A stretch of DNA of 64,000 nt from Denitrovibrio acetiphilus DSM 12809 (GTDB lineage Bacteria > Chrysiogenota > Deferribacteres > Deferribacterales > Geovibrionaceae). The notes beneath the pieces were generated by a model that was given only the letters and a program-made list of their open reading frames with translations, did no database searches and had not been told where the DNA came from. Below are positions 1 through 64,000 of this stretch, one piece after another (within the stretch, counting starts at the first letter, position 1; each line of letters starts with the position of its first letter). A program made the position numbers and the translations under genes. The DNA is taken from NCBI RefSeq assembly GCF_000025725.1, contig NC_013943.1:496001-560000 (forward strand). The letters run 5' to 3'.

Positions 1-396
1 CAGAGCGGGGTAAGACTCAAGTTCGCTTTTGTTCCGGAATTCGATGCGAAACTGGTCGAAAAGTCCGTCAGTGTAGAAATAAATACGGAATTCTGCTCCG
101 GTTGCTGTCTCTTCATTTATGTGTACAGTTCTGACGTCCCCAGCTGGAATGCTGACTCTGGTTCCATCAAAAAGCTGTATGGTGTCAGAGCCTTTATAGC
201 CTGTAATGAACACTTGTGTGTTAAGTTCAGTGGCGGCTTTAAGATGTGAGTCGATTATTTCCTGAAAGAAGGTTTCAGTACTGTCAGATAGGATCGTGTT
301 CTGAGCCAGTTTCGGGGCAACGGTCATTAGACCGATGCCCGCGATAACCATAACTATAAGTATCTCTACAAGGGTAAACCCCTGTTTGCGTTTCAT
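1..396 (-). CDS. Type II secretion minor pseudopilin, GspH-like (3' end outside window)
   Basis: The first 132 codons are visible and the gene runs off the left edge. It opens with a class III prepilin leader, MKRKQG followed by FTLVE, so PilD-type peptidase would cut after the Gly; Glu is at mature position 5 as pseudopilins need. A hydrophobic helix follows. The ATG overlaps the stop of gspG by one base (TAATG), so it is translationally coupled to it. In gsp operons the gene after gspG is normally gspH, a minor pseudopilin of the periplasmic pseudopilus. The GspH assignment rests on leader, size and gene order; another minor pseudopilin (GspI/J) is possible. Confidence 0.72.
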   Translation of the reverse strand, partial: MKRKQGFTLVEILIVMVIAGIGLMTVAPKLAQNTILSDSTETFFQEIIDSHLKAATELNTQVFITGYKGSDTIQLFDGTRVSIPAGDVRTVHINEETATGAEFRIYFYTDGLFDQFRIEFRNKSELESYPAL

Positions 397-821
397 TATT
401 TATAACTGTAGATGTCTGATGCGAAATCTTCGCCGCCCTCTTTGCCGTCAGAACCGTAAGAGATTATTTCGTAATCTCTGTCGTCATCTCCGGGGCTTCT
501 GTAGACATAATCATTATCCCACGGGTCTTTGATGCTCGATTCTTCCATGTAGCCGCCCTTTTTATAATTTTTCGGAATGGGCTCGACTTCCGGTTTTTTG
601 GTAAGAGCTTCAAGTCCCTGATCTGTGGTTGGGTAGCTGCCGTTTTCCAGTTTGTATATCTTCAGGGCAGACTCAATCGCTCTCATGTCGAGTTTAGCTT
701 TTGTCACCCTGGCTTCGTCTGGCTTATCAAGAAATTTAGGTACGAGAAGTGTGCCGAGTATCCCGAGGATAACTATAACGACAAGCACTTCAATGATGGT
801 GAATCCTTTTCTGTTTCCCAC
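396..821 (-). CDS. gspG: Type II secretion major pseudopilin GspG
   Basis: 141 residues, the usual length for GspG. It has the prepilin leader MGNRKG before FTIIEV, with Glu at mature position 5, and a hydrophobic helix. The C-terminal domain is typical: [13 protein letters not shown], then [15 protein letters not shown], the conserved calcium-binding end of GspG. Polymerised GspG forms the pseudopilus that pushes substrates through the GspD secretin. It leads a minus-strand operon with the GspH-like gene, divergent from gspCDEF on the other strand, so the secretion cluster is split into two opposed units with a CPBP protease gene between them. Confidence 0.93.
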
Positions 822-897
822 TTTTCATCTCCGCTGTTTTTATTAATAATTCAGATTATATTTGACAAAGACACTTTCGACAATAGATAGTTTAGTT

Positions 898-1305
898 ATG
901 GATAAAAAACGTACATCTGACTTCAATATTATGCTTGTTTTCATACTCGGCGGCTTAGTGTGGTTTGCTGTACGCCTTTCCTATGGGGCGTTTAGGCTTC
1001 CTGAAGCGAAGGAAATACTTATATTTCTGCTGCTTGCCCCTGTGGCAGAAGAGCTGTTTTTCAGAGGAGTTGTCCAGGACATTCTGAGGCGTAAAACTAC
1101 CTCTGTAATGATAGGAATCAGTTTGGCAAATATTATTACGTCACTGTGTTTTACGCTTTTTCACATCCCTTTTTGGGGATATATGCATTCTGCACTGGTG
1201 TTCATACCATCTATTATATTCGGTTTTCTATATGATAGAACAGGGAAATTAGCGTATTCTGTAATTTTGCACTCAATTTATAATCTCAACATTTTTATAG
1301 TTTGA
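898..1305 (+). CDS. CPBP family intramembrane metalloprotease
   Basis: About 135 residues and mostly membrane. The CPBP (Abi/CAAX protease-like) motifs are all visible: EELFFRG near residues 51-57, FTLFH further on, and HSIYN near the end, which together supply the Glu/His zinc or catalytic residues. The frame is open from a TTG at 862, but neither that start nor the ATG at 898 has a clear ribosome site; I prefer the ATG. The family is small and includes prenyl-protein protease-like and bacteriocin-immunity members. It sits between the divergent gspGH and gspCDEF units, so a link to secretion or to prepilin handling is possible but only by position. Confidence 0.8.
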   Translation: MDKKRTSDFNIMLVFILGGLVWFAVRLSYGAFRLPEAKEILIFLLLAPVAEELFFRGVVQDILRRKTTSVMIGISLANIITSLCFTLFHIPFWGYMHSALVFIPSIIFGFLYDRTGKLAYSVILHSIYNLNIFIV

Positions 1306-1335
1306 AATTCTTATTAATCATGGTAATCATATAGC

Positions 1336-2187
1336 ATGAAATTGATTAATTATAAACATATCCTATACAGTGCTGCTGTTGCATTCAGCCTTGCGTGGGC
1401 TGTAAGCGGCTGGGTGTCGATGTACATGTCAGGTTCATACAACGTGTCTATCGATGTCAGCTCCTCTAAAGATACACAAAAAGCAGTTCTGCCGGATACA
1501 GATCTTATTATCGAGAAAAACATATTTGATGCCGAGATATCCGAAGTAGTTATTTCCGATACTGAAACACAAACTGTCGAGGGTGTTTATACACCTGCGG
1601 CGGCGGGATTTAAAGCGGCTCTGCTCGGTGTGCTCACCGGAGACGAAGACGCAATAGCTGTTATCACCTTCAACGATAAAAATTACATACTGCGGCAGGG
1701 GATTGCGCAGGACGGGCTGGAACTGGTGGAGACAGGCTATTTCCATGTGGTGGTCAGGTTTCGGGGGAAAGATTACAGGCTGATACTGACGGCTGACGAA
1801 AATGGTGTGCCGAATAAGGCAGGGAAGATATCCGCCGGAGCGACGCCCGCAGCGTCCGCAGACCAGACAAACTTCAAAATCAGCAGAAAAGAAGTTGTAG
1901 AAAAATTATCCGACGTTAATTCTGTTATCAAGTCTGTGCTGATAATACCTTATGAGAGAAATGGTAATTTTGAAGGGTACCGTGTGCGGAGAATGGCTGG
2001 AACATCCATACTTAAAAAGCTGGGTGTACAGAGAAATGATGTTATAATGAGGCTTAACGGCAGATCGCTCGAAAGTCCTTCTGTATTTTTTGATACACTG
2101 AAAAATGCCGAAGACCTTAGTGCGGTCAGTCTTGATATATTGAGAAGCGGCAAGAAAATGACTATATACGTGGAGATAGAGGGATGA
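1336..2187 (+). CDS. gspC: Type II secretion inner-membrane protein GspC
   Basis: 283 residues with a short cytoplasmic start, one membrane segment (about residues 11-31), a periplasmic homology region containing the LLGVLTG motif, and a C-terminal PDZ-like domain (about 180-283, with GVQRNDVIMRLNG). This is the layout of GspC, which links the inner-membrane platform to the GspD secretin and helps select substrates. Its stop overlaps the gspD start by four bases (ATGA), so the two are translated together. The gene begins the plus-strand gspCDEF unit. Confidence 0.9.
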   Translation: MKLINYKHILYSAAVAFSLAWAVSGWVSMYMSGSYNVSIDVSSSKDTQKAVLPDTDLIIEKNIFDAEISEVVISDTETQTVEGVYTPAAAGFKAALLGVLTGDEDAIAVITFNDKNYILRQGIAQDGLELVETGYFHVVVRFRGKDYRLILTADENGVPNKAGKISAGATPAASADQTNFKISRKEVVEKLSDVNSVIKSVLIIPYERNGNFEGYRVRRMAGTSILKKLGVQRNDVIMRLNGRSLESPSVFFDTLKNAEDLSAVSLDILRSGKKMTIYVEIEG

Positions 2188-4034
2188 GTTTTATTAGAGT
2201 AATGTTTTTACTATATCTGTTAGCGTTTTCGTCCTTTGTTTATGCAGCAGAGATCAATGTTAATTTCCGAGACATGGAAATGCAGGAATTTGTCAGTTTT
2301 GTTTCCGAGTTTACCGGCAGAAACTTTGTCTATGACAAGAAAGACCTGAAAGGGCAGGTGAGCATAGAATCATCCTCAGAGATGGGAACAGATGACATTA
2401 TGGAGATCTTCGCCTCCACACTCCGAGCAAACGGGCTGGAGCTTGTGGACAGGGGGACTTATGTTGAGATTGTCCGGCAGAGCGATATCAGCGATATTGC
2501 AGATTCCGATGGGGTGGGTGACGGCAACGCACTTATTACAACGATTCTCACCTCGCACAACTATGACGCAAGCCTACTTGCAGGAACCCTTATCAAGCTC
2601 AAATCAAAAGCAGGATATGTAGATGTTTTAAAAGGGCTTAACGCTATAGTTATCAGAGACAGGATAGACAGGATAACTAAGCTGAAAAAACTTATGGAAA
2701 AGCTGGAGATGAAAGCAGCCGGTTATACCATACACATAGTAAAGGTTGAACATGCGTCTGCCAGCGAGATGGAGTCCACACTGAAGAAGCTCTATAGTGA
2801 CCTCCAGAAGAAAATGATGGTGGCAAATGATCCTGTTATAGTTGCAGATGATTATTCAAACCTCTTGGTCGTTGCCTGCGCTGAACGGGACTTTGAGAAG
2901 ATATCATATGTTATTTCTCAGATAGATTCTCCTATCCCCAGCGATCACAACGCACCTAAAGTATTCTACCTTAACAACGCTAATGCCGAAGATGTTGAGA
3001 AAGTCCTCAGTAAACTTACCGGTGTTGAAAACGAAGATAAAGGGAAGAAGGCATCCAATTCAACTTCAACAGTTGCTTTTGATGCAGCCACAAACTCTAT
3101 TATCGTTTTTGGTAGCCCTGACCTTTACAGCAAAGTTGAAGGGCTTATAGAGAAACTGGATAGACCCAGAGAGCAGGTTTACGTTGAAGCGCTTATTATA
3201 GAGACAAGTATTGAAAACGGCAGCGACTTCGGTGTTGAATGGCAGGTTGGTGCAGGTAATGACTCTCAGGCGGGGACTATCGGCTATCTTGGCAGTGACG
3301 GCGCTCTTACCAGCTTTCAGTCTTCTGTACTGGATGGGGATTCACCGAACTTTGGCGCTCTTTCAAGCGGTTTCAACCTTGGTATCCTTGGTGATATCGT
3401 TACTTACGAAGGGGTAAGCTTCCCTACACTGGGTATACTTGCAAACTTTGTCAAAACTGCCAGTGGTATCAACATCCTTTCTAATCCTCAGATACTAACT
3501 CTGGACAACGAAGAGGCTGAGATATTTGTCGGTGAGAACAGACCGTTCCTTACCAGTACAAAGTACGATTCCAACAACAATCCGGTTCAGTCGTATGACT
3601 ATCGGGATGTTGGGGTTAAGCTGAATATTGTTCCGCAGATATCTTCAAATGACACTATCACCCTGAAGATAGAGCAGGAAGTGAAAAAAGTATCCGGTGC
3701 GACTGCTGATGTCGTTGCCCCTGTGACACTTACAAGGTCTACTAAAACTAAAGTTAAGCTGAAGGACGGAGCAATCATGGTTATTTCCGGTCTTCTTAAA
3801 GATGACTCAGAAACCTATAATTCTTCTGTGCCTTGGCTTTCAAGTATTCCTGTAATCGGATGGCTGTTTAAAAATAAGAACTCCAGTTCAGAGAAGACAA
3901 ATATGATGGTTTTCATCTCAACCTCGATCATCCGTACACAGGAAGATGCTAAAAAACTTACTGAGAAGAAACAGAATGAGTCTTCAACGTTTAAAGAAGA
4001 AATTGATAATAAAATACAAAAAGAATTCAGATGA
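2184..4034 (+). CDS. gspD: Type II secretion secretin GspD
   Basis: 616 residues. A Sec signal peptide ends near YAAE (about residue 22). The N0 domain (INVNFRDMEMQEFVSFVSEF) is followed by repeated N1-N3 ring domains and the secretin beta-barrel. The family signature is VPWLSSIPVIGWLFK near the C-terminus, preceded by LTRSTKTKVKLKDG. Secretins assemble into the outer-membrane gate. An Asn/Ser-rich linker lies between N3 and the barrel. It overlaps gspC upstream and gspE downstream by four bases each. No dedicated pilotin gene is visible here. Confidence 0.95.
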   Translation: MSFIRVMFLLYLLAFSSFVYAAEINVNFRDMEMQEFVSFVSEFTGRNFVYDKKDLKGQVSIESSSEMGTDDIMEIFASTLRANGLELVDRGTYVEIVRQSDISDIADSDGVGDGNALITTILTSHNYDASLLAGTLIKLKSKAGYVDVLKGLNAIVIRDRIDRITKLKKLMEKLEMKAAGYTIHIVKVEHASASEMESTLKKLYSDLQKKMMVANDPVIVADDYSNLLVVACAERDFEKISYVISQIDSPIPSDHNAPKVFYLNNANAEDVEKVLSKLTGVENEDKGKKASNSTSTVAFDAATNSIIVFGSPDLYSKVEGLIEKLDRPREQVYVEALIIETSIENGSDFGVEWQVGAGNDSQAGTIGYLGSDGALTSFQSSVLDGDSPNFGALSSGFNLGILGDIVTYEGVSFPTLGILANFVKTASGINILSNPQILTLDNEEAEIFVGENRPFLTSTKYDSNNNPVQSYDYRDVGVKLNIVPQISSNDTITLKIEQEVKKVSGATADVVAPVTLTRSTKTKVKLKDGAIMVISGLLKDDSETYNSSVPWLSSIPVIGWLFKNKNSSSEKTNMMVFISTSIIRTQEDAKKLTEKKQNESSTFKEEIDNKIQKEFR

Positions 4035-5479
4035 TAGATTACGATAAACTTATAGACGTGTACCTGAAATATCCGGACAGGGGGGATTTTGCCCCCATTG
4101 CTGACGGTGATAAGGTATGCATTCTTTACACAGGAAATGTCGGACTTGGAAAGGCGAGACACCTTGTCTTTTCAACAGGCGCAAAAGCTTCGTTCAGAGA
4201 AGTTGAGCGTCAGGAAATACTTGCAGAGCTGGAACGTCTAGAAGCGTCCAGAGATGATGAGTTCGAAGGCGATATCGGTGATTTCGAGGATGTTTCAGAC
4301 ATACTCTCTGCATCCTATGATGATGCACCCATAATAAAGTTGGTTAACCAGACTATAATTCAGGCTGCAAAAAACGGGGCGAGTGATATCCATTTTGAGG
4401 GGCTCACAGGTAAATTTGCTGTACGTTTCCGCATAGACGGTAAACTTCATACTGTAAAGCAATACCCGAAAAGCCTTCAGGAATCTATTATCGCAAGGAT
4501 CAAGGTTGTGTCTGATCTTGACGTTGCCGAAACCAGAAAGGCTCAGGACGGGCGTATAAACCTTCGTATAGGAAACAGAGATGTGGATATACGGGTTTCA
4601 ACCGTTCCTTCTGTCACTGGTGAAAAGGCTGTTCTCAGGATACTGGAAAAGTCGAAAAGTCTTGTGACAATTGATAAAACAGGTTTGCCTGAAAACCTTG
4701 TGCCGAGGTTCAGGAAAGCTATAAAAAGACCAAACGGTATCATACTTGTAACCGGTCCTACGGGGTCAGGTAAAACAACAACACTTTATGCAGCTTTGCA
4801 GGAGCTGGTCAGTGACGATACCAACATCATGACTATCGAAGACCCTGTGGAATACCAGATGGAAAAGATAACACAGGTTCAGGTAAACAGAACTGTAGAT
4901 ATCACATTTGCCAGTGCTGTACGTGCTTTCCTACGGCAGGATCCGGATATTATCCTCATTGGTGAGATCCGTGATACTGAGACAGCTCAGGCTGCTATTC
5001 AGGCATCTCTCACAGGTCACCTTGTGCTTTCAACACTGCACACAAATAATGCTCCCACCGCTGTGGCGAGGCTTATAGACATGGATGTTGAGCCCTTTCT
5101 GCTTTCATCATCCATTGTGGCTGTTCTGGGGCAGAGGCTTGTTCGCAAGCTTTGTCCGCACTGCCGTAAAGAGGTCTCTGCCGAGCAGTATGTTAAAGAT
5201 TTCTTTATGATAGAAGGACTTGAGATCGAAAAGTATTATGAACCTGTCGGTTGTGACCGTTGTCTGCATACCGGATTTTCCGGGAGGCTTGGTGTTTTCG
5301 AGATGCTTACTATCACAGACGGGATAAGAAAACTTATAAACGAACGGGCAGACTCCTCTGCCATAGCGAAAGAGGCTAGGAACGCTGGATATAAACCTAT
5401 GATGTGTCACGGATATGAGATGGTTTCCTCAGGGATAACATCCCCTAATGAGATCATTGCAGTTTCAGGTAATGATTAA
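4031..5479 (+). CDS. gspE: Type II secretion ATPase GspE
   Basis: 482 residues. The nucleotide-binding site is clear: Walker A GPTGSGKTTT, Asp box region TIEDPVEYQ, Walker B LIGEIRDTETA and a His box with STLHTNNAP. A zinc-binding pair of CxxC motifs (CPHC and CDRC) lies near the C-terminus, as in other GspE and PilB proteins. The N-terminal E1 domain is short. The hexameric ATPase drives pseudopilus assembly at the cytoplasmic face of the platform. It overlaps gspD by four bases and its TAA overlaps the gspF ATG by one. Confidence 0.95.
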   Translation: MIDYDKLIDVYLKYPDRGDFAPIADGDKVCILYTGNVGLGKARHLVFSTGAKASFREVERQEILAELERLEASRDDEFEGDIGDFEDVSDILSASYDDAPIIKLVNQTIIQAAKNGASDIHFEGLTGKFAVRFRIDGKLHTVKQYPKSLQESIIARIKVVSDLDVAETRKAQDGRINLRIGNRDVDIRVSTVPSVTGEKAVLRILEKSKSLVTIDKTGLPENLVPRFRKAIKRPNGIILVTGPTGSGKTTTLYAALQELVSDDTNIMTIEDPVEYQMEKITQVQVNRTVDITFASAVRAFLRQDPDIILIGEIRDTETAQAAIQASLTGHLVLSTLHTNNAPTAVARLIDMDVEPFLLSSSIVAVLGQRLVRKLCPHCRKEVSAEQYVKDFFMIEGLEIEKYYEPVGCDRCLHTGFSGRLGVFEMLTITDGIRKLINERADSSAIAKEARNAGYKPMMCHGYEMVSSGITSPNEIIAVSGND

Positions 5480-6672
5480 TGCCGGTATTTACTTATGACG
5501 GACTGGATAAACAGGGGAAACGTGTTAAAGGTTCCATCGAATCTGCAGGGCGCAATGCGGCACTTGCCAAACTGTCTGCGGACGGTATACTTGTCGCCCA
5601 GCTTTCTCAGGCATCAGATAAAAGGAAGAGGGACAGATATAGTTTCTCCTTAAAAAAGAAAGCATTGCCGGATATTTTCTTTCAGCTTTCTATCCTTATT
5701 TCCAGTGGTATTCCTCTTACCCGTGCGTTGAAAGTTACTGCCGATACAGTCAAAGATACAAAAATGAAGAGATCTCTTCTGGACATGGAAGAGAAAGTCA
5801 GCTCCGGTAAGCGTTTTTCTGACGCTATGAAACCGTATGAAAAGATATATACTGAGCTTTATATACACCTTATCAGAACATCAGAGAAGGTGGGCAGGCT
5901 GTCTTCTGTCCTTCTGGACATATCACGCTTTGAAGAGGAACGCAGGAAAACCGGAGAGAAGATAACCAGTGCCATGATGTATCCAAGTGTTGTTATGATG
6001 CTTGGGCTGGGTGTTGTGGGTTTTATGCTTACGTTTGTTGTGCCGAAGCTCGAAAGTATCTTCAAGAGTGCCGGTGCAGATATACCCTCATCTACAAAGA
6101 TACTCCTCGGAACTTCCCGTTTCCTTCAGGACTATGGGATGTATGTTTTTCTGCTTCTGCTTCTGCTTATAATAGGTCTGCGAAAGCTCTATACTGCCAA
6201 AGGCAAATTCAGGGCTAAAGTTGACCAGAAACTGTATAAAATCGCTTTTGTAAGACATGTAACAGTATCACACCTTGCACATGTTCTTTCGTTTCAGATA
6301 CGCGAGGGTCTTCCTCTGGTTGAAGCTTTGTCTAATACTGCTTCCGGTCTGAAGAATGTTTATGTTAAGGACGCCCTTGAGGGAGTTTCAGAAAGTGTGA
6401 AAGGCGGTCGCAAATTTTCCGAATCTGTAATGGAAACTCAGCTTTTTGACGAACTTTTTGTTGCTGCTGTCGCAACAGGAGAGAAGAGTGGTACGCTGCC
6501 TGATCTTCTGGACAGGGTTAATACTTATTACAGCAGAAAAACAGAACAGTTTACCTCTCGGTTTGTTTCAATTATCGAACCTGTTTTTATAATGTTCATA
6601 GGTCTTGTGGTAGGTTTTATTGTTATATCTATCATGGATCCCCTGTTTTCCATCAATACTCTGGTCAAATAG
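5479..6672 (+). CDS. gspF: Type II secretion platform protein GspF
   Basis: 397 residues with two copies of the GspF/PilC domain (about 65-190 and 268-390) and three membrane segments (about 165-190, 215-240 and 365-390). The N-terminus FTYDGLDKQGKRVKGSIES is a typical GspF start. The protein is the polytopic inner-membrane platform that couples the GspE ATPase to the pseudopilus. It is the last gene of the gspCDEF unit. The next gene, lepA, lies 129 bases downstream and is probably expressed separately. Confidence 0.94.
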   Translation: MPVFTYDGLDKQGKRVKGSIESAGRNAALAKLSADGILVAQLSQASDKRKRDRYSFSLKKKALPDIFFQLSILISSGIPLTRALKVTADTVKDTKMKRSLLDMEEKVSSGKRFSDAMKPYEKIYTELYIHLIRTSEKVGRLSSVLLDISRFEEERRKTGEKITSAMMYPSVVMMLGLGVVGFMLTFVVPKLESIFKSAGADIPSSTKILLGTSRFLQDYGMYVFLLLLLLIIGLRKLYTAKGKFRAKVDQKLYKIAFVRHVTVSHLAHVLSFQIREGLPLVEALSNTASGLKNVYVKDALEGVSESVKGGRKFSESVMETQLFDELFVAAVATGEKSGTLPDLLDRVNTYYSRKTEQFTSRFVSIIEPVFIMFIGLVVGFIVISIMDPLFSINTLVK

Positions 6673-6801
6673 TTACTTAGCGGGTTGTATTGTAAATAAG
6701 TGGGAAATTGAATAAAACTACTTGAACTTTACCCCTCATATAGAGTATTTTGAGCGGATACGCACAACTCGGCAGATGCCGGGATATGTACAGAGAGGAT
6801 T

Positions 6802-8598
6802 ATGAGCAACATCAGAAATTTCAGCATCATTGCACACATCGATCACGGTAAATCAACCATAGCGGACAGGCTCATTGAGCATACTTTCACTGTGGAAAAA
6901 CGTCAGATGCGTGACCAGATTCTGGACAGCATGGACATTGAACGTGAACGCGGCATTACTGTGAAGGCGCAGACTGTCCGCCTTAAATATAAAGCCAAAG
7001 ATGGTAAAGACTACATACTGAACCTTATCGACACCCCTGGGCACGTTGACTTCACATATGAGGTTTCACGAAGCCTTGCTGCCTGTGAGGGCGCTCTGCT
7101 TGTTGTTGATGCCGCACAGGGTGTAGAGGCTCAGACTATCGCGAACGCCTATATGGCGGTAGATCAGGAGCTTGAACTGGTTCCTGTTCTCAACAAAATC
7201 GACCTCCCGTCTGCTGATCCTGATAAAGTTAAGATAGAAATCGAAGAGATAATCGGCATAGATGCTGCGGATGCTATACTTGCCAGTGCAAAGTCAGGCT
7301 TAGGTACTGAAGACATTCTGGAAGCTATCATCAAAAGGATACCCGCTCCGGAAGGCTCTGTTGAGGAACCACTGAAGGCTATGATAGTTGACTCATGGTA
7401 TGACTCCTATCTTGGGGTTATAGTCCTTATCAGAATGGTTGACGGTCAGCTTGAGGCGGGCGACAAGATACAGTTTATGTCCAACAAGACTGAAAGGGTG
7501 GTGGACACTGTCGGCTACTTTCTGCCTAAGCCCACGAAAACTGACAAACTCGTGAGTGGTGAAGTTGGATTCCTCACCGCATCCATAAAAAATATAAGAG
7601 AGATAAATATTGGTGATACTATTACTATCGCAAGACGCCCTACGGTCAGACCATTTCCTGGGTTTAAAAAAGTTAAGCCGGTGGTATTCTGCGGCATGTA
7701 CCCTGTGGAGTCCAAGGATTACGAAGATCTGCGCGACGCTCTGGAAAAGCTTTCTCTTAATGACAGCTCGATAACTTTTGAGCCGGAAACTTCCGCAGCT
7801 CTCGGTTTCGGGTTCAGAGGTGGCTTCCTCGGTCTTCTGCATATGGAGATCATACAGGAGAGGCTTGAGCGGGAGTTTGATCTTGACCTTGTAAATACTG
7901 CACCTACAGTTGTTTACAGAGTTACCAAAAAAGATGGTGAAGTTGTCATTATAGACAATCCGGCAGGCATGCCTGAAGTGGGGGAGATAGAGCTTATCGA
8001 AGAACCTGTTATCGATGCAACGGTTATTCTCCCTGAGGAATTTGTAGGCGGCATAATGCAGCTTATGGTTGCCAGACGGGGAATGCAGACAAATATGAAA
8101 TACATCAACGAAACCAGAGTGATGCTGGAGTACAAGCTTCCGCTCAGCGAGGTTGTGATGGATTTTTATGATAAACTTAAATCTGTTTCAAAGGGCTATG
8201 CTTCTTTTGACTACGAATTTTCAGGGTATCAGCAGGGAGACCTTGTTAAGCTGGATATCCTGCTGAATAAAGAGAAGGTGGATGCTCTGTCCATCATAGT
8301 TCATAAGGATCAGGCATTTTATAAAGGGCGTGATCTGGCGGACAAGCTGAAAGAGGTTATCCACAGGCAGATGTTTGACATTGCTATACAGGCTGCTGTG
8401 GGGAATAAGATTCTCGCCAGAACAACTGTTAAGGCGTACCGTAAAAACGTGACGGCTAAATGCTACGGCGGTGATATTTCAAGAAAGAGAAAACTTCTGG
8501 AAAAGCAGAAAGCAGGAAAGAAGAGAATGAAAAATATAGGCAATGTGGAAGTTCCGCAGGAAGCTTTCATGGCTGTTCTTAAATTAGGTGATGAATAA
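6802..8598 (+). CDS. lepA: Elongation factor 4 (LepA) GTPase
   Basis: 598 residues, full family length. G-domain motifs are present: AHIDHGKST (G1), DTPGHVDF (G3) and NKIDLPSA (G4), with RERGITV in switch I. The C-terminal LepA-specific domain ends with [11 protein letters not shown], a typical basic tail. EF4 acts on stalled or mis-translocated ribosomes. A good Shine-Dalgarno (AGAGAGGA) precedes the ATG. It starts a long housekeeping run in which the next gene is lepB, the classical lepA-lepB pair. Confidence 0.97.
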
Positions 8599-8599
8599 T

Positions 8600-9247
8600 A
8601 TGGAAGATGCAAACGAACAGGTGAAAACTGAAAAGAAGAAAGACGGATTTTTTGACTCGCTGGTAGTGGCGGTCGTGATTGCGATGATTATAAAAGGTCT
8701 GCTTTTACAGACATATACTATACCTTCTGAATCTATGTACGACACTCTTAAGGTCGGGGACTTTCTGATTTTAAACAGGCTTGCATATAAGTTCAGCGAA
8801 CCTGAAAGGGGGGACGTGGTTGTTTTTGAATACCCGCTTGACCCTGGCAAAGATTTTATTAAGAGAGTTATCGGAACTCCGGGTGATAAAATAAAGCTTG
8901 TGGATAAAGTTGTTTACGTCAATGGTGAACCGCAGGATGAACCTTACAGAAAGATCAATGAACAGACGCCTCTTCCGGGAGCTGTGACAACTAAGGACAA
9001 CTTTGAAGAATTCACTGTTCCTGAAGGCAAGTATTTTATGATGGGTGACAACCGTGATAACAGCTATGACAGCAGGTTCTGGGGATTTGTCCCTGAAAGC
9101 AAGATCAAAGGGAAGGCTCTTCTCATCTACTGGTCCCTTGAAACTCCTAAATACAACTCAGCATGGGCGAAATTCCCTCTCAGACCTCTTAGGTTTCTCA
9201 ATCCCGAATACAACAGGTTTGAACGTTTCTTTCAGCTTATAAATTGA
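8600..9247 (+). CDS. lepB: Signal peptidase I
   Basis: 215 residues from the ATG at 8600, chosen because AGGTGA at 8586-8591 lies eight bases upstream; the frame is also open from a GTG at 8588. One N-terminal membrane segment precedes the catalytic serine in TIPSESMYDTL. The catalytic lysine is in DFIKRVIGTPGD and box E is GDNRDNSYDSRFWG. The enzyme removes Sec and Tat signal peptides at the periplasmic face of the inner membrane. The start lies one base after the lepA stop, so its ribosome site is inside lepA. Confidence 0.95.
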   Translation: MEDANEQVKTEKKKDGFFDSLVVAVVIAMIIKGLLLQTYTIPSESMYDTLKVGDFLILNRLAYKFSEPERGDVVVFEYPLDPGKDFIKRVIGTPGDKIKLVDKVVYVNGEPQDEPYRKINEQTPLPGAVTTKDNFEEFTVPEGKYFMMGDNRDNSYDSRFWGFVPESKIKGKALLIYWSLETPKYNSAWAKFPLRPLRFLNPEYNRFERFFQLIN

Positions 9248-9300
9248 AATGAACTGACAATTGTGCAATAATTATTGGAATTTAATACAAGGGGTGATTG

Positions 9301-10017
9301 GTGACTAAACCTGCATACGAAACAATACTGCTGAAGCTCAGCGGTGAAGCTCTGATGGGACAGTCAGAGTATGGTATTAACTTTGAGACTGCTAGTTTTA
9401 TTGTTAACGAAGTGAAAAGTGTTGTGGATCTGGGCGTACGGGTCGGCATAGTTGTCGGCGGAGGCAACATATTCAGAGGAATGCAGGGAACAGCAGAGAA
9501 GATGGACAGAGTGTCTGCAGACTATATGGGGATGCTCGCCACAGTCATAAATTCGCTGGCGCTTCAGGATGGACTCGAAAAGGTTGGCATACCTACAAGG
9601 GTGCAAACTTCTATTGAGATGCGCCAGATCGCAGAACCTTTCATCAGAAGGCGTGCTATGCGCCACCTTGAGAAAAACAGAGTTGTCATATTTGCCGCAG
9701 GCACGGGCAATCCGTATTTCACAACAGATACAGCGGCAACACTCCGAGGGACAGAGATAAATGCAGAGGTGATACTGAAGGCAACAAAGGTTGACGGCGT
9801 ATACACTTCTGACCCTGTCGTTAATAAAGATGCTGTTAAATTTGACAATATTACATATCTCGATGTCATCAACAGAGGGCTGAAAGTTATGGATTCCACT
9901 GCAATATCAATGTGCATGGACAATAAGATACCTATAATAGTTTTTGATATATTTGGCGAAGGAAATATGAAAAAAGTTGTTCTCGGCGAGAAGGTCGGGA
10001 CTATCGTGGAGGGGTAA
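9301..10017 (+). CDS. pyrH: UMP kinase
   Basis: About 238 residues from a GTG at 9301, with AAGGGG six bases upstream; a TTG three bases earlier is also open. Amino-acid-kinase motifs are seen: KLSGEALMG at the start, [10 protein letters not shown] for phosphate binding, the [13 protein letters not shown] segment and [10 protein letters not shown]. The hexameric enzyme makes UDP from UMP for pyrimidine nucleotide synthesis. frr follows after one base, giving the conserved pyrH-frr-uppS-cdsA-dxr-rseP order of many Gram-negatives, although tsf and rpsB are not next to it here. Confidence 0.95.
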
Positions 10018-10018
10018 G

Positions 10019-10576
10019 ATGCCGGATTCAGTTATGAAAGATATGAAAGACAAAATGGACAAAACCATCAGCCATTTCAAAGATGAGCTGAAAACTATAA
10101 GAACAGGAAGAGCTTCTGTTGCGATGTTTGACGGTGTCACCGTTGATTACTACGGCACACCTACACCGCTTTCCGGTGTTGCTAGTTTGAACGCTCCTGA
10201 GCCCAGGCTCATCACTATTCAGCCTTGGGATATGAGCATTATCGGTGCGATAGAAAAAGCTATACAGAACTCTAACATGGGATTTAACCCTTCGAACGAC
10301 GGTAAGATAATACGCATTCCTGTTCCTCAGCTTACGGAAGAGCGCAGGAAAGAAATTGTAAAACTCGTCAAAAAGATGGCTGAGGATAATAAAGTTGCAA
10401 TCAGAAACCTCCGCAGAGAAGGTAACGACAAGATCAAGAAGCTTGAAAAAGATAAAGAGATATCTGAAGATGACTCTAAAAAGTTTGTGGCAGACATTCA
10501 GGATGTTACAAATGATTTTATCAAAAAAGTCGACGAAGTTACTGCTGCAAAAGAGAAAGAGGTGATGGAGATATAG
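10019..10576 (+). CDS. frr: Ribosome recycling factor
   Basis: 185 residues, exactly the usual length. The ATG at 10019 is preceded by GGAGGGG; an upstream in-frame start at 9977 lies inside pyrH and is unlikely. Conserved stretches include IRTGRASVAMFDGVTVDYYG, TIQPWDMS and RIPVPQLTEERRKE. With EF-G the protein splits post-termination ribosomes. The stop overlaps the uppS GTG by one base, so the two are coupled. Confidence 0.96.
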   Translation: MPDSVMKDMKDKMDKTISHFKDELKTIRTGRASVAMFDGVTVDYYGTPTPLSGVASLNAPEPRLITIQPWDMSIIGAIEKAIQNSNMGFNPSNDGKIIRIPVPQLTEERRKEIVKLVKKMAEDNKVAIRNLRREGNDKIKKLEKDKEISEDDSKKFVADIQDVTNDFIKKVDEVTAAKEKEVMEI

Positions 10577-11310
10577 TGCAGGATCTTAAAATACCAGAAC
10601 ACCTTGCCATTATAATGGACGGCAACGGACGCTGGGCAAAGATACAGGGGAAACCCCGTATCGCAGGGCACAGCAAGGGTGCTGAAGTTGTTCGTGATAT
10701 TGTAAAATATACTTCCAGACTGGGGGTCGGCTATCTGACCCTCTATACATTTTCTATGGAAAACTGGCTCAGACCTAAAGACGAGGTCGGTTTTCTTATG
10801 GAGCTGCTTGAAGAGTACCTGAAAGGTGAAATATCTGAGCTTAATAATAACAATATCAGGCTGACAGTTTCGGGGCGGACACAGCTTCTCCCTGAGAAAA
10901 CACAGGCTGTCGTTAATGAAGCCGTTGAAAACCTTTCGAAAAATACAGGTATGGTACTCAATCTTGCCCTTTCCTATGGTGGGAGGAGCGAGATTGTTGA
11001 CGCTGCTAAACAGATGGCGAAGCTTGCCCTTCAGGGTGAGATCGAGCTTGATAAAATCGAACGTGATGAATTTGGTCAGTTTATGTATCATCCGGAGATG
11101 CCGGATATAGACCTGCTTATCAGAACCAGCGGGGAGATTCGTATAAGCAATTTTATGCTTTGGCGATGTGCATACAGCGAACTGTTTTTCACTGATGTTC
11201 TGTGGCCTGATTTTGGCACGGCAAACATCGATGAAGCCTTTGAGGAGTACAACCGCCGTGTAAGGAGGTTCGGCATGACAGACGAACAAGTGGCGGAAGA
11301 TAATGAGTGA
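10576..11310 (+). CDS. uppS: Undecaprenyl diphosphate synthase (cis-prenyltransferase)
   Basis: 244 residues from a GTG start that overlaps the frr stop (TAGTG), with a GAGGTGATGG ribosome site. Motifs: [10 protein letters not shown] with the catalytic Asp, [19 protein letters not shown], and [14 protein letters not shown] near the C-terminus that binds the second isoprenyl substrate. It adds IPP units to farnesyl-PP to make the C55 carrier for peptidoglycan and O-antigen. It overlaps cdsA by eight bases. Confidence 0.95.
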
Positions 11311-12100
11311 AAAAAATAAGAGAGTTTTGACAGCTTTGGTAGCAATACCCCCTATTGTTGCCCTTATAATATATTTCGACAATATTGTTTTTTTTCTGGC
11401 GGTGCTTACCGTCATCCTTTTTTCAACCAAAGAATTTGTAAATATGCTTGAACATGCAGGGATCAAAATATTGTATTTTCCTGCTTTTTTCGGCTGTGTT
11501 CTGTTGCCTTACAGTATTTTCAGAGGAGATGTCAGTATCTTTTCTGCTGCTCTGGTGGTAACTGCCGGTCTTTCTATGGTGTTCAAGCTTTTCTCTAGGG
11601 AGCCTCTTGAGGAAACATTTATGATTATAGGAGCTACTTTGCTGACAGTGCTTTACGCTCCTTTAATGTTCTCGTTTATAATTCTTTTGCGCAAAGTTGG
11701 CGTTCATTATATATTCCTGCTTTGTGCTATTATATGGATGAGCGACACCTGTGCCTACTACTTTGGATGCAGATACGGTAAACATAAACTCTATGAGAAG
11801 ATCAGTCCTAAAAAGAGTATCGAAGGGGCGCTTGCTGCTTATATCGGCGGCGTTGTTTCCGGTGTCCTTTACGTTTATTTTCTGATGGATATATCGTTGT
11901 ATCATGCAGGCTTTGCCTCTTTTTTGGTGGTGACAGCCGGTATGATAGGCGACCTTGTGGAGTCTATGTTTAAGAGGCGTGCGGATGTGAAGGACTCGGG
12001 GAGCAGTATCCCCGGGCATGGCGGTTTCCTTGACCGTGTTGACTCACTTTTATTCGGTGCGCCGGCACTCTATCTCTACAGTATATACGTGGTATTCTAA
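11303..12100 (+). CDS. cdsA: Phosphatidate cytidylyltransferase
   Basis: 265 residues with about seven hydrophobic segments. The CDP-diglyceride synthetase signature is near the C-terminus: [20 protein letters not shown] followed by DRVDSL, with the two conserved Asp residues. It makes CDP-diacylglycerol at the inner membrane for phosphatidylethanolamine and phosphatidylglycerol synthesis. It overlaps uppS by eight bases and is two bases from dxr. Confidence 0.94.
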
Positions 12101-12102
12101 CT

Positions 12103-13230
12103 ATGCCTAAAAAGATAGGTATCATCGGTTCCACAGGTTCAATAGGTACACAGGCTCTGGATGTTATCAGACGCAATCCGGACAAGTATCAGGTTGTTTT
12201 TCTAAGCTGCAATAACAATATAAAACTTCTTGCTGAACAGGCTGCAGAATTTAAGCCTAAGCACATATGCACCACAGGCGGGTGTAATATGGACGGTGCT
12301 ATCTGCGGCATAGACGGTCTCATTACCTTAATAGAGAATGTTGATGTCGACCTTGTTGTTTTAGCTGCTGTCGGTGCTGCCGGCATAGAACCCGCATATG
12401 CTGTTGTCAGCCGTGGTATTGATATGGCACTTGCAAATAAAGAATCGATTGTCGCAGCAGGAAGGCTGATCCTTGGGAAAGCTGCCGAGACCGGAAGCAG
12501 GGTTATCCCTGTGGATTCCGAACATTCGGCTATTTTTCAGTGTTTGCACGGGCAAAAGCGTGAGCACCTTCACAAAATCGTGCTTACAGCCAGCGGTGGT
12601 GCTTTCCGCAATACACCTGTTGACGCCCTTGGCTATGTTACCACCGCAGAAGCTCTCACTCATCCTAATTGGAGCATGGGCGCAAAGATTACTGTGGATA
12701 GTGCTACTATGATGAATAAGGGGCTGGAGCTTATAGAGGCGAGATATCTTTTTGATGTCGAACCTGACAGGCTTGATGTTGTTATTCATCCGCAGTCGGT
12801 AGTACACTCCTATGTAGTTTTTAAAGATGGGAGTATGCTTGCGCAGATGGGTAATCCTGACATGCGCACACCTATTTCATATGCTATGGCATATCCGGAA
12901 AGGACTTTTTCCGGAGTAGAGCCTCTTGATATGTCCGATGTGGGAACGCTGAGCTTCCAGAAACCGGCACTGGACAAATACCTGTGCCTGAAAATTGCTC
13001 TGGAAGTATTGAAAAAAGACCAGTCTTCTCCTATGATAGTAATGAATGCGGCAAACGAAATAGCCGTGGATGCTTTTATAAAAGGGAAACTCACATTTCT
13101 TCAGATACCTGAGCTCATTAGCAGGGTTCTGGATGAGTGTGATTTCAGTGAACCTTCCAGTGTTCAGGCTGTCCTTGAAACAGACATAAGGGCACGGGAT
13201 GCTGCCAAACATATAATAAAAAAAGGATAA
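12103..13230 (+). CDS. dxr: 1-deoxy-D-xylulose 5-phosphate reductoisomerase
   Basis: 375 residues. The NADPH fold opens with GSTGSIGTQALDVIRRN. ALANKESIVAAG, VDSEHSAIFQCL, TASGGAFR and SATMMNKGLELIEA carry the metal and substrate residues. It converts DXP to MEP, the second step of the non-mevalonate isoprenoid route, which supplies the IPP used by UppS two genes upstream. It is packed between cdsA (2-base gap) and rseP (6-base gap). Confidence 0.96.
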   Translation: MPKKIGIIGSTGSIGTQALDVIRRNPDKYQVVFLSCNNNIKLLAEQAAEFKPKHICTTGGCNMDGAICGIDGLITLIENVDVDLVVLAAVGAAGIEPAYAVVSRGIDMALANKESIVAAGRLILGKAAETGSRVIPVDSEHSAIFQCLHGQKREHLHKIVLTASGGAFRNTPVDALGYVTTAEALTHPNWSMGAKITVDSATMMNKGLELIEARYLFDVEPDRLDVVIHPQSVVHSYVVFKDGSMLAQMGNPDMRTPISYAMAYPERTFSGVEPLDMSDVGTLSFQKPALDKYLCLKIALEVLKKDQSSPMIVMNAANEIAVDAFIKGKLTFLQIPELISRVLDECDFSEPSSVQAVLETDIRARDAAKHIIKKG

Positions 13231-13236
13231 AAACTT

Positions 13237-14295
13237 ATGGGTATAATTTCCGCGATATTCCTTCTGGGGATACTTATTTTCATACATGAACTTGGTCACT
13301 TTTTGGTTGCGAAATATAATGGCGTACTTGTGGAGAAATTCTCCATCGGGTTTGGCCCTAAAATATTTTCAAGAAAAAAAGGGGAGACAGAATATGCTCT
13401 TTCAGCGATACCTCTCGGCGGGTTTGTCAAAATGTATGGTGAAAGTGTGGATTCTGACGTGGATGATAGTCTCAGAAACCGCTCATTTGCCCATAAACCT
13501 CTGAAAGCCCGTTTTGCAATAGTCTTTGCTGGACCTCTGTTTAACTTTATTCTTGCCGTACTTATCTATACATCGATTTTTATGATAGGCACCCCCCGCT
13601 TTCTTTCCTCTGTGGGAGAAGTTATGGAGGGGACTCCGGCTCAGTCAGCAGGTCTTATGGACGGCGATGTTGTGAAATCACTGGACGGACAGCCTATGCG
13701 TTACTGGGACGAAATGAGTTCGTATATTAGCGAGAAACCAGGCGAACCGGTAGCTTTTCAGGTTGAACGTGGCGGAGAACTGCTTACTATTAATGTCACA
13801 CCTGAAATAGTCAAAGATAAGAATATATTCGGCGAAGACATGACCATCGGCAGGATAGGTGTACAGCGTGGAGAACTGACAGAGACTTTCCGTACGCTTA
13901 ATCCGGCTAAAGCTCTCTATAAAGGTGCTGTCCAGACATATAATGTCTCTGAGCTGATGGTAATGGGTGTTGTCAAAATATTTCAGAAAGTTGTCCCCGC
14001 AGATAATCTTGGCGGTCCCATCATGATAGTGAAGATGGCAAAAGATTCTGCGGAAACAGGCATTATAAGTTTTCTCAGCTTTATGGCGATTATAAGTATT
14101 AATCTCGGGATTCTGAACCTTCTGCCTATCCCTGTTCTGGATGGCGGGCACCTTATGTTTTTTACTATTGAGGGCATAATACGACGTCCGGTCAGCATTA
14201 AAATTCGTGAATATGCAAATATGGCTGGGCTCTCTTTGCTCATGTTTATTATGTTTTTTGCTTTTTACAACGATATAATGAGATTTTTTAAATAA
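13237..14295 (+). CDS. rseP: Site-2 zinc metalloprotease RseP
   Basis: 352 residues. The zinc site is HELGH (FIHELGHFLVAKYNG) in the first membrane helix, and the second motif NLLPIPVLDGGHL gives the third ligand. A single PDZ domain (about 125-185) sits between membrane segments; the E. coli protein has two. The enzyme cuts anti-sigma factors and leftover signal peptides within the membrane. It is the last gene of the lepA-rseP run; the flagellin gene follows under its own promoter. Confidence 0.93.
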   Translation: MGIISAIFLLGILIFIHELGHFLVAKYNGVLVEKFSIGFGPKIFSRKKGETEYALSAIPLGGFVKMYGESVDSDVDDSLRNRSFAHKPLKARFAIVFAGPLFNFILAVLIYTSIFMIGTPRFLSSVGEVMEGTPAQSAGLMDGDVVKSLDGQPMRYWDEMSSYISEKPGEPVAFQVERGGELLTINVTPEIVKDKNIFGEDMTIGRIGVQRGELTETFRTLNPAKALYKGAVQTYNVSELMVMGVVKIFQKVVPADNLGGPIMIVKMAKDSAETGIISFLSFMAIISINLGILNLLPIPVLDGGHLMFFTIEGIIRRPVSIKIREYANMAGLSLLMFIMFFAFYNDIMRFFK

Positions 14296-14356
14296 AAAAT
14301 AAGCTATATATATCAATGCTATAAAAAATAATTTAAAATTATTTTAATATTTCACT

Positions 14357-14383
14357 TAAGATTTGATTGGTTTTAGCCGAATT
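14357..14383 (+). promoter_or_regulatory. Sigma-28 (FliA)-type promoter of the flagellin gene
   Basis: TAAG at 14357-14360, a 15-base spacer and GCCGAATT at 14376-14383 fit the flagellar class 3 consensus TAAA-N15-GCCGATAA. It lies 55 bases before the flagellin ATG, so flagellin should be expressed late, after hook completion, by FliA. Confidence 0.8.
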
Positions 14384-14437
14384 TAAAAATGCGCAAGGAT
14401 GCGCAGACCTCTATTGAAAGAATCAAGGAGGATAGAG

Positions 14438-16849
14438 ATGGCTATAACAATCTATCAAAATGTAGCGGCTTTAAGTGCCCAGAGAAATGTCGGGCAAAGC
14501 CAGAATGCTATGAACAAGTCAATTGAAAGGCTCTCATCAGGGCTTCGTATCAACAGTGCAGCCGATGACGCATCAGGTCTTGCAATATCTGAGAAATTGA
14601 GAGGTCAAATTGCCGGTCTCCAGCGTGCTTCAATGAACGCTCAGGACGGTATCTCAATGTTGCAGACAGCGGAAGGTGCACTGGGTGAAGTAAATACGAT
14701 GCTCAGCAGAATGCGTGAACTCGCTGTTCAGGCGTCCAACGGTACCTACACATCTAATGACCGTGTAGAGATTCAAAAAGAAGTTGAAGAACTCAAAAAT
14801 GAGATCGACAGGATATCATCATCCACAGAATTCAACACAAAAAAGCTCCTTAACGGAGACGGAACCGCTCTTTGGTCATCAAGCTCTGATCAGATAGAAG
14901 CTATTATCCGCGATGACGTGGAACAAGGCAACTATAAGATTCAGCTTGAAACTATTGCCGGTGAAAACCAGATTTTTAAAACCGACATCATGACCCTGAG
15001 GGACGATGTTATCGGTTCTGAGATTATCACTGCCGGTAATGCCAACGAAACAAACATAATGTCTATAACCGATCCTGAGTCACTTAATGCAACAGGTTCT
15101 GCCTATTACACAGTGACTGTAGGCGACACTACAGCTACTTCAACAGCAGATGTCGGTGTTACAGGTTTCTTTCAGAATCCTGGGTCAGGCTTTATAGTTA
15201 GTGCAGTCGGCACAGGTGCAGGTACACTTAGTTCGGTTCCGGGATATGTTGAAATCGAATTTTCAGAATCAGTTTACTCTGCAGCAGTAGGGCAGACAAT
15301 CACTGCTAATGTAAGATTCATTAATGCTCTCACTGGCGAGAAAGGCGACTGGGGCGAGGTCACTATGACTGATGCAACAGGCAATGGTGTCTTTACTGCC
15401 GGTACAACAGATTTCGGCGGTACACTTAAGAACACAGACGGAAACGTAATAAACTTTGACATATCTGTGGGGTACTATACCGGTGCTGTGCAGTCTGGTG
15501 ATAAAGTGCTCGTCAACGTTTCTCCTATGCCTGCCGGCGCTGTTGGTACAGCAGGGCTTACTTCTTCAGGAGGCGGTACCATTAAAGTTACCGGAGGTCC
15601 GAATAATCAACCCGGACCAACGATAGTCTTCACAGGCGCCAGCTCCCTTACATCTGCGGACAATGGTGATAACTTTATAGATACACAGGATAAAACTATT
15701 TACCTCGCCAGCATCAATACAAAAACAGGAAATATTGATGTTGGTAACTTTACAATGAACTTCAGAGAGAACACCAGCACAGCCAACACTGCTGTGGGGA
15801 CAACTCTCACAGGAGATCTTTCCCTTGCAGTAACCGGAGCCGGCGAAGCAGCTTCAACAACAAGTAAGCTGAATGATCTTGCTGTTTTCGTGGATTCAGA
15901 TGGCAATAATCTGTTTGAGAATAAGCAGGAACTTACAGTATGGGGTAACGGTACAAGTGCAACAATTTACCTTGAAGGCAATGATACTCTTGCTGATGTT
16001 GAAGAAAAGCTCACAAAAGCTATTGTCGAAGGGCTCGGAATGGGCTCAGATGACAACAACGTCAACAGCCACCTTGTGGATTATGTTTCTATAGCTGAGT
16101 CCGACGGTGTAAAATCTGTAAAAGGTACTTTTATCATACAGACAGCGCTGACAGGTGAGCAGGGAGAGATAGCTTTTTCAGGAGATCAGGCTCTGATAGA
16201 AGGGCTTGCTCTCAACGAGATACAAGAATCAACTAACAACACAACAAAAGTGGCTGTTTACGATGCTCACACAGGCGACCTGAAGGGCACTGATGAAACA
16301 GGCAACGACAGAGTATACGGCGTTATCGATGGTGTTGAAATCGTTCTTGACTCCAGAGCAGGTGTTGATGAATCATGGAATACAACTACTGGTTCCATCG
16401 ATTTTACAACAAATAAAGCCGCAGCTCAAAAAGAATATTTTCTTCATATCGTTGATAACTCAACTGATTTGCAGATCGGTGCTAACGAAGGGCAGACACT
16501 TGCGGTAAGCATACCACAGCTTGATGTAACAGGGCTTGGGCTTGACAACGTAACACTTGTTTCTCAGGATCTTGCACAGAAAGCTATCCCTGACATAGAT
16601 GCTGCTATCAATCAGGTAGTAAGCATCAGAGCGACAATAGGTGCTCAGATCAATAGACTTGATCACACTATTGTGAACCTTGATACAGCAAAGGAGAATA
16701 TGACTGCTTCTGAATCAAGGATCAGAGATCTGGATATGGCCGAAGAGATGACAACATTTACAAGATATCAGGTGCTTTCACAGGCAGGTATCTCGATGCT
16801 TGCTCAGGCTAACCAGATTCCGCAAATGGCTCTTTCGCTACTTCAGTAA
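14438..16849 (+). CDS. fliC: Flagellin with very large central variable domain
   Basis: 803 residues from the ATG at 14438, six bases after AAGGAGG. The D0/D1 N-terminus (about residues 1-150, with ERLSSGLRINSAADDASGLA) and the C-terminal D1/D0 segment (about 715-803, ending ANQIPQMALSLLQ) are canonical. Between them is an insert of roughly 550 residues rich in Thr, Gly, Ala and Val and without Cys, probably several beta-rich D2/D3 domains exposed on the filament. Usual flagellins are about 270-500 residues. No frameshift is seen. The variable part shows no recognised motif; it could carry antigenic or adhesive functions, but that is inference. Confidence 0.94.
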   Translation: MAITIYQNVAALSAQRNVGQSQNAMNKSIERLSSGLRINSAADDASGLAISEKLRGQIAGLQRASMNAQDGISMLQTAEGALGEVNTMLSRMRELAVQASNGTYTSNDRVEIQKEVEELKNEIDRISSSTEFNTKKLLNGDGTALWSSSSDQIEAIIRDDVEQGNYKIQLETIAGENQIFKTDIMTLRDDVIGSEIITAGNANETNIMSITDPESLNATGSAYYTVTVGDTTATSTADVGVTGFFQNPGSGFIVSAVGTGAGTLSSVPGYVEIEFSESVYSAAVGQTITANVRFINALTGEKGDWGEVTMTDATGNGVFTAGTTDFGGTLKNTDGNVINFDISVGYYTGAVQSGDKVLVNVSPMPAGAVGTAGLTSSGGGTIKVTGGPNNQPGPTIVFTGASSLTSADNGDNFIDTQDKTIYLASINTKTGNIDVGNFTMNFRENTSTANTAVGTTLTGDLSLAVTGAGEAASTTSKLNDLAVFVDSDGNNLFENKQELTVWGNGTSATIYLEGNDTLADVEEKLTKAIVEGLGMGSDDNNVNSHLVDYVSIAESDGVKSVKGTFIIQTALTGEQGEIAFSGDQALIEGLALNEIQESTNNTTKVAVYDAHTGDLKGTDETGNDRVYGVIDGVEIVLDSRAGVDESWNTTTGSIDFTTNKAAAQKEYFLHIVDNSTDLQIGANEGQTLAVSIPQLDVTGLGLDNVTLVSQDLAQKAIPDIDAAINQVVSIRATIGAQINRLDHTIVNLDTAKENMTASESRIRDLDMAEEMTTFTRYQVLSQAGISMLAQANQIPQMALSLLQ

Positions 16850-16892
16850 AAAACAATGATAACTGATGTAGAAAAATTTGGGAGGTAGTGCT

Positions 16893-17060
16893 ATGGCTGC
16901 TATGAGTGTACAGAAAAAAGACAATAATAAGAATCAGATGGAGCAGCTCCAGGATATGCTTAAGGAAATGTTCCAAACAAGTTTTTACGGTTCTGTGGAA
17001 GTCAAATTCGAAGCGGGGCGTGTTACAATCGTCCGCAAAACAGAGTCGATGAAAATCTAA
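16893..17060 (+). CDS. Small DUF2292/YezD-like protein
   Basis: 55 residues from the ATG at 16893, with GGGAGGT six bases upstream. The C-terminal half (YGSVEVKFEAGRVTIVRKTE) resembles the short DUF2292 (YezD) fold, where a G-S-(V/I) strand is followed by a G-(K/R)-V strand and a basic end. The first half is charged and helical. Function of this family is unknown. It follows flagellin by 43 bases and ends before a strong terminator, so it is probably the last cistron of the flagellin transcript. Confidence 0.6.
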   Translation: MAAMSVQKKDNNKNQMEQLQDMLKEMFQTSFYGSVEVKFEAGRVTIVRKTESMKI

Positions 17061-17081
17061 AGAGAAAATAGATGATCATAG

Positions 17082-17110
17082 AAGAGGGGGCTTGAGAGCC
17101 CCCTCTTTTT
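17082..17110 (+). terminator. Intrinsic terminator after flagellin/DUF2292-like unit
   Basis: A perfect 10-bp stem, AAGAGGGGGC at 17082-17091 with GCCCCCTCTT at 17098-17107, a six-base loop and a T-rich end. Confidence 0.92.
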
Positions 17111-17153
17111 ATTATACACTCAGATACATAATAAATGCAAAACCGGGGTACAT

Positions 17154-17954
17154 ATGAAAGTTGTCACATTTAATGTTAACAGCATCCGCACAAGAATTCA
17201 TCAGCTTGAAAAGCTCATAGAAAAACACTCTCCGGACATTATCGGACTACAGGAAACAAAAGTCAGAGACGAAGAATTCCCTGTGGAAGAGATAAGTAGA
17301 CTTGGATATCATGTAGAGTTTCACGGGCAGAAGACCCATTATGGTGTGGCGGTGATGTCAAAAGAAAAACCTGTTCTTGTGCAGAAAGGTTTCCCTTCTG
17401 ACGACAGCGAAGCACAGAGAAGGCTTATTATGTGCGACTTTGGCAGTGTTAAGTTTATTAATGGTTATTTCCCGCAGGGGGAGAGCAGGACACATCCTGT
17501 AAAATTCCCGGCTAAAGCGAAGTTTTATTCTGATCTTTTGGCTTATCTTAACACCTCTTTCAGTGTGGATGATAATGTGCTGCTCGTTGGTGATATGAAT
17601 GTTGCGCCGACTGATTATGATATAGGCATAAGTCCTGACAGTGTAAAGCGGTGGCTTAAGCAGGGGAAGACAAGCTTTCTGCCGGAGGAACGTGAGTGGA
17701 TTAAAAATGTTGCTGACTGGGGGCTGACAGATGTTTACAGGAAGATTAAACCTGAATCAGATGAGTTTATGAGCTGGTTTGATTACCGCAGTAAAGGTTT
17801 TGAACGTGATCCCAAGAGCGGGCTCCGAATAGATCATATTATGGCTACCGAAGCCCTTGCAGACTGTTGTGTCGATTGCGGCATAGACTATGAGATACGG
17901 GGCATGGAAAAACCATCTGACCACGCACCTGTATGGGCAGATTTTCAAAATTAA
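17154..17954 (+). CDS. xthA: Exodeoxyribonuclease III / AP endonuclease
   Basis: 266 residues. Motifs of the EEP nuclease fold: [19 protein letters not shown] with the metal-binding Glu, [14 protein letters not shown], and the end RIDHIMAT plus [10 protein letters not shown] with the catalytic His. It repairs abasic sites and removes 3' blocks. It is monocistronic, after the flagellin terminator and convergent with the nitroreductase gene. Confidence 0.94.
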
Positions 17955-18021
17955 TGCGCAAAAATTGTGGGATACTTACTTTATACTGTCTTATAAATAA
18001 AGATTATATGTGCAATGCCTG

Positions 18022-18600
18022 TTAAAACTTGTTAAGCAATATATCTTCGGCTTTGTATTTCGGGACATAATGGTTGCCTTCAGCGTCGCGGTGGTATGCA
18101 ACATCATCTTTGACAGTTTCCAGAACCACATTTTCAACAGGGTAACCGAGTGCGACCACCCACATCAGCTCGTATCTTTCATCTATTTCTAACAATTTTT
18201 TTATTTCAGGTTTTATGAAGTTTCCAATCATACAGCTTCCCACACCTTTACTGATTGCGTAGAGGCACATATTCTGCATTGCAAGTCCAGAATCAACAAG
18301 AGGCATGGCAATTTTCGGTGCCTGTTTATCCGCGAGCACTACTACATATGCAGTGGGGCGTTCTTCTTCTACGGGACCGTCCCACTCTTTGAGTCTGCCA
18401 GCCCAGAGCAGATGAGCGTATAGTTTTTCGCACATATCGGGTGTGTTTACAGTAATGTAGCGCAGGGGTTGTGCATTGGCTCCGCTTTGGGAAAGTCTGG
18501 CGGCGTCAACCAGCTCTGACAGGAAAGTGTCTTCCAGTTTTCTGCTGTTATCAAAACGGCGGTAAGATCTGTTTTTAGTAATCAATTGAAGAATATCCAT
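18022..18600 (-). CDS. Nitroreductase family flavoprotein
   Basis: 192 residues from the ATG at 18600, which has AAGGAG upstream; the frame is open seven codons further. The FMN-binding start RSYRRFDNSRKLED, SGANAQPLRYI, and the ISKGVGSCMIGNF and ALGYPVENV segments are nitroreductase/FMN oxidoreductase features. Substrate cannot be told from sequence; relatives reduce nitroaromatics, quinones or flavins. Confidence 0.85.
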   Translation of the reverse strand: MDILQLITKNRSYRRFDNSRKLEDTFLSELVDAARLSQSGANAQPLRYITVNTPDMCEKLYAHLLWAGRLKEWDGPVEEERPTAYVVVLADKQAPKIAMPLVDSGLAMQNMCLYAISKGVGSCMIGNFIKPEIKKLLEIDERYELMWVVALGYPVENVVLETVKDDVAYHRDAEGNHYVPKYKAEDILLNKF

Positions 18601-18712
18601 TCTTAGCTCCTTCTGTTTCATAAATTAAAAACATAATAATATGATTTATATGTAGTTGTCATTGAGAACATCTCTGTTAGACTAAAAAGAAACAACTAAG
18701 GAGATAGTTATT

Positions 18713-19222
18713 GTGGGTAAATTTCTTGAACTGGTTACAACAGACTGTGGCTGGGAATATGTTAAGCGTGTCAACTGCCCGGGGGTTGTGCTCGTGATGG
18801 TGTATCATACGGACAGACAGGAATATCTGATGGTGGAACAATACCGCCCCCCAGTGGGGTGCAGGGTTCAGGAATGGGCTGCGGGGCTTATTGATAAAGG
18901 TGAAACACCAAAGCAGGCGGCTGTACGGGAACTTTACGAAGAGACCGGAGTTAAGGTTACTGAAGACAGGCTCATTGACCTTGGGCGGATATACAGCGGG
19001 GTCGGGATGACTGACGAAGAAGTGAATCTTTTTGCTCTGGAAATAGACAACAGCACTATTATAGATGTGCCTGATGTTAAGGGTGCGGAAATAACCCATG
19101 AGCTGAAAACGGTGTGGAAGAAAGAGACCGAGCTGTACACCCTTAAAGCTGCTAAAGCACTGTCTGTTCTGGTCAGGTATAAAGCACTTAAGCACAATCC
19201 GAGTATATCTTTTCCGGACTAG
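18713..19222 (+). CDS. NUDIX hydrolase, ADP-ribose pyrophosphatase-like
   Basis: 169 residues from a GTG at 18713, nine bases after AAGGAG. A complete NUDIX box runs GLIDKGETPKQAAVRELY then EETGV (about residues 62-84). The upstream VMVYHTDRQEYLMVEQYR and downstream GRIYSGVGMTDEEVNLF resemble ADP-ribose pyrophosphatases (NudF type). Likely hydrolyses a nucleoside diphosphate-sugar. Its last four bases overlap the convergent PilZ gene. Confidence 0.85.
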   Translation: MGKFLELVTTDCGWEYVKRVNCPGVVLVMVYHTDRQEYLMVEQYRPPVGCRVQEWAAGLIDKGETPKQAAVRELYEETGVKVTEDRLIDLGRIYSGVGMTDEEVNLFALEIDNSTIIDVPDVKGAEITHELKTVWKKETELYTLKAAKALSVLVRYKALKHNPSISFPD

Positions 19223-19989
19223 CCCATGAGTTGTTTAAGTTCGATTTGTCTTTTGAAGACATATTGTATGATCTGGTTGCGTTCAGATTCTTTTTCGATG
19301 TTGAACTTGAAGCTGACTTCTGATTTTTCCTGTATACGTTTTGATCTTATACAAGTGCAGCGTACAGCGTATGCTCCCTCTATCTCACTTGAAAGGTCAA
19401 GCGCGAACATCTGCTCTTTCTCCATATAAACGTCTGTGATCAGCTTACCGCCGCCGCCGGACAAGTCAACAATCTTGCAATCTATTTTTTTGTGTGGAAT
19501 CTTCATGTTTCTGTCCGGAACTTTTGAATAGAATATCATAACTTTTGCTGAAATATTTGTGGGTACACGGAAAAACTCTCGCAACTGGTTGCGTGTGATA
19601 GTCTTAGGGATGGATATTTCAATAAAGCTGAGGCTCCCTTCTGTGTGTCTGCCGGTAACTTCTGTTTCAAATTCAAATCTGCCTTCACTGCCTGCAAATT
19701 CTATTTTGACTTTTGTTCCCGGGAGCATGGGGATAGGAACCCCGTCAGCAGACGGATGTGATATCATAATATGTTTTTTGGTCACGTCTTCTATTCTGGA
19801 GTCGTATACTCCGTCATAGCCTTCTTTGTCTGTTGTAATTTTGACTCTGGTGTTAACACCAATGTATTCGGAAAGTTTTTTCCCTTTTTCTTTCATTCCG
19901 GTACCGCCCTCGCAAAATAATATCTCAGAAAAATCGGAATCATTACTTTTAAAATCAGATAATTTATTTAAAATCTCAAGTCCGAACAT
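19219..19989 (-). CDS. PilZ domain c-di-GMP-binding protein (YcgR-like)
   Basis: 256 residues. The N-terminal half (about 35-130) is a YcgR-type beta-domain; the C-terminal PilZ domain carries RNQLREFFRVP (RxxxR) and DLSGGGG (D/NxSxxG), the c-di-GMP site. Such proteins brake flagellar motors or control motility when c-di-GMP rises, which fits the flagellin, MCP and GGDEF genes in the window. Start taken at 19989 with GAGGG upstream; a second Met (MKEKGKK) 31 codons in is possible. Confidence 0.85.
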   Translation of the reverse strand: MFGLEILNKLSDFKSNDSDFSEILFCEGGTGMKEKGKKLSEYIGVNTRVKITTDKEGYDGVYDSRIEDVTKKHIMISHPSADGVPIPMLPGTKVKIEFAGSEGRFEFETEVTGRHTEGSLSFIEISIPKTITRNQLREFFRVPTNISAKVMIFYSKVPDRNMKIPHKKIDCKIVDLSGGGGKLITDVYMEKEQMFALDLSSEIEGAYAVRCTCIRSKRIQEKSEVSFKFNIEKESERNQIIQYVFKRQIELKQLMG

Positions 19990-20267
19990 GTCTAAACCCT
20001 CATGGTTATACCATTATATCTGTTTTATATGTTATGTGACAGTATCTAATTACTCTCCTGCGCCGGATTTTATGCCGGCAGTCCGGTTGCTTTTATATTT
20101 CTCTCCGCTTTACCTTAAAGACGGTGAGCCTGCGGGTATGTCTGACATAAAAACCATATATAATGTACTCGCAAAAAACATGCCTGTATATTATGGTAAA
20201 TATTTCCATACGTTTAGGTGATTTAGCTAATGCAGGTCTTAATCAGTTATGGTATATGTTCGTACGG

Positions 20268-20284
20268 GAGTATATTATATACTC
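20268..20284. promoter_or_regulatory. 17-bp perfect palindrome in promoter region
   Basis: GAGTATAT-T-ATATACTC is a perfect inverted repeat 20 bases before the ATG at 20305, overlapping a possible -10 (TATATT). It looks like an operator for the two following genes. The rest of 19990-20304 holds only a small GCCGG/CCGGC hairpin at about 20062-20079 and no gene I trust. Confidence 0.5.
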
Positions 20285-20304
20285 ATTACATACAGGAGAA
20301 ATGA

Positions 20305-20871
20305 ATGGAGTGGGAATTTACAGCCACGCAGATTATTGAAGGCGAATACGAAATTTCGCTTACTGACTTTACGAAAAAACTATACTCAAAGACGGCTGAA
20401 ATGACAGCAATGTCTATTGATGAAGTTGTCAGCCTGGATAATATCATAGACGAGTCTCTTGATCCTCTGGAAGATTATAGGATACAATATTTTATTTGTT
20501 ATTATAATTTTACGCTTGCACTTGCCACCGGTAGAAGCATAAGACAGTTTAAAGCTCACACTAAAAAACTTGGGATAACAAAAAGCATTAAAAATATGTT
20601 TATGGATAAAAAGTTTCTGGCAGAGCTGCAAGACGATTCTGAAGAAACTGTTTTGATATTTATGGCTGTGTTAAAAAGTATTACTTCAGGCCTGATTGAG
20701 TCTGGTTCCAGTACGTCACGACTTCCTCAGATGCTTGTTATGCAGCAGCTTAATTCATTTTCATCTGTTATTCCTAACATTATGAAGAATGAAAAAGTCA
20801 GAAATATGATTATGCCTATTGAGTTTGAAAATAGTTTTATGAGTGGTAAGCTTATGAGGATATTTAAATAG
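20305..20871 (+). CDS. Hypothetical protein
   Basis: 188 residues, mostly predicted helix with no signal peptide or membrane segment. I do not recognise a family. Sequence such as DYRIQYFICYYNFTLALATG and SIRQFKAHTKKLG is rich in aromatic and charged residues. AGGAG lies six bases before the ATG, and a perfect palindrome overlaps the promoter. Nine bases separate it from the next gene, a GNAT-like tail-anchored protein, so the two probably form an operon and may work together. Confidence 0.75.
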   Translation: MEWEFTATQIIEGEYEISLTDFTKKLYSKTAEMTAMSIDEVVSLDNIIDESLDPLEDYRIQYFICYYNFTLALATGRSIRQFKAHTKKLGITKSIKNMFMDKKFLAELQDDSEETVLIFMAVLKSITSGLIESGSSTSRLPQMLVMQQLNSFSSVIPNIMKNEKVRNMIMPIEFENSFMSGKLMRIFK

Positions 20872-20880
20872 CGGGGAATA

Positions 20881-21660
20881 ATGGCCAGAGACGTATCAAA
20901 AGATATAAAACTGCTTAAAATTTCAGGTAAGGTGACCGACACCAGAACAGTTACAATGGCGTATGTGCTTTTTGAGCTGGACATATTTCGTTCAAACAGT
21001 GAAATAACGATCAACTCTTCTATCATACCGATAGTCAAAAACGCTCCGGATGGAGAACCGCTTCTGGAAGATTATAAGCACGAAGGTCCGGGGGCGCAGA
21101 CAAATATATTTAAAAAAGAAAATAAACTCTCATGCAGTGTTGATTTAATTGCGCATACAATAAGATTCCCTCACCTGAACAGATATAAACTTTCAAAGAA
21201 TTATCGTGGATACGGTCTTAGCTCGTATGCCATGAACGAGATAGCGACGATACTCAAAAATAATTATCCGGACTTCACTATAGAGCCTATACAGTTTTCA
21301 TTTACCGAAGCTGATGAGGATGTAGACAGAAGTGCGTTTTTCGGGTTTATGGAGAAATTCGGGTTCTGGTTCAGCTTTGACGGTGACGATAATAACAAGG
21401 GAATTCTTAACATTGAGCGTGCTGAAATGCTGAAACTCGCCCTGAGAAAGGACACTATCGTAGAGCTTGAGATCGCTCCATTTATGAAAAGCCTTTTTGC
21501 AGACAGGTCAAGACTTCAGGAAGACATAGGACGGATAAAAACAGATTTTAAAGAGAAGAATACAGTCTTTAACCGATTCGAAAAGGATCAGGCTATTACG
21601 CTCCTGCTGAACGTAATAGGCATCCTTGTTTTACTTCTGCTTATGGTGCTTTTTCTATAG
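20881..21660 (+). CDS. GNAT-like protein with C-terminal membrane anchor
   Basis: 259 residues. The middle (about residues 95-180) resembles a GNAT acetyltransferase: a strand, then NYRGYGLSSYAMNEIATIL, where RGYG matches the acetyl-CoA R/Q-x-x-G-x-G/A loop, and later RSAFFGFMEKFGFWF, like the conserved late helix and strand. A charged, possibly coiled helix (about 190-240) leads to one hydrophobic C-terminal segment ending LVLLLLMVLFL, a tail anchor. A membrane-tethered acetyltransferase is my inference; the loop is short of the full consensus. Confidence 0.55.
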   Translation: MARDVSKDIKLLKISGKVTDTRTVTMAYVLFELDIFRSNSEITINSSIIPIVKNAPDGEPLLEDYKHEGPGAQTNIFKKENKLSCSVDLIAHTIRFPHLNRYKLSKNYRGYGLSSYAMNEIATILKNNYPDFTIEPIQFSFTEADEDVDRSAFFGFMEKFGFWFSFDGDDNNKGILNIERAEMLKLALRKDTIVELEIAPFMKSLFADRSRLQEDIGRIKTDFKEKNTVFNRFEKDQAITLLLNVIGILVLLLLMVLFL

Positions 21661-21662
21661 TT

Positions 21663-23477
21663 CTAAGCCTGTTTACTGCTTTCGTTTAGCAGAGCCTGTG
21701 GATTAAAACCGATTCTTAATGCCCCCCAGTGTTTACCTGCGACCTCAATAGGTATACTTAAGTCGTTGAGAATTTCACCGGTATCTCTTGCATATGTCTG
21801 CATTAGGAAAGGCTGAGTATTTTGTGCTGCCCGCAGTCCTGAGTGATCGTTGAAAATCCGCTTATCCCGGCTGTTGCGGGTGTCGTTCTGAGCATCGCCT
21901 GTCGGCTTTCTTGAGAATTTTTTGTTGTGAGTCGGTGCATAGCCGTTTATGTCTACGGCAAGTGTGAAAATGCAGCCGTCTATTGCAGTGAGCAGTTTTT
22001 CTGATATCTCCTGAAATGCGGACTCTACTTTTGCGTCATATTTAGTTTTATATTTCTGCGGGCTGGTTCCTGCTATCTCAGCATATTGTCTGTCAAAGAT
22101 ATCTACACCCTGCCTGGTAAGTGTAGTCAGCACTTCTTCGTATTGCTTTTTTGTTGTGCATGCTTTTGCGAGTATGTGCTCCATATAGCCTATGCCGATA
22201 CGGAACTGACTGACATTGTCCTGTATCTCTTCGATACGCTGGTTGAGGCTTCTGGCATTGTCAGTGGTCTCTTCGATTTTTCCTGTAACCTCTCCGGCTA
22301 ATGAATTAATGATGTTGACATTTTGGAATATCGCAGAGTTGATGTTCGTAAACTCGTCCAGAGAAACGGTAATCTCATTAACACCTTTGCCGGTTTCCTC
22401 AAAGTCGTGAACCATGTCTTCAAAGTTTTCTGCTGTGTTGTCCACAACACTTCTTGTCTGTTTGATATAGTCTCCAATTTGCAGTGTCTGGTCTTTTGTA
22501 TGTCTGACCTGACCTATCATGTCGTTTATGTTGGATGATATTTCCTCTGTCGCTGATTTGACTCTTTCTGCCAGTTTGCGTACTTCGTCTGCTACAACGG
22601 CGAACCCTCTGCCTGCTTCACCGGCTCTTGCCGCTTCTATTGCAGCATTGAGGGCAAGTAGGTTTGTCTGGTCTGATATGTCTTCTATAAGGGAAACTAT
22701 GTCTCTGATGTTTTCTGAATTTCGGGTAAGATCCGAGACTGTACTGTGGAATTCATCCAGCATCGTTGTTATAGAGTCCATGTTGTCGGTGAGAGCGGTC
22801 ATCTCTTTTTTAGACGATTGGGCGTTCTGAAGGTTTTGGTTTGCTGCATCGCTTATGCTGACAGAGTTTGAGCGTATATTTTCAATAGATTCGTGTGTTT
22901 TCGAGCTTGCTTCATATATTTCAGAAGAGAGTTCACTTTGACGTATAACTTCCCCGGAAGCCTGTCTTATACTTAGAACAACCTGTGCAGATTCGACACC
23001 TATATTTACACTTAGCATACGAACTTTAAGGAGGATGCGTCTGAGCTTCTCCATGAAAAGGTTATAGTTATGGGAAAGATCACGCATTTCGTCATAAGTC
23101 AGGAGAGGCATGTCCTTTGACAGGTCATTTCCGCCTTCACCTATTTCAGCAAATACAGCGGCAATCTTCTTAATGGGGCGTACTATGAGTATGGTAAAAA
23201 AGAACATTATAAAAAATAGAGCAGAGAATGTCAGAACCATAAATATCAGGGGCAGCATGAACTGATGTTTAAGCAGTTCGAGAATAGATTCTATGGCTTC
23301 TTTGTCCACAGGAAGAGCGTAAAGTGCCTGTGTAATTGTGCTTTTTGTCATTCCAAAGGTGACAAGCGCCCCAAGCTGGAGGACAGCTATGAACATAAGG
23401 TTGCCGAAAAGTTTTTTGCTTAAGGTGTTGAAAATATTCTTTTCAAGCCATACGTATATTCTTTTAAACATGTGCAA
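21663..23477 (-). CDS. Methyl-accepting chemotaxis protein with C-terminal sensor domain
   Basis: 604 residues. Two membrane helices near the N-terminus (about 25-46 and 72-95) enclose only about 25 periplasmic residues, then a HAMP domain and a signalling domain whose hairpin tip reads [20 protein letters not shown] and continues [18 protein letters not shown]. After it (about 430-600) lies a cytoplasmic module ending with [18 protein letters not shown] and HWGALRIGF, a known C-terminal PAS/Cache-like module of some MCPs. It probably senses an internal or redox signal rather than a periplasmic ligand. Confidence 0.92.
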
Positions 23478-23579
23478 ACCCCAAAAAAAATAATAGTGTT
23501 TTATATATAATTATATTTAATATTTTGGCGTAACGCAATATTAAAAACGTATAGTAAATTATTATAAATATAAAGATAA

Positions 23580-23837
23580 TCAGAGGTGATATTTAAGTCC
23601 GTCTATTTTTTTTATAGATGTGTATATCTCTTCTAATTCATCAAAATTATTGATTTCCACTGTAATAGATACAGAAATGTAATTGCCTTTACTGCTGGGC
23701 TTTTCCAGAAAAGACTCGACCTCCTTTTCTGAAAAAACAGATTTTACATCACAAATAAACTTTTTGTGATTTTCACCCATAGCCTTAAAAGTGTATATAA
23801 CAGGAAATTCAAGCATCTCCTTCAGATTTTCAGACAT
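23580..23837 (-). CDS. DUF493 (YbeD) family protein
   Basis: 85 residues, family length. EFPVIYTFKAMGENHKKF at the start and SSKGNYISVSITVEI match the DUF493/YbeD ACT-like fold. Function is unsettled; E. coli YbeD sits near lipB. Here it overlaps the 3' end of the NfeD-type protease gene by eight bases and is the last gene of a trmB-nfeD-DUF493 operon. Confidence 0.82.
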   Translation of the reverse strand: MSENLKEMLEFPVIYTFKAMGENHKKFICDVKSVFSEKEVESFLEKPSSKGNYISVSITVEINNFDELEEIYTSIKKIDGLKYHL

Positions 23838-25068
23838 TTTTCTTCTCCACTTTAACTTTCATGCCTTCAACGGCTGTGATTATAACTTTTTCATCCCTGG
23901 TAAGTTCCTGATCTGACTGTGCGCCCCATATCTCGCCGTGGACGAAAACATGTCCATGCCCGTCATTCCAGTTCGTTACAGTGGCTTCCAGCCCTTTCAG
24001 GCTTTCTTTGCCTGTTGCAGGTTTCCTTCTGAAGTCTCGCAGTAAAAGCCTTCCTATGAGTATCATGATAAAGACGATAAATCCTATCATAGCTACTATC
24101 AGCCATATTGAAACTGCTATTCCCATATTGCCCTCGGTTGAAAAGAGCAGATACATCCCTGCGCCGAGACTTGCAATGGAAGCCACGGTTAACAAGCCGA
24201 AGCTGGGTACAAATATCTCTGCCGCCAGAAGTCCTATTCCTGCTACTATCAGTAAAAGGGCAATTGAGTTAACGGGAATTATGTTGATCCCCATGAGGAA
24301 CAGCAGTATCGCAGCAATTCCTACCGCAGCGAATATAAATGTTCCGGGTATTTTAAATTCCAGAAAGATCGCAAGTATCCCTATAAAAAGCAGAAGCACC
24401 AGTACATTAGGGTCGCTGAGGAAGAAAGCAACCTTTTGAAGAGGTGTGGCTGTCAGGTGAACTACTTTGCCGGGCTGGAACCCCAGTTTTAAACCCGCCG
24501 CTTCTGATACTTCGTCTATTGTATTAGTTACTTGATCCACAAGCCCCAGACTAAGAGCTTCTTTTGCTGTGTAACTCTTTGAGTCAGTTACAGTGCTAAC
24601 GGCAGATTCTACATCACGTCCTCGCTTTTCTGCGATGGAGCGCATGAAGGCGACTGTGTCGTTTTCAATCTTCTGCGCCATGTGTCCTTCGAGGTCTTTT
24701 CCGGTGACGTTAACAGGGTGAGCAGCGCCGATGTTTGTCCCCTCTGCCATGGCGGCATAATGTGAGGCAAGCACGATGAATGTGCCTGCTGAGCCTGCCC
24801 TTGCGCCCTGTGGCGAAACAAAGATTATCACAGGGGTGTCTGACTCCAGTAGCACCTGAACTATCCCCCTGGTGGAATCAAGGATGCCTCCGGGGGTATC
24901 AAGCTGTATGAGGAGTACTCCGCCGTTTGCTTTTGCCTCTTTGAGGGAGGTTTCAATATATTTTTCTGTATATCCGGTTATTACTCCGTCCACTGTGATC
25001 ACAAAGATATCCTTTGCCTGCACTGTGAAAGCAGCTGCCATTAGGATTAAAAATAGAAGTTTTTTCAT
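23830..25068 (-). CDS. NfeD-type membrane-bound ClpP-class serine protease
   Basis: 412 residues. A signal peptide (about 1-18) precedes a ClpP/SppA-like periplasmic domain with DTPGG, the nucleophile motif ARAGSAGTFI and a candidate catalytic Lys in SYTAKEAL. Then come four to five membrane helices (about 220-345) and a C-terminal OB-fold NfeD domain (about 355-412). Long NfeD proteins cleave stomatin partners, yet no stomatin (slipin) gene is next to it here. It overlaps trmB by four bases. Confidence 0.9.
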   Translation of the reverse strand: MKKLLFLILMAAAFTVQAKDIFVITVDGVITGYTEKYIETSLKEAKANGGVLLIQLDTPGGILDSTRGIVQVLLESDTPVIIFVSPQGARAGSAGTFIVLASHYAAMAEGTNIGAAHPVNVTGKDLEGHMAQKIENDTVAFMRSIAEKRGRDVESAVSTVTDSKSYTAKEALSLGLVDQVTNTIDEVSEAAGLKLGFQPGKVVHLTATPLQKVAFFLSDPNVLVLLLFIGILAIFLEFKIPGTFIFAAVGIAAILLFLMGINIIPVNSIALLLIVAGIGLLAAEIFVPSFGLLTVASIASLGAGMYLLFSTEGNMGIAVSIWLIVAMIGFIVFIMILIGRLLLRDFRRKPATGKESLKGLEATVTNWNDGHGHVFVHGEIWGAQSDQELTRDEKVIITAVEGMKVKVEKKNV

Positions 25069-25760
25069 TTCTGCTCCGCAATTTTTCTAAGTCTGAAAAA
25101 GTGGACACCAAGCTCCGGAACAAATTTCCGGTAATATTTTGTCGGTATGTAGTCGTCCAGTTCTTTGATATATATAGTATCATACACACTTTCAAGTGCT
25201 GCAACAGGTTTTAGGTTTTCAACAATTTCTTCTGCATAGTCTATCTGGTCTGTTGCCATACATAGTGTACCCTCCTGTTTTAGTTTGCGCACCAGAAGCT
25301 CAATAAATTCTGTTTTGAGAATCCTGCGTTTCTTATGCTTTTTTTTCGGCCACGGATCAGGGAAATTAACATAAAAATTATCTACGCAGTTATCTTCCAG
25401 AATTGAGACAAAAAATGTCGCATCGAAATGCAGCAAACGGATGTTTTTACTTTCAACATGTTTTGCTTTTGTTATTGCTCTGCGGAAGATTTTTTTCATT
25501 ACTTCAAAGCCGAGGTAGTTCTGATCCTGATTTTTCTTTGCATATTCCGAAAGGAACTCGCCATTGCCTATGCCTATCTCAATGTTGAACGGTTTATCGT
25601 TACCGAAAAAGTCTTTGCCTGTAAGCCTTTCGTAGTTTGCGTACTCGCCTCCGTGACTGTATTTTTGAATTTTCTCAGTTTGTGCTTTTATATCTTCTGA
25701 AAATATGTAAATATCCTCTTCAAAGCGAAGGTTCAGTTTGATCTTTTCGTTATTAGTCAT
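25065..25760 (-). CDS. trmB: tRNA (guanine-N7-)-methyltransferase
   Basis: 231 residues. The SAM motif is IEIGIGNGEFL and the family signature is NFYVNFPDPWPKKKHKKRR. It methylates G46 in the tRNA variable loop. The N-terminus is about 60 residues longer than minimal TrmB, as in epsilonproteobacterial-type proteins. First gene of the trmB-nfeD-DUF493 operon. Confidence 0.93.
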   Translation of the reverse strand: MTNNEKIKLNLRFEEDIYIFSEDIKAQTEKIQKYSHGGEYANYERLTGKDFFGNDKPFNIEIGIGNGEFLSEYAKKNQDQNYLGFEVMKKIFRRAITKAKHVESKNIRLLHFDATFFVSILEDNCVDNFYVNFPDPWPKKKHKKRRILKTEFIELLVRKLKQEGTLCMATDQIDYAEEIVENLKPVAALESVYDTIYIKELDDYIPTKYYRKFVPELGVHFFRLRKIAEQK

Positions 25761-25885
25761 AATTTCTCCAAAATTCAGCTTTTATTTATATTTATCAAAC
25801 ACGTATAAATATTAAAAAAGTGCTTGATTTAAAAATGGGATTTATGCTAGCATTTTAAGCTCTTGAAATCAAGGAGGTAGGTACG

Positions 25886-26074
25886 ATGGCCAAAAGATGT
25901 GAGATCTGCGGTAAAGGCCCGATGTTCGGCCACCAGATAAGCCACGCTCATAATGTAAGCAGAAGGGTTTTCTACCCCAATGTACATAGAATCAGAGTTA
26001 TCGAATCCGGTGCAGTGGTCCGCAAGAAAGTATGCACTAAGTGCATGAAAGCCGGCAAAGTACAGAAAGCGTAA
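25886..26074 (+). CDS. rpmB: 50S ribosomal protein L28
   Basis: 62 residues with a strong ribosome site (AAGGAGG). MAKRCEICGKGPMFG, NVSRRVFYPNVHRIR and VCTKCMKAGKV are L28 features; the two CxxC pairs make it the zinc-binding C+ form. It is alone, without rpmG next to it. Confidence 0.96.
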   Translation: MAKRCEICGKGPMFGHQISHAHNVSRRVFYPNVHRIRVIESGAVVRKKVCTKCMKAGKVQKA

Positions 26075-26103
26075 TTATAATATAACTTAAGCTTTTGTAT
26101 CTT

Positions 26104-26152
26104 TGGGTATTAGCGGTCGCCTGAGACCTCTGACCCATAAGACCGAGTTTTT
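26104..26152 (+). other. Nested hairpins downstream of rpmB
   Basis: GGGT...ACCC encloses GGTC-GCCTGA-GACC, and CGGTC can instead pair with GACCG further on, followed by AGTTTTTT. This may be a first terminator or an attenuator-like switch with alternative pairings. No known RNA family recognised. Confidence 0.35.
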
Positions 26153-26167
26153 TAAGATATGAAAATC

Positions 26168-26192
26168 AAGCCCGTTTCTGGCGGGCTTTTTT
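26168..26192 (+). terminator. Intrinsic terminator of rpmB
   Basis: AAGCCCG at 26168-26174 pairs with CGGGCTT at 26182-26188 and runs into six T. It lies between convergent genes and may act weakly on the other strand too. Confidence 0.85.
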
Positions 26193-26196
26193 CGTC

Positions 26197-27144
26197 TTAA
26201 TTTTTCTTAGACAGTCTGGAAAGTAAGCTTGTAAGGTAATATACCGGAAGCACTATCTCTGTGCCTGCGAATATCGTTGCGAGTAAGGCTAGGAGTCCGG
26301 CAGTATATTTGTGTATAATACTTTTGGGGCCGTCATCCAGATTGGTATAGTAAAGCTCGTCGGCACCGTTTCTGAAAGGGAACAGATACTTCTTAACGGC
26401 AGTTTTGTTCCCGAACTGTCTTTCCAGTCTGAGCATTTTGGCTACATCACCGCTATCAACAACAAATACAGATGAAAATTGTGATACATCGCTGAAATAA
26501 GGGTGTTTAGATATATCTTTACCGCTCATGCAGTGATTTTCACCGCCAAAATAGTTGAATCTCATCCACCCGCCTGTTAGCATCTTCTCTGCAAACTGTG
26601 TGAATGAAAGAAGTGAGTCCTCTGATGATATCGACATTGCGAAATAGGGGTCTATGTATATCCAGCTATTTCCGTCAAAGATTTCTGCTCCGTAGTGTAT
26701 GCCGTTAGACACTAATCTTGCTGTTAGGTCAGCTTCTCCGGCGAGCGTCATAAATATCTGCGCATAGTCTTTTGCACATCCTTCTTTTTTAGCTGCGTTA
26801 TTTATTTTTTCTGTTATAGTTTTTCCGGTTTGGCAGATACCGTCACCCATAAGGCTGAATGACTTTACGAGGTAAACAGCCCTTTCGTAAGGGGGGAGCG
26901 CTTTGGATTTGCTAATGGTTTCTCTTGTCAGATATGTGTTGCTATATATGTCTTCTGATGTCGGTGTGTATGGATGGTAATCTTCTTTGGGGGAGCTGGC
27001 GAATCTTTCCGGAGCCACTTTCTTGCCGTATATTATTTCCGCAGCAGACTGCATTAAAATATCACTTTTTGATGTGAAAACTACCGCCATAAGTAATACT
27101 ATGTTCATCATTATGAAAGTTGCTATAAATTTATCGAATTTCAT
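26197..27144 (-). CDS. Membrane protein with transglutaminase-like domain
   Basis: 315 residues. An N-terminal membrane helix (about 8-26) and a C-terminal hydrophobic pair (about 280-305) flank a periplasmic region. A transglutaminase-like Cys-His-Asp triad is visible in order: EGCAKDYAQIFMTLAGE (Cys), NGIHYGAEIF (His) and WIYIDPYFA (Asp). Such domains act as peptidases, amidases or peptide-crosslinking enzymes. Substrate unknown. It lies convergent with rpmB and upstream of an MCP gene read in the same direction. Confidence 0.7.
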   Translation of the reverse strand: MKFDKFIATFIMMNIVLLMAVVFTSKSDILMQSAAEIIYGKKVAPERFASSPKEDYHPYTPTSEDIYSNTYLTRETISKSKALPPYERAVYLVKSFSLMGDGICQTGKTITEKINNAAKKEGCAKDYAQIFMTLAGEADLTARLVSNGIHYGAEIFDGNSWIYIDPYFAMSISSEDSLLSFTQFAEKMLTGGWMRFNYFGGENHCMSGKDISKHPYFSDVSQFSSVFVVDSGDVAKMLRLERQFGNKTAVKKYLFPFRNGADELYYTNLDDGPKSIIHKYTAGLLALLATIFAGTEIVLPVYYLTSLLSRLSKKN

Positions 27145-27213
27145 TGAGCCCTCATTTTAGTAGACTAAAGACAAATATATACTGATAAGCTGTATTTTAC
27201 AAATGTATTGGGT

Positions 27214-27251
27214 AAAAAGAGAGGGCATACGACTTTGATGCCATATGCCCT
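27214..27251 (-). terminator. Intrinsic terminator of the HBM-type MCP gene
   Basis: On the minus strand AGGGCATA pairs with TATGCCCT (27244-27251 and 27222-27229) and is followed by CTCTTTTTA, ten bases after the MCP stop. Confidence 0.8.
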
Positions 27252-27260
27252 TTATTGGAA

Positions 27261-29204
27261 CTATCTTGTTTTGAATACTTCGACGGCAGTGTTCATTTGT
27301 TCTGCCTGTCTGCTGAGATCATCTATGGTCATTGTTATTTCCCGTACGGATGCTGCACTTTGTTCCAGACCTGAAGATACTGCCTGCACACTGTCGTTAA
27401 CATTATCAATTGCCTGATTTTGTTCGGAAACAGAGGCATCTATAAGATTATTTGCACTTACAACCTCATCTATGGCTTCTACAATATTATTGAACACGTC
27501 AACTGTTGCCTGAAGAGCCTTAACGCCTTGTTCAACCTCTTTCTCTGCTTTATTCATATTTCTGGAGGCGATCCCTGTTTCTGACTGAAGAGTTTCTATT
27601 ATAGTCTCAATCTCAGAGATGGCAGATTGTGTGCGTTCTGCCAGTTTCCTTACTTCATCCGCCACAACGGCAAAACCTCTTCCAGCCTCGCCGGCTCTGG
27701 CAGCTTCGATTGCAGCATTCAGTGCGAGCAGGTTTGTCTGGTCTGCGATATCGTTGATTGTGATGAGGATTTCGCTTATTTCATGTGAAGATTTGGATAA
27801 GTTGTCTATTGTGTCAGAAAGCTGAACAGAAGAAGTTTTGATAGCTTCTATACTGCTGTTAGTTTCTTTCAGGCGGATTACTCCTTCGTCTGCTTTATCT
27901 TTTGCTCCGTCACTTTTTTCTATGATGTGTCTGAGGTTTTCCAGAACATTTATAGAGGAAGCTGCCATCTCTTCCATAGCGCTTGCGATAGTGCTTATCT
28001 GTGATGTCTGGTCAGACAGAGTTACATCCAGCTGTTCGCTTGCGCTGGAAAGTTCTATACTTCCCGATGCAACACTTTCAGAGCTGGTGCGTATGCTTTT
28101 GGCTATGGCGGTGAGGTTATCCACCATCTTTACCATAGAGGCGTAAAGCCCTGTTGCATTATCTTTATCTTTTATATCCATGTCAAGCTTGCCTTCTGCA
28201 ATCATCTCAGCAAGCCTGCTCATGTCCTGTGGTTCCCCGCCAAGAGGAGCCATTACACTTTTTTTAATAAAGAAGGCGAACATGACGGCGATAATTAGAC
28301 CTATTCCGGAAATAGCCATAGTTATTCTTTTTAAAAGTTGTGTCTTCGCTTGCATCTCAGGTCCAAGAGTGTCCTGCTCGGCTTTGACAGAAAGTGTAAC
28401 ATCTTCTGCCAGCTTACCTATCTGCGGTCCAAGTTTGTATAGTTTGTCATTTACTATGTCGTTGCGTACTTTTACAAAATTTTCTATGTCATCAATAATT
28501 TTGACGTACAGCTTTCTTGCTTCAATAAAATCATTCAAAAGTGCTTTACGTGTGGGGTTCTGAATGTTGCGTATCGTGTCGGGCAGAAGCTCGTTTATGC
28601 TCTGGTTTATTTCTGTCCGTGCAGTTTCGAGATCTTGCTCTGAGTTACTTTTAGTGTATTGAAGTATATAATATCTGGAAAGAAGCACGTGCTCCTGGAT
28701 ACTTCCGGCATAAAAAGCTGCGTCAGGGTCGCCGTCTTTATAAGCCGACTGAGTGATCTCTGTGAGGTTTTTCCTCATTCTGATACCGGTTTCCTGCAGG
28801 TTTCCAAGCTCTGCATTTCTCTTATGAATTATATCAACTACATCTGCGAAATAATTTTCGTAGTCATTCAGATGATTTTCTAGAGTATCAATTGCTTTCG
28901 CTCTTGCCGGTTCCTGTATCTCTTCCTGTGCCTGATCGAGAAAATCGTTCATCTTTCCTACATATTCGTTAAAGCCCGCCAGGTCATTGTCACGATTGGT
29001 AAGCAGAAAGCTCATTACGTTCATTCTGACCATCAGCATATTTGCCTGGAGCCTTCCGGCAAGGTTTGTGTCCATTGCAAGCTGACGATAACTTTTAAAT
29101 CCAGAAGATGAATAAGCAGATTCAAAGATTGAAGAAGCGGATATGGTCAGTATTATTGCAATTACCACTGAGAACCCAATAATTATAAGCTTGGAAATTT
29201 TCAT
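27261..29204 (-). CDS. Methyl-accepting chemotaxis protein, helical bimodular-type sensor
   Basis: 647 residues. A membrane helix at about 5-27, a long all-helical periplasmic domain of about 260 residues resembling the HBM (helical bimodular) sensors of McpS-type receptors, a second membrane helix (about 290-312), a HAMP-like region ([20 protein letters not shown]) and the signalling domain with [20 protein letters not shown] at the tip. HBM receptors sense organic acids such as TCA intermediates; whether this one does is unknown. A C-terminal pentapeptide methylation tether is not evident. Confidence 0.9.
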
Positions 29205-29346
29205 TATAATCCTCTTTCATGTAAAATAAGTTTACGTAGTGTTGTGTTTGTCTGTAAGACAAAGATAGCTTGCTTATCTAAATATGCAATAATTTTTATC
29301 AAATATCTACCAAGATGCAGTAGGAAAATTGTGGTATAAAGAGAGT

Positions 29347-31272
29347 ATGGAAAGAGGGCTGTCCAATAAGCTGGCTTCAGAACTAAAAAAACATCTTGGT
29401 AATAACGAAGACTGGCTCATTAAACGAATTTTATATTATGCAAAAAAGCAAGGTTATACCGCATACACTTCCACCCTTGAAGAGGCGTGGAGGGCTTCAA
29501 TTGTCGGTCTTAGTACCCCCCTGCTTAATACTCCGTCCACATCCTTCTGGCTACAGGAGCTACATCCTCATTCCGATTTTCCGAGCGATCCTTATGCCCA
29601 GTTCGGTGTTATGGAAGCTAAAAAACACAGGGAACGGGGGATAGACCTGATAATGTTTCTTGGGCTTTTCAAATATTACCGGCAAACATATGAAGACCTG
29701 CTTTTCAAAGTTGATATGGACATGGACGACATTAAGAGCTGCCGTACTTTTCTGAAAAGGTATTTCGACAGGGTAGAGCTTGGCTTTATCGATGGATGGA
29801 TGAAGCTCGGCGGTGATACCATTAACCATGAGATGACAGAGGCTAACAGGCAGCTTACAAATGAGAAGTCTTTGTATCTGACTACTCTGGAAAGCCTTAA
29901 GCAGCCGCTTATCGTTACGGATGACAACGGAGCAGTGAAGCTTATGAATCAGGCAGCGGCAGAGCTGTTTGCAGGTCATTCCGCACCAGGTGCAGTGTAT
30001 TACGGCGGCCAGAAGGTTAATATCTCTCCTGTTATAGAGAAGAATATTAAACTTTTTCTAAAGACGTATAAAGTGTCAGACAGTTACACATTTGTTTATA
30101 ACAATAAAGTCTTTGATGTTACGTCTACCCGTATGAAAGATGTTAGCGGTAAATTTATCGGTCTTGCCGTTATATTAAACGACATAACAGATAAGAGAAA
30201 CACAGAAAGCTACCTGAAAGAAAGTGAAGCACTGCGGAAGGCATTTATGGAGGGGATAGATGCTGCTGCACTTGTGCTGGACATGGAAACACAGGAAGTT
30301 GTTGATTTTAATACCAGAGTGGAAGATCTTTTTTCTGGGTGCAGTTTTACAGAGGAAGGTCCTGTTTTTTATGAAAATATTGGCGGTGAGCCTCACTCTG
30401 TATTCGATCTTGCGGAAAAGTCAGTTAATAATGAAGAACGATATATCGACCTTTGCAGAGAGCATTTTAAACCGGTCAGACTTTTTTCTGTGGAAGTATG
30501 GTTTCACAACAAACGTCATAAAATAATGATAATTTTTGATATTTCACGGGAGAAAATGCTGGAGAAAAGAGCTAACCACCTGCAGCATCTTGAAGTTCTG
30601 GGGGATATCGCAAGCTCCATTCCTGTTATGATAGGTGCAGCCACGGAGGAGCTGGGGGATACTATCGATGAGCTTCAGAAAGGGCTTGCCGGTGGCGTAG
30701 GCTCTGACGTTTTAATAGATAATGTCAAAACAGCAGCAGGGAAGGCATCTGATATCAGTGAAGTTATCACTGCCCTGCATTCCATTGTGCAGTATGAAAC
30801 AGAGAGTGCGTGTATTGATCTGAATCAGCTTTTGAAAAACTGTATAACCCTTACACGGGACAAGTGGTATCCATATGCCGATGTGCAGACATCATTTGGA
30901 AACGGGCAGATTGGGGTTGTATGCTCTCCTGATGAGATGGGACAGGTTTTTCTGAATCTGCTTGTGAATGCTGCCTATGCAGTGCGCAAGAAGTATGAGA
31001 CAGACAGTGGCAGAGGTTCTATTATTATATCGAGCAGATATACTGGTACGTTTTTCGAGGCAAAGATAAGTGACTCGGGCATAGGCATAAAGAAAAAAGA
31101 CTACAAGCGTGTTTTTGATCAGGGATTTTCTACAAAAGAGGTTGGCAGTGTCACAGGGAATGGACTTGCCATAGTGTACGATATCGTGGTGAAAAGACAC
31201 AAAGGGACTATTGAATTTAAAAGTGCAGAAGGGAGGGGGACTGAGTTTACTCTCCGGATTCCCGTTGATTAG
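29347..31272 (+). CDS. PAS sensor histidine-kinase-like protein lacking the phospho-acceptor His
   Basis: 641 residues from the ATG at 29347 (GAGAG upstream; a TTG six codons earlier is open). An all-helical N-terminal domain (about 1-175) is followed by two PAS regions (about 180-290 and 295-400), a dimerisation helix and a HATPase_c domain with an intact N box (NLLVNAAYAV), G1 (DSGIGI), F box (VFDQGFSTK) and G2 (GNGLAI). At the H box, where relatives have GIAHE-type sequence after LGxLA, this protein reads LGDIASSIPVMIGAATEEL. The ATP site is kept but the usual phospho-acceptor is missing. No response regulator gene is adjacent. Confidence 0.85.
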   Translation: MERGLSNKLASELKKHLGNNEDWLIKRILYYAKKQGYTAYTSTLEEAWRASIVGLSTPLLNTPSTSFWLQELHPHSDFPSDPYAQFGVMEAKKHRERGIDLIMFLGLFKYYRQTYEDLLFKVDMDMDDIKSCRTFLKRYFDRVELGFIDGWMKLGGDTINHEMTEANRQLTNEKSLYLTTLESLKQPLIVTDDNGAVKLMNQAAAELFAGHSAPGAVYYGGQKVNISPVIEKNIKLFLKTYKVSDSYTFVYNNKVFDVTSTRMKDVSGKFIGLAVILNDITDKRNTESYLKESEALRKAFMEGIDAAALVLDMETQEVVDFNTRVEDLFSGCSFTEEGPVFYENIGGEPHSVFDLAEKSVNNEERYIDLCREHFKPVRLFSVEVWFHNKRHKIMIIFDISREKMLEKRANHLQHLEVLGDIASSIPVMIGAATEELGDTIDELQKGLAGGVGSDVLIDNVKTAAGKASDISEVITALHSIVQYETESACIDLNQLLKNCITLTRDKWYPYADVQTSFGNGQIGVVCSPDEMGQVFLNLLVNAAYAVRKKYETDSGRGSIIISSRYTGTFFEAKISDSGIGIKKKDYKRVFDQGFSTKEVGSVTGNGLAIVYDIVVKRHKGTIEFKSAEGRGTEFTLRIPVD

Positions 31273-31284
31273 GTATGATGTATT

Positions 31285-32202
31285 TTAAACTCCCAACAGA
31301 AACAGCCAGAAGGTGAAAGTAAAGATAGACAGCAGTGTTGATATAACTATCGTACTTCCGGCAAGCGGCGCATCACCCTGCATCTGAGAGGCAAGAACAT
31401 AATTCACAGTAGCAGTCGGCGCAGACAGCATTATAACGAGTGTTTTTGATGTGATAGAAAATTCCATTCCGAACAAATGGAGCAGTGCAAACGCCAGAAA
31501 AGGCATCACAAGTAATTTCATCGATGACGCCAGCATAGAGGGCATCAACTCTCCTTTCATCTGTGCACGGCTCATGCTCCCCCCCACACAAAAGAGAGCA
31601 AGTGGCAGTGTCACTCCGCTGACAATCTGAAGAGACCTTTCTATGAAAACAGGAAAACCTATAGAGAACCATGACGCGGCAATGCCCAGCAGACAGGCTA
31701 TTGCAAGTGGGTTAAGCAGTGTGTTCCTGAGGAACGGTTTGAATGATCTGCCCGTTGTCATGGATATGCTGAGAGCCACGACGGACATAAAGTTGACCAT
31801 AGGCACAACAAATGCCATCAGAACAGAAGCGACCACAAGTCCCTGATCACCGTATGCATATGCGCTTACGGGTAGTCCCATATACGCATAGTTAGCACGA
31901 AATGAATTCATGGCAAAAGTGCCGGAGGAATTGCCAAGCCCTGTTGTTTTAGCAAGGATAAATGATATGGCGAACATAAGCATTATTGCGCATATCATAA
32001 CCACAAGATGGCTTATGCTGAATACTGAACGCAGGTCGGCATGGGATATTTTGTAAAACAATAGAACAGGCAGACAGACATTGAATATCAGCCTGTTTGC
32101 TGTTGTGATGAAGTCTCCGTCAATAAGGTTAATCCGCTTTATGAACCAGCCCAGGGACAGGACTATGAACACAGGGAGAATAATTTGTAAAATTTGTACC
32201 AT
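31285..32202 (-). CDS. AEC family transporter (auxin efflux carrier type)
   Basis: 305 residues with about ten membrane helices in two five-helix halves, as in bacterial AEC carriers. Typical features are NRLIFNVCLPVLLFYKIS near the start and SAPTATVNYVLASQM near the C-terminus. Bacterial members move malonate, malate or other small organic anions. Convergent with the kinase-like gene, 12 bases apart. Confidence 0.85.
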   Translation of the reverse strand: MVQILQIILPVFIVLSLGWFIKRINLIDGDFITTANRLIFNVCLPVLLFYKISHADLRSVFSISHLVVMICAIMLMFAISFILAKTTGLGNSSGTFAMNSFRANYAYMGLPVSAYAYGDQGLVVASVLMAFVVPMVNFMSVVALSISMTTGRSFKPFLRNTLLNPLAIACLLGIAASWFSIGFPVFIERSLQIVSGVTLPLALFCVGGSMSRAQMKGELMPSMLASSMKLLVMPFLAFALLHLFGMEFSITSKTLVIMLSAPTATVNYVLASQMQGDAPLAGSTIVISTLLSIFTFTFWLFLLGV

Positions 32203-32296
32203 TTTTCTTATCTTTTATTATAATAGCGCAGTTGTTGATGCATTATACTTAAAAAATTAATTTGTATCACTAAAACTTTATATAAAGGTGACGCTT

Positions 32297-33652
32297 ATGA
32301 GGTTTAATAAAGGTTTCTGGTGGCTTATGCTGCTTGTAACATCACTATTCGGCGCCCATATGGTAAACACTGACCTTCGTGGCGACAGTATGAACTATGC
32401 AGCTATTTCTAACAATATTCTGCATGGAAATAATCCTTTGATACTGACTTTGAACGATAACCTTTATATGAATAAACCGCCGTTGTTTTTCTGGGTGAAT
32501 GCTTTGTTTATAAAGTTTTTCGGTGCGACGCCATTTAGTGTGAAGCTTTCTACTCTCCTTGCCGCTCTTGCTGTAACATTTTTCCTTTATAAAATTATAA
32601 AAGAGATATTAAAAGATGAACGTTCTGCGGTCATAGCACCATTTTTATTTTTTACGACATACATAGTTTATAAAAATACTCACATGTTAAAGCTTGAGAC
32701 TTTTGTCAGCGCATTTATGCTGGGAGCGGTATATTTTTATTTAAGGTTTATTAAGGATAAAGGCAGTTTGAATCTTATTCTTGTTAGTATCTTTTCGGGG
32801 CTGGCAGTTTTTTCCAAAGGGGCTTTGGGAGTTGTGCCTGTTGCAGCTATGTTTGTATTTCCTGTTTTCTGCAAAAACCTGCTTACATTTAGTTATTACT
32901 CAAAAATGTTGCTGGTGGCAGTACTGACAGTTGTTATCCCCGGGTGGTGGTTTTGGTATATTATAGGGCAGACCCCTTTTTTTGAAACCTTCTTTATCAG
33001 TCAGATGCTTGACAGGGTTGGAGATAATGCCATCAGTATGAGTGGTACAACCTATTTTCGAAGACCTGTGTGGGCATATCTGATTTATATCCTTAAATAC
33101 GGTGGTCTTTTTATTGTTCTGTTTCCCTATGGTCTTTACAGGCTTAAAAAGGACGGTAAGATAAATACTGGTGTTAAATTTATGCTGACACTTGCAGTGA
33201 TGTATACGGTTGTAATTCACTTTATTACGACAAGAGAACAGAGATATCTTTATCAGTTTTATATGTTTTTCTGGTTTGCCGGTGCTTATGGTGTTTCTGT
33301 ACTGATAAAGAAGAATTATACGCCGTTTTTGAAATATGTATCCATAGGGCTTCTGCTGTTTCTGGTAATTTATCCCGGGGATCTTAACTGGAGCACATAT
33401 GGTGTGCTTATGGATGTTAACCGTATAGCAGAGAAAAACGATATTAAAGTTGTGGCAAGGGAACCAAACCTTACGGATAAATCAGATAAGGCGGCTATGA
33501 GTTTTTATCTGCGGGGTTATTCTTCCAGTCCGGCAGGACTAGAGAGATGGATAGAAGTTACTGATAAACACCATAGACTTAATGACGGCGACCTTTTGTA
33601 TTCCACACGCAGGATACTTGTTTATCTTATGAGGTCAGAAGGTGCCAACTAA
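32297..33652 (+). CDS. GT39-like membrane glycosyltransferase (ArnT/PMT type)
   Basis: About 451 residues from the ATG at 32297 (AAAGGTGA upstream; a GTG at 32288 is also open). The start TDLRGDSMNYAAISNNIL carries the catalytic-type Asp in the first periplasmic loop, then NKPPLFFWVNALF is the PMT_2 family signature. Ten to eleven membrane helices follow. It probably moves a sugar from a polyprenyl-phosphate carrier to lipid A, a glycan or protein; the acceptor is unknown. A small membrane protein gene follows. Confidence 0.82.
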   Translation: MRFNKGFWWLMLLVTSLFGAHMVNTDLRGDSMNYAAISNNILHGNNPLILTLNDNLYMNKPPLFFWVNALFIKFFGATPFSVKLSTLLAALAVTFFLYKIIKEILKDERSAVIAPFLFFTTYIVYKNTHMLKLETFVSAFMLGAVYFYLRFIKDKGSLNLILVSIFSGLAVFSKGALGVVPVAAMFVFPVFCKNLLTFSYYSKMLLVAVLTVVIPGWWFWYIIGQTPFFETFFISQMLDRVGDNAISMSGTTYFRRPVWAYLIYILKYGGLFIVLFPYGLYRLKKDGKINTGVKFMLTLAVMYTVVIHFITTREQRYLYQFYMFFWFAGAYGVSVLIKKNYTPFLKYVSIGLLLFLVIYPGDLNWSTYGVLMDVNRIAEKNDIKVVAREPNLTDKSDKAAMSFYLRGYSSSPAGLERWIEVTDKHHRLNDGDLLYSTRRILVYLMRSEGAN

Positions 33653-33691
33653 ATATTGTTATTGTGCGTAATATGATGTATAAGACGAGCT

Positions 33692-33952
33692 ATGAAATAT
33701 AAAGATTTTACAAAATACTTCGGCGGACAGTACATGCGTTACTGGTACATCGCCTTTGCAGTGGTTATTATATGGTTTACTGTGAATATGGTGAACAACG
33801 GTGCAGTTTCAAGCTATGAGCTGACAGCATATGATAATGCGGGCAATGTTGTCGGAACGAAGGTTGTTAATGGCGATACAATGAGTGCTCCCGAGAGACT
33901 GCCGATAACCAAATCCTATAAACCTCTGAAACCGATCGGGATACTGGACTAA
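33692..33952 (+). CDS. Small single-pass membrane protein, unknown
   Basis: 86 residues. One membrane segment (about 15-33, RYWYIAFAVVIIWFTVNMV), then a short domain with SSYELTAYDNAGNVVGTKVV and a Pro-rich end. I know no family. It follows the glycosyltransferase by 39 bases and may be cotranscribed. Confidence 0.65.
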   Translation: MKYKDFTKYFGGQYMRYWYIAFAVVIIWFTVNMVNNGAVSSYELTAYDNAGNVVGTKVVNGDTMSAPERLPITKSYKPLKPIGILD

Positions 33953-34038
33953 AGCAATCTGACTGCATTTCCGGTGATCTAACTTCTCTTCTGTAGCTTT
34001 AAATAAGATAATAAAAGTCTGTGAAATCGGAAAAGTTC

Positions 34039-34067
34039 TTGATTTCCAGTGATTTTGGATTAATAAT
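34039..34067 (+). promoter_or_regulatory. Sigma-70-like promoter upstream of recJ
   Basis: TTGATT at 34039-34044, a 17-base spacer and AATAAT at 34062-34067, 30 bases before the recJ ATG. Confidence 0.5.
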
Positions 34068-34097
34068 CAGTATGGCAGAGGAGCTATAGGTACTGTT

Positions 34098-35876
34098 ATG
34101 TCAGAGATCAGCTATAAAAGTCTGAGGTACAAATGGATATACAGAAAGCCTGAATGCAGCGACATTTCAGAGCTCGCAGATGAGCTGGGGATGCCGGTGT
34201 GCATAACTGAGGCTTTGTATAAGCGTGAACTTTTTAATGCTGATGTCCTTGATGCCTATTTCAAAACCCCTCTGAAGGGGATCTCTTCCCCCTTTCTTAT
34301 AAAAGATATGGAAAAAGCCGCAGCAGCGATTGCGGAGTCTATTAAAAATAATACAAAAATATGCATATACGGTGACTATGACGTTGACGGTGTCACGTCA
34401 GTTGCGCTTATGTTTCTCTTTCTGAAAGAAGTGGGAGCGGATGTAACTTACTATATCCCCAACAGGCTGCAAGAGGGCTATGGACTGAACAAAACAGCAA
34501 TAAAAGATATAGCGGAAGCCGGGAGCAGGCTTATAATAACTGTAGACTGTGGCATAAATGCCATGGAAGAAGTGCAGTATGCTGTTTCCATGGGGGTGGA
34601 GGTTATAATAACTGATCATCACCAGCCTTCCGAAAGTATCCCTGAGGGTGCTGCCGCAGTAGTAAACCCAATGAGAGAAGACGACACCAGCGCCTTTAAG
34701 GGGTTGTCCGGTGTGGGAGTTGCCTTTAAACTTGTTATGGCACTCCGCTACAAGCTGAATGAGTCCGGACGATTCAAAGGTAAGATACCAAACATCAAAA
34801 AATATCTCGATCTGGTCACGCTTGGCACTATTGCAGACGTTGTGCCTCTTGTTGGCGAAAACAGAATTATCGTCAGGCACGGACTGGAGATATTATCAGG
34901 AAAGAACTGCCGTCCCGGTCTACGTGAGCTTAAACGTGTGGCGGGGATAGACGGGCAGAAGGTTACCACAACCCATGTCGGATTTGGTCTTGCCCCACGG
35001 ATAAACGCTGTCGGGCGTATGGGGGCATCGGATAAAGGGCTCAGGCTTCTGATTACAAACGACAGGGAACAATCTTTGTATCTGGCAGAGGAGCTGGACA
35101 AAGAGAACAAATCCCGTCAGGACATAGAAAGGCATATAATAGAAGAATCCTTTAAGCGGGTTGAGAAAAATAAGCTCCACGAAAAATATAAAGGACTTGT
35201 GCTGTACTCTGAGGAGTGGCATCAGGGTGTAATAGGGATTGTTGCATCCCGTCTGGTCGAAAAGTATAATCTGCCTGCGATAGTGCTGACTTTCGAAGAT
35301 GGTGTTGGCAAAGGTTCCGGACGGAGCATTCCGTCTTTCGACCTTTACAAGGGGCTGGAGCAGATGCAGGACATCCTTTTGTCTTTCGGAGGGCATAAAT
35401 ATGCCGCCGGGCTGAGGATAGAGGAACAGCACATCACAAGCCTTCAGAAGCGTTTTCATAAGGCGGTTGAAGACCTGCTAGAGCCAAAGGATTTCGTTGC
35501 CGAGCTGAAAATTGATGCGCTCATGGAACCCTCTGATGTCAGCTCAGAGCTGATGAAGTGGCTGGGGCGCATGGAGCCTTACGGTGCGGGGAACAGAGAG
35601 CCTGTTTTCTGTATGCGCGGAGTTAATAAGCATCAGGAGCCCGTTTTTGTGGGCAGAGAAAGTATGCATCTGAAGATATTTCTGGAAAAAAACGGAAAGG
35701 TCTTTGACTGCATAGGTTATAACATGAAAGCATACAAGGATGTTGTGTACGGAAACGAAAGTTTTGATATAGTTTTTTCTCCAGCGGCGACAGGCTATTA
35801 TCACGGGCGTTACACACAGCTTGTTTTAAAAGATATAAAACCGGCGGATGGTGAATGGGAAACAGAGAAAGAATAG
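34098..35876 (+). CDS. recJ: Single-stranded-DNA exonuclease RecJ
   Basis: 592 residues. DHH-family motifs: IYGDYDVDGVTSVALM, VDCGINAM, ITDHHQPSE, and the DHHA1 part with GGHKYAAGLRIEE. A C-terminal OB domain follows (about 465-590). It degrades single-stranded DNA 5' to 3' in recombination and mismatch repair. Its 3' end overlaps the relA/spoT gene by 22 bases. Confidence 0.95.
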   Translation: MSEISYKSLRYKWIYRKPECSDISELADELGMPVCITEALYKRELFNADVLDAYFKTPLKGISSPFLIKDMEKAAAAIAESIKNNTKICIYGDYDVDGVTSVALMFLFLKEVGADVTYYIPNRLQEGYGLNKTAIKDIAEAGSRLIITVDCGINAMEEVQYAVSMGVEVIITDHHQPSESIPEGAAAVVNPMREDDTSAFKGLSGVGVAFKLVMALRYKLNESGRFKGKIPNIKKYLDLVTLGTIADVVPLVGENRIIVRHGLEILSGKNCRPGLRELKRVAGIDGQKVTTTHVGFGLAPRINAVGRMGASDKGLRLLITNDREQSLYLAEELDKENKSRQDIERHIIEESFKRVEKNKLHEKYKGLVLYSEEWHQGVIGIVASRLVEKYNLPAIVLTFEDGVGKGSGRSIPSFDLYKGLEQMQDILLSFGGHKYAAGLRIEEQHITSLQKRFHKAVEDLLEPKDFVAELKIDALMEPSDVSSELMKWLGRMEPYGAGNREPVFCMRGVNKHQEPVFVGRESMHLKIFLEKNGKVFDCIGYNMKAYKDVVYGNESFDIVFSPAATGYYHGRYTQLVLKDIKPADGEWETEKE

Positions 35877-38011
35877 TCCGTTTGATGGACATACAGGACA
35901 GATTGATAAAAAACGGCATAAAAGACGGGTTCGACCGTGTGCATACCGCATACGTATATGCCGCCCAGAAGCATAGAGGACAGCTGCGGAAAAGTGGTGA
36001 GCCTTACCTCTCGCACCCTTTGAATGTCGCTTACATACTCGCTCAGATGAATATGGACGTAGATACTGTTGTGGGCGGGCTTCTTCATGATACAGTCGAA
36101 GACACAGATGCAACATTCGATGAGATATCAAAGCTTTTCGGCGAAGATGTTGCGTTCATCGTGGACGGTGTCACAAAAATAGGAAAGATAGAGTTTAAAT
36201 CTCAGCAGGAGAAACAGGCGGAAAACTTCCGTAAGATGCTTATATCCATGTCAAAAGATGTACGTGTTATCCTCATTAAGCTTGCAGACAGGCTGCATAA
36301 TATGCGTACTCTGGACTATCTACACGATGAGAAAAAACGAAGAATAGCAAGGGAAACCATGGACATCTATGCACCTATGGCACACAGGATGGGGATTGCG
36401 TGGATAAAATGGGAGCTCGAAGACAGGTGTTTCCACATCCTTGAGCCTGATGAATATTACGATATATACGAAAAAGTTAAGCTCAAACGCGGCGAGCGCG
36501 AGGAGTTGCTGATTAATGTCCGCGAAAAAGTCGTGGAGGAGCTCCAGAAGCACAATATAAAAGCTAGTGTCACAGGCAGACCGAAGCACTTCTTTTCAAT
36601 CTATAATAAGATGAAAAAGAAGAAAGTAAGTTTTGAAGAGATATACGATCTGCTGGCTCTCCGTGTGCTGGTTGACGATGTTGCCACATGCTACGCTGTG
36701 ATGGGGATTCTTCACAATATCTGGAACCCTATTCAGCACAGATTTAAAGACTATATTGCCATGCAGAAGACAAATCTTTATCAGTCGCTGCACACTACTA
36801 TCATTACCAAAAAAGGCGTGACAGTGGAGTTTCAGATAAGAACACACGAGATGCACAAAGTTGCGGAAGAGGGTATTGCAGCGCACTGGAAATATAAAGA
36901 GGGGAAGGTCTTTGACCCGCAGGAAGATAAGACTTTTACATGGCTTCGCCAGCTTCTGGAACAGCACGAACTGCAAAAACCGGAAGACCTTGTTGAAGCT
37001 TTGAAAGAGGATGTTCTGCCGACTCAGATATATGTTTTCACCCCGAACGGTGATGTTATGGAGCTTCCGGTAGGCTCGACACCTGTTGACTTTGCATACA
37101 GCATCCATACAGAGGTCGGACATAAATGTAAAGGTGCCAAAGTTGACGGGCGTATAGTTCCTCTGAAATATAAGCTGCGTAACGGTGACCGTATTTCCAT
37201 TATCACAGGGGAAGACCATAAACCCAGCCGTGACTGGCTGAACTTTGTTAAAACCAGCCGGGCGAAAACCCGTATCCGTGCTGCATTAAGGAAGATTGAT
37301 GCTGATTTCAGCCGTACCGTTGGGTTCGAGCTTCTGGATAAGGAGTTCAAAGCGGAAAACCTTGAAGTGCGTGAAATTTTCAATAAACCTGAAAATATTA
37401 AGAAAGTCCTAGAGAAGTATAAACTATCTGATGAGGATGACATATATGCAACCGTAGGTTTCGGACGTATCTCTCCTAAGCAGATTGTACATATATTTTC
37501 CGAAGTGAAGGAGCTTAAGCCGGAAGACCTTTCAAAACCTGCACCGGTTCAGACACGCAAGAAATCAAGTAATCCCTTTATTATCGAGGGTATAGATGAT
37601 GTTCTTGTTAAAATAGCAAAATGCTGCTCCCCTCTGCCCGGAGAAGATGTTGTGGGATATATCAGCCGTGGGCGGGGGATAGTCGTACACAGCACAACCT
37701 GTCAGAACCTGAAAAATACTGTTTTCAGCAATGAGCGCCTTGTGGACGTGCAGTGGGATGACAAAAAGAACTACAAAATGCCTGTCAAAATCCACGCCAA
37801 TATAGAGGACAGAACGGGTATGCTGAATTCCCTGACAACGGTACTGAAAGATATGGGGCTCAATATTCTGGAGCTTTCATCCAAACGTGATAAAGACGGA
37901 ACTGCCCATCTTGATTTTTCTATTGAAGTGAAAAATAAAAATGAGCTTGAAAGCGTAATGCGGAAGCTGAAAACCATTGAGGGTATGCTGAATGTTATGT
38001 CTAAATCATAA
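35855..38011 (+). CDS. Bifunctional (p)ppGpp synthetase/hydrolase (Rel/SpoT)
   Basis: 718 residues. The HD hydrolase domain is intact (LLHDTVEDTDAT). The synthetase domain follows, with RFKDYIAMQKTNLYQSLHTT; the RFKD loop is the RxKD form typical of bifunctional enzymes, not monofunctional RelA. Then come TGS (IYVFTPNGDVMELPVGSTP), a zinc-finger/helical region (AKCCSPLPGEDVVGYI) and a C-terminal ACT domain. It sets the stringent-response alarmone level. Start is either 35855 or the Met ten codons later (MDIQDRL); both are plausible. Translation is coupled to recJ by overlap. Confidence 0.94.
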   Translation: MGNRERIVRLMDIQDRLIKNGIKDGFDRVHTAYVYAAQKHRGQLRKSGEPYLSHPLNVAYILAQMNMDVDTVVGGLLHDTVEDTDATFDEISKLFGEDVAFIVDGVTKIGKIEFKSQQEKQAENFRKMLISMSKDVRVILIKLADRLHNMRTLDYLHDEKKRRIARETMDIYAPMAHRMGIAWIKWELEDRCFHILEPDEYYDIYEKVKLKRGEREELLINVREKVVEELQKHNIKASVTGRPKHFFSIYNKMKKKKVSFEEIYDLLALRVLVDDVATCYAVMGILHNIWNPIQHRFKDYIAMQKTNLYQSLHTTIITKKGVTVEFQIRTHEMHKVAEEGIAAHWKYKEGKVFDPQEDKTFTWLRQLLEQHELQKPEDLVEALKEDVLPTQIYVFTPNGDVMELPVGSTPVDFAYSIHTEVGHKCKGAKVDGRIVPLKYKLRNGDRISIITGEDHKPSRDWLNFVKTSRAKTRIRAALRKIDADFSRTVGFELLDKEFKAENLEVREIFNKPENIKKVLEKYKLSDEDDIYATVGFGRISPKQIVHIFSEVKELKPEDLSKPAPVQTRKKSSNPFIIEGIDDVLVKIAKCCSPLPGEDVVGYISRGRGIVVHSTTCQNLKNTVFSNERLVDVQWDDKKNYKMPVKIHANIEDRTGMLNSLTTVLKDMGLNILELSSKRDKDGTAHLDFSIEVKNKNELESVMRKLKTIEGMLNVMSKS

Positions 38012-38015
38012 TGTT

Positions 38016-39773
38016 TCAGATGAAGAGACCGGATGAGCGTTCAATTTTCGCAGACAGGCATTTTCTGACGGCATCTTTTGTTGATATTACGGTCAGTTTG
38101 GTTTTAGCTCTTGTTACCGCAGTATAAAACAGCTCTCTTGTCAGTATGGCGCTGTCAGAGTCAGGCAGGATAAAGAGCACATGGTCAAACTCTGAACCCT
38201 GACTTTTGTGAACTGTCATGGAATATGCCGGAACATGCGCCGGAAGCCTTGCTGGTGTGATGTGTCTTATCTTGTCCTTATCGTGGGCGAAACACGATTT
38301 CAATTCAGAGTTACCTAAAATAAGCCCTGTCTCACCGTTGAAAATATTCAGGCTATAGTCATTTTCTACAACCATAACCGGCATACCGTGGTAGAAATGC
38401 TTTGTATTATCAGTGTGTCCCGCTCTGAAAAGTGTTTGCTGCGCTATGGTATTTATGTGGGCGGTTCCGCCGTTCATCTGCCTGTGTGGAGTGAGAATGC
38501 GAAATTTATTGAAAGCTTCTATTGCCAGATTCTGATCCTGTTCCCTGCTGTAGCTTTCAAAATGTCTCAGAACATACCCGCCTGCCGCAGTTTCGAAATT
38601 ATTATCCAGTTCCAGAAACTCAACCTTTTTTGTTGTGTCGTTCAGAAGGACTTCCAGTGCTGTTTTATGGTCACCTCTGCCTGCCGCAGCCGCCAGAAGA
38701 CCGATGCCTGCGTTACTGTCGTATCTGTAGCTTTTGTCCAGCATTATTGTTACATCAGCGTACGGGGATTTACCGGCTTTGATTGTTCCGGTTGTGTATT
38801 TTGACAGTATCTCTGCTCGGTCTGTACTAAATTCATCAACAGGTGCCGCACTGCATATGTCACCCATAACGGCACCCGGCTGAACGGATGCGAGCTGATC
38901 TTTATCGCCCAGCAGAATGAGACGGCAGTCATCGCTTAAAGCTTCTGTCAGCTTTGCCATATTACGCACATCAATCATGGACGCCTCGTCGGCTACAACG
39001 ACATCATAGGGGAGTTTGTTCTCTTTGTTAAACCTCGGCACACGGCTGTCTCCAGCCATACCCAGCAGTCTGTGTATGGTTAGTGCTTTTTCCGGTATCT
39101 GGTCTATGAAAGCTTCGTGTTTGTATTCTTCACGTTTTTCAGAGATAGATTCTGTCAGCCGTGCCGCGGCTTTACCGGTTGGTGCGCATACGGCTATTTT
39201 AACAGGCTCACTGCTCATCTCTGCCAGAACTGCAAGCAGATTGAAAACAGTGGAGGTCTTACCCGTACCGGGGCCCCCTGATATTACGCTGAAGCTGTTC
39301 ATGGCGGTGTTTATTGCCGCTGCTTTCTGCATGTTATTTTCAGGGAAATACTTATCTATTAACTTTTCTGTTTCCGGCGTCATGATGTATGGGGCTGAAA
39401 CTCTGTTTTTTATATAAATCCCCACAGAGTTTTCATCAGAATAGAAACTTTTCATATATATACTGCTGCCCGCTTTTATAAACGGAGCAGAGATAGCCGG
39501 AGCCTCGCAGAGCGCACCTTTTGTTATGAGTCCGGCGATCACATTTTCGCTGAAGGCATTATTGATTTCTTTGTTAAAGGATTTATAGAATGAAATCTTT
39601 TCAGGCTCTGCCATGTTCAGGCAGGTATTCCCCCCCTCGGTAACGTTGAAGACGAGCGCAAAAAGAAGCGCGCCTTCCGGTGCTCCGAAGGTATCTGCAA
39701 GATTCCTTGCAAAATATATGTCTATATCACGAAGGAGTTTTTGCTCCTGAAGCTGTAGCAGTAAATTTATCAT
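38016..39773 (-). CDS. recD: Exodeoxyribonuclease V alpha subunit RecD
   Basis: 585 residues from the ATG at 39773, which overlaps the recB stop by four bases (ATGA). Helicase motif I is ISGGPGTGKTSTVFN, motif II VVADEASMID, and the end has AYSMTVHKSQGSEFDHVL and YTAVTRAKTKL. RecD is the 5'-3' helicase of RecBCD. Last gene of recC-recB-recD, ending four bases from the convergent relA/spoT stop. Confidence 0.94.
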   Translation of the reverse strand: MINLLLQLQEQKLLRDIDIYFARNLADTFGAPEGALLFALVFNVTEGGNTCLNMAEPEKISFYKSFNKEINNAFSENVIAGLITKGALCEAPAISAPFIKAGSSIYMKSFYSDENSVGIYIKNRVSAPYIMTPETEKLIDKYFPENNMQKAAAINTAMNSFSVISGGPGTGKTSTVFNLLAVLAEMSSEPVKIAVCAPTGKAAARLTESISEKREEYKHEAFIDQIPEKALTIHRLLGMAGDSRVPRFNKENKLPYDVVVADEASMIDVRNMAKLTEALSDDCRLILLGDKDQLASVQPGAVMGDICSAAPVDEFSTDRAEILSKYTTGTIKAGKSPYADVTIMLDKSYRYDSNAGIGLLAAAAGRGDHKTALEVLLNDTTKKVEFLELDNNFETAAGGYVLRHFESYSREQDQNLAIEAFNKFRILTPHRQMNGGTAHINTIAQQTLFRAGHTDNTKHFYHGMPVMVVENDYSLNIFNGETGLILGNSELKSCFAHDKDKIRHITPARLPAHVPAYSMTVHKSQGSEFDHVLFILPDSDSAILTRELFYTAVTRAKTKLTVISTKDAVRKCLSAKIERSSGLFI

Positions 39774-42700
39774 CTTTTCACCAGCTCTTCCAGTCGGCAT
39801 ATCGTGTCCTTTTCGGGGCGGTGGAAATATATCCCTTCGTTGCCCTTTTCATGTATGCCGCGCATGAAGACATATATTCCCCCTCCCATATGTTTATCAT
39901 AGCTGTAGCCCTTCAGATACCTTTGTAGATGCATGTGAAGTGCAAGGGTATAGATATGCATCTGCATGTAGTAGTGACTGCCGAGCATTTCTGCGTGCAT
40001 CCTTTCCATACTGTAGTTCTCCGGTGTCATGCCAAGATGGTTTGATTTCCAGTCCAGAACATAATACTGTCCTCTCTGGCAAAATATCAGGTCAGCGAAG
40101 CCGTTCATAAAGCCCTGCATAGCGTCGAATGATAAAGTTGATGCTGCGTCTGCATAGTCATTTTGTCCGCTGTTTCTGAAAATCTCTGATACGGGTTCCG
40201 GTCTGAAAGGCTTTGTGGCGATCTGAAATTCCATTTCGTGGATATAGTCGCCTTGCTTTAGGTCTTTCAGGCATGTCCCATGCATATCTTTATTGAGTAT
40301 CGTCAGTATGTTCTGTGTGACAGCAGGTGTGAAATCTGTATCAAAGGAGAAAGCTTTAAGTCGTTCTTCAACAGTTTCAGCTACAGAAAGCGCACTGAAA
40401 TTTTCAAAATCGGTCTCTTCCATACATTCATGAAGACAGGTTCCAGCCTTCGCCCCTTTTGGGAACGTGAAGATATCAAGCCTGCCGGACGAATCAGATG
40501 TCTCATCTTTCATAGTAAATTGGTCTGTGTCTCTGACGCTGGAGGAAGAGTGTATCAGACGGGAAAAGCTGTTTATCTGCCATGGAGGCGTAATCTCTGA
40601 TGTGAATGTCCTGTTTTTGCCCGTCGGTTGTATTTCAGAACCTTTATATGTCTGCACAGCCGTGTCAGGCAGAGGCTTTATCGCTACATTGCTCCCTCTG
40701 AAAAAGGAGTGAAGCCTGCCGCTGTCAAATTTGCTCTGTTCTCCGTTTATGAGATAAGCTAGAGCAGATTTGTCGTGCCCTGTCCCTTCGCCCCATGCAG
40801 TAAAACAGACCGATTTTGCTCTTGTGAGTGCAACATAGGCTATGCGCAGTTTTTCCTGCTGTTCTTCCTGCTGTGTTTTTTCTATGGCTTCGTCAGTCCC
40901 TGCCACATCCAGAATGAATTTGTCTTCTTTATGGTATTTCGCATAGTCGGGTCTTTTGTTATTGCCCCTGGAAAACATCAGGAAAGGGGTGTACACGATG
41001 TTGTATTCCAGCCCCTTGCTCTTGTGTATGGTGATGATGGTTACAGCATTTTCGTCACTGTCCATCTTAAGTTCGGATTCCTCATCACGCATTTCTGCGT
41101 TGCTTATCTTCTCTTTCATCCATCGCAGTATGTCCTGCGGTGCGGCTTTTCTGTTCGCCTCAAACTGTTGGGCAAGCTCTGTTATGTGTATAAGGTTAGT
41201 GAGTTTTCTCTCTCCCGACGGCAGTTTTGCCAGCCTTTTATAAAGCTTTCTTACAGATGCCATATGAAAAAACATCGGAGCAAAACCACGCAGGCTTATC
41301 ATGTCGTTATAGTTCCTGAATTCTTCTGTGATGTCGTCCCACTGGTCTGTTTCAGTGATGTGATAAATCTCTTTTGCGGTGTATCCGAACGCAGAGGACG
41401 CAAGGGCTGTCTTTATATGAGATTGACTGAAAGGGGAAATTACAGCGGAGAGTATATTGACCATCTCTACAGCTTCGTCACTGGAAAAGACGTTTTCTGA
41501 CCCTGAAACCACAGCGGGAACACGGCAGTATGTCAGTGCTTCTTTCACCATAGTCATCTCTTTTTTGTTACGGCAGAGAACTGCTATGTCAGAAGGTTTC
41601 ACAGCTTTGCCGTTTATATGTGCAGACCCATATGAGGACTTGTTCAGCAGTTCAGATATGTGCCTTGCCGTGGACAGAGCGATCTCTTCAGGTTTAGTTT
41701 TTTCGGTTTCCCACACTATCATATGGGGTTGTGGTTTTTCAGCCACAGTTAGAGCCAGCTCTTTGTGTCCGCCAACGGATGGGATATATTCTATCCTTGG
41801 TTCCATGAAAGCGTTTTCCCTTTGAAAGAAGCTGTTTACTGCATCAACCAGCTCCGGTGCGGATCGGAAGTTTTTTGTCAGAGTATACTGATTTCCTTCC
41901 TCTGAGGCAGCTTTAAGATATACATAGACATCTGCCCCTCTGAATGAATAAATTGCCTGCTTAGGGTCTCCTATCATGAAGAACGGTTTACCGTATCTGC
42001 CGAAAACAGTATTAAAAATGTCATATTGGTGGGGGTCGGTGTCCTGAAATTCGTCTATCAGTGCAGCGTTAAATTTACGGTTTACGCTGATGCTCATGTT
42101 TCCGTGACCTTCGTTTTCCATTACCGAATTTCTCATTCTGGTTATCAAGTCATCGTAGGACTGGATGTTGTTTTTTTGCTTGTGGGTTTCCAGCACTTCT
42201 TCCATGTATAGGCACAGTTTGTATTTCAGTGTGGATTCAAAAAGTCTGGACAGCTCTCTGAATTCAGCCTCTTTATCGTACCATTTATGCACCAGACTGA
42301 AGAAAACATGTTCAATTTTCCCTTCTATACTGTGGTTTGTGAGCCTGTATATCTTTTTGTTTTCAGATTCCAGCGGGCAATGGATATTGCCTGACTCTGT
42401 GAGTTTTTTTAATTCGTTAAAAGAGTCATTAACATATCTCGCCTGATATGACCTTTTGTCCAGTGGAAAGTTTTTTCTTTTGCTGTCAAGCAGTTCTCTC
42501 AGCTCCGTTTCATTGCTTGTGAAGCAGGTTTTTACTGTAGTCATGCAGTCTGTCAGTTCGGATATTATTTTTAGGATATCTTCCGGTTCCACAATCACCG
42601 CAGGTTCGGCTACGGTTATGGACTGATTGCTCTGTACTTGCATATAAAAATTGATGAGGCTGTCCGGTGTAAGACTTTTCAGAAGTTTTATAGCCTCTTG

Positions 42701-43219
42701 CGGCATTTTATAGATATTTTCCCGCCAGAAGTTATATACAGGCTTTTTCAATATCTCTCTGCTGTCGCCGGTGAGGTCGATGTCATACGCAACATGTCCG
42801 CTGAAAGCGTTTTCCTTCAACATGCGCTGACAAAAGCCGTGTATTGTGAATATCGCACACTGGTCAAAGTCACGCACAGCGCCTTTTAGAAGCTTAATAT
42901 CTTTTGTGAGGTTTTCCTTCCGCTTAAGGGCATAGTCCAGAGGGAATTCATCCTCCATAGTTATTTCTACGCTGTCCCGCAGGGAGACCATAGCCAGCAG
43001 TACATCATTAAGCCTTTTATATATTTTGGCTTTCAGATCAGACACTGCGGCATTTGTGTAAGTAACTACAAGGATGCTCTCCACAGGGTACTGAAGCTCT
43101 GTGACCATTCGTGTAAAGAGGGCGGTAATGTTGTATGTTTTTCCTGTACCTGCGTTGGCTTCTATCAGGCTTGTGCCTGTCAGAGGGGCGGTAAGCAGTT
43201 CCATCTGTTTGCGTTTCAT
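39770..43219 (-). CDS. recB: Exodeoxyribonuclease V beta subunit RecB
   Basis: 1149 residues. UvrD-type helicase with Walker A EANAGTGKTYNI, motif II ALIDEFQDTDPHQY, FFMIGDPKQAIYSFRGAD, and HKSKGLEYNIVY. The C-terminal nuclease has FADLIFCQRGQYYVLDWKSN, the Asp and DxK residues of the RecB family. It combines 3'-5' helicase and nuclease in double-strand break repair. It overlaps recC and recD by four bases each. Confidence 0.95.
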   Translation of the reverse strand: MKRKQMELLTAPLTGTSLIEANAGTGKTYNITALFTRMVTELQYPVESILVVTYTNAAVSDLKAKIYKRLNDVLLAMVSLRDSVEITMEDEFPLDYALKRKENLTKDIKLLKGAVRDFDQCAIFTIHGFCQRMLKENAFSGHVAYDIDLTGDSREILKKPVYNFWRENIYKMPQEAIKLLKSLTPDSLINFYMQVQSNQSITVAEPAVIVEPEDILKIISELTDCMTTVKTCFTSNETELRELLDSKRKNFPLDKRSYQARYVNDSFNELKKLTESGNIHCPLESENKKIYRLTNHSIEGKIEHVFFSLVHKWYDKEAEFRELSRLFESTLKYKLCLYMEEVLETHKQKNNIQSYDDLITRMRNSVMENEGHGNMSISVNRKFNAALIDEFQDTDPHQYDIFNTVFGRYGKPFFMIGDPKQAIYSFRGADVYVYLKAASEEGNQYTLTKNFRSAPELVDAVNSFFQRENAFMEPRIEYIPSVGGHKELALTVAEKPQPHMIVWETEKTKPEEIALSTARHISELLNKSSYGSAHINGKAVKPSDIAVLCRNKKEMTMVKEALTYCRVPAVVSGSENVFSSDEAVEMVNILSAVISPFSQSHIKTALASSAFGYTAKEIYHITETDQWDDITEEFRNYNDMISLRGFAPMFFHMASVRKLYKRLAKLPSGERKLTNLIHITELAQQFEANRKAAPQDILRWMKEKISNAEMRDEESELKMDSDENAVTIITIHKSKGLEYNIVYTPFLMFSRGNNKRPDYAKYHKEDKFILDVAGTDEAIEKTQQEEQQEKLRIAYVALTRAKSVCFTAWGEGTGHDKSALAYLINGEQSKFDSGRLHSFFRGSNVAIKPLPDTAVQTYKGSEIQPTGKNRTFTSEITPPWQINSFSRLIHSSSSVRDTDQFTMKDETSDSSGRLDIFTFPKGAKAGTCLHECMEETDFENFSALSVAETVEERLKAFSFDTDFTPAVTQNILTILNKDMHGTCLKDLKQGDYIHEMEFQIATKPFRPEPVSEIFRNSGQNDYADAASTLSFDAMQGFMNGFADLIFCQRGQYYVLDWKSNHLGMTPENYSMERMHAEMLGSHYYMQMHIYTLALHMHLQRYLKGYSYDKHMGGGIYVFMRGIHEKGNEGIYFHRPEKDTICRLEELVKR

Positions 43220-46200
43220 TTCGCACCCCTCAGTGTCAGCAGTAGGGGATTAATAATCTTTTCTGCTGCGTCTCTGTCAAGCGTTGTATCTGCTCCGAAG
43301 CATATGCGGAAAGCATAGTCGGACGCTACGCTGTTATGGCTGTCTTCAAGAAAAGAGCTTTTTAACACTCTATCGTTCAGCTCACGTATTCCGTCAGTTA
43401 TGTGAAAGCGTAAAGGTGATTTATGCCCCTCTTTGAATATCTCCACCAGATTATTCAGGTGTCCACTGTCCGCAGGCGGGATCTCTACCGTGTTGCCGCC
43501 TCCGCATAGAGTCGTAGTTATGGATGCTTTTTGACAAAGGAGAAGATGTCTTATCCACCCTCTGATGATGTCTTTCGGTTTTATACTTGCAGGTTTGGCA
43601 TATACATACCTGTTTCCGCTTACGCCGAATATTGTTCCTGATATGTGCAGACCGTCAATGGCACTGTCGATTTTCTGCTCTTCGGGTGTTCCGCCCAGTG
43701 TTTCTGTGACGGTTCTGTTCAGCTCCATGCTGGTATTCAGAGTTTCTGTGATGGAGAGTCTGCCCAGGTTCTCTGGAGGGAGTTGTGCTGTTTTGTAAAG
43801 ATACTCCAATGCATTATCAGGGTCTTTGCCCTCCAGTCTTTCACGAAGAGCATTGTCTATTATTTTGTACTGCAATAGCGGATCCGGACACATGATTTCA
43901 TTTTCCGGAAGGGATTCATCCCGCAGTTTCGGACGTATCTCAAGCACCTTACGCAGGAAGTAGTCCGGAGGGCTTATAAAGAAGTTCTCAAAGTCTGCCA
44001 GAGAGACCTCGTCAGGCATCTGAACCTCAATGGGCAGTGTGCTGAACCTGTGTCCGGTCTTTTCAGACGAGAAGGCTCTTGAAGTATTATATTTGTCAGA
44101 TGAATATGTGAATAGTTTCTCATTCGAAAAGTAATCACGTGAGAAACTATGTAATTTCTGCTTAAGTGTTATGTCTTCTATACCGAATCTGCCTTTCAGG
44201 TGAGTATTCAGTTCCGTTATCAATGTTGATGGCAGCAGTTCTGCATTGTCACGTTCGCTTTGACCGGTATAGCTTAGTATAAGGGTATCCTGAGCGGATA
44301 TGAGGGTTTCAAGAAATAGGTATCTGTCGCTGTCTCTGTTGTTTCTGTCCCCCGGCTTAGGGCTTTTTGCCATCAGGTCGAACTCAAGAGATACTTTTTG
44401 TCTGGGAAAAGTATTTTCGTCAAGTCCCGCCACGCATATAACCCTGAATGGTATGCTTCTCATGGGAAGCATGGCGCAGAAGGTGACGCGTCCGGATATA
44501 AATCCTTTTGCTCCGCGTGTTTCAGAAAGCGATTCTGTGAGCCTTTCCAGAACAGGTGCCGCCGGAACAGCCTCTGTGAAGTCTCCGTTTTCTGCTTCTG
44601 TGTTTATGTCTGCTATGCACTTTGAAAGGTGCAATATGTCATCGGCATTATCAAAAGTTTCTTTGATATAGTCATCTGCAAGAGCCTGCATCAGAGCACA
44701 CCACTCTGGTATTGTTTTCTCCGAATCCATCTGTTCTGCATATTTTGAAGACAAATCTGCGAAACGCATAAGTCCGCCTATCTGTACAGAAAGAGAGAAT
44801 GGAACATTCTTTACCGCTGCTTCGCTGTATATGCTGCCGCTGCTGCCTTCCGCAAGTCCGAGCGCAACACGCCGCAGTGCGCGTTCCCATGTGAAAGTAT
44901 CGTCAATGGTAAGCCCCTCCTTTCTGAGGTGCTCCCTGCCGTAGCTCCACATGGCTCCTGCGTTTTGAAGCATGGTGGAGAGCGTGGAAAGATCGGAACG
45001 CTTAATACTGAATTTATCTGCTATTAAGTCGTATGAAAGTATGCGCATTACATCAGCTAAGCTAAAGTCTCCTCGCAAAGTGCTTAGTAGCTCGAGAAAT
45101 ATTCCCGCAGGTCTGTTTGTCTGCTTTTCGCTCACGTCGGCAATGGAGTATGGGATGCGTTCCCGCTCGCTGTATGGATTGTCAAAAACAGCTTTGATGT
45201 ATGGCGCATATTTCTCTATGTCTGTGGTCATTACCAGTATGTCTGAAGGTCTCAGTGTCTGATCATTATTAAAAAGTTCAAGGAGCTGATCGTAGAGAGT
45301 TTCCATTTCACGGAGAGGGTTATGGCAGTTATTTATGATAATTGAATTGTCGTGGGAAGGTTTTTCATTGCCATATTCAAGATCGAGTATCTCAGCCTGA
45401 ACTGTCTGCAGGACAGAGTTTTTTGCTATGTCAAAATATTCCTCTTCTGTGAGAAAGCTGTCGTCAGAACCGAACAGATAGTCGAAAAAGTCTCTCCCTA
45501 TTACACCCAGATTATCAAGAAGCTCATGCTTCTCTTCTATGTATAATTCTTCTGCTGATTTCTGTGTGATTTTCTCCAGTCTGCGTTTCTCTCTTATGGT
45601 TTTGCTGTCCCCCCAATATTGTCTTGTCGGGCTCAGCAGGTAAAAATATATGTCTGTATACTGCGATGCGGCTTTGAGCATTTCTATGAAAAAAGCGGGC
45701 AGTACGCTTATGCCGAATATGTGTATAGGAGTTTTCAGAGCGGGGCAGTTGTTTGCTCCTTTTGTGCAGTTTTTTATGAATTTATCGAAGATAGTTGTTT
45801 TACATCCCGAACCATGAGGGAAAATTGACCGGAAAAGCTCCATCTGCCATATATCATTATCTTCTACAGGTGGATTTTTCGGTTTAACACTCAGCCAGTC
45901 GAGAACCATCTGCGGTCTGTAAACCTGATACTGGTCAAATACATCCGCTATCCTGCCGGCAAGCCGGTAAGCTCGTATTCCGTTAATATCTCCTTCGAGG
46001 TAGTTCCTTATATGTTCGTAGAACTGTTCAGAAGGCAGTGAGTTCAGCTTAGAATAAACTTTCCAGACAAGTTCGTTTTTTTCCGGCCATGGGGCTTTCT
46101 CCCCTGCACCGACACCTGCCAGCCTTTTCATCAGGGCTCCCGGAAATATAAAATCAAGATTTGCACTGATCCCTGTCAGCTCTGCCAGCTTTATACCTAT

Positions 46201-46332
46201 CCAGCGCTGCATACCAGGCGTCTGTATGCATATAGGCACTTTAGTAAGCGGACCAGAGCCGGCACTGCATATGTTCATGTCCATCTTTTCCAGTAATCTT
46301 TCAAGCCTGTTTCCGGTGTATATTTTAAGCAT
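43216..46332 (-). CDS. recC: Exodeoxyribonuclease V gamma subunit RecC
   Basis: 1038 residues. The start (LKIYTGNRLERLLEKM) and PICIQTPGMQRWIGIKLAELTGIS match RecC, the catalytically dead helicase-like subunit that scans for Chi. VICVAGLDENTFPRQK and GDRNNRDSDRYLFLETLISA, followed by LILSYTGQS, are conserved. It leads the recCBD operon. The Chi sequence recognised here cannot be read from this window. Confidence 0.93.
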   Translation of the reverse strand: MLKIYTGNRLERLLEKMDMNICSAGSGPLTKVPICIQTPGMQRWIGIKLAELTGISANLDFIFPGALMKRLAGVGAGEKAPWPEKNELVWKVYSKLNSLPSEQFYEHIRNYLEGDINGIRAYRLAGRIADVFDQYQVYRPQMVLDWLSVKPKNPPVEDNDIWQMELFRSIFPHGSGCKTTIFDKFIKNCTKGANNCPALKTPIHIFGISVLPAFFIEMLKAASQYTDIYFYLLSPTRQYWGDSKTIREKRRLEKITQKSAEELYIEEKHELLDNLGVIGRDFFDYLFGSDDSFLTEEEYFDIAKNSVLQTVQAEILDLEYGNEKPSHDNSIIINNCHNPLREMETLYDQLLELFNNDQTLRPSDILVMTTDIEKYAPYIKAVFDNPYSERERIPYSIADVSEKQTNRPAGIFLELLSTLRGDFSLADVMRILSYDLIADKFSIKRSDLSTLSTMLQNAGAMWSYGREHLRKEGLTIDDTFTWERALRRVALGLAEGSSGSIYSEAAVKNVPFSLSVQIGGLMRFADLSSKYAEQMDSEKTIPEWCALMQALADDYIKETFDNADDILHLSKCIADINTEAENGDFTEAVPAAPVLERLTESLSETRGAKGFISGRVTFCAMLPMRSIPFRVICVAGLDENTFPRQKVSLEFDLMAKSPKPGDRNNRDSDRYLFLETLISAQDTLILSYTGQSERDNAELLPSTLITELNTHLKGRFGIEDITLKQKLHSFSRDYFSNEKLFTYSSDKYNTSRAFSSEKTGHRFSTLPIEVQMPDEVSLADFENFFISPPDYFLRKVLEIRPKLRDESLPENEIMCPDPLLQYKIIDNALRERLEGKDPDNALEYLYKTAQLPPENLGRLSITETLNTSMELNRTVTETLGGTPEEQKIDSAIDGLHISGTIFGVSGNRYVYAKPASIKPKDIIRGWIRHLLLCQKASITTTLCGGGNTVEIPPADSGHLNNLVEIFKEGHKSPLRFHITDGIRELNDRVLKSSFLEDSHNSVASDYAFRICFGADTTLDRDAAEKIINPLLLTLRGAK

Positions 46333-46473
46333 TGTCTCTCCGATAAGAGATTATAGACTTTGAACGATTGATTGTGAAGCGATAGATAAGCACTTACTAT
46401 TGTTTTTAATAGTCGATAATCTGAATATTGTCTGCTAATGTCTATGGCAACAATACAGATATAGGTTTACATA

Positions 46474-48171
46474 TTGATAATAGAAAAAATATGCGACGAG
46501 CGTTTGTTTAACAGCTCTTTCATTGGCATAGCTCTTGTGGACGCGGCAGGGGCAGTAATACGCTTTAACAATAAAATGTGTGAGTTAACGGGGTACAGCG
46601 ATGAGGAACTTAAGGGGATCCTTATTGCGACATGTCTGCACCCCGATTATGCTGACAGCCTTTTATCTTTTTTTAAACCTGTCTCTGGTGTTGTATTTGA
46701 TGATGCTGTATTTTTTGTAAAGTTCAGGAAGAAGGACGGGGCGTATATTGAATGTGTCCTGAATTTATTTAGCATCAGTGATAAAGAAGGTTCTAATGCG
46801 GGGCATGTGCTCTATTTTAATGCACGCACAGGAGATGACGCTGCCCAGAGACAGGTGAATGCCGGCTCTGACATGCAGTGGATAGATATTGAAGATAAAG
46901 ATAGAAAAGAGGAATTCCTTTGTAATATATTTCATGGGATTCAGGACTCTGTGCTTATAACTGATGCCGGAGGTGTTATCCTCAGCTACAATATGAAGAT
47001 GCTGAAACTCCTTGGGTTGAATATGGAGGAGATGGCATCTTTTGCAAATCTGGCGGATATCTCTGCGGAAGACCTTAATATTAAGATCGCGGAGAAGTTT
47101 ATCAGAGGGGCTTTTGACGGAGCAGATCAGCAATTTACGTGGCAGCTTAAGAAACCTGCTGACGACACAATTATTGACGTTGAAATCTTTGCCACAAGCA
47201 TAAGCAAGGTGGGGGAAGATGTCCTGCTCATTACCATAAAGGACATTACAGACAAGAAAAGGATCGAAGACGAGCTTAAAAACTCTGAAACCAGATACCG
47301 TCTTTTAGTGGAACACTCTCCTGATGGAATAATCATTCATAAAAAAGGGGTAATAAAGTATGTAAACCCTGCCGGAGCAGTTTTGCTTGGCGGGGGGCAG
47401 GCTGAGGATATTCTTGGACGTCCTGTTTTGCAGTTTTTTAAAGAAAACGTTCATGGAGTTATCCGTAAACGCCTGAAAGACTTATATGACTATAAACGTT
47501 CTATGCCTCTTGAAGAAGGTGAGATGATACGTCTGGACGGACAGGTTATAAACGTGGAATTTGCCTCTATGCCCTTTGAGCTGGAAGGCGCAACTGCCGT
47601 TCAGGTTGTTCTGAGAGATATAACCGAGAAGAAAAAGCAGGATAAGTATATTAGATATCTTGCCATGCACGACAGGCTGACAGGTTTGCCCAACAGAGAG
47701 CTGCTGACTGACAGGATAAGCAAAGGAACCGCCAGACAAAAGAGGGGCAATCTGAAAAATGCGGTCATATATATTGATCTGGACGGATTTAAACCTATAA
47801 ATGATACCCTCGGTCATGATGCCGGAGATGAAGCTCTGCGAGAGATCGCTGTCAGACTGGACAAATCTGTAAGGGGGAGTGATACAGTCTCAAGGATAGG
47901 GGGGGATGAATTCGCCGTTTTTCTGGAAGGGGTCGCAGGGAAAAAAGAGATAAGCAGAGTTGCCGACCGCATCCTGGACAGCCTTAATAAGCCGATAAGC
48001 ATTAATGATCATTTATTTCATGTCGGTGCCAGCATGGGGATCAGCATCTATCCCGACGACACAGTTAATCTTGGAGAGCTGATTACTTTTGCCGATAAGG
48101 CGATGTATTACGTTAAAGAAACAGGTAAGAACAGGTATACATACTATAGTGATGTTCCGGCAGGTGTTTAG
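46474..48171 (+). CDS. Diguanylate cyclase with three PAS domains
   Basis: 565 residues from a TTG at 46474 (AGGT about ten bases upstream; no in-frame ATG nearby). Three PAS domains (about 1-125, 140-265 and 268-395) precede a GGDEF domain with DRLTGLPNRELL, YIDLDGFKPINDTLGH and RIGGDEFAVFLEG. An inhibitory I site, RGSD, lies five residues before GGDEF, so product feedback is expected. No EAL domain. It makes c-di-GMP, for which the PilZ protein at 19219-19989 is a candidate receptor. Confidence 0.92.
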   Translation: MIIEKICDERLFNSSFIGIALVDAAGAVIRFNNKMCELTGYSDEELKGILIATCLHPDYADSLLSFFKPVSGVVFDDAVFFVKFRKKDGAYIECVLNLFSISDKEGSNAGHVLYFNARTGDDAAQRQVNAGSDMQWIDIEDKDRKEEFLCNIFHGIQDSVLITDAGGVILSYNMKMLKLLGLNMEEMASFANLADISAEDLNIKIAEKFIRGAFDGADQQFTWQLKKPADDTIIDVEIFATSISKVGEDVLLITIKDITDKKRIEDELKNSETRYRLLVEHSPDGIIIHKKGVIKYVNPAGAVLLGGGQAEDILGRPVLQFFKENVHGVIRKRLKDLYDYKRSMPLEEGEMIRLDGQVINVEFASMPFELEGATAVQVVLRDITEKKKQDKYIRYLAMHDRLTGLPNRELLTDRISKGTARQKRGNLKNAVIYIDLDGFKPINDTLGHDAGDEALREIAVRLDKSVRGSDTVSRIGGDEFAVFLEGVAGKKEISRVADRILDSLNKPISINDHLFHVGASMGISIYPDDTVNLGELITFADKAMYYVKETGKNRYTYYSDVPAGV

Positions 48172-48214
48172 AAAGTGCCTTTTAAATTATGTTTTTTCAA
48201 AGTATGATATCAGT

Positions 48215-48667
48215 ATGGGAAAAACAATAGACATAGCTGACAATCTGGTAAAAATGGCACACAGTCTTAAGTATGATGATTTTGACGCTAAAGACAAAAT
48301 TTTGCAATATGCAGGTAAACTGATCGGGGATGAGTTCGGTGAATCGAGCATATATATGCAGAAACTCGGACTGATAGTCTTTTCACCAAAGGATGGTGCC
48401 GTGCTCGGGAGCATGGGCGCAGGGGAAGAACATCTGAAAAAGGCAGTTTTCACAAGCGGAGCTGAAAGGCTGGTCGAACTGCTGGAGCAGGTGCGTGATG
48501 CCATCGGGGGTATACCTTCGGACAGCGATAAAGTTGTTGTTATACAGGCGAAGGACAAAATCGCCGCTTCCCGTATCGTATCCCACATAAAAGCTAAAGG
48601 CTATGAACCGGTTCTTATAAAAGATACGGATGACTGGAAGAGTAAGATTGACGAACTTTTACCTTAA
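48215..48667 (+). CDS. Hypothetical protein
   Basis: 150 residues from the ATG at 48215; the frame is open further upstream into the cyclase gene but that part is a shadow. Soluble, with an N-terminal helical region (IADNLVKMAHSLKYDDFDAK) and a C-terminal alpha/beta region (DKVVVIQAKDKIAASRIVSH). I know no family. No clear ribosome site. It lies 43 bases after the diguanylate cyclase and could be coexpressed. Confidence 0.7.
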   Translation: MGKTIDIADNLVKMAHSLKYDDFDAKDKILQYAGKLIGDEFGESSIYMQKLGLIVFSPKDGAVLGSMGAGEEHLKKAVFTSGAERLVELLEQVRDAIGGIPSDSDKVVVIQAKDKIAASRIVSHIKAKGYEPVLIKDTDDWKSKIDELLP

Positions 48668-48673
48668 ACAGGA

Positions 48674-49552
48674 TCAGATAACTTTACTCTGTTTTTTCAT
48701 GAGTTTTACGTTTGGCATAACTATACCCAGCATCAGCAGCAGAACTCCGTATATCTGATACACAACAATATTTTCACCTAAAAGTATCCCAGCAAGTATA
48801 AGTGTTACAGCAGGCTCTATTGAACTGAATACTGACACGTATGTTGCTCCTATAAGATCTATTGCCATGTATAGTGTGAGAATCGCTATGGCGGAAGGTA
48901 CAACTCCGAGTGCAATGCCGACCATGAGCTGTCCGCTTGTCGCTGATGCAATGTCCAGACCGCCGTTCACAACGAGATAGCCAGCACCTGTAAACATCAG
49001 CATGTAAAGGGCTACACTTGCTGGACGTTCATTTTTGAGAACCACCTGACTCAAGGTAAGGTTTATGCCGAATGTTATCGGAGCAGCCAGTCCGAGCAGT
49101 ATTCCTGTTATGTTTAGGTGGCGGGTGAATGCGTCATAGAAAACAAGGCAGCAGCCGGCCATGATCAGGATTATAGATATAAGAGATGCGAAACGGAATT
49201 TGACTTTTAAAAAAACTGTTGAAAGTATCAGAACTATCAGTGGATAAAGGTATAGGAGCAGTGATGTTGTGGATGCAGGAATATATTTCAGAGCAGAGAA
49301 GAAGAACAGGCTCTGGATCATGTAAATACCTATCCCCAGCCCAGCACACTTTAAAAGCAGCTTTGGTGTTGGAATGAGTGCTTTACGCCTGATAAACAAG
49401 AAGAGCACCGCCAAGGCACCCGCACCGAAACAAAATCGGTAAGTAAGCATATTTACTGCTGTTAATCCCTGTTCGTAACCTAATTTGGCTAAAATAGGGA
49501 GAGTTGCGTATGCGCACGCAGATATCAATGAAATCAAAATCCCTTTAAGCAT
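48674..49552 (-). CDS. DMT superfamily exporter (EamA type)
   Basis: 292 residues from the ATG at 49552, which has AAGGTGG eight bases upstream; a GTG four codons earlier is open. Ten membrane helices in two EamA repeats (about 5-140 and 150-285), with YRFCFGAGALAVLFLF and PAVTLILAGILLGE. Substrate is unknown; relatives export amino acids or metabolites. Confidence 0.88.
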   Translation of the reverse strand: MLKGILISLISACAYATLPILAKLGYEQGLTAVNMLTYRFCFGAGALAVLFLFIRRKALIPTPKLLLKCAGLGIGIYMIQSLFFFSALKYIPASTTSLLLYLYPLIVLILSTVFLKVKFRFASLISIILIMAGCCLVFYDAFTRHLNITGILLGLAAPITFGINLTLSQVVLKNERPASVALYMLMFTGAGYLVVNGGLDIASATSGQLMVGIALGVVPSAIAILTLYMAIDLIGATYVSVFSSIEPAVTLILAGILLGENIVVYQIYGVLLLMLGIVMPNVKLMKKQSKVI

Positions 49553-49610
49553 TCCATACACCACCTTTCAGCTTTGCATATGTGATACTTGCGGAGATTT
49601 CTAAAGTCAA

Positions 49611-49645
49611 TAAAAAAAGTGCCGACAGACTGACCCGCCGGCACT
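49611..49645 (-). terminator. Intrinsic terminator on minus strand
   Basis: AGTGCCG (49618-49624) pairs with CGGCACT (49639-49645) and, read on the minus strand, runs into a T tract (ACTTTTTTTATT). It would end a transcript carrying the 38-codon ORF at 49688-49804. Confidence 0.8.
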
Positions 49646-49687
49646 GAAAACAAATAAATGGGGTTTGCGCTAAAGGACAGTTATTAC

Positions 49688-49804
49688 TTAAAAATTTGCT
49701 TTTGCGGGAACAAACTCCTCTTTAGGCATGTATGCTTTGTTAAATGCGCAGGGCGTGAGGGCATTTATAAGTGCAGCATCGGTGAAGAGTCTGTCCATTT
49801 GCAT
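49688..49804 (-). CDS. Possible 38-residue small protein
   Basis: A short ORF starting MQMDRLFTDAALINALTPC and ending FVPAKANF. It is closed upstream by an in-frame stop, has a weak GGGGAT ribosome site and is followed 43 bases later by a good terminator. The otherwise empty 400-base gap makes it worth noting. It has a single Cys and no membrane segment. It could also be a gene remnant or an sRNA with an incidental ORF. Confidence 0.4.
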   Translation of the reverse strand: MQMDRLFTDAALINALTPCAFNKAYMPKEEFVPAKANF

Positions 49805-49923
49805 TTTTGATTATCCCCGTATTCTGGCTAAGTATTGTGTTAATATAAGCCTTCAGTGTTACATAAGTAATGTGAATTTGATAAAAAAATGTATTAAGAA
49901 TAGAAAATATTTGATTAATGGGC

Positions 49924-49952
49924 TTGACATTTTTTTGGCGCTCGGATATACA
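49924..49952 (+). promoter_or_regulatory. Promoter of tRNA-Pro
   Basis: Consensus TTGACA at 49924-49929, a 17-base spacer and TATACA at 49947-49952, 12 bases before the tRNA. Confidence 0.85.
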
Positions 49953-49964
49953 TAGTTCTCCTTA

Positions 49965-50038
49965 CGGGGTGTAGCGCAGGTTGGTAGCGCACCTGTCTTG
50001 GGAACAGGGGGTCGAAGGTTCAAATCCTTTCACCCCGA
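49965..50038 (+). tRNA. tRNA-Pro (anticodon TGG)
   Basis: 74 bases. Acceptor CGGGGTG pairs with CACCCCG, D arm GCGC/GCGC, anticodon stem CCTGT/ACAGG with loop CTTGGGA (anticodon TGG), T arm GAAGG-TTCAAAT-CCTTT. CCA is not encoded. An integrase gene starts the next feature on the other strand, so the tRNA 3' end is the probable attachment site and remains intact after integration. Confidence 0.95.
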
Positions 50039-50059
50039 TATGTAAGATCCTTTACCAGA

Positions 50060-50086
50060 GCGGCCTCCCAAGGGTCGCTTTTTTAT
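50060..50086 (+). terminator. Terminator after tRNA-Pro
   Basis: GCGGCC (50060-50065) pairs with GGTCGC (50073-50078, one G-T pair) followed by six T. Just beyond it ATTTGTCACC is directly repeated (50085-50094 and 50096-50105), the second copy inside the integrase 3' end. Confidence 0.7.
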
Positions 50087-50093
50087 TTGTCAC

Positions 50094-51251
50094 CTATTTG
50101 TCACCGCTTTCTGCTTTTTTGGAGAAAAGGACACCTTTACGAGTGCCATCTTGACGGTTAATTCTGTTGCCATATTTCTTGAATAACATTTCCAGAGTTG
50201 AGTGACCGAGCATGTTTTTTATCCAGTTTAAATTCTCCCCTGCATCAATCATCATACAGGCGAAACTATGGCGCATCTGGTTAAGAATACGGAATCTCAT
50301 TTTAAGTGCTTTGAGACAAGGTTTATAGTAAGAATCAACGATGTTGTCTGTCTTTTTGAAGGGGTCTCCATAATGTGTTAATATCACCCACTCAGATTTC
50401 ATAAAGGTATATTTCTTGTGAGCTTCTAAGTATTCATCAAGCTCCGGGATAATATCTATAATTCTGTAATTAGATGTTTTAGTCGAGTCTTTCAATTTAT
50501 TTGCAGTCATTGTTCTTTGGACTAATATGGTATGTTTATTAAAGTCAATGTCTGACCACTTTAGAGCAAGCACCTCGCCTATTCTCATTCCAGTATAAAA
50601 TCCTATAGCATATAATACGGTTATGTGTGGGTGGTTCTTTTTTGTCCATTTAAGAATTTGTTCAACTTCACTTTTTTCAAACGGATCAATCTTTTCAGAC
50701 CCTATTTCAGGTTTGTCTATATATTCGGCAGAATTTTTTTCAAGAATGTCATCGGCAACACCAGCCTGTAATACGCTATATAGTACGCCTATATAATTAG
50801 ATATCGTCTTAGGTGATAATTCGGATTTCGAGATGTATGTCTGTATGTGAGATGGTTTAATTTGATTTAGCGGCATATTACCGAAAGTTTCACACAAAGC
50901 CTTGACAGCAGTTTTGTATGCTTTTGAAGTGGAGTATGCAATGTTCGGCTCTTTCAGGTCGTACCATTGCCAAGCATATGTTCCAAATGATACTTCACTT
51001 GAGACATTCGCAATTCCCAGTTTTTTAAGTGTTGCTGATTTTGGGAAGTAATCCTGATATCGAAAGCTGCTTTCATTAATTTTACGGTCAATCTCGCTTA
51101 CAAATGCTCTTGCTGCCTTGCAGTTTCTGCATTTGCAATCACTCTTTCCGGTGTCGCAATAGTATGGTGTGTTTTCGAACCTTTTAATGCTCAGGTAGTT
51201 AAATATAGCTTGTATTCTGTTTTTTTTGCCACGCTTTCTTATGCCGCCCAT
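50094..51251 (-). CDS. Tyrosine recombinase integrase
   Basis: 385 residues. The catalytic domain shows YTGMRIGEVLALKWSDI (first Arg), NQMRHSFACMMIDAGE (second Arg; the usual HxxR His is Asn, as in some phage integrases), LGHSTLEMLFKKY (His and the nucleophile Tyr). The SAM-like core-binding domain is about 85-190. The N-terminal arm domain contains a compact Cys cluster (CDTGKSDCKCRNC, about 32-44) that may bind zinc. It abuts the tRNA, the classic position for an element-encoded integrase. Confidence 0.93.
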   Translation of the reverse strand: MGGIRKRGKKNRIQAIFNYLSIKRFENTPYYCDTGKSDCKCRNCKAARAFVSEIDRKINESSFRYQDYFPKSATLKKLGIANVSSEVSFGTYAWQWYDLKEPNIAYSTSKAYKTAVKALCETFGNMPLNQIKPSHIQTYISKSELSPKTISNYIGVLYSVLQAGVADDILEKNSAEYIDKPEIGSEKIDPFEKSEVEQILKWTKKNHPHITVLYAIGFYTGMRIGEVLALKWSDIDFNKHTILVQRTMTANKLKDSTKTSNYRIIDIIPELDEYLEAHKKYTFMKSEWVILTHYGDPFKKTDNIVDSYYKPCLKALKMRFRILNQMRHSFACMMIDAGENLNWIKNMLGHSTLEMLFKKYGNRINRQDGTRKGVLFSKKAESGDK

Positions 51252-51261
51252 TAATATTATA

Positions 51262-51498
51262 TTACACTACTTCTGCTAATTTTGGTGCTAAATCTTTCTT
51301 TATCTGCGGATAATAAAATGTCAGAGTGCGGCCTGCACGGGTAAAATGTATCTCTTCTTTCAATGAACCACGTTTTATCAGGTCATCGATGTAGTCTGTT
51401 GATCTGCAGAGCTCTTCTGAAAGCCTTTGTTTTGTCATGAAGTCGGGCTTAGGTGCCTCGTATATCTCGTTTATTACGATAGGTCGTTTTTCGTTCAT
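51262..51498 (-). CDS. Excisionase-like small DNA-binding protein
   Basis: 78 residues. MTKQRLSEELCRSTDYIDDL looks like a winged-helix/MerR-like N-terminal recognition helix, followed by a short wing (FTRAGRTLTFYYPQIKKDL). Such proteins act as Xis/AlpA factors. It lies ten bases upstream of the integrase gene and reads the same way. Confidence 0.65.
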   Translation of the reverse strand: MNEKRPIVINEIYEAPKPDFMTKQRLSEELCRSTDYIDDLIKRGSLKEEIHFTRAGRTLTFYYPQIKKDLAPKLAEVV

Positions 51499-51524
51499 TA
51501 TTGAGACCTCAGTTATAATGAATT

Positions 51525-51707
51525 TTAATTGCGTCTATTAGAATCACTTATTTTTATAATGGCATCTTCAAGCTGTTTTTTTACTTGCTCGGCTTCTATT
51601 CTGGTATCAAATTCAATGACTTTGCCGCCGGAAGAGCAAAGGCATGATTTTTTGCCAAGCTTGTAGATTATGTTATATTTGCCATAGCTGTTCTTAAGTA
51701 AATTCAT
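51525..51707 (-). CDS. Hypothetical small protein (possibly leaderless)
   Basis: 60 residues from the ATG at 51707. It resembles a small beta-rich domain (YGKYNIIYKLGKKSCLCSSG) plus a helix. No family recognised. A consensus promoter whose -10 ends six bases before the ATG implies a leaderless message. First gene of the presumed xis-int operon. Confidence 0.5.
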   Translation of the reverse strand: MNLLKNSYGKYNIIYKLGKKSCLCSSGGKVIEFDTRIEAEQVKKQLEDAIIKISDSNRRN

Positions 51708-51712
51708 AACCA

Positions 51713-51767
51713 ATTAAAATCTAAAAACTTTAGAATGTCAAATGAAAAATCTATAAAAAATAGATTT
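51713..51767 (-). promoter_or_regulatory. Repressed promoter of the integrase operon with two palindromes
   Basis: On the minus strand TTGACA (51736-51741), a 17-base spacer and TTTAAT (51713-51718). Just upstream is the operator AAATCTA-N7-TAGATTT (51747-51767); a second palindrome TCTAAA-N3-TTTAGA (51720-51734) fills the spacer. The same operator occurs on the other side of the repressor gene. Confidence 0.75.
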
Positions 51768-51782
51768 ATTTGTTTTTGATTT

Positions 51783-52232
51783 TTATTTGTTTTGGGTATT
51801 TAACTTTTGAAGAGAGTATTCTTTATTGATTTGTTTTGCTATTTCGGAAACGCCTTCAGGGTCAAGTTTTGACAGCTTATCAAGACTTTCTTTTATTTCA
51901 TGGTTAAGGGTCAGCAGGATCGTTTTTATTAATTGTAATGTATCGTTAGGGATTGGCGTGTTTATGTTTCTTATAGTGTTTATAAGGAGAGCTTTTTCTG
52001 AGCTTAACCCACCATTAATAGCTTCGTCTAGCGATATATATCCAAAGAAATATTCGATAGGCGTCTCCAGTTCTTCAGCCATTTTCTTGAGTAGGTCGAG
52101 GTTTGGCTCTGATCTGCCTTTAACATAAGTGTTTATGCTTTTAGAGTTTACGCCAATAAGGTCAGCCAGTTCTGTCTGCTTAATGTTCTTTACGTCAATA
52201 AGTGCTTTGAGTCTTTCTGCAAAAGTATCCAT
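51783..52232 (-). CDS. XRE-family phage-type repressor
   Basis: 149 residues. The HTH (about 1-65) reads KQTELADLIGVNSKSINTYV and RSEPNLDLLKKMAEEL. The C-terminal part is helical without a LexA-like Ser-Lys protease, so induction is probably not by self-cleavage. There is no ribosome site; a -10 like CATAAT at 52238-52243 would place the transcript start at the ATG, so a leaderless mRNA is possible. Identical operators flank the gene. Confidence 0.82.
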   Translation of the reverse strand: MDTFAERLKALIDVKNIKQTELADLIGVNSKSINTYVKGRSEPNLDLLKKMAEELETPIEYFFGYISLDEAINGGLSSEKALLINTIRNINTPIPNDTLQLIKTILLTLNHEIKESLDKLSKLDPEGVSEIAKQINKEYSLQKLNTQNK

Positions 52233-52302
52233 ACAGAATTATGCCAGTATTCTTAATAAAGTAAATCTTAATATTGTAGAAATAATTTTATCAAATTCTA
52301 TA

Positions 52303-52331
52303 AAATCTAAAAATAATAGATTTTTTATAAT
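52303..52331 (+). promoter_or_regulatory. Operator and promoter of the replication operon
   Basis: AAATCTA-N7-TAGATTT at 52303-52323 has the same arms and spacing as the operator at 51747-51767. A TATAAT -10 box follows at 52326-52331 with no good -35, so the operator sits where RNA polymerase must bind. Confidence 0.7.
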
Positions 52332-52361
52332 CTGTGTGTTATTTCTTTATCAGGAGGAAAC

Positions 52362-52562
52362 ATGTCTTTAAAGAAATTATTTAAGGAACTCATCATCACG
52401 GAATCTCAGAAGTCTTTGGCAGAACAGATTCCAATCAATGAGAAAACATTTTCTGCGAATCTTACAGGGCGTAGCCGTCCAACCATTCGAAATGCTCGTA
52501 AGTATATATTATTTCTAGAACGCAAAGGTATCAGGACATCTCTAAACGAAATATATGAATAA
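52362..52562 (+). CDS. Small Cro-like HTH protein
   Basis: 66 residues with AGGAGG before the ATG. The sequence SQKSLAEQIPINEKTFSANLTGR resembles a helix-turn-helix. It is divergent from the repressor, behind the shared operator, and overlaps the replication gene by eight bases. A Cro/CII-type role is likely from position. Confidence 0.6.
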   Translation: MSLKKLFKELIITESQKSLAEQIPINEKTFSANLTGRSRPTIRNARKYILFLERKGIRTSLNEIYE

Positions 52563-54930
52563 TAAATATCTTATCAATGAACCGCCACTGCTGATCCTTC
52601 CTTCACTTGCCAAATCAATTGGACTTAATGAAGGTATCCTTCTACAGCAGATTCATTACTGGCTTAGAACATCAAAACATGACAGGGGCGGTTATAGATG
52701 GATATATAATACTTATGCCCAGTGGCTTGAGCAGTTTCCTTTCTGGTCAGAAAAGACTCTCAGGCGGACTGTAAAGAGACTTGAGGATAAAGAGATTATA
52801 ATCTCAACCGTAGAATTCAATCAAAGCATTAATAAAACCAAGTGGTATAGAATAGACTACAAAGTGCTTGCAGACTATACAGGCTTTAGTGACGGCACAG
52901 ACCTGATTATTGATGAATATCCGCTTCTGTTTCAGCCGTCGCTTGCTGTTAGATATGGTCTGAACGAGGCTATATTTCTTCAGCAACTCCACTACTGGCT
53001 GAGCTACAGCAGCAAAGAGAGAGGAGGGTGCCTTTGGGTTGTGAATAAATACAAAACCTGGCTTGATCAGTTCAGCTTTTGGAGCGTTGATACTCTCAAA
53101 AGAACTATAAAAAGCCTCACCGAAAAGGAAGCTATAATTAACACTGATGAATACAATGATTCGGTGATCAGCAATTTACGCTGGCTGACAATTAATTACG
53201 ATAAATTTAATAAACCGTCAGTGCAGATTGACCAGTCGTCAGAGCAAAGTGACCTTTCGAGGGTGCAGATTGACCAGACGCTAGTGCAATCTGACCAGTC
53301 GCACGCTGAAAATATCGCGTCAGTGCAAAATGACCGGACGTGTGTGCAAAGTGACCAGTCGTCAGTGCAGAATGACCACATCGCCAGTGCAGATTGGCCG
53401 GATGGTCAGTGCAAAATGACCAGTTCTCATATATATACAGAGACTAATACAGAGACTACAGAGAATAAGGCACAAGAAGTCAATCTCGAAGAATCAGACC
53501 GTTTACAAAAAATGATAAAATTTGACTCCGAATCTGTAAAAGCGGCTTTTGATAAAGCTGTGAATTATTATTTAAAGCTTATCGACCCGCAAAAGACAAT
53601 AAGACGAAATGATAGCAGACTCGACGATATTCAAAACCTTATGGCTGAATACGGAGCCGATGCTGTTGAATTGATTTTTGACAGCGTAAAAAAATCTGAT
53701 TTTCTGTTAGGAAATTCTGGGAAGTTTATACCTTCATTCAGTTTCATTCTGAAAAACGCAGGTAAAATAATCTCAGGACAGTATGAATCAGAATCAGAGT
53801 CTGTGTATGAAAAAGCCCAGCGATGCTGTGAAGCACATAAAGATTGCTCTGTGGTCACTGATAATTATCCGGCAAGACCTCATTGCAGATACTGCGATCA
53901 GTTCATAAACAAAGATTTGCGGCCAAAGAAAACACAGGAAGAAATCGACGATGATATGTTTGAAGAGTGCAAGTCCAGAGCTTACTGCGTAGTTAAAAAG
54001 CTTCGTATGTCTACACCTTTTCCTTACTGCGGCAAATGCCCGAAAAATGATTTTGCTCAGAAAGAAAAAGGTGAAGCGGAGCTCATGAAAAAGGCTGCCG
54101 AATGTTATGCAAGCTGCAAAGGGTGCTGTTTTGTAAAGGTCATGGAGACAGAGTCGCTTGATTATTGCAAATTTTGCCCAGGGAACAGCACTGACCCGGA
54201 TGATTCATATAAAACTATTAAAGTCGACCCTTCGGACAGTGATGCTGTGTGGTCTGCTTCCTATGAATGGACAAGCAAGAGCGACAAAAAAATAAAGGGT
54301 TTTATAAAGGATTTTGAGATTTTCAGCACGTACTCTTTGAATGATTACATGCAGGAGGTTCTGATTGTCGTTTATGAAGTTTTGCAGGAACTGCTTGCGG
54401 AGTGTGACGGCAGCGTGCCTGTGAGCAAATTTGAAGAGCGCATATGGAATAATTTTCGAAACAGATTTACAAAAAGCATGCAGACTGTTCCGGCTATGAG
54501 AGATGTTTTTAAAGGAGGTAACAAGTCCGCATGTGTTTTTGAGGAATACACCGGAAATGAATTATCCGAAAATGATTCTGAGCCTGAAAATCGCCGTTTA
54601 AACGAAGAAATTATCAAAACACTGCTTGGGATACTCACCGTAAGGGAAGAGGAGGTTTTAGACTATGTTCTGGGCTTCACAGGTAGAGGGAAGCTGTCTC
54701 AGAGTGAGGCGGCGGAACTTATGGGCACCACTAGAGATAATGTGGCCGTTATACAGAAAAAGGCGGTAGATAAGATTACGGCATTTTGTAAAGAGCAAGA
54801 GATCGACGGCTCAAGCACGCTGGAGACCATCAAGTTTAAAATCCGCACCTATCAAAAACAGAAATTCAAAGACCCTTGTAAATACCAATTATTTGAGATA
54901 GGTAGTTTGATTAATCAGATTGCTGGATGA
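52555..54930 (+). CDS. Multidomain replication initiator with sigma-factor-like C-terminus
   Basis: 791 residues in one uninterrupted frame. Residues about 6-110 and 117-220 are a tandem duplication of a phage-type winged-helix domain (GLNEGILLQQIHYWL versus GLNEAIFLQQLHYWL). Residues about 223-290 are encoded by the iteron array. About 325-410 resembles the DnaD/DnaT-like helicase-loader end of phage replisome organisers (KKSDFLLGNSGKFIPSFSFI). Three Cys units, roughly C-x5/6-C-x12/13-C-x2-C, lie at about 424-448, 470-493 and 516-540. The last 200 residues look like sigma regions 2 and 4 (LTVREEEVLDYVLGF, LSQSEAAELMGTTRDNVAVI). I know no such combination; initiator function is well supported, the sigma-like part is inference. 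Confidence 0.8.
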   Translation: MNNKYLINEPPLLILPSLAKSIGLNEGILLQQIHYWLRTSKHDRGGYRWIYNTYAQWLEQFPFWSEKTLRRTVKRLEDKEIIISTVEFNQSINKTKWYRIDYKVLADYTGFSDGTDLIIDEYPLLFQPSLAVRYGLNEAIFLQQLHYWLSYSSKERGGCLWVVNKYKTWLDQFSFWSVDTLKRTIKSLTEKEAIINTDEYNDSVISNLRWLTINYDKFNKPSVQIDQSSEQSDLSRVQIDQTLVQSDQSHAENIASVQNDRTCVQSDQSSVQNDHIASADWPDGQCKMTSSHIYTETNTETTENKAQEVNLEESDRLQKMIKFDSESVKAAFDKAVNYYLKLIDPQKTIRRNDSRLDDIQNLMAEYGADAVELIFDSVKKSDFLLGNSGKFIPSFSFILKNAGKIISGQYESESESVYEKAQRCCEAHKDCSVVTDNYPARPHCRYCDQFINKDLRPKKTQEEIDDDMFEECKSRAYCVVKKLRMSTPFPYCGKCPKNDFAQKEKGEAELMKKAAECYASCKGCCFVKVMETESLDYCKFCPGNSTDPDDSYKTIKVDPSDSDAVWSASYEWTSKSDKKIKGFIKDFEIFSTYSLNDYMQEVLIVVYEVLQELLAECDGSVPVSKFEERIWNNFRNRFTKSMQTVPAMRDVFKGGNKSACVFEEYTGNELSENDSEPENRRLNEEIIKTLLGILTVREEEVLDYVLGFTGRGKLSQSEAAELMGTTRDNVAVIQKKAVDKITAFCKEQEIDGSSTLETIKFKIRTYQKQKFKDPCKYQLFEIGSLINQIAG
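53221..53426 (+). repeat. Nine-copy iteron array, candidate in-gene replication origin
   Basis: Copies of an 18-base core close to GTGCAAAATGACCAGTCG start at 53221, 53242, 53263, 53284, 53323, 53344, 53365, 53387 and 53409, that is every 21-22 bases (two helical turns) with one 39-base step. Copies 1-7 are in the gene's first frame, copy 8 in the second, copy 9 in the third, so DNA rather than protein is conserved. AT-rich sequence with CATATATATACAG follows directly and could be the unwinding region. Confidence 0.85.
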
Positions 54931-54957
54931 CATTTAATAAGTCGTAGCTTATAAATA

Positions 54958-54988
54958 TTGACAATTAAAATAAGTTATATATTATAAT
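54958..54988 (+). promoter_or_regulatory. Promoter-like sequence before mobile mystery protein A
   Basis: TTGACA at 54958-54963 and TATAAT at 54983-54988, with a rather long 19-base spacer in very AT-rich DNA. Confidence 0.5.
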
Positions 54989-55021
54989 TAATATGAAACA
55001 AAATAAGCTAAAGGTTATAAT

Positions 55022-55492
55022 ATGAACGGGAAGTACAAATTGCTTGAGCTGGAGCAAATAGATAAAAAGCTTGAAAAATACAAATTGCTCTTAGGGGAAC
55101 AGAGGCCAAAGAAAGGCTGGATACACACCATAAGAAAAGCACTTGGGATGTCCGGCAGGCAGCTTGCCAGTCGTATAGGTGTCAGTCAGCCGAGAGTCGC
55201 TGAGATCGAAAAAAAAGAAATGGATAACTCATTAACTCTAAAAACTATGCAACAGGTGGCTGAAGGACTTGGCTGCGAATTTGTTTATGCGTTTGTGCCT
55301 AAGACCTCTATCAAGGAGATGCTTACAAAAAGAGCCGAAGAGATTGCGTCAGCACAAACCAATAGTGCCGCCGTCACTATGAATCTTGAGGCTCAGGGGT
55401 TGACTGAGACAGAGGTGGAGCTGATTAAAAAAGAAACTGTTCAGGAACTTGTTGCCGCTAGACCAACAAAATTATGGAACGATATTAAATAA
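55022..55492 (+). CDS. Mobile mystery protein A (XRE regulator)
   Basis: 156 residues. The start LLELEQIDKKLEKYKLL, the RPKKGWIHTIRKALGMSGRQ HTH and the line LTLKTMQQVAEGLGCEFVYA followed by FVPK match the mobile mystery protein A family, usually paired with a Fic-domain mobile mystery protein B. No Fic gene follows here, so this copy is an orphan. The family's role is not established; the pair looks like a toxin-antitoxin system. Confidence 0.82.
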   Translation: MNGKYKLLELEQIDKKLEKYKLLLGEQRPKKGWIHTIRKALGMSGRQLASRIGVSQPRVAEIEKKEMDNSLTLKTMQQVAEGLGCEFVYAFVPKTSIKEMLTKRAEEIASAQTNSAAVTMNLEAQGLTETEVELIKKETVQELVAARPTKLWNDIK

Positions 55493-55555
55493 TAATACCT
55501 TTGGGTAGCCACTTATTTATTCTGAAGAGGTAGTTTTAAGTTAACAGCATATAAT

Positions 55556-56338
55556 TTATTTTTTAGCAATAATATGCTTTGTGTTATTATATAGAACAAA
55601 AAAATTATCGTGAGGAATTTCTGGAAAATTGATATTTGGATAATGTTTCATGTCTATTACAAGATTGTTACGAATAAGGGATAAATCTAGTTTATTTGCT
55701 TTAGGTACTACGGTTGAAGTATTTTTATCAAGGATAAAGAAAGCAATCGGATGAAATTTCAAAATGTGTCCTGCTATTACGCTATTATCATTTGGTAATT
55801 TTGCAGAATAAATGTATTGAATAATTTTAGTGGTATTGTTCGGATAAAACCAATAATAAAAATCAAAATTTTTTAACTTTTTGCCATTGATATAGTAATC
55901 ACGTAATGATTCAAATATGGGAAAGTGGTTTTGCAAAGGTTCTTTTAACTCATTTTTGGGGTCATCAGAGTAAAAAACTAAACTTAATAAATGTCCGATC
56001 AAAGCTTTTATCAAAGAATGAGTGCTGACTTCAATGATAATGGAGCTTAGAGAGGGTATATTCAATGCAACAGACAGTTTGTTATAGATAACTTCTAACT
56101 CTTTGTCATATCTGCCAAGTTTTGAATTACAATCTCTACATATAGTTTTAAATTTAAGTCCATTTCTGGATGTAAATTCTCTTCCATTTTCAGATACTAT
56201 TTTTACAGGAGATTTATTCCCAAAACATTTCGGAGGTATATGGTCTTCAGATAAATCTTTTTCTTCTCCACACAATCTACAGAATCCGTGCTGTGAGCCT
56301 TCATGTAATTTTCGGATATATGATTTTCCATGAACCAT
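55556..56338 (-). CDS. HNH-nuclease-like protein
   Basis: 260 residues from the ATG at 56338 (GGAG upstream; the frame is open four codons further). The N-terminal third has CRLCGEEKDLSEDHIPPKCF and later CRDCNSKLG: two CxxC pairs around DHI and a conserved Asn, an HNH zinc fold. The rest is AT-rich and unrecognised, with aromatic segments such as FDFYYWFYPNN. It could be a restriction or defence nuclease or a homing enzyme; it is read in the same direction as the adjacent intron fragment but lies beyond a terminator. Confidence 0.65.
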   Translation of the reverse strand: MVHGKSYIRKLHEGSQHGFCRLCGEEKDLSEDHIPPKCFGNKSPVKIVSENGREFTSRNGLKFKTICRDCNSKLGRYDKELEVIYNKLSVALNIPSLSSIIIEVSTHSLIKALIGHLLSLVFYSDDPKNELKEPLQNHFPIFESLRDYYINGKKLKNFDFYYWFYPNNTTKIIQYIYSAKLPNDNSVIAGHILKFHPIAFFILDKNTSTVVPKANKLDLSLIRNNLVIDMKHYPNINFPEIPHDNFFVLYNNTKHIIAKK

Positions 56339-56420
56339 TATGGTCTCCATACATGATGATCTAAATCTGCTAGGTTAGTTTAAATAATTTAGCATCTTTC
56401 TTGTATTATTTGAAATATTA

Positions 56421-56449
56421 AAAATGGGAGCCGCCGAAGCAGCTCCCAT
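56421..56449 (-). terminator. Intrinsic terminator ending the intron-fragment transcript
   Basis: ATGGGAGC (56424-56431) pairs with GCTCCCAT (56442-56449), with a small inner GC helix, and on the minus strand continues into TTTTAATA. Confidence 0.8.
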
Positions 56450-56455
56450 GAGGTA

Positions 56456-56516
56456 GGACATGTGCCTGACATGTCCGGTATTCAAAACCGAGTCCCATAA
56501 GAAATGGACTCGGTTT
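56456..56516. other. Two strong hairpins after the intron fragment
   Basis: GGACATGT-N5-ACATGTCC at 56456-56476 and an 11-bp stem AAACCGAGTCC/GGACTCGGTTT at 56485-56516. With the terminator they form three consecutive stems. Confidence 0.6.
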
Positions 56517-56569
56517 CTGCACACAACTAGTTTCTAAAAACCATTTGTAAACAGCTCAAAATATAGAGC

Positions 56570-56626
56570 CTAGATCCCTTCGTCCAGCCGACTTTTAATC
56601 AGCTCGTTTGTCCTTCGCTTACACAT
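56570..56626 (-). pseudogene. Truncated intron-encoded protein start
   Basis: ATG at 56626 begins MCKRRTNELIKSRLDEGI and stops at TAG (56570). Its place right after the domain III region is where a reverse transcriptase/maturase starts; nothing of the RT domain remains. Confidence 0.45.
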
Positions 56627-57143
56627 TGAGGAAGCCACTCCCCTCTGCTGCCGCAGGCTCTTAACCTGAACGGTCGGACGCAAACGTGATATCTCTATCA
56701 GGCTTACTACGAATCCTCCGTGCCCATCTTGGCAATGCCAAAATGGTTACATCCCCGATTCAAACAAAATGCCAACAGCTTTACCTGTCCCGACATCGTG
56801 AGCTTTTACCTCACACATCCCATATAACACCTTAGATGGCTCCTGTACTTTGATTTTCAGCGTCGGCGCAGGTGCCGGCTTTATTGCAGTTTTCAGGCTA
56901 CGAAGTGTCACAGATCGCCTTACTCGCACCTACTGATCAAAGTTTTATACAGAGCTTCCTCTCGTCATCATAGTGTTTCGGGTCGCCCTCACGGGCTTTA
57001 AACCGACTGCTCCAACTGTATAGGTTTATATGGATGACCAATCCTTTAATCCCTCTACAGCCGCCGGTTCCCTTGCAGGTTAATACTGCTCGCTGAGCAT
57101 ATATTCCCCTGACCAAATGGATGTTTGTTTTATCCAGGCGCAC
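56570..57143 (-). mobile_element. Group II intron 5' fragment (domains I-III, start of IV)
   Basis: Read on the minus strand it opens with GTGCG at 57143-57139, the group II 5' consensus. Near 56725-56698 it has GGGCACGGAGGATTCGTAGT followed by AAGCCTGA, closely like the segment of Lactococcus Ll.LtrB that precedes domain IV, followed by an AGAGGGG stretch as in that intron. The maturase gene that should follow is cut after 18 codons. No domain V lies downstream; the only one is upstream at 57228-57262. Confidence 0.7.
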
Positions 57144-57176
57144 CGCTTCAAAGCGATATATCATGTGAACTCAACT

Positions 57177-57262
57177 GTCGGGTCACACCCCACTGGCTAG
57201 GTGGGTAGCTCCCCGAAGCTGGTTCCCGAACCGGACGTGCGTCTTTCGATCGCATCCGGCTC
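57177..57262 (-). mobile_element. Group II intron 3' fragment (domains V and VI)
   Basis: Domain V (57262-57228, minus strand) opens GAGCCGGATGCG, has a GAAA tetraloop and ends ACGTCCGGTTC. AGC of the catalytic triad is present; the upper stem has one extra A. Domain VI follows: TCGGG and CCCAC pair with GTGGG and CCCGA, a candidate branch-point A lies seven bases from the end, and the 3' end is ...CGAC at 57177. Confidence 0.78.
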
Positions 57263-57431
57263 TCCAGCTCTCCCCTTTATCTCACAAGAATGGCGAAATT
57301 ATTCATCGAAGCGGGTCAGGCTCCGGAAAATGTGAGCTTCAGGGGTTCTGAGCGTCTCAAATGGTTTTAAAAAACCAGGCATAAATCTATATCATCAGCC
57401 CAAAAGTCGGGCTGTTGGCTGGGGACTCTGC

Positions 57432-57505
57432 CTCGGATTAAATCAGGCGTTACATCTGTTCCTCCAGTGGACGGCTATACGCCGTAATAAGGAACTTAAT
57501 CCGAG
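57432..57505. repeat. Long three-step hairpin
   Basis: CTCGGATTAA (57432-57441) pairs with TTAATCCGAG (57496-57505), inside it GTTCC (57458-57462) with GGAAC (57491-57495), and at the tip ACGGC-TATAC-GCCGT region (57471-57485). The rest of 57263-57431 holds no gene I can support; it is probably remnant domain IV sequence. Confidence 0.6.
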
Positions 57506-57589
57506 TGAATCCCACAATAAAAAGTAGTGTTAATCAGTTTGAAGTGAATCAAGAGTTGTCTGTATATCCTTCACGGATGACAGAAATCA

Positions 57590-57898
57590 GTGGATATCGA
57601 AATCCAATTTATTGCACCAGAAAATTCTACAAAAACTACAGATATAATCTATCCGGTCACAGGCTTTGTCAAGCCTGCCCAATTTTTTATTATCCACTTC
57701 TTTTATGGTCAGCAAAGTGCTGACACTAAAAAGAAATTATTAGTTGATGGTATCCATTTACTGCGAAACGCATTAATAAGATATGAAAGCAGCAGACAAC
57801 AGTTATTATCTTGTAAGACGTGCACAGCTCAGAATCGTCATGCGTACGTATTTCCGCAATGGCGAGCTGTACGATATAATGAACCGTTCAGCTTTTAA
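57590..57898 (+). pseudogene. Possible frameshifted upstream part of the next gene
   Basis: An open frame from a GTG without ribosome site; residues 1-65 (for example IAPENSTKTTDIIYPVTGF, KKKLLVDGIHLLRNALIRYE) look protein-like, the rest after about 57783 is a shadow of the following gene. Together with the frame at 57505 it suggests a gene interrupted by one or two frameshifts. It may also be chance. Confidence 0.3.
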
Positions 57899-58811
57899 AC
57901 AGACAGCGGAAAAGCTCACGGACAAGTATTTTCACAGGTCAGGTGCAACGGTTTATGACGAGGTTAAAGAGCTTTATCAGCTATATCTCGCACTCGCACC
58001 GAGCATGCAAAAGATCAAAAACTCATTCAAAGTAGACTGGACAAAAGGTCACGCCATAAGCTGGCTTCGCAGGCTCTTTAATGGCAGAGTACGGCATTGG
58101 TATTACATCCATGCAGAATATGAGCGGAAGCATGACCCTGAGCAGTTGCTTCGCAGTTTCAGAGATCACGGCATCACTGATAAAAGGTTTCTGGATGAGG
58201 CTATGGAAAAATACCTGTGCTTTTGGGCATCCGAAGGGCTGAAAGGCAGCCTTGCAAACTGTATCTTTGACCCGTTTATATACAGGGTGAAAGATACTGG
58301 CATCCGCATAGGAAATTCCGTTATTGAGACCTCAAAACACAAGCTTGATGGGTATTATAACATCTTTGAAAAGCCTATAGAGATCATGGGCTACCATGTC
58401 GTTGTATACGAGAAATCAGGCAGAACACACATCAATGTGACTATCAGGCAAAGCGTCATAGACGACTTTAAGAAACGCTGCGAGATCATCATATCCACCA
58501 GAACCTCGCCACAGTATAAGTTGGTTCAGCTAGCCAGCCTTGTGAGTCAGCTTCTGGAGACTGCAAAATATGCGAAGGACTCATTTTATCAGATAAGAGG
58601 TCTCCAGCTATGGACAGATAAAAAGTTTCGCAAACTGTCCGGTACAGAGAAGAAATTCAAAGCGATCATAAGCATGATGACGACAAGGTTTATCGAGAAA
58701 GTTGTGTCTAAATACACTTATCAGCGGACAAACTTCTTTTGGGATAAAAACCATAACGACATACCAGAAAAGACATTCCAAATCTATTTTAGTCCATACA
58801 GGGAACTATGA
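57783..58811 (+). CDS. Hypothetical protein
   Basis: 342 residues, basic and rich in Tyr, Arg and Lys, without signal peptide or membrane segment. I recognise no family. Notable parts are RRAQLRIVMRTYFRNGELYD, WLRRLFNGRVRHWYYIHAEY and EKPIEIMGYHVVVYEKSG. A stop lies just before the ATG and the ribosome site is weak, so the true start may lie upstream across a frameshift. Its stop overlaps the next ATG by four bases, so the two form a coupled pair. Confidence 0.65.
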   Translation: MKAADNSYYLVRRAQLRIVMRTYFRNGELYDIMNRSAFKQTAEKLTDKYFHRSGATVYDEVKELYQLYLALAPSMQKIKNSFKVDWTKGHAISWLRRLFNGRVRHWYYIHAEYERKHDPEQLLRSFRDHGITDKRFLDEAMEKYLCFWASEGLKGSLANCIFDPFIYRVKDTGIRIGNSVIETSKHKLDGYYNIFEKPIEIMGYHVVVYEKSGRTHINVTIRQSVIDDFKKRCEIIISTRTSPQYKLVQLASLVSQLLETAKYAKDSFYQIRGLQLWTDKKFRKLSGTEKKFKAIISMMTTRFIEKVVSKYTYQRTNFFWDKNHNDIPEKTFQIYFSPYREL

Positions 58812-59233
58812 AAACCCATAGGTATCGCAAGTACCTCACCAGCTATCATTTTGAGATACGGCATAAGTTTGTGAAAGGCTTCAATAGGCTTTATCAGCAG
58901 GGAAGGGTGAATGTATTGGATATGAATACTATCCCTGATGGGATGGGTTTCCCTGAGTGGCACAGACCAGTACCAAATGAATTTGTTTACGCTGGTATAA
59001 GCGATCGCAAGGCAGATATTTTGGTTCTTACAAACAATGATTTCCGCAAGATTTGTGACTATATCTACACACCGAAGGTTATTGTCGTTAGGGTTCTCTT
59101 TGAATTTTCTGCATTGGTGATTTCCGGCATAGATGGCGAAATAATCCATCACAGATTCCCATACCGCACAAAACAGTGTTTAGGCATTGAGAGGAAACTC
59201 TTTAAACACTCATTAAGGAGTGATTCTAAATAA
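58808..59233 (+). CDS. Hypothetical protein, partner of upstream gene
   Basis: 141 residues. No known family. Internal sequence such as DILVLTNNDFRKICDYIYTP and VRVLFEFSALVISGIDGEII suggests an alpha/beta fold. The ATG overlaps the preceding stop (ATGA). The last 17 codons lie within copy 1 of the 52-bp direct repeat, so the present C-terminus may have been created by the recombination that brought in the neighbouring toxin cassette. Confidence 0.6.
   Translation: MKTHRYRKYLTSYHFEIRHKFVKGFNRLYQQGRVNVLDMNTIPDGMGFPEWHRPVPNEFVYAGISDRKADILVLTNNDFRKICDYIYTPKVIVVRVLFEFSALVISGIDGEIIHHRFPYRTKQCLGIERKLFKHSLRSDSK
59174..59225 (+). repeat. 52-bp direct repeat, copy 1
   Basis: 47 of 52 bases match the copy at 60437-60488. 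It contains AGTGTTT...AAACACT and CACTC...GAGTG inverted pairs that compete. Bases 16 and 27 are G/C here and C/G in copy 2, a compensatory change. Confidence 0.85.
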
Positions 59234-59738
59234 ACTCAACTAACCTTGGGCTATTGGCTTCGTACAAATAAATTCTATGAAAAACCTTCACTTCATTTTG
59301 AATCGCTTCCATAATCTTATTTCTCTCTGTAATGACGATCTCTTCCAGTGTTGCATAAGGGTTAAATATTCCAACGATTAATATACCAGAACCATATTTA
59401 GCATAAGTGTTACACATCGTTTGTTTGCAATATTTATTTAAAATGATCTCTTTTAATATTTCTCCATAGTTATCATCTGATGCATTTTTTACCTGACTTG
59501 GTATCGGTCTATGAGGAATATCATCAGCAACATAGCTAGTTATGCTCTCAGCAATCTCAGGACATAGAAATGCATCAGTTATTTCTATCCAAGTTTTATT
59601 GGCATTAATTTCGATTATTGCATCTGGAGGATCTGGCCTTTCCAAAACTTTAAAGCTATAGCCTTTGGATTCAATGTATATCCTGAACCGATTAATCACA
59701 GCTAGCTCATGCTCATCTTTTAATTCATTTCTTTTCAT
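59226..59738 (-). CDS. PD-(D/E)xK-like protein downstream of vapBC
   Basis: 170 residues from the ATG at 59738, which overlaps the vapC stop by four bases. PPDAIIEINANKTWIEITDA looks like a PD...ExK nuclease core in which the Lys is Thr. The rest, with SGILIVGIFNPYATLEEIVI, fits an alpha/beta fold. It could be a nuclease or an inactive relative added to the toxin-antitoxin operon. The family is not one I recognise. Confidence 0.55.
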   Translation of the reverse strand: MKRNELKDEHELAVINRFRIYIESKGYSFKVLERPDPPDAIIEINANKTWIEITDAFLCPEIAESITSYVADDIPHRPIPSQVKNASDDNYGEILKEIILNKYCKQTMCNTYAKYGSGILIVGIFNPYATLEEIVITERNKIMEAIQNEVKVFHRIYLYEANSPRLVEFI

Positions 59739-60136
59739 AACGTCACCCAATTCTCGACCTTGATACCTGATACACGGGAGAATTCACGTTCGTTATTGGT
59801 GACTATGATTGCGTTCATGGCTTTGGCGTGTGCCGCTATCGGGAGATCCATTGAGCCTATGGTATTGCCGTTCTTCTCAAGCTCTGCACGGATGATGCCG
59901 TATTCATAAGCCGCAGCATCGTCAAATGGCAATATCTCCAGAGGTGATAGAAACATCGCCAGAGCGTCGCTGTTTTGCTCCACACGCTGGCTTTTGTTTA
60001 CACCGTAATGTAATTCCGCTGCTGTGATGCTTGAGATACACAGCTCAGAAATATTGAAAGTTTTGAATTTCTCGATGATCTCCGCAGGTCTGCGCTTTAT
60101 AATATAAATACAGATATTGGTATCCAGCATATACAT
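59735..60136 (-). CDS. vapC: VapC-type PIN-domain toxin
   Basis: 133 residues. PIN residues are in order: MLDTN (first Asp), AAELHYGV (Glu), MDLPIAAHA (third acidic) and VTNNEREF (Asn/Asp region). These proteins cut tRNA or rRNA. The gene follows the antitoxin by two bases. Confidence 0.93.
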   Translation of the reverse strand: MYMLDTNICIYIIKRRPAEIIEKFKTFNISELCISSITAAELHYGVNKSQRVEQNSDALAMFLSPLEILPFDDAAAYEYGIIRAELEKNGNTIGSMDLPIAAHAKAMNAIIVTNNEREFSRVSGIKVENWVTL

Positions 60137-60138
60137 GG

Positions 60139-60366
60139 CTAGAAGCTCTCCCTGTCATCATAGTCAGGCTGTTGCCTGTCAGACATAAAGGAATCATCAA
60201 ACATATCAAGACTTTTTTCAAAGTTCGACCAGATGTCTGCCTTCGGCAGCAGGATAATCATGTTGCCTACCTTACGGATATAGACCTCATTCGTATTTAA
60301 CTGGTATTCTTTTGGAAGCCTCACAGCTTGGCTGTTTCCACTTTTAAAGACTCTTGCCTTATCCAT
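60139..60366 (-). CDS. vapB: VapB-type antitoxin (AbrB fold)
   Basis: 75 residues. KARVFKSGNSQAVRLPKEYQ is the swapped-hairpin AbrB/SpoVT DNA-binding domain of VapB; the acidic C-terminus (DYDDRESF) would wrap the toxin. GAGGTGA precedes the ATG. It should repress its own operon through the repeats at 60379-60402. Confidence 0.92.
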   Translation of the reverse strand: MDKARVFKSGNSQAVRLPKEYQLNTNEVYIRKVGNMIILLPKADIWSNFEKSLDMFDDSFMSDRQQPDYDDRESF

Positions 60367-60378
60367 GATTCACCTCAC

Positions 60379-60402
60379 GTATATACAATGATGTATATAC
60401 AA
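60379..60402 (-). promoter_or_regulatory. vapBC operator repeats
   Basis: GTATATACAA occurs twice with a 14-base period (60379-60388 and 60393-60402), each with a palindromic GTATATAC core, 12 bases before the vapB ATG. Confidence 0.7.
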
Positions 60403-60436
60403 TTAAAATCAAGTGAATTATTGATAATTGCTCAAT

Positions 60437-60488
60437 CAGTGTTTAGGCATTCAAAGAAAACTGTTTAAACACTCATTAAAGAGTGATT
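60437..60488 (+). repeat. 52-bp direct repeat, copy 2
   Basis: Partner of 59174-59225. The two copies bracket exactly the vapB-vapC-nuclease-like cassette. Confidence 0.85.
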
Positions 60489-60500
60489 AGTGAAATATAT

Positions 60501-60528
60501 ATTTTCCAATTTCTGGAAACTGGAAAAT
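60501..60528. repeat. Inverted repeat
   Basis: ATTTTCCA at 60501-60508 and TGGAAAAT at 60521-60528, with a further TTTCCA/TGGAAA pairing inside. Confidence 0.5.
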
Positions 60529-60582
60529 AGCTTTCTGTTAATTATATATGTGTTAATCTGTGATTGACTTTTAATTCAGTTT

Positions 60583-60623
60583 CCCAACTTGTCTCCCAAC
60601 TTTAGGTTGGGTGACAGGTTGGG
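60583..60623. repeat. 18-bp hairpin made of CCCAAC/GTTGGG units
   Basis: CCCAACTTGTCTCCCAAC and GTTGGGTGACAGGTTGGG pair over 18 positions with one mismatch and one G-T pair around a five-base loop. No T tract follows on either strand, so it is not an obvious terminator. The remainder of 60489-60674 is AT-rich and empty. Confidence 0.65.
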
Positions 60624-60674
60624 TGTAAAAGTGACCTTAAGGAAGTTTTTTGTGAAATGAAAACCTTTGCTGCC

Positions 60675-61901
60675 TTATCTTGTATGTTTTCGAATTATCT
60701 GGTCAATCGTTTTAATTGTGCTGTCGCTAATGTTCAGACTGGATGCAGTATTTTTCCATTTCATCGCTGATGCTATAACCTGGTCTATAATTCGTTCTGG
60801 TTTCTTTATGTTGGCTTTTTTTCCTAATTCTTTCAAATGTGATATCGCTGGTTTAAGGCTCTCACCGGCAACAGTCATGCTCTGATAGCCGTTCGGTCCT
60901 GATGAAAATGTCAGGTCATAGGCAGGAGAAAGTTTCCATTCCATATTTTGATATAGAAATGAAAAGTTTTTGCTGTGATCATCCCTGTTGTGCATTATTA
61001 CGTTGAAGCATGCTAGTCTGAATGCGGCCTCCACTTCTCTCATGTCTTTTGTGAGTGCCTGTGTGACTTTCAGCAGGTCGGAATAATCCAGTGATGGAAA
61101 CCTGTAATCTGAGTGGATAAGTCCGCAAAGAGAATGCATATGAATACGTCTGCCGTTATCCCTGTCGAATCTCTGCACTCCGAAATAACTTCCGGAAACT
61201 GTGTCGAAAAGATAAGTCTCAGGCATATTTATTCCGGAATCTTTAGCTATGACGCTGTATGCATATTCTATTCTGCCGGAGTCGGCATCATCGAATCTTG
61301 AGTTAAACTTAATCAGCCAGTCCTCGTAACCATTTGGATGGTTATCTGTTCTGGACATTATATGCTTTTTGTCAGGACTTACCTTTGCAGTGATTTTTGG
61401 TCTGGCACCACCTGATGAACCAGCAAGCTGCTTCAGCTTCAGCAGTGCGTCGTCTCCTTCGCCTTCCAAAATCTGCTGCATCTCTTTTGCAAGTTTCATA
61501 AGGTCAAGATTCTCAGCATGTTGGACATCTTCTGAATACTCAGGTTCGTATGACAATGCCCCCATTCCGTATTTACCGACGTGGCTCAGCCTGTCCAACG
61601 GTGTAAGTAGGTGATGGCTTATCCCATATTTAGCTACCTGACGGTCAAGAAGCATTCTGCCCCAGCCGTCAGGCAGACTGTCATTGAATATACCGTGCAG
61701 ACCATCAAACGCATTAGTATCAGCAGATACAGCATTTGGCTGCAGCGACAGTTTGAAAGGAGACAGTTCAAAACCCTCAGCTATAAAGTCAGGGGAATAT
61801 TCAAACCAGATTTTTCTATCTCTGGAGGCAAGTCTGCCCATATGATATTTTTTATCAGCATGATAAAAAACATTAAGCAGTTGTGTGGGCTTATGATTCA
61901 T
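60675..61901 (-). CDS. hipA: HipA-family serine/threonine kinase toxin
   Basis: 408 residues. GSSGGARPKITAKV is the Gly-rich loop, DWLIKFNSRFDD the ATP-binding region, FNVIMHNRDDHSKNFSFLY the catalytic loop and LSPAYDLTFS the metal-binding motif. HipA kinases inhibit aminoacyl-tRNA synthetases and cause growth arrest. Its ATG overlaps the hipB stop (ATGA). Confidence 0.92.
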   Translation of the reverse strand: MNHKPTQLLNVFYHADKKYHMGRLASRDRKIWFEYSPDFIAEGFELSPFKLSLQPNAVSADTNAFDGLHGIFNDSLPDGWGRMLLDRQVAKYGISHHLLTPLDRLSHVGKYGMGALSYEPEYSEDVQHAENLDLMKLAKEMQQILEGEGDDALLKLKQLAGSSGGARPKITAKVSPDKKHIMSRTDNHPNGYEDWLIKFNSRFDDADSGRIEYAYSVIAKDSGINMPETYLFDTVSGSYFGVQRFDRDNGRRIHMHSLCGLIHSDYRFPSLDYSDLLKVTQALTKDMREVEAAFRLACFNVIMHNRDDHSKNFSFLYQNMEWKLSPAYDLTFSSGPNGYQSMTVAGESLKPAISHLKELGKKANIKKPERIIDQVIASAMKWKNTASSLNISDSTIKTIDQIIRKHTR

Positions 61902-62194
61902 TTCTTTCGTCCTCTCTTTCTTGTCTTATCCTGCGATAAGATCGCATCCAATGATTTTAGCTGCTCTTGTTTATCAAATAAATTTGCAAAATTATCCAGT
62001 AAGTTCAGTGCAAGACAAAGCTTAAGAAGCGACTCTAAAGAAATCTGTCCTGTTGATTCAAACTTCTTCAATGTGCCGAGGCTGACCCCAGATCGTTCGG
62101 CAAGACCTTCCTGGGTGAGGTTTTTTTCCAGACGGGTGTTTCTCAATGAGTTTCTGATATATTCAGCCATCTCTTCTAAAGTTATAAAAGTCAT
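61898..62194 (-). CDS. hipB: HipB-like XRE antitoxin
   Basis: 98 residues from the ATG at 62194 (AGGG eight bases upstream). The HTH is KNLTQEGLAERSGVSLGTLK; the C-terminus is basic (KTRKRGRKK). An open TTG at 62224 would lie almost at the predicted transcript start. It should repress the operon through repeats at 62193-62203 and 62234-62244. Confidence 0.88.
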   Translation of the reverse strand: MTFITLEEMAEYIRNSLRNTRLEKNLTQEGLAERSGVSLGTLKKFESTGQISLESLLKLCLALNLLDNFANLFDKQEQLKSLDAILSQDKTRKRGRKK

Positions 62195-62262
62195 TATAGT
62201 ATCCCTAAAAGGCAAAATATTCAACTTGTAGATATTATAGTATCTATTATTTGAAGTGTCAA
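62193..62262 (-). promoter_or_regulatory. Consensus promoter and operators of hipBA
   Basis: On the minus strand TTGACA (62257-62262), exactly 17 bases, then TATAAT (62234-62239). ATTATAGTATC is repeated at 62234-62244 (over the -10) and 62193-62203 (over the hipB start), 41 bases apart, about four helical turns. Confidence 0.88.
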
Positions 62263-62311
62263 TTGTGATGACTATTTAGCCTGTAATTAATCAATGATAT
62301 TTATTAAGAGT

Positions 62312-62363
62312 GTTTAATCACTGTTCGGACACTTATAAAAAAGTTAAAAAAAACTGATTAAAC
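62312..62363. promoter_or_regulatory. Inverted repeat upstream of parM-like gene
   Basis: GTTTAATCA (62312-62320) and TGATTAAAC (62355-62363) flank AT-rich DNA. It may be an operator or part of the partition site bound by the RHH or XRE protein. Confidence 0.45.
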
Positions 62364-62412
62364 CGTTTACCCCCTTATCCATTATCAGAATAGAAAGCAA
62401 AGGAGGTATTGC

Positions 62413-63369
62413 ATGATAGGGATAGATGTAGGGTATGGAGATGTGAAAGCCGTCTATATGGATGTCGGCGAACTGAAATATTTCAAGCTGCCGACGGCGG
62501 TAGCTTATGCGCCGATGAACAGCATTGACATTGCTGACGAGGCTGAGGAGAGATACAGCTTTCAGGGACGGGAATACATAGTCGGCGAATCAGCCAGATT
62601 CGGAGCTTTTTCAACGAGGAGCTTTGATTTCCTGAAAAAGTATGCTCCGCTTTTTATCCATCACACACTTAAAGTGCTTAGGCTTGTGCCGTCATACGTG
62701 GCGACTGGCTTGCCGCTTGGTCTCTTCAACAGAAAAGATGAGATGACCAAAGAGCTGACAACTGCACAGGTGGACGGCAACACAATCAAGGCAGAATTCA
62801 GTATGTTCCCGCAGGCAGTGGGCATCCTGCTCGATTACCGGATGGATGATGCAGGCAAAGTGAAAGCCGATACTGCCAAAAACGGCATCGTATCAGACAT
62901 AGGGTTTAACACCATAGATGTACTTTGTTTTGAGAAGGGGACGGCTATAAGGTCGGACGCTAAAACGCTGGACAAGTTCGGCATATCTAAGATCGTGCTG
63001 GAACTGGTGGAACTGATTAACAGAGAACATGGTATACAGCTTTCTGATCAGGAAGCGAAAGATGTTTTCCTTGCAGGACGTATGAATGTTTACGGCAACA
63101 AAATAGACCTGACTGAGGCCATTAGGAACATCACAGAGATGTATTTTGACGAAGTGATGCATAATATCAGAAGCCTTTGGGACAAACGTCTCCAGAGGGC
63201 AGATTTACTGTTGCTCGCTGGCGGAGGCGCAGTTACTATTGCCAAATATGTTCCTTCTGAATATGCTAAGATTGTCAAAGTTCCCGAACGGTCAGAGTTT
63301 GCGAACGCCAGAGGCTATTTGAAGGCTTTAATGGCGAAGCAAGAACAGGCTTTAAAGGCGGATAAATAA
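62413..63369 (+). CDS. ParM/StbA-like actin-family partition ATPase
   Basis: 318 residues with AAGGAGG before the ATG. Actin-fold motifs: MIGIDVGYGDVKAVY (phosphate 1), VSDIGFNTIDVLCFE (phosphate 2) and LLLLAGGGAVTIA (adenosine). ParM-type filaments push plasmid copies apart. Its presence in a chromosomally integrated element points to a plasmid-like phase. A terminator separates it from the RHH gene. Confidence 0.88.
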   Translation: MIGIDVGYGDVKAVYMDVGELKYFKLPTAVAYAPMNSIDIADEAEERYSFQGREYIVGESARFGAFSTRSFDFLKKYAPLFIHHTLKVLRLVPSYVATGLPLGLFNRKDEMTKELTTAQVDGNTIKAEFSMFPQAVGILLDYRMDDAGKVKADTAKNGIVSDIGFNTIDVLCFEKGTAIRSDAKTLDKFGISKIVLELVELINREHGIQLSDQEAKDVFLAGRMNVYGNKIDLTEAIRNITEMYFDEVMHNIRSLWDKRLQRADLLLLAGGGAVTIAKYVPSEYAKIVKVPERSEFANARGYLKALMAKQEQALKADK

Positions 63370-63386
63370 ATAACGTCAGAAGTTGG

Positions 63387-63424
63387 AAGAGGCTTTACAC
63401 TCCGCCTGTGAAGCCTCTTTTTAA
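63387..63424 (+). terminator. Intrinsic terminator between parM-like and RHH genes
   Basis: AAGAGGCTT (63387-63395) pairs with AAGCCTCTT (63411-63419) followed by T residues. It could lower expression of the downstream adaptor relative to the ATPase. Confidence 0.82.
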
Positions 63425-63437
63425 TTAAGAGGGGACT

Positions 63438-63674
63438 ATGAAAGCATATCGACTTCAAATCACAATCAAAAACGAAGAGCTTTTTAAAATGATAATGTCC
63501 ATTCCGAAAACCCAGCGAGGACAGTTTATCTCTATGGCTCTACAGAAATATATCAAAAGCTCCGAAGGGGCACAGCTCCTCAGCATGTTCGCCACCCACC
63601 AGCCGGATATAGCAATGTTACCGGATTTCGCTGAGGCAGATGGTCAACTTGACGATATAATGGGAGAATTCTAA
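63438..63674 (+). CDS. Ribbon-helix-helix protein, candidate ParR-like adaptor
   Basis: 78 residues. A strand (YRLQITIKN) followed by two helices (LFKMIMSIPKTQRGQFISMA, LQKYIKS) looks like an RHH fold; the acidic C-terminus (DGQLDDIMGEF) could bind the filament. ParR adaptors are RHH proteins encoded just after ParM, which supports the role. Its stop overlaps the next ATG by one base. Confidence 0.65.
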   Translation: MKAYRLQITIKNEELFKMIMSIPKTQRGQFISMALQKYIKSSEGAQLLSMFATHQPDIAMLPDFAEADGQLDDIMGEF

Positions 63675-63883
63675 TGATAGCAACAGGAGAAAAAACACTA
63701 GGCGAAATGCTCAGATATCACATAGAAGCAAAAGGATTCAAACAAGCCGACATCTGCCGAAAGACAGGACTTTCACCTAGTCGCCTCTGTAACTATCTTA
63801 AGGATGCCAGAGAACCCGACTGGAAAACACTCTGTAAGATAGTAGACGCTATCAGGATCACTCTGAATGATTTGCGAGATTGA
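63674..63883 (+). CDS. XRE-family HTH protein
   Basis: 69 residues, nearly all HTH: KQADICRKTGLSPSRLCNYL. Probably a regulator of the partition cassette. Coupled to the RHH gene by a one-base overlap (TAATG). Confidence 0.8.
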   Translation: MIATGEKTLGEMLRYHIEAKGFKQADICRKTGLSPSRLCNYLKDAREPDWKTLCKIVDAIRITLNDLRD

Positions 63884-63932
63884 ATTTAGATCGTGAAAAT
63901 GTTATAATCTATAAGATGATTAAGAGGTGTAA

Positions 63933-64000
63933 ATGATAGAGCTTGATAAAAACATAACTGATTTAATTGATATCAAAGCAAAAGAGATGAATCCGAACGC
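63933..64000 (+). CDS. Partial ORF at right edge
   Basis: The first 22 codons (MIELDKNITDLIDIKAKEMN...) after a GAGGTG ribosome site; the gene continues outside the window and cannot be identified. Confidence 0.55.
   Translation, partial: MIELDKNITDLIDIKAKEMNPN

Follow-up and report, generated by a model that had tools for sequence, protein, structure and literature searches.

The 64,000-nucleotide stretch of the Denitrovibrio acetiphilus DSM 12809 genome analysed here (the window) raises the question why an initiator gene should carry a DNA repeat array within its own coding sequence. Nine GTGCARNNTGACC-like repeats lie inside the gene for a 791-aa initiator, at positions 53217-53429 of the forward strand (repeat search, 25-nt unit). 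Comparison with related genes makes it highly probable that a 76.6-kb integrative conjugative element starts its replication at this array, and that the array is bound by the protein encoded by the same gene. Judged by its gene content, the carrier is such an element and not a phage; it encodes the F-type conjugation proteins TraE, TraK, TrbI, TraC, TraU, TraF, TraG, TraH, and TraN as well as a coupling protein. Neither a relaxase nor a helicase loader was found among the element proteins scanned, which comprised part of its ORFs. A related element in genome G022 possesses the initiator, the partition gene, and six detected array sites. The features of the element and of the initiator gene are as follows.

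50017-50039, forward strand: left attachment repeat of 23 bp at the 3' end of tRNA-Pro (right copy outside the window, genome positions 622646-622668)
50094-51251, reverse strand: tyrosine integrase of the element
52555-54930, forward strand: initiator gene, 791 aa, with two winged-helix domains, an iteron-encoded linker, a Cys-rich middle, and a sigma-70-like end
52558-52875, forward strand: winged-helix domain 1 (residues 2-107; best phrog_6493 stretch; AlphaFold2)
52753-52755 and 52762-52764, forward strand: recognition-helix residues K67 and R70 of domain 1 (alignment columns of the covariation analysis)
52909-53202, forward strand: winged-helix domain 2 (about residues 119-216; second phrog_6493 stretch; AlphaFold2, lower confidence)
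53089-53091 and 53098-53100, forward strand: recognition-helix residues D179 and K182 of domain 2 (alignment column of the covariation analysis)
53824-54183, forward strand: Cys-rich region (most cysteines conserved with locus L084 in the alignment)
54337-54777, forward strand: sigma-70-like C-terminal region (residues 595-741; TIGR02937, E 2.9e-7; PF04545, E 9e-4; phrog_351)
62413-63369, forward strand: actin-like plasmid partition protein of the element

The N-terminal part of the initiator matched the phrog_6493 profile in two stretches (E 7.4e-64), and residues 67 and 70 fall within a helix predicted by AlphaFold2 (residues 66-78). A sequence search of the PDB with the winged-helix part gave no matches, and that with a relative gave six at chance level; with Foldseek, no structure reached E 0.001. 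In a second-look fold comparison, the N-terminal domain was closest to 4pql, 4pt7, and 5kbj (Z 9.9-10.7 over 106-108 residues, rmsd 4.0-4.6 A), with unrelated winged helices at Z 8-9.8. We take these three structures to be RepA_N N-terminal domains. The C-terminal region resembles sigma-70 factors, no more: its scores were below the curated cut-offs (30.3 vs 42.9 bits for TIGR02937; 19.2 vs 24.1 for PF04545), the PDB sequence search yielded weak sigma/HTH matches, and folding without an alignment gave a poor pLDDT of 40.7. The C-terminal half had no match in the phage or plasmid collections, and within 50 genomes of the phylum it was matched in its own genome, in G022, and once, weakly, in G024.

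The repeat array itself was ranked top of the 30 rows that Tandem Repeats Finder gave for the window (53216-53424, period 21, score 137). An earlier note on this DNA had described nine copies at 21-22-bp steps. The number stands, and so do the steps apart from a single 39-bp gap, the start-to-start spacings being 21, 21, 21, 39, 21, 21, 22, and 22 bp. This gap holds at most one badly degenerate copy. The cores are located as follows.

53221-53233, forward strand: iteron 1, frame 0, encoding VQIDQS
53242-53254, forward strand: iteron 2, frame 0, encoding EQSDLS
53263-53275, forward strand: iteron 3, frame 0, encoding VQIDQT
53284-53296, forward strand: iteron 4, frame 0, encoding VQSDQS
53305-53317, forward strand: possible degenerate copy, GCTGAAAATATCG, seen by eye in the 39-bp gap and missed by the repeat search and the motif scan
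53323-53335, forward strand: iteron 5, frame 0, encoding VQNDRT
53344-53356, forward strand: iteron 6, frame 0, encoding VQSDQS
53365-53377, forward strand: iteron 7, frame 0, encoding VQNDHI
53387-53399, forward strand: iteron 8, frame +1, encoding ASADWPD
53409-53421, forward strand: iteron 9, frame +2, encoding GQCKMTS

Copies 1-7 thus share one frame of the ORF at 52555-54930 and encode a VQ(N/I)DQS-like peptide, while copies 8 and 9, shifted by +1 and +2, keep the DNA motif and encode unrelated residues, as had been claimed. The lean of the array to one frame (7/9 copies), stronger than in most relatives, is due to its 21-bp pitch being a multiple of three; at least three quarters of the copies share a frame in 4 of 43 relatives having at least four copies. 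In the 21-nt register, nine of 21 columns are invariant over all nine copies, eight of these in the 13-nt core; variable columns lie in the linker and at the centre of the core. Within the 225 nt of the array, 95 pairs of 12-mers from different frames agree at 10 or more positions, a number reached by none of 200 codon-order shuffles (mean 0.38), and 225-nt controls upstream and downstream gave 0 and 2 pairs. A chance origin of these repeats and an origin as a peptide repeat were both rejected on the codon-shuffle, motif-site, and wobble tests together with the larger set of relatives.

Two sets of relatives were used. The smaller one comprised the best 80 of 468 relatives (viral contigs), the window locus (L083), L084, and six named phages; these 88 loci were reduced by shared 12-mers to 43 nonredundant ones including the window, 40 of which had at least two sites and entered the dyad test. 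The larger one comprised 242 loci besides the window and L084, namely 233 from viral contigs, six from named phages, and three from genome contigs, many of these loci being one contig caught by several scans. Its 233 loci with at least two copies were thinned by a rough rule, the removal of near-identical domains, to 82, and 71 of these, with at least three copies, served for the code analysis. Sites were accepted at 6 bits in the leave-one-out scan, at 8 bits in the wobble and AT tests, and by core plus within-locus similarity in the 82-locus set. The motif reported is the best of 60 random starts, the six best of which reached similar likelihoods. Two further candidates were dropped: viral contig L082, the only one matching the exact DNA pattern of a pair of window iterons, whose long ORFs appeared unrelated by eye, and L085 of genome G019, a weak partial match.

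Homologs with repeats confined to one codon phase would have spoken for a protein feature. Instead, the iterons occupy three frames in 28 of the 43 loci drawn from the best 80 of 468 relatives, two frames in 12, and one or none in three; the pooled motif gave at most one site in three loci. The corresponding numbers for the 82 loci are 46 with three frames, 29 with two, and seven with one; their 320 iterons are mostly 21-25 bp apart and are distributed among the frames as 133/77/110. Motif discovery with leave-one-out scanning revealed 173 sites in the 43 loci (again from the best 80 of 468 relatives), with 59/64/50 per phase and about 10 in codon shuffles. In the same sample, best 80 of 468, 30 of the 43 loci reached p<=0.01 for cross-frame repeats, two more reached 0.02 and 0.025, and 11 were non-significant (L003, L004, L009, L013, L015, L022, L025, L026, L032, L086, and L090). 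For L015, the repeats fall in the upstream sequence that served as a control. Locus L041 has eight copies, counted by another method than the nine of the window. Across the relatives, the core is conserved equally at wobble and non-wobble positions. This equality and the rotation of frames mean that selection acts on DNA, as the earlier note had proposed from the window alone.

The iteron is a dyad of the form NNNN-CAAAATG-NNNN whose arms vary between loci. Arm matches numbered 112/160 in the 40 loci from the best 80 of 468 relatives (shuffled mean 70; reached in 0/5000 shuffles) and 237/328 in the larger set (shuffled 139, maximum 161 in 2000). Among 98 alignment columns in the 71 loci, residues 67 and 70 rank first for covariation with arm bases 1-2 and 3-4, respectively; at arm base 4 there are several further outlying columns (excess 0.32-0.34 vs 0.63). 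These sequences are related and two halves were counted per locus, both being only partly offset by the ranking against other columns. Under the resulting code, the half-sites of a locus itself lie at a mean percentile of 0.88 with relatives of at least 70% removed. That arm bases covary with residues of the recognition helix is good indirect evidence that the initiator binds the array.

The window initiator and L084 have two winged-helix domains, while 41 of the 43 loci from the best 80 of 468 relatives have one (tblastn span). With the code trained on single-domain relatives, the two halves are attributed to different domains in 9/9 window copies; domain 2 would read the left half, GTGCA, and domain 1 the right half, GGTCA. 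For L084 the log-likelihood ratio is 0.8 bits, with 3/6 copies so assigned, and domain 2 on both halves scores equally; a first reading, in which the half-sites of L084 were swapped relative to the window, was dropped as the trained code does not decide this locus. In the smaller set (best 80 of 468 relatives), the arms of the window and L084 match at one of four positions and those of the other 38 loci at two or more. The exclusive association of asymmetric iterons with tandem domains failed in the larger set, where eight of 82 single-domain loci have 0 or 1 arm matches. Asymmetric consensus arms occur in 5/71 single-domain loci with at least three copies, some of which may be badly detected arrays. 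It is possible, with a little less than even likelihood, that a two-residue code and duplication of the reading domain in two conjugative elements produced a covalent heterodimer on an asymmetric iteron, leaving the halves free to diverge and giving private origins; those five equally asymmetric loci lower its probability. If true, the window initiator would be the clearest case, with a code that predicts the domain for each half.

The array was also said to be followed by an AT-rich stretch. The next 30 nt are indeed 70% AT, compared with 48% in the array and 59% in the whole ORF, but they are no richer than the preceding 90 nt (69%). They lie in the following feature.

53430-53460, forward strand: post-array stretch with two copies of the 12-bp direct repeat ATACAGAGACTA, a candidate unwinding element

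The stretch after the array is AT-richer than the ORF mean in 34/40 loci from the best 80 of 468 relatives, and the sequence before the array is AT-rich too. GC skew over the 76.6-kb element has its minimum near the left end and is uninformative on origin position.

The mechanism that we infer from the directly observed repeats, frames, dyad, and covariation would comprise binding, melting, origin activity, and helicase loading. Each iteron half around CAAAATG would be read by one winged-helix domain, with residue 67 contacting arm bases 1-2 and residue 70 arm bases 3-4. Relatives with a single domain would place two identical subunits on the mostly near-symmetric dyad. The window element carries this domain twice in a single chain, in diverged copies, so that one protein could read both unlike halves. 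By analogy with lambda O, binding at about every two helical turns would bend the array, melt the adjoining AT-rich DNA, and recruit the helicase. The DNA would be kept in whichever frame the pitch sets because the sites sit in a linker tolerating very different residues. It is very improbable that the array is instead a protein feature, a VQxDQS peptide repeat grown by in-frame slippage that made the DNA copies alike only incidentally. Such slippage would agree with the 21-bp steps and common frame of seven window copies, with 5/6 copies of L084 in one frame, and with the seven of 82 relatives whose detected copies never leave a single frame, but not with copies 8 and 9, the frames rotating among relatives, the conserved wobble positions, or the arm bases covarying with the recognition helix.

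The initiator might also repress or titrate itself at this array, as an autoregulatory operator or an incompatibility or copy-control locus, with replication starting elsewhere. Iteron arrays of Rep_3 plasmids do act in copy control as well (PMC5703833). We nevertheless regard this as improbable: the array begins about 660 bp into the gene, away from its start, an AT-richer stretch follows in 34/40 loci (best 80 of 468 relatives; the preceding sequence being AT-rich too), and the experimentally studied replicons lambda (PMC7466680), SPP1 (PMC6316719), and pSK41 (PMC5703833) are described as using arrays in the same layout as origins. The array may, finally, be a relic, an origin in a phage ancestor of an element that is now copied only as part of the chromosome or through rolling-circle conjugation. 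Integration at tRNA-Pro and the lack of a recognized helicase loader beside the initiator gene are in line with a relic, which is unlikely given the nine of 21 columns invariant in all copies, the open 791-aa ORF, and the retention of initiator, partition gene, and six-site array by the related element of G022.

An active origin bound by its own initiator would have wider consequences. Phages of many hosts share an initiator family whose predicted binding sites lie in the initiator gene itself, so that a protein and its target pass on as one unit and can be interpreted jointly. Every genome of the family thereby offers a DNA-binding domain along with the site that matches it, and specificity, incompatibility, and the origin itself would become predictable from sequence. 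A possible route from a symmetric to an asymmetric site is suggested by the tandem case, and a phage-type replication module appears in a conjugative element having its own partition gene. A sequence oddity would thus become a testable rule.

Embedded origins are already known from lambda O (PMC7466680), SPP1, where oriL lies within gene 38 (PMC6316719), and pSK41 (PMC5703833). Among the titles and abstracts of open-access papers listed, none gives an account of frame-rotating iterons across this initiator family, nor of a recognition code, for which no specific query was made. ORF20 of phage 80alpha is described as not complementable in trans, and an origin was therefore proposed inside it (PMC5499656). 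The 80alpha record annotates a putative rep_origin in ORF20. In TP901-1, the origin lies within rep. Unlike the window family, both have repeats that are mostly in frame (3 cross-frame vs 92 in-frame pairs in ORF20; 15 vs 56 in TP901-1 Rep) and without a CAAAATG-type motif; frame rotation is therefore not general among embedded origins. The pooled motif gave one weak match each in lambda O, ORF20, and TP901-1 Rep and did not pick out the lambda iterons.

The Rep protein of pSK41, of the RepA_N type, has Rep boxes central in rep, a dispensable encoded linker, and a winged-helix N-terminal domain (PMC5703833). The window initiator likewise has predicted binding boxes within its own gene and a winged-helix N-terminal domain, although Pfam RepA_N (PF06970) had no match in it up to E 1. 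The tailed-phage initiators of phrog_6493 ('DnaD-like helicase loader'; for example Bacillus vB_BhaS-171, Staphylococcus phiIPLA88, and Escherichia mEp460_4F5) share its winged-helix family, iteron core, and position in the gene. Iterons in the linker, the CAAAATG core, and the pitch of about 21-25 bp are common traits found here and not taken from a definition. These phage initiators differ in mostly having one winged-helix domain, a trait seen here and outside any published definition, mostly more symmetric iterons, mostly a 22-23-bp pitch, and ORFs of mostly about 240-370 aa vs 791 aa.

The comparison with lambda O drawn in the earlier note holds for the layout: the four annotated lambda iterons lie inside the initiator gene and start at codon phases 0, 2, 2, and 1, thus also in all three phases, a likeness that the note had not stated. 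In lambda, an AT-rich region adjoins the iterons (PMC7466680). Both initiator proteins match phrog_678, while Pfam Phage_rep_O (PF04492), which detects lambda O itself at 5.7e-36, had no match in the window protein up to E 1. Lambda differs from the window in being a phage and not a conjugative element and in its dyads, which are closer to symmetric. The window array is, as had been stated, the longer one, with nine copies vs four, and it also exceeds the arrays of six copies reported for Stx phages (PMC7466680). The likeness to lambda is one of dyad plan, CCCTC-AAAAC-GAGGG in lambda, and not of motif matrix.

The nine iterons of the window lie directly after two winged-helix domain copies in the initiator gene:

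Window 52555-54930, + strand: initiator gene, 791 codons
Window 53217-53429: array of nine iterons

All nine repeats described in the earlier note are present in the sequence, and the frames agree with its account: copies 1-7 share one frame, with shifts of one base in copy 8 and two in copy 9. The 21-22-bp steps hold for seven of the eight (21, 21, 21, 39, 21, 21, 22, and 22 bp, in order), the exception being the step of 39. Cross-frame repetition in the window is far beyond chance: 95 pairs were counted versus a mean of 0.38 in codon-order shuffles, and none of 200 shuffles reached 95. The N-terminal part of the initiator matches phrog_6493 in two stretches (E 7.4e-64). An AlphaFold2 model of residues 1-222 has a mean pLDDT of 77.8, domain 1 being better than domain 2. 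The C-terminal half has conserved cysteines and a sigma-70-like end, with scores below curated cut-offs; among the phages, plasmids, and genomes of the phylum searched, it was matched elsewhere only in genome G022 and, weakly, in genome G024. The sigma-70-like region (window 54337-54777; TIGR02937, E 2.9e-7, below cut-off) follows a Cys-rich stretch and ends the protein; that it couples the origin to transcription is a guess.

The question of selection on DNA is answered better by the relatives than by the window alone. The first set of 88 loci comprised 80 viral contigs that code for the domain (the top 80 of 468), the window, six named phages, and L084, the initiator locus of G022, a relative from the same bacterial family as the window's host. 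These were reduced to 43 nonredundant loci. Cross-frame repetition was significant at p ≤ 0.01 in 30 of them (200 shuffles per locus, giving a floor of 0.005), had p values of 0.02 and 0.025 in two more, and was not significant in 11. Expectation-maximisation motif discovery from 60 random starts gave a best solution which, after extension, reads caGGtCAAAaTGacCcgaTC. Leave-one-out scoring detected 173 sites, distributed over the codon phases as 59, 64, and 50; approximately 10 in all are expected from codon shuffles. All three phases are used in 28 loci, two in 12, and one or none in 3. Gaps of 23 bp (58 cases) and 22 bp (32 cases) separate the sites, and since neither pitch is divisible by three, the iterons rotate through the frames. 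The encoded peptides vary accordingly (GQNEP/AQNEP, LKMSQ/VKVT, and SNCT/SKRT), while the core is as conserved at wobble as at non-wobble positions (mean information 1.44 and 1.49 bits). The claim of selection on DNA is thus borne out by motif discovery over the gene and its homologues, the DNA motif being kept in three phases while the peptides differ. A lean towards a single frame is seen in the window (7 of 9 copies) and L084 (5 of 6); in a larger set, all copies share one frame in 7 of 82 loci. Directly after the iterons, an ENTTEITTE-like peptide repeat recurs in many relatives, such as loci L055 and L057; it may serve in unwinding or as a linker.

The motif is a dyad centred on CAAAATG, with arm sequences that vary among loci. 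Compared as reverse complements, left and right arms match at 112 of 160 positions (40 loci), versus a mean of 70 when right arms are permuted across loci (112 was reached in 0 of 5000 permutations), a procedure that does not keep the relatedness of loci. Five further scans enlarged the set to 242 loci, not counting the window and L084; of these, 82 nonredundant ones have two or more copies, and 71 of the 82 have three or more. Sites were located by their core together with their similarity to other sites of the same locus. In this larger set, 237 of 328 arm positions match, versus 139 in shuffles (maximum 161 in 2000) that likewise do not keep relatedness.

Mutual information was calculated between each arm base, numbered outward from the core, and all 98 usable winged-helix columns in the 71 loci. 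Residue 67 ranked top for base 1, which adjoins the core (excess 0.68 bits; next column 0.21), and for base 2 (0.58; next 0.19). Residue 70 ranked top for base 3 (0.31; next 0.20, residue 67) and base 4 (0.63; next 0.34, 0.33, and 0.32, so that relatedness contributes there). Among 971 locus pairs with domains at least half identical, those sharing the class of residue 67 disagree at base 1 in 13% of cases, versus 75% for those that do not share it, under a grouping (S, A, P, T, V, I, and M pooled) chosen after seeing the table. Without grouping, residue 67 is still top of 97 columns (0.39; next 0.30, residue 65). With the two halves of a locus counted separately, T stands at base 1 in 82 of 86 cases where residue 67 is S, A, P, T, V, or I. 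With D there, the base is G in 8 of 8 (4 loci), with N it is C in 7 of 10, and with R it is always C or A (22 of 22); the 16 cases with K include 10 of T and 5 of A. At base 4, K70 goes with A or G in 72 of 74 cases, and R70 with T in 46 of 54. Both residues are at the start of a helix predicted by AlphaFold2 (66-78), where the recognition helix of a winged helix sits. Prediction from loci less than 70% identical placed a locus's own half-sites at a mean percentile of 0.88, with scores above zero in 61 of 71.

Two winged-helix domains occur only in the window and L084 among the 43 loci. These two also have the least symmetric iterons of the first set (1 of 4 arm positions, versus at least 2 in the other 38). 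However, no more than one arm position is symmetric in 5 of the 71 single-domain loci of the larger set, and asymmetry is therefore no mark of tandem domains alone. When the residue-base code trained on single-domain loci is applied to the window, 9 of 9 copies pair the left half with domain 2 (D179, K182) and the right half with domain 1 (K67, R70). The summed scores are +48 bits as assigned, -109 reversed, -53 with domain 1 on both halves, and -8 with domain 2 on both, although summing overstates the weight because the copies are not independent. These sequence data make a strong case that a covalent heterodimer would read the asymmetric iteron in the window's element. For L084 the same test gave 0.8 bits and 3 of 6 copies, with domain 2 on both halves scoring about equally, which neither supports nor refutes such a reading.

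The element carrying this putative origin has its left end at a tRNA gene and includes the following features:

Window 49965-50038: tRNA-Pro
Window 59735-60136: PIN-domain protein
Window 60675-62224: HipA-like kinase with HTH partner
Contig L096, 3458-12138 (window-scale 87458-96138): BREX genes BrxP, BrxC, and PglZ, within the conjugative element

A 23-bp repeat of the tRNA-Pro 3' end recurs 76,629 bp away. The element encodes a tyrosine integrase, an actin-like partition protein, an ArdC-like protein, and F-type conjugation proteins (TraE, TraK, TrbI, TraC, TraU, TraF, TraG, TraH, TraN, and a coupling protein). Given the integrase, the repeats, and the conjugation and partition genes, the putative origin is that of a conjugative element. 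The PIN-domain protein and the HipA-like kinase with its partner are likely toxin-antitoxin cargo. A related element in G022 retains the initiator, partition protein, and conjugation genes within the stretch compared. Near-copies of the att repeat with 1-2 mismatches occur elsewhere in the genome (L100, L101, and L102); the sequence after L100 is almost identical to that at the element's right end, and L100 is perhaps the end of another element. A further relative in an alphaproteobacterial MAG (L106, 2995-4098) has a C-terminal part resembling, by eye, the DnaA N-terminal domain, and a ParA-like gene upstream.

Beyond the anatomy and covariation reported here, the most likely mechanism follows by analogy with lambda and pSK41: the initiator would bind nine evenly phased sites, the bound array would wrap, AT-rich DNA beside it would open, and the helicase would then be recruited. 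The 60 nt after the array exceed their own ORF mean in AT in 34 of 40 loci. Mean AT over loci is 61.5% in the 90 nt before the array and 64.8% in the 30 nt immediately behind it, against 57.5% for the ORFs. The enrichment is thus modest and present on both sides, and the AT-rich stretch earlier noted after the array is only partly borne out. In lambda, O dimers bind iterons that lie in gene O and are imperfect inverted repeats, and unwinding requires the AT-rich tract next to them (PMC7466680); the stretch encoded by the pSK41 origin is a dispensable linker (PMC5703833). Origins inside initiator genes are already known for lambda, SPP1 (oriL in gene 38), and pSK41, and are proposed for 80alpha. 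The likeness to lambda suggested previously holds for the plan of the sites: lambda's iterons are dyads of the form CCCTC-AAAAC-GAGGG, the same plan as that of the CAAAATG iterons, and start in codon phases 0, 2, 2, and 1. As far as literature searches show, it is new that iterons rotate through all three frames across the family and that two residues form a recognition code (for which no search was specifically worded); new too are an initiator that combines tandem domains with asymmetric iterons and the fact that a conjugative element uses it.

What the first reader, a model, noticed from the sequence alone, without database searches (positions are those of the whole stretch)
56570..57262. 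Scrambled group II intron: domains V-VI precede domains I-III
On the minus strand a well-formed domain V and VI, with branch-point A and 3' end at 57177, is followed after only 33 bases by a GTGCG 5' end and domains I-III at 57143. The outer halves are missing. It could be a collapsed tandem insertion. If the two parts still fold together, the order matches a permuted intron-exon, which would release the 33-base segment as a circle.
Basis: partly seen in the sequence, partly recalled or inferred. Interest (0 to 1): 0.75.

Follow-up and report, generated by a model that had tools for sequence, protein, structure and literature searches.

The report
Circularly permuted group II ribozyme variant
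A stretch of bacterial DNA encodes an intact self-splicing RNA whose parts are in rotated order, so it probably cuts a tiny RNA circle out of itself; such rotated introns have been known since 2021, but this one belongs to a distinct, so far undescribed branch with its own companion genes.

Summary
On the minus strand, about 57374-56532, lies an ~840-nt RNA gene with domain order D5-D6-linker-D1-D2-D3, closed by a long 5'-3' helix that stands where D4 would be. It is not a scrambled relic: five RNAs in all (this one, one in another genus of its family, three copies in two genomes of another phylum) share the permuted order and keep the structure with many compensatory changes. Domain VI was misdrawn: the branch A is 57171 and the 3' end 57165, so the linker (predicted circle) is 57164-57144, 21 nt rather than 33; the others have 14, 14, 23 and 165 nt. 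The genome (Denitrovibrio acetiphilus, Deferribacterota) has no other group II domain V. This matches the "CP group II ribozymes" of Roth et al. 2021, which back-splice an RNA circle in vitro, but departs from their consensus: canonical domain V, GUGCG rather than GGGCG 5' splice site, and a different conserved neighbour gene in place of detectable AcpG. I file it as a new variant of a known kind. Activity is inferred. Whether the permutation arose independently is open.

The parts
56532..57374 (-). whole permuted group II RNA (closing helix, P2, D5, D6, linker, D1, D2, D3, closing helix)
   Evidence: MFE z = -7.07; homologues and covariation
57346..57374 (-). 5' strand of the 5'-3' closing helix (D4 equivalent)
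   Evidence: Duplex with the 3' tail, -29 to -40 kcal/mol in all five RNAs; 0.6% of shuffled tails reach the mean
57281..57336 (-). P2-like hairpin just upstream of D5; apical hairpin 57325-57307 with loop CUGACCC
   Evidence: Compensatory pairs with G005; MFE fold; similar hairpins seen by eye in the other three loci
57228..57262 (-). domain V: AGC triad, GAAA loop, AC bulge, extra bulged A
   Evidence: RF00029 40.5 bits; 100% of helix cells paired in 5 RNAs, 5 of 14 pairs with changes on both sides
57167..57225 (-). domain VI, branch-point A at 57171; intron 3' end (AC) at 57165
   Evidence: Basal helix kept in 5 RNAs with compensatory changes; MFE fold
57144..57164 (-). 21-nt linker AUGAUAUAUCGCUUUGAAGCG, predicted RNA circle
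   Evidence: Bounded by AY 3' end and GUGCG 5' end; homologous linkers 165, 14, 14 and 23 nt
57131..57143 (-). 5' splice site GUGCGCCUGGAUA, start of domain I
   Evidence: GUGCG followed by YYUGGAUA conserved in all five
56832..57012 (-). domain I core; conserved CUGUGACAC[U/C]UCG, EBS1 candidate 56907-56901
   Evidence: 24 of 36 predicted pairs have compensatory changes; model R3. EBS1-IBS1 pairing not established
57032..57044 (-). domain I hairpin GGAUUGGUCAUCC, possible kissing partner of the P2 loop
   Evidence: 5-bp complementarity in three RNAs; permutation control 0.10-0.20, so only suggestive
56571..56816 (-). domains II and III up to the start of the D4-equivalent helix (D2 hairpin 56814-56798)
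   Evidence: 34 of 69 pairs with compensatory changes
56537..56561 (-). 3' strand of the closing helix
56424..56449 (-). terminator-like hairpin after the RNA; another hairpin with a short T run at 56515-56484
   Evidence: Pattern scan; hairpin 56515-56484 located
57783..58811 (+). 342-aa ORF, divergent from the RNA, conserved companion gene
   Evidence: 48% identical in G005, 33% in G409, G073 homologue by hhalign P 97%, E 1e-10; no relation to Thermus AcpG detected
58808..59233 (+). 141-aa ORF overlapping the previous one by 4 nt, second companion gene
   Evidence: Homologues in G005 (35%) and probably G409 (17%) in the same place

Best explanation
This is an intact, stand-alone gene for a naturally circularly permuted group II ribozyme. 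The break lies in the loop of D4, where ordinary group II introns carry their protein gene, so the D4 stem is formed by the two ends of the RNA and brings D5-D6 against D1-D3. Shown here: permuted order, structure kept by selection in five RNAs across two phyla, intact D5, bulged branch A, AY and GUGCG boundaries. Inferred: the 2'-OH of A57171 attacks the phosphate before G57143; the freed 3' end of the linker attacks the phosphate after C57165. This releases the 21-nt linker as a circle and leaves a branched, T-shaped RNA. It sits in a plasmid-like integrated element beside a conserved divergent two-gene operon that may supply a cofactor or share in its function.
For: D5 hit. Whole-region fold z -7.07. 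81% identical permuted homologue in another genus. A D1-only model built from those two found a third RNA in another phylum, which proved to be permuted in the same order when read. A junction model then found two more at 95 and 77 bits, while canonical introns scored at most 50. Compensatory changes in D5, D6, D1, D2 and D3. Closing helix with different but complementary sequences in each RNA. No ORF of 80 aa or more on the minus strand inside the RNA. Companion ORFs conserved at the loci. Published precedent with the same order and in vitro products.
Against: No experiment. EBS1-IBS1 pairing could not be demonstrated (permutation fraction 0.30). Linkers of 14-23 nt are shorter than the 32-86 nt circles listed for tested CP RNAs and may strain circularisation. 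D5 bulge is AC here but CU or CC in the distant homologues. No function is known even for the published class.
Confidence: 0.85

Rival explanations
1. A dead relic: two tandem or neighbouring group II introns whose outer halves were deleted, leaving D5-D6 of one before D1-D3 of the next by accident.
For: D5 resembles canonical proteobacterial introns; group II introns often nest and fragment (general knowledge).
Against: Same order in five loci over two phyla with compensatory changes; outer ends pair with each other; no other group II D5 in this genome; D1 type absent from the 393 other sampled genomes of G073's phylum, many of which carry canonical introns.
Confidence: 0.03
2. A permuted group II RNA used not for its circle but as a trans-acting ribozyme: the branched product, or the unspliced RNA with a companion protein, cleaves or reverse-splices into target RNA or DNA, possibly in plasmid maintenance or defence. 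(Compatible with the best explanation for structure and chemistry; it differs on what the reaction is for.)
For: Linker sequence and length are poorly conserved (14-165 nt) while the catalytic body is; companion ORFs conserved; plasmid-like surroundings; Roth et al. propose trans action.
Against: No target known; companion protein model too poor to read (pLDDT 54); only a weak, below-cut-off Pfam match to a restriction enzyme family (E 0.012).
Confidence: 0.35
3. A structured group II-derived RNA that has lost splicing chemistry and serves as a scaffold or regulator.
For: Conservation shows structure, not catalysis; distant copies have a CU or CC bulge in D5; no EBS1-IBS1 proof.
Against: AGC triad, bulged A, GUGCG and AY ends, all specific to chemistry, are kept in five RNAs.
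Confidence: 0.1

Closest known systems
CP group II ribozymes (Roth et al. 2021, iScience, PMC8637638)
   Same: Order D5-D6-linker-D1-D2-D3-D4; size near 900 nt; no internal protein gene; bulged branch A; stem-loop before D5; 5' and 3' ends held together; often on plasmids; divergent neighbour ORF with an overlapping smaller ORF.
   Different: D5 canonical (A-U pair in the triad, AC bulge) against unpaired A, UN bulge and a 7-bp upper helix in Thermus; GUGCG and AY boundaries against GGGCG and NU; P2 loop complementary to a D1 loop rather than demonstrably to D2; companion protein not detectably AcpG; circles of 14-23 nt in four of five; host phylum not among the three the paper names.
Canonical bacterial group II introns (Rfam RF00029)
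   Same: D5 sequence nearly that of Cupriavidus, rhizobial and G048 introns; GUGCG start; D6 basal helix with bulged A and AY end.
   Different: Order rotated; no intron-encoded protein; D1 core not matched in four canonical introns (best 6.2 bits) or in the many canonical-intron genomes sampled.
Engineered permuted intron-exon group II constructs (Jarrell 1993, as cited by Roth et al.)
   Same: Same permuted order and expected products.
   Different: Those are laboratory constructs; this is natural and conserved.

Membership tests
CP group II ribozymes (Roth et al. 2021) | domain order D5-D6-D1-D2-D3-D4 | tested here: met
CP group II ribozymes (Roth et al. 2021) | splice-site motifs GGGCG and NU around the linker | tested here: not met
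   GUGCG in all five; ends AC, AC, AU, AU, AU
CP group II ribozymes (Roth et al. 2021) | D5 with UN bulge and unpaired A of the AGC triad | tested here: not met
   Bulge AC, AC, CU, CU, CC; A-U pair in all five; Thermus CP RNAs show the published form
CP group II ribozymes (Roth et al. 2021) | no intron-encoded protein inside the RNA | tested here: met
   No minus-strand ORF of 80 aa or more inside
CP group II ribozymes (Roth et al. 2021) | P1/P2 stem-loops upstream of D5 and a P2-D2 loop pseudoknot | tested here: inconclusive
   P2-like hairpin present; its loop complements a D1 loop, permutation fraction 0.10-0.20
CP group II ribozymes (Roth et al. 2021) | AcpG gene nearby (frequent, not universal) | tested here: inconclusive
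   Divergent ORF conserved but not detectably AcpG; same two-ORF layout as in Thermus plasmids
CP group II ribozymes (Roth et al. 2021) | D1 related to the known class | tested here: inconclusive
   Model R3 gives 7-10 bits, E 0.1-0.6, at the expected place and strand in several Thermus loci
CP group II ribozymes (Roth et al. 2021) | back-splicing to circle plus branched RNA | not testable with these tools
   Needs a wet experiment
Canonical group II intron | order D1 to D6 with splice sites at the outer ends | tested here: not met
Canonical group II intron | domain V consensus | tested here: met
   RF00029 above gathering score
AcpG protein family | sequence homology to TTHC007 | tested here: not met
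   hhalign probability 0.2% or less with 5- and 9-sequence profiles; profiles are shallow, so remote homology is not excluded

The most novel reading that the evidence does not exclude
Circular permutation of group II introns arose at least twice. This lineage (Deferribacterota and a second phylum) kept a canonical active site and GUGCG splice site, makes circles as small as 14-23 nt, and acquired its own two-gene companion operon, independently of the Thermus-type CP class.
Probability: 0.3. Interest if true: 0.72.

Novelty: new variant of a known kind. Interest (0 to 1): 0.5.

Why it matters
Natural permuted group II ribozymes have no known biological role and were described as one class with one consensus. 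A second, more canonical branch with different conserved companion proteins gives an independent test of what is essential (the permuted order, closing helix, splice chemistry and a divergent two-gene operon recur; the circle sequence does not). It also offers a form whose active site can be compared directly with well-studied introns. Because the order is conserved across phyla, the permutation itself is evidently under selection.

Tried and rejected
Tandem-collapse relic: rejected because of conserved homologues and the absence of other group II D5 in the genome. D6 ending at 57177 with a 33-nt linker: rejected after the D6 helix was redrawn and found kept in five RNAs. EBS1-IBS1 at 56907-56901: complementarity of 4-6 bp in each RNA, but linkers permuted among sequences do as well 30% of the time. 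P2-D1 kissing loops: suggestive only. AcpG homology: three profile comparisons negative. Companion-protein relatives in plasmids, phages, IMG/VR and GTDB contigs: none. Pattern search in viral contigs: none. Locating the Polaromonas CP RNA on pPNAP05: not achieved; the 17-bit model match looked like chance. Integration-site repeat of the tRNA inside the window: none.

Full report
WHAT IS THERE. The window is bases 496001-560000 of a 3,222,077-bp single-contig genome. That size equals the published Denitrovibrio acetiphilus chromosome (PMC3035293), phylum Deferribacterota. Rfam recognises one group II domain V in the window, at 57264-57200 (-), 40.5 bits. The same family search over the whole genome finds only this locus, so there is no ordinary group II intron of that type here from which the locus could have been scrambled, and no intact copy for comparison within the genome.

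ANATOMY. Reading the minus strand 5' to 3': one strand of a long helix (57374-57346), a P2-like hairpin (57336-57281), D5 (57262-57228), D6 (57225-57167), AC (57166-57165), linker (57164-57144), GUGCG (57143), D1, D2 (56814-56798), D3, and the other strand of the long helix (56561-56537). Terminator-like hairpins follow at 56515-56484 and 56449-56424. The region folds much more stably than shuffled sequence (z -7.07, 20 shuffles). The fold and the comparison show instead that GAACCAGCU pairs with AGUUG[A]GUUC, leaving A57171 bulged 7 nt before the end of an AY terminus, as in canonical introns. The linker is therefore 21 nt.

HOMOLOGUES. A blastn search of 60 relatives found one relative, G005 (same family, other genus), 81% identical over D5-D6 and D1-D3 in the same permuted order, with a 165-nt linker; widening to the 51 genomes of the phylum added none. 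A covariance model of the D1 core from these two (R1), searched in 385 genomes, found a third locus in another phylum, G073. Reading its DNA showed D5-D6-short linker-GUGCGCCUGGAUA-D1 in the same order. The permuted order was not part of the query, so this is an independent confirmation. A junction model (R2) searched in 395 genomes of that phylum found a second G073 copy (95 bits) and one in G409 (77 bits); everything else scored at most 49 bits, and the canonical introns scored for comparison gave 36-50 bits with the same model. A D1 model from all five RNAs (R3) found only these loci in the same 395 genomes, although about 65 of them carry ordinary D5-D6 matches.

SELECTION ON STRUCTURE. 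In D5 and D6, 99% of cells are standard pairs, with 7 pairs changed on both sides; none of 500 shuffles reaches the covariation score. In the D1 core, 24 of 36 predicted pairs, and in D2-D3 34 of 69, have compensatory changes (the structures were predicted on the same alignments, which inflates such counts). The 5'-3' helix forms with -29 to -40 kcal/mol in every RNA although its sequence differs almost completely between most of them; only 0.6% of shuffled tails reach the mean. This is the D4 stem with its loop opened, so the break point of the permutation is where canonical introns carry their protein gene.

MECHANISM. By established group II chemistry and the published CP ribozymes (PMC8637638), the branch A would attack the 5' splice site downstream, and the freed linker end would attack the 3' splice site upstream, giving a circle and a T-shaped branched RNA. 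The required sequence features are present; the reaction is inferred. I could not establish the EBS1-IBS1 pairing. Linkers of 14, 14, 21 and 23 nt are shorter than the 32-86 nt predicted for the four CP RNAs whose circle lengths that paper lists.

COMPANION GENES. The 342-aa ORF at 57783-58811, divergent from the RNA, has homologues in the same position in G005 (48%) and G409 (33%), and a more distant one in G073 (hhalign probability 97%, E 1e-10). It is followed by a smaller ORF (4-nt overlap here and in G005) with a homologue in G005 and probably in G409. Roth et al. describe AcpG, a divergent ORF beside CP RNAs. In Thermus plasmids AcpG is likewise followed by an overlapping small ORF. Sequence profiles show no relation between the two families, so it is either remote homology beyond detection or a different gene in the same role.

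RELATION TO THE KNOWN CLASS. The published class is defined by its domain order and has consensus features GGGCG/NU and a D5 with UN bulge and unpaired A. I located the Thermus CP RNAs and confirmed those D5 features. The present lineage does not have them: its D5 is canonical and matches Rfam, which the pTT8 RNA does not. Junction model R2 scores canonical introns at 36-50 bits and Thermus D5 at 14 bits or less. On the other side, D1 model R3 gives 7-10 bits at the right place and strand in several Thermus loci (alignments shown for two: GAGUA..AGCU..ACCUCGUAG..GAAA), against at most 6.2 bits in four canonical introns. So one origin with a divergent Thermus branch and two origins both remain open; I lean to one origin. 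The paper's supplementary alignments could not be consulted, so I cannot say whether any of these five RNAs is in its list of about 290; the phyla it names do not include Deferribacterota.

VERDICT. Real, conserved and probably active; a new variant of a known kind, not a scramble and not a new category.

Noticed in passing
49965-63369: tRNA gene followed by a tyrosine-recombinase-like integrase ORF (50094-51251), XRE-type regulators, a 791-aa replication-like ORF (52555-54930) and an actin-like partition ORF (62413-63369): looks like an integrated plasmid-like element. G005 has the same replication-like and actin-like genes around its permuted RNA. No 16-nt repeat of the tRNA region elsewhere in the window.
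   Followed up: partly
55556-56350: ORF with an HNH nuclease domain (Pfam HNH_5, E 2.4e-6) directly downstream of the permuted RNA on the same strand.
   Followed up: no
59735-62224: PIN-like (59735-60136) and HipA/HipB-like (60675-61901, 61898-62224) ORFs, by reading only: candidate toxin-antitoxin pairs in the same element.
   Followed up: no
L060 and L029 (G073): One genome carries two permuted RNAs, each with the same 277-aa companion ORF (80% identical), preceded by a ribbon-helix-helix-like ORF as in Thermus acpG operons.
   Followed up: partly
L009, L018, L021, L022 (Thermus plasmids): acpG overlaps a second ORF of about 115-127 aa by 4 nt in each, and in several a CopG-type gene precedes it; the text of the 2021 paper that I read does not mention this second ORF.
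   Followed up: partly
L006:4956-5120 (G005): This linker is 165 nt, against 14-23 nt in the other four, and may hold its own hairpins; possibly an insertion in the circularised segment.
   Followed up: no
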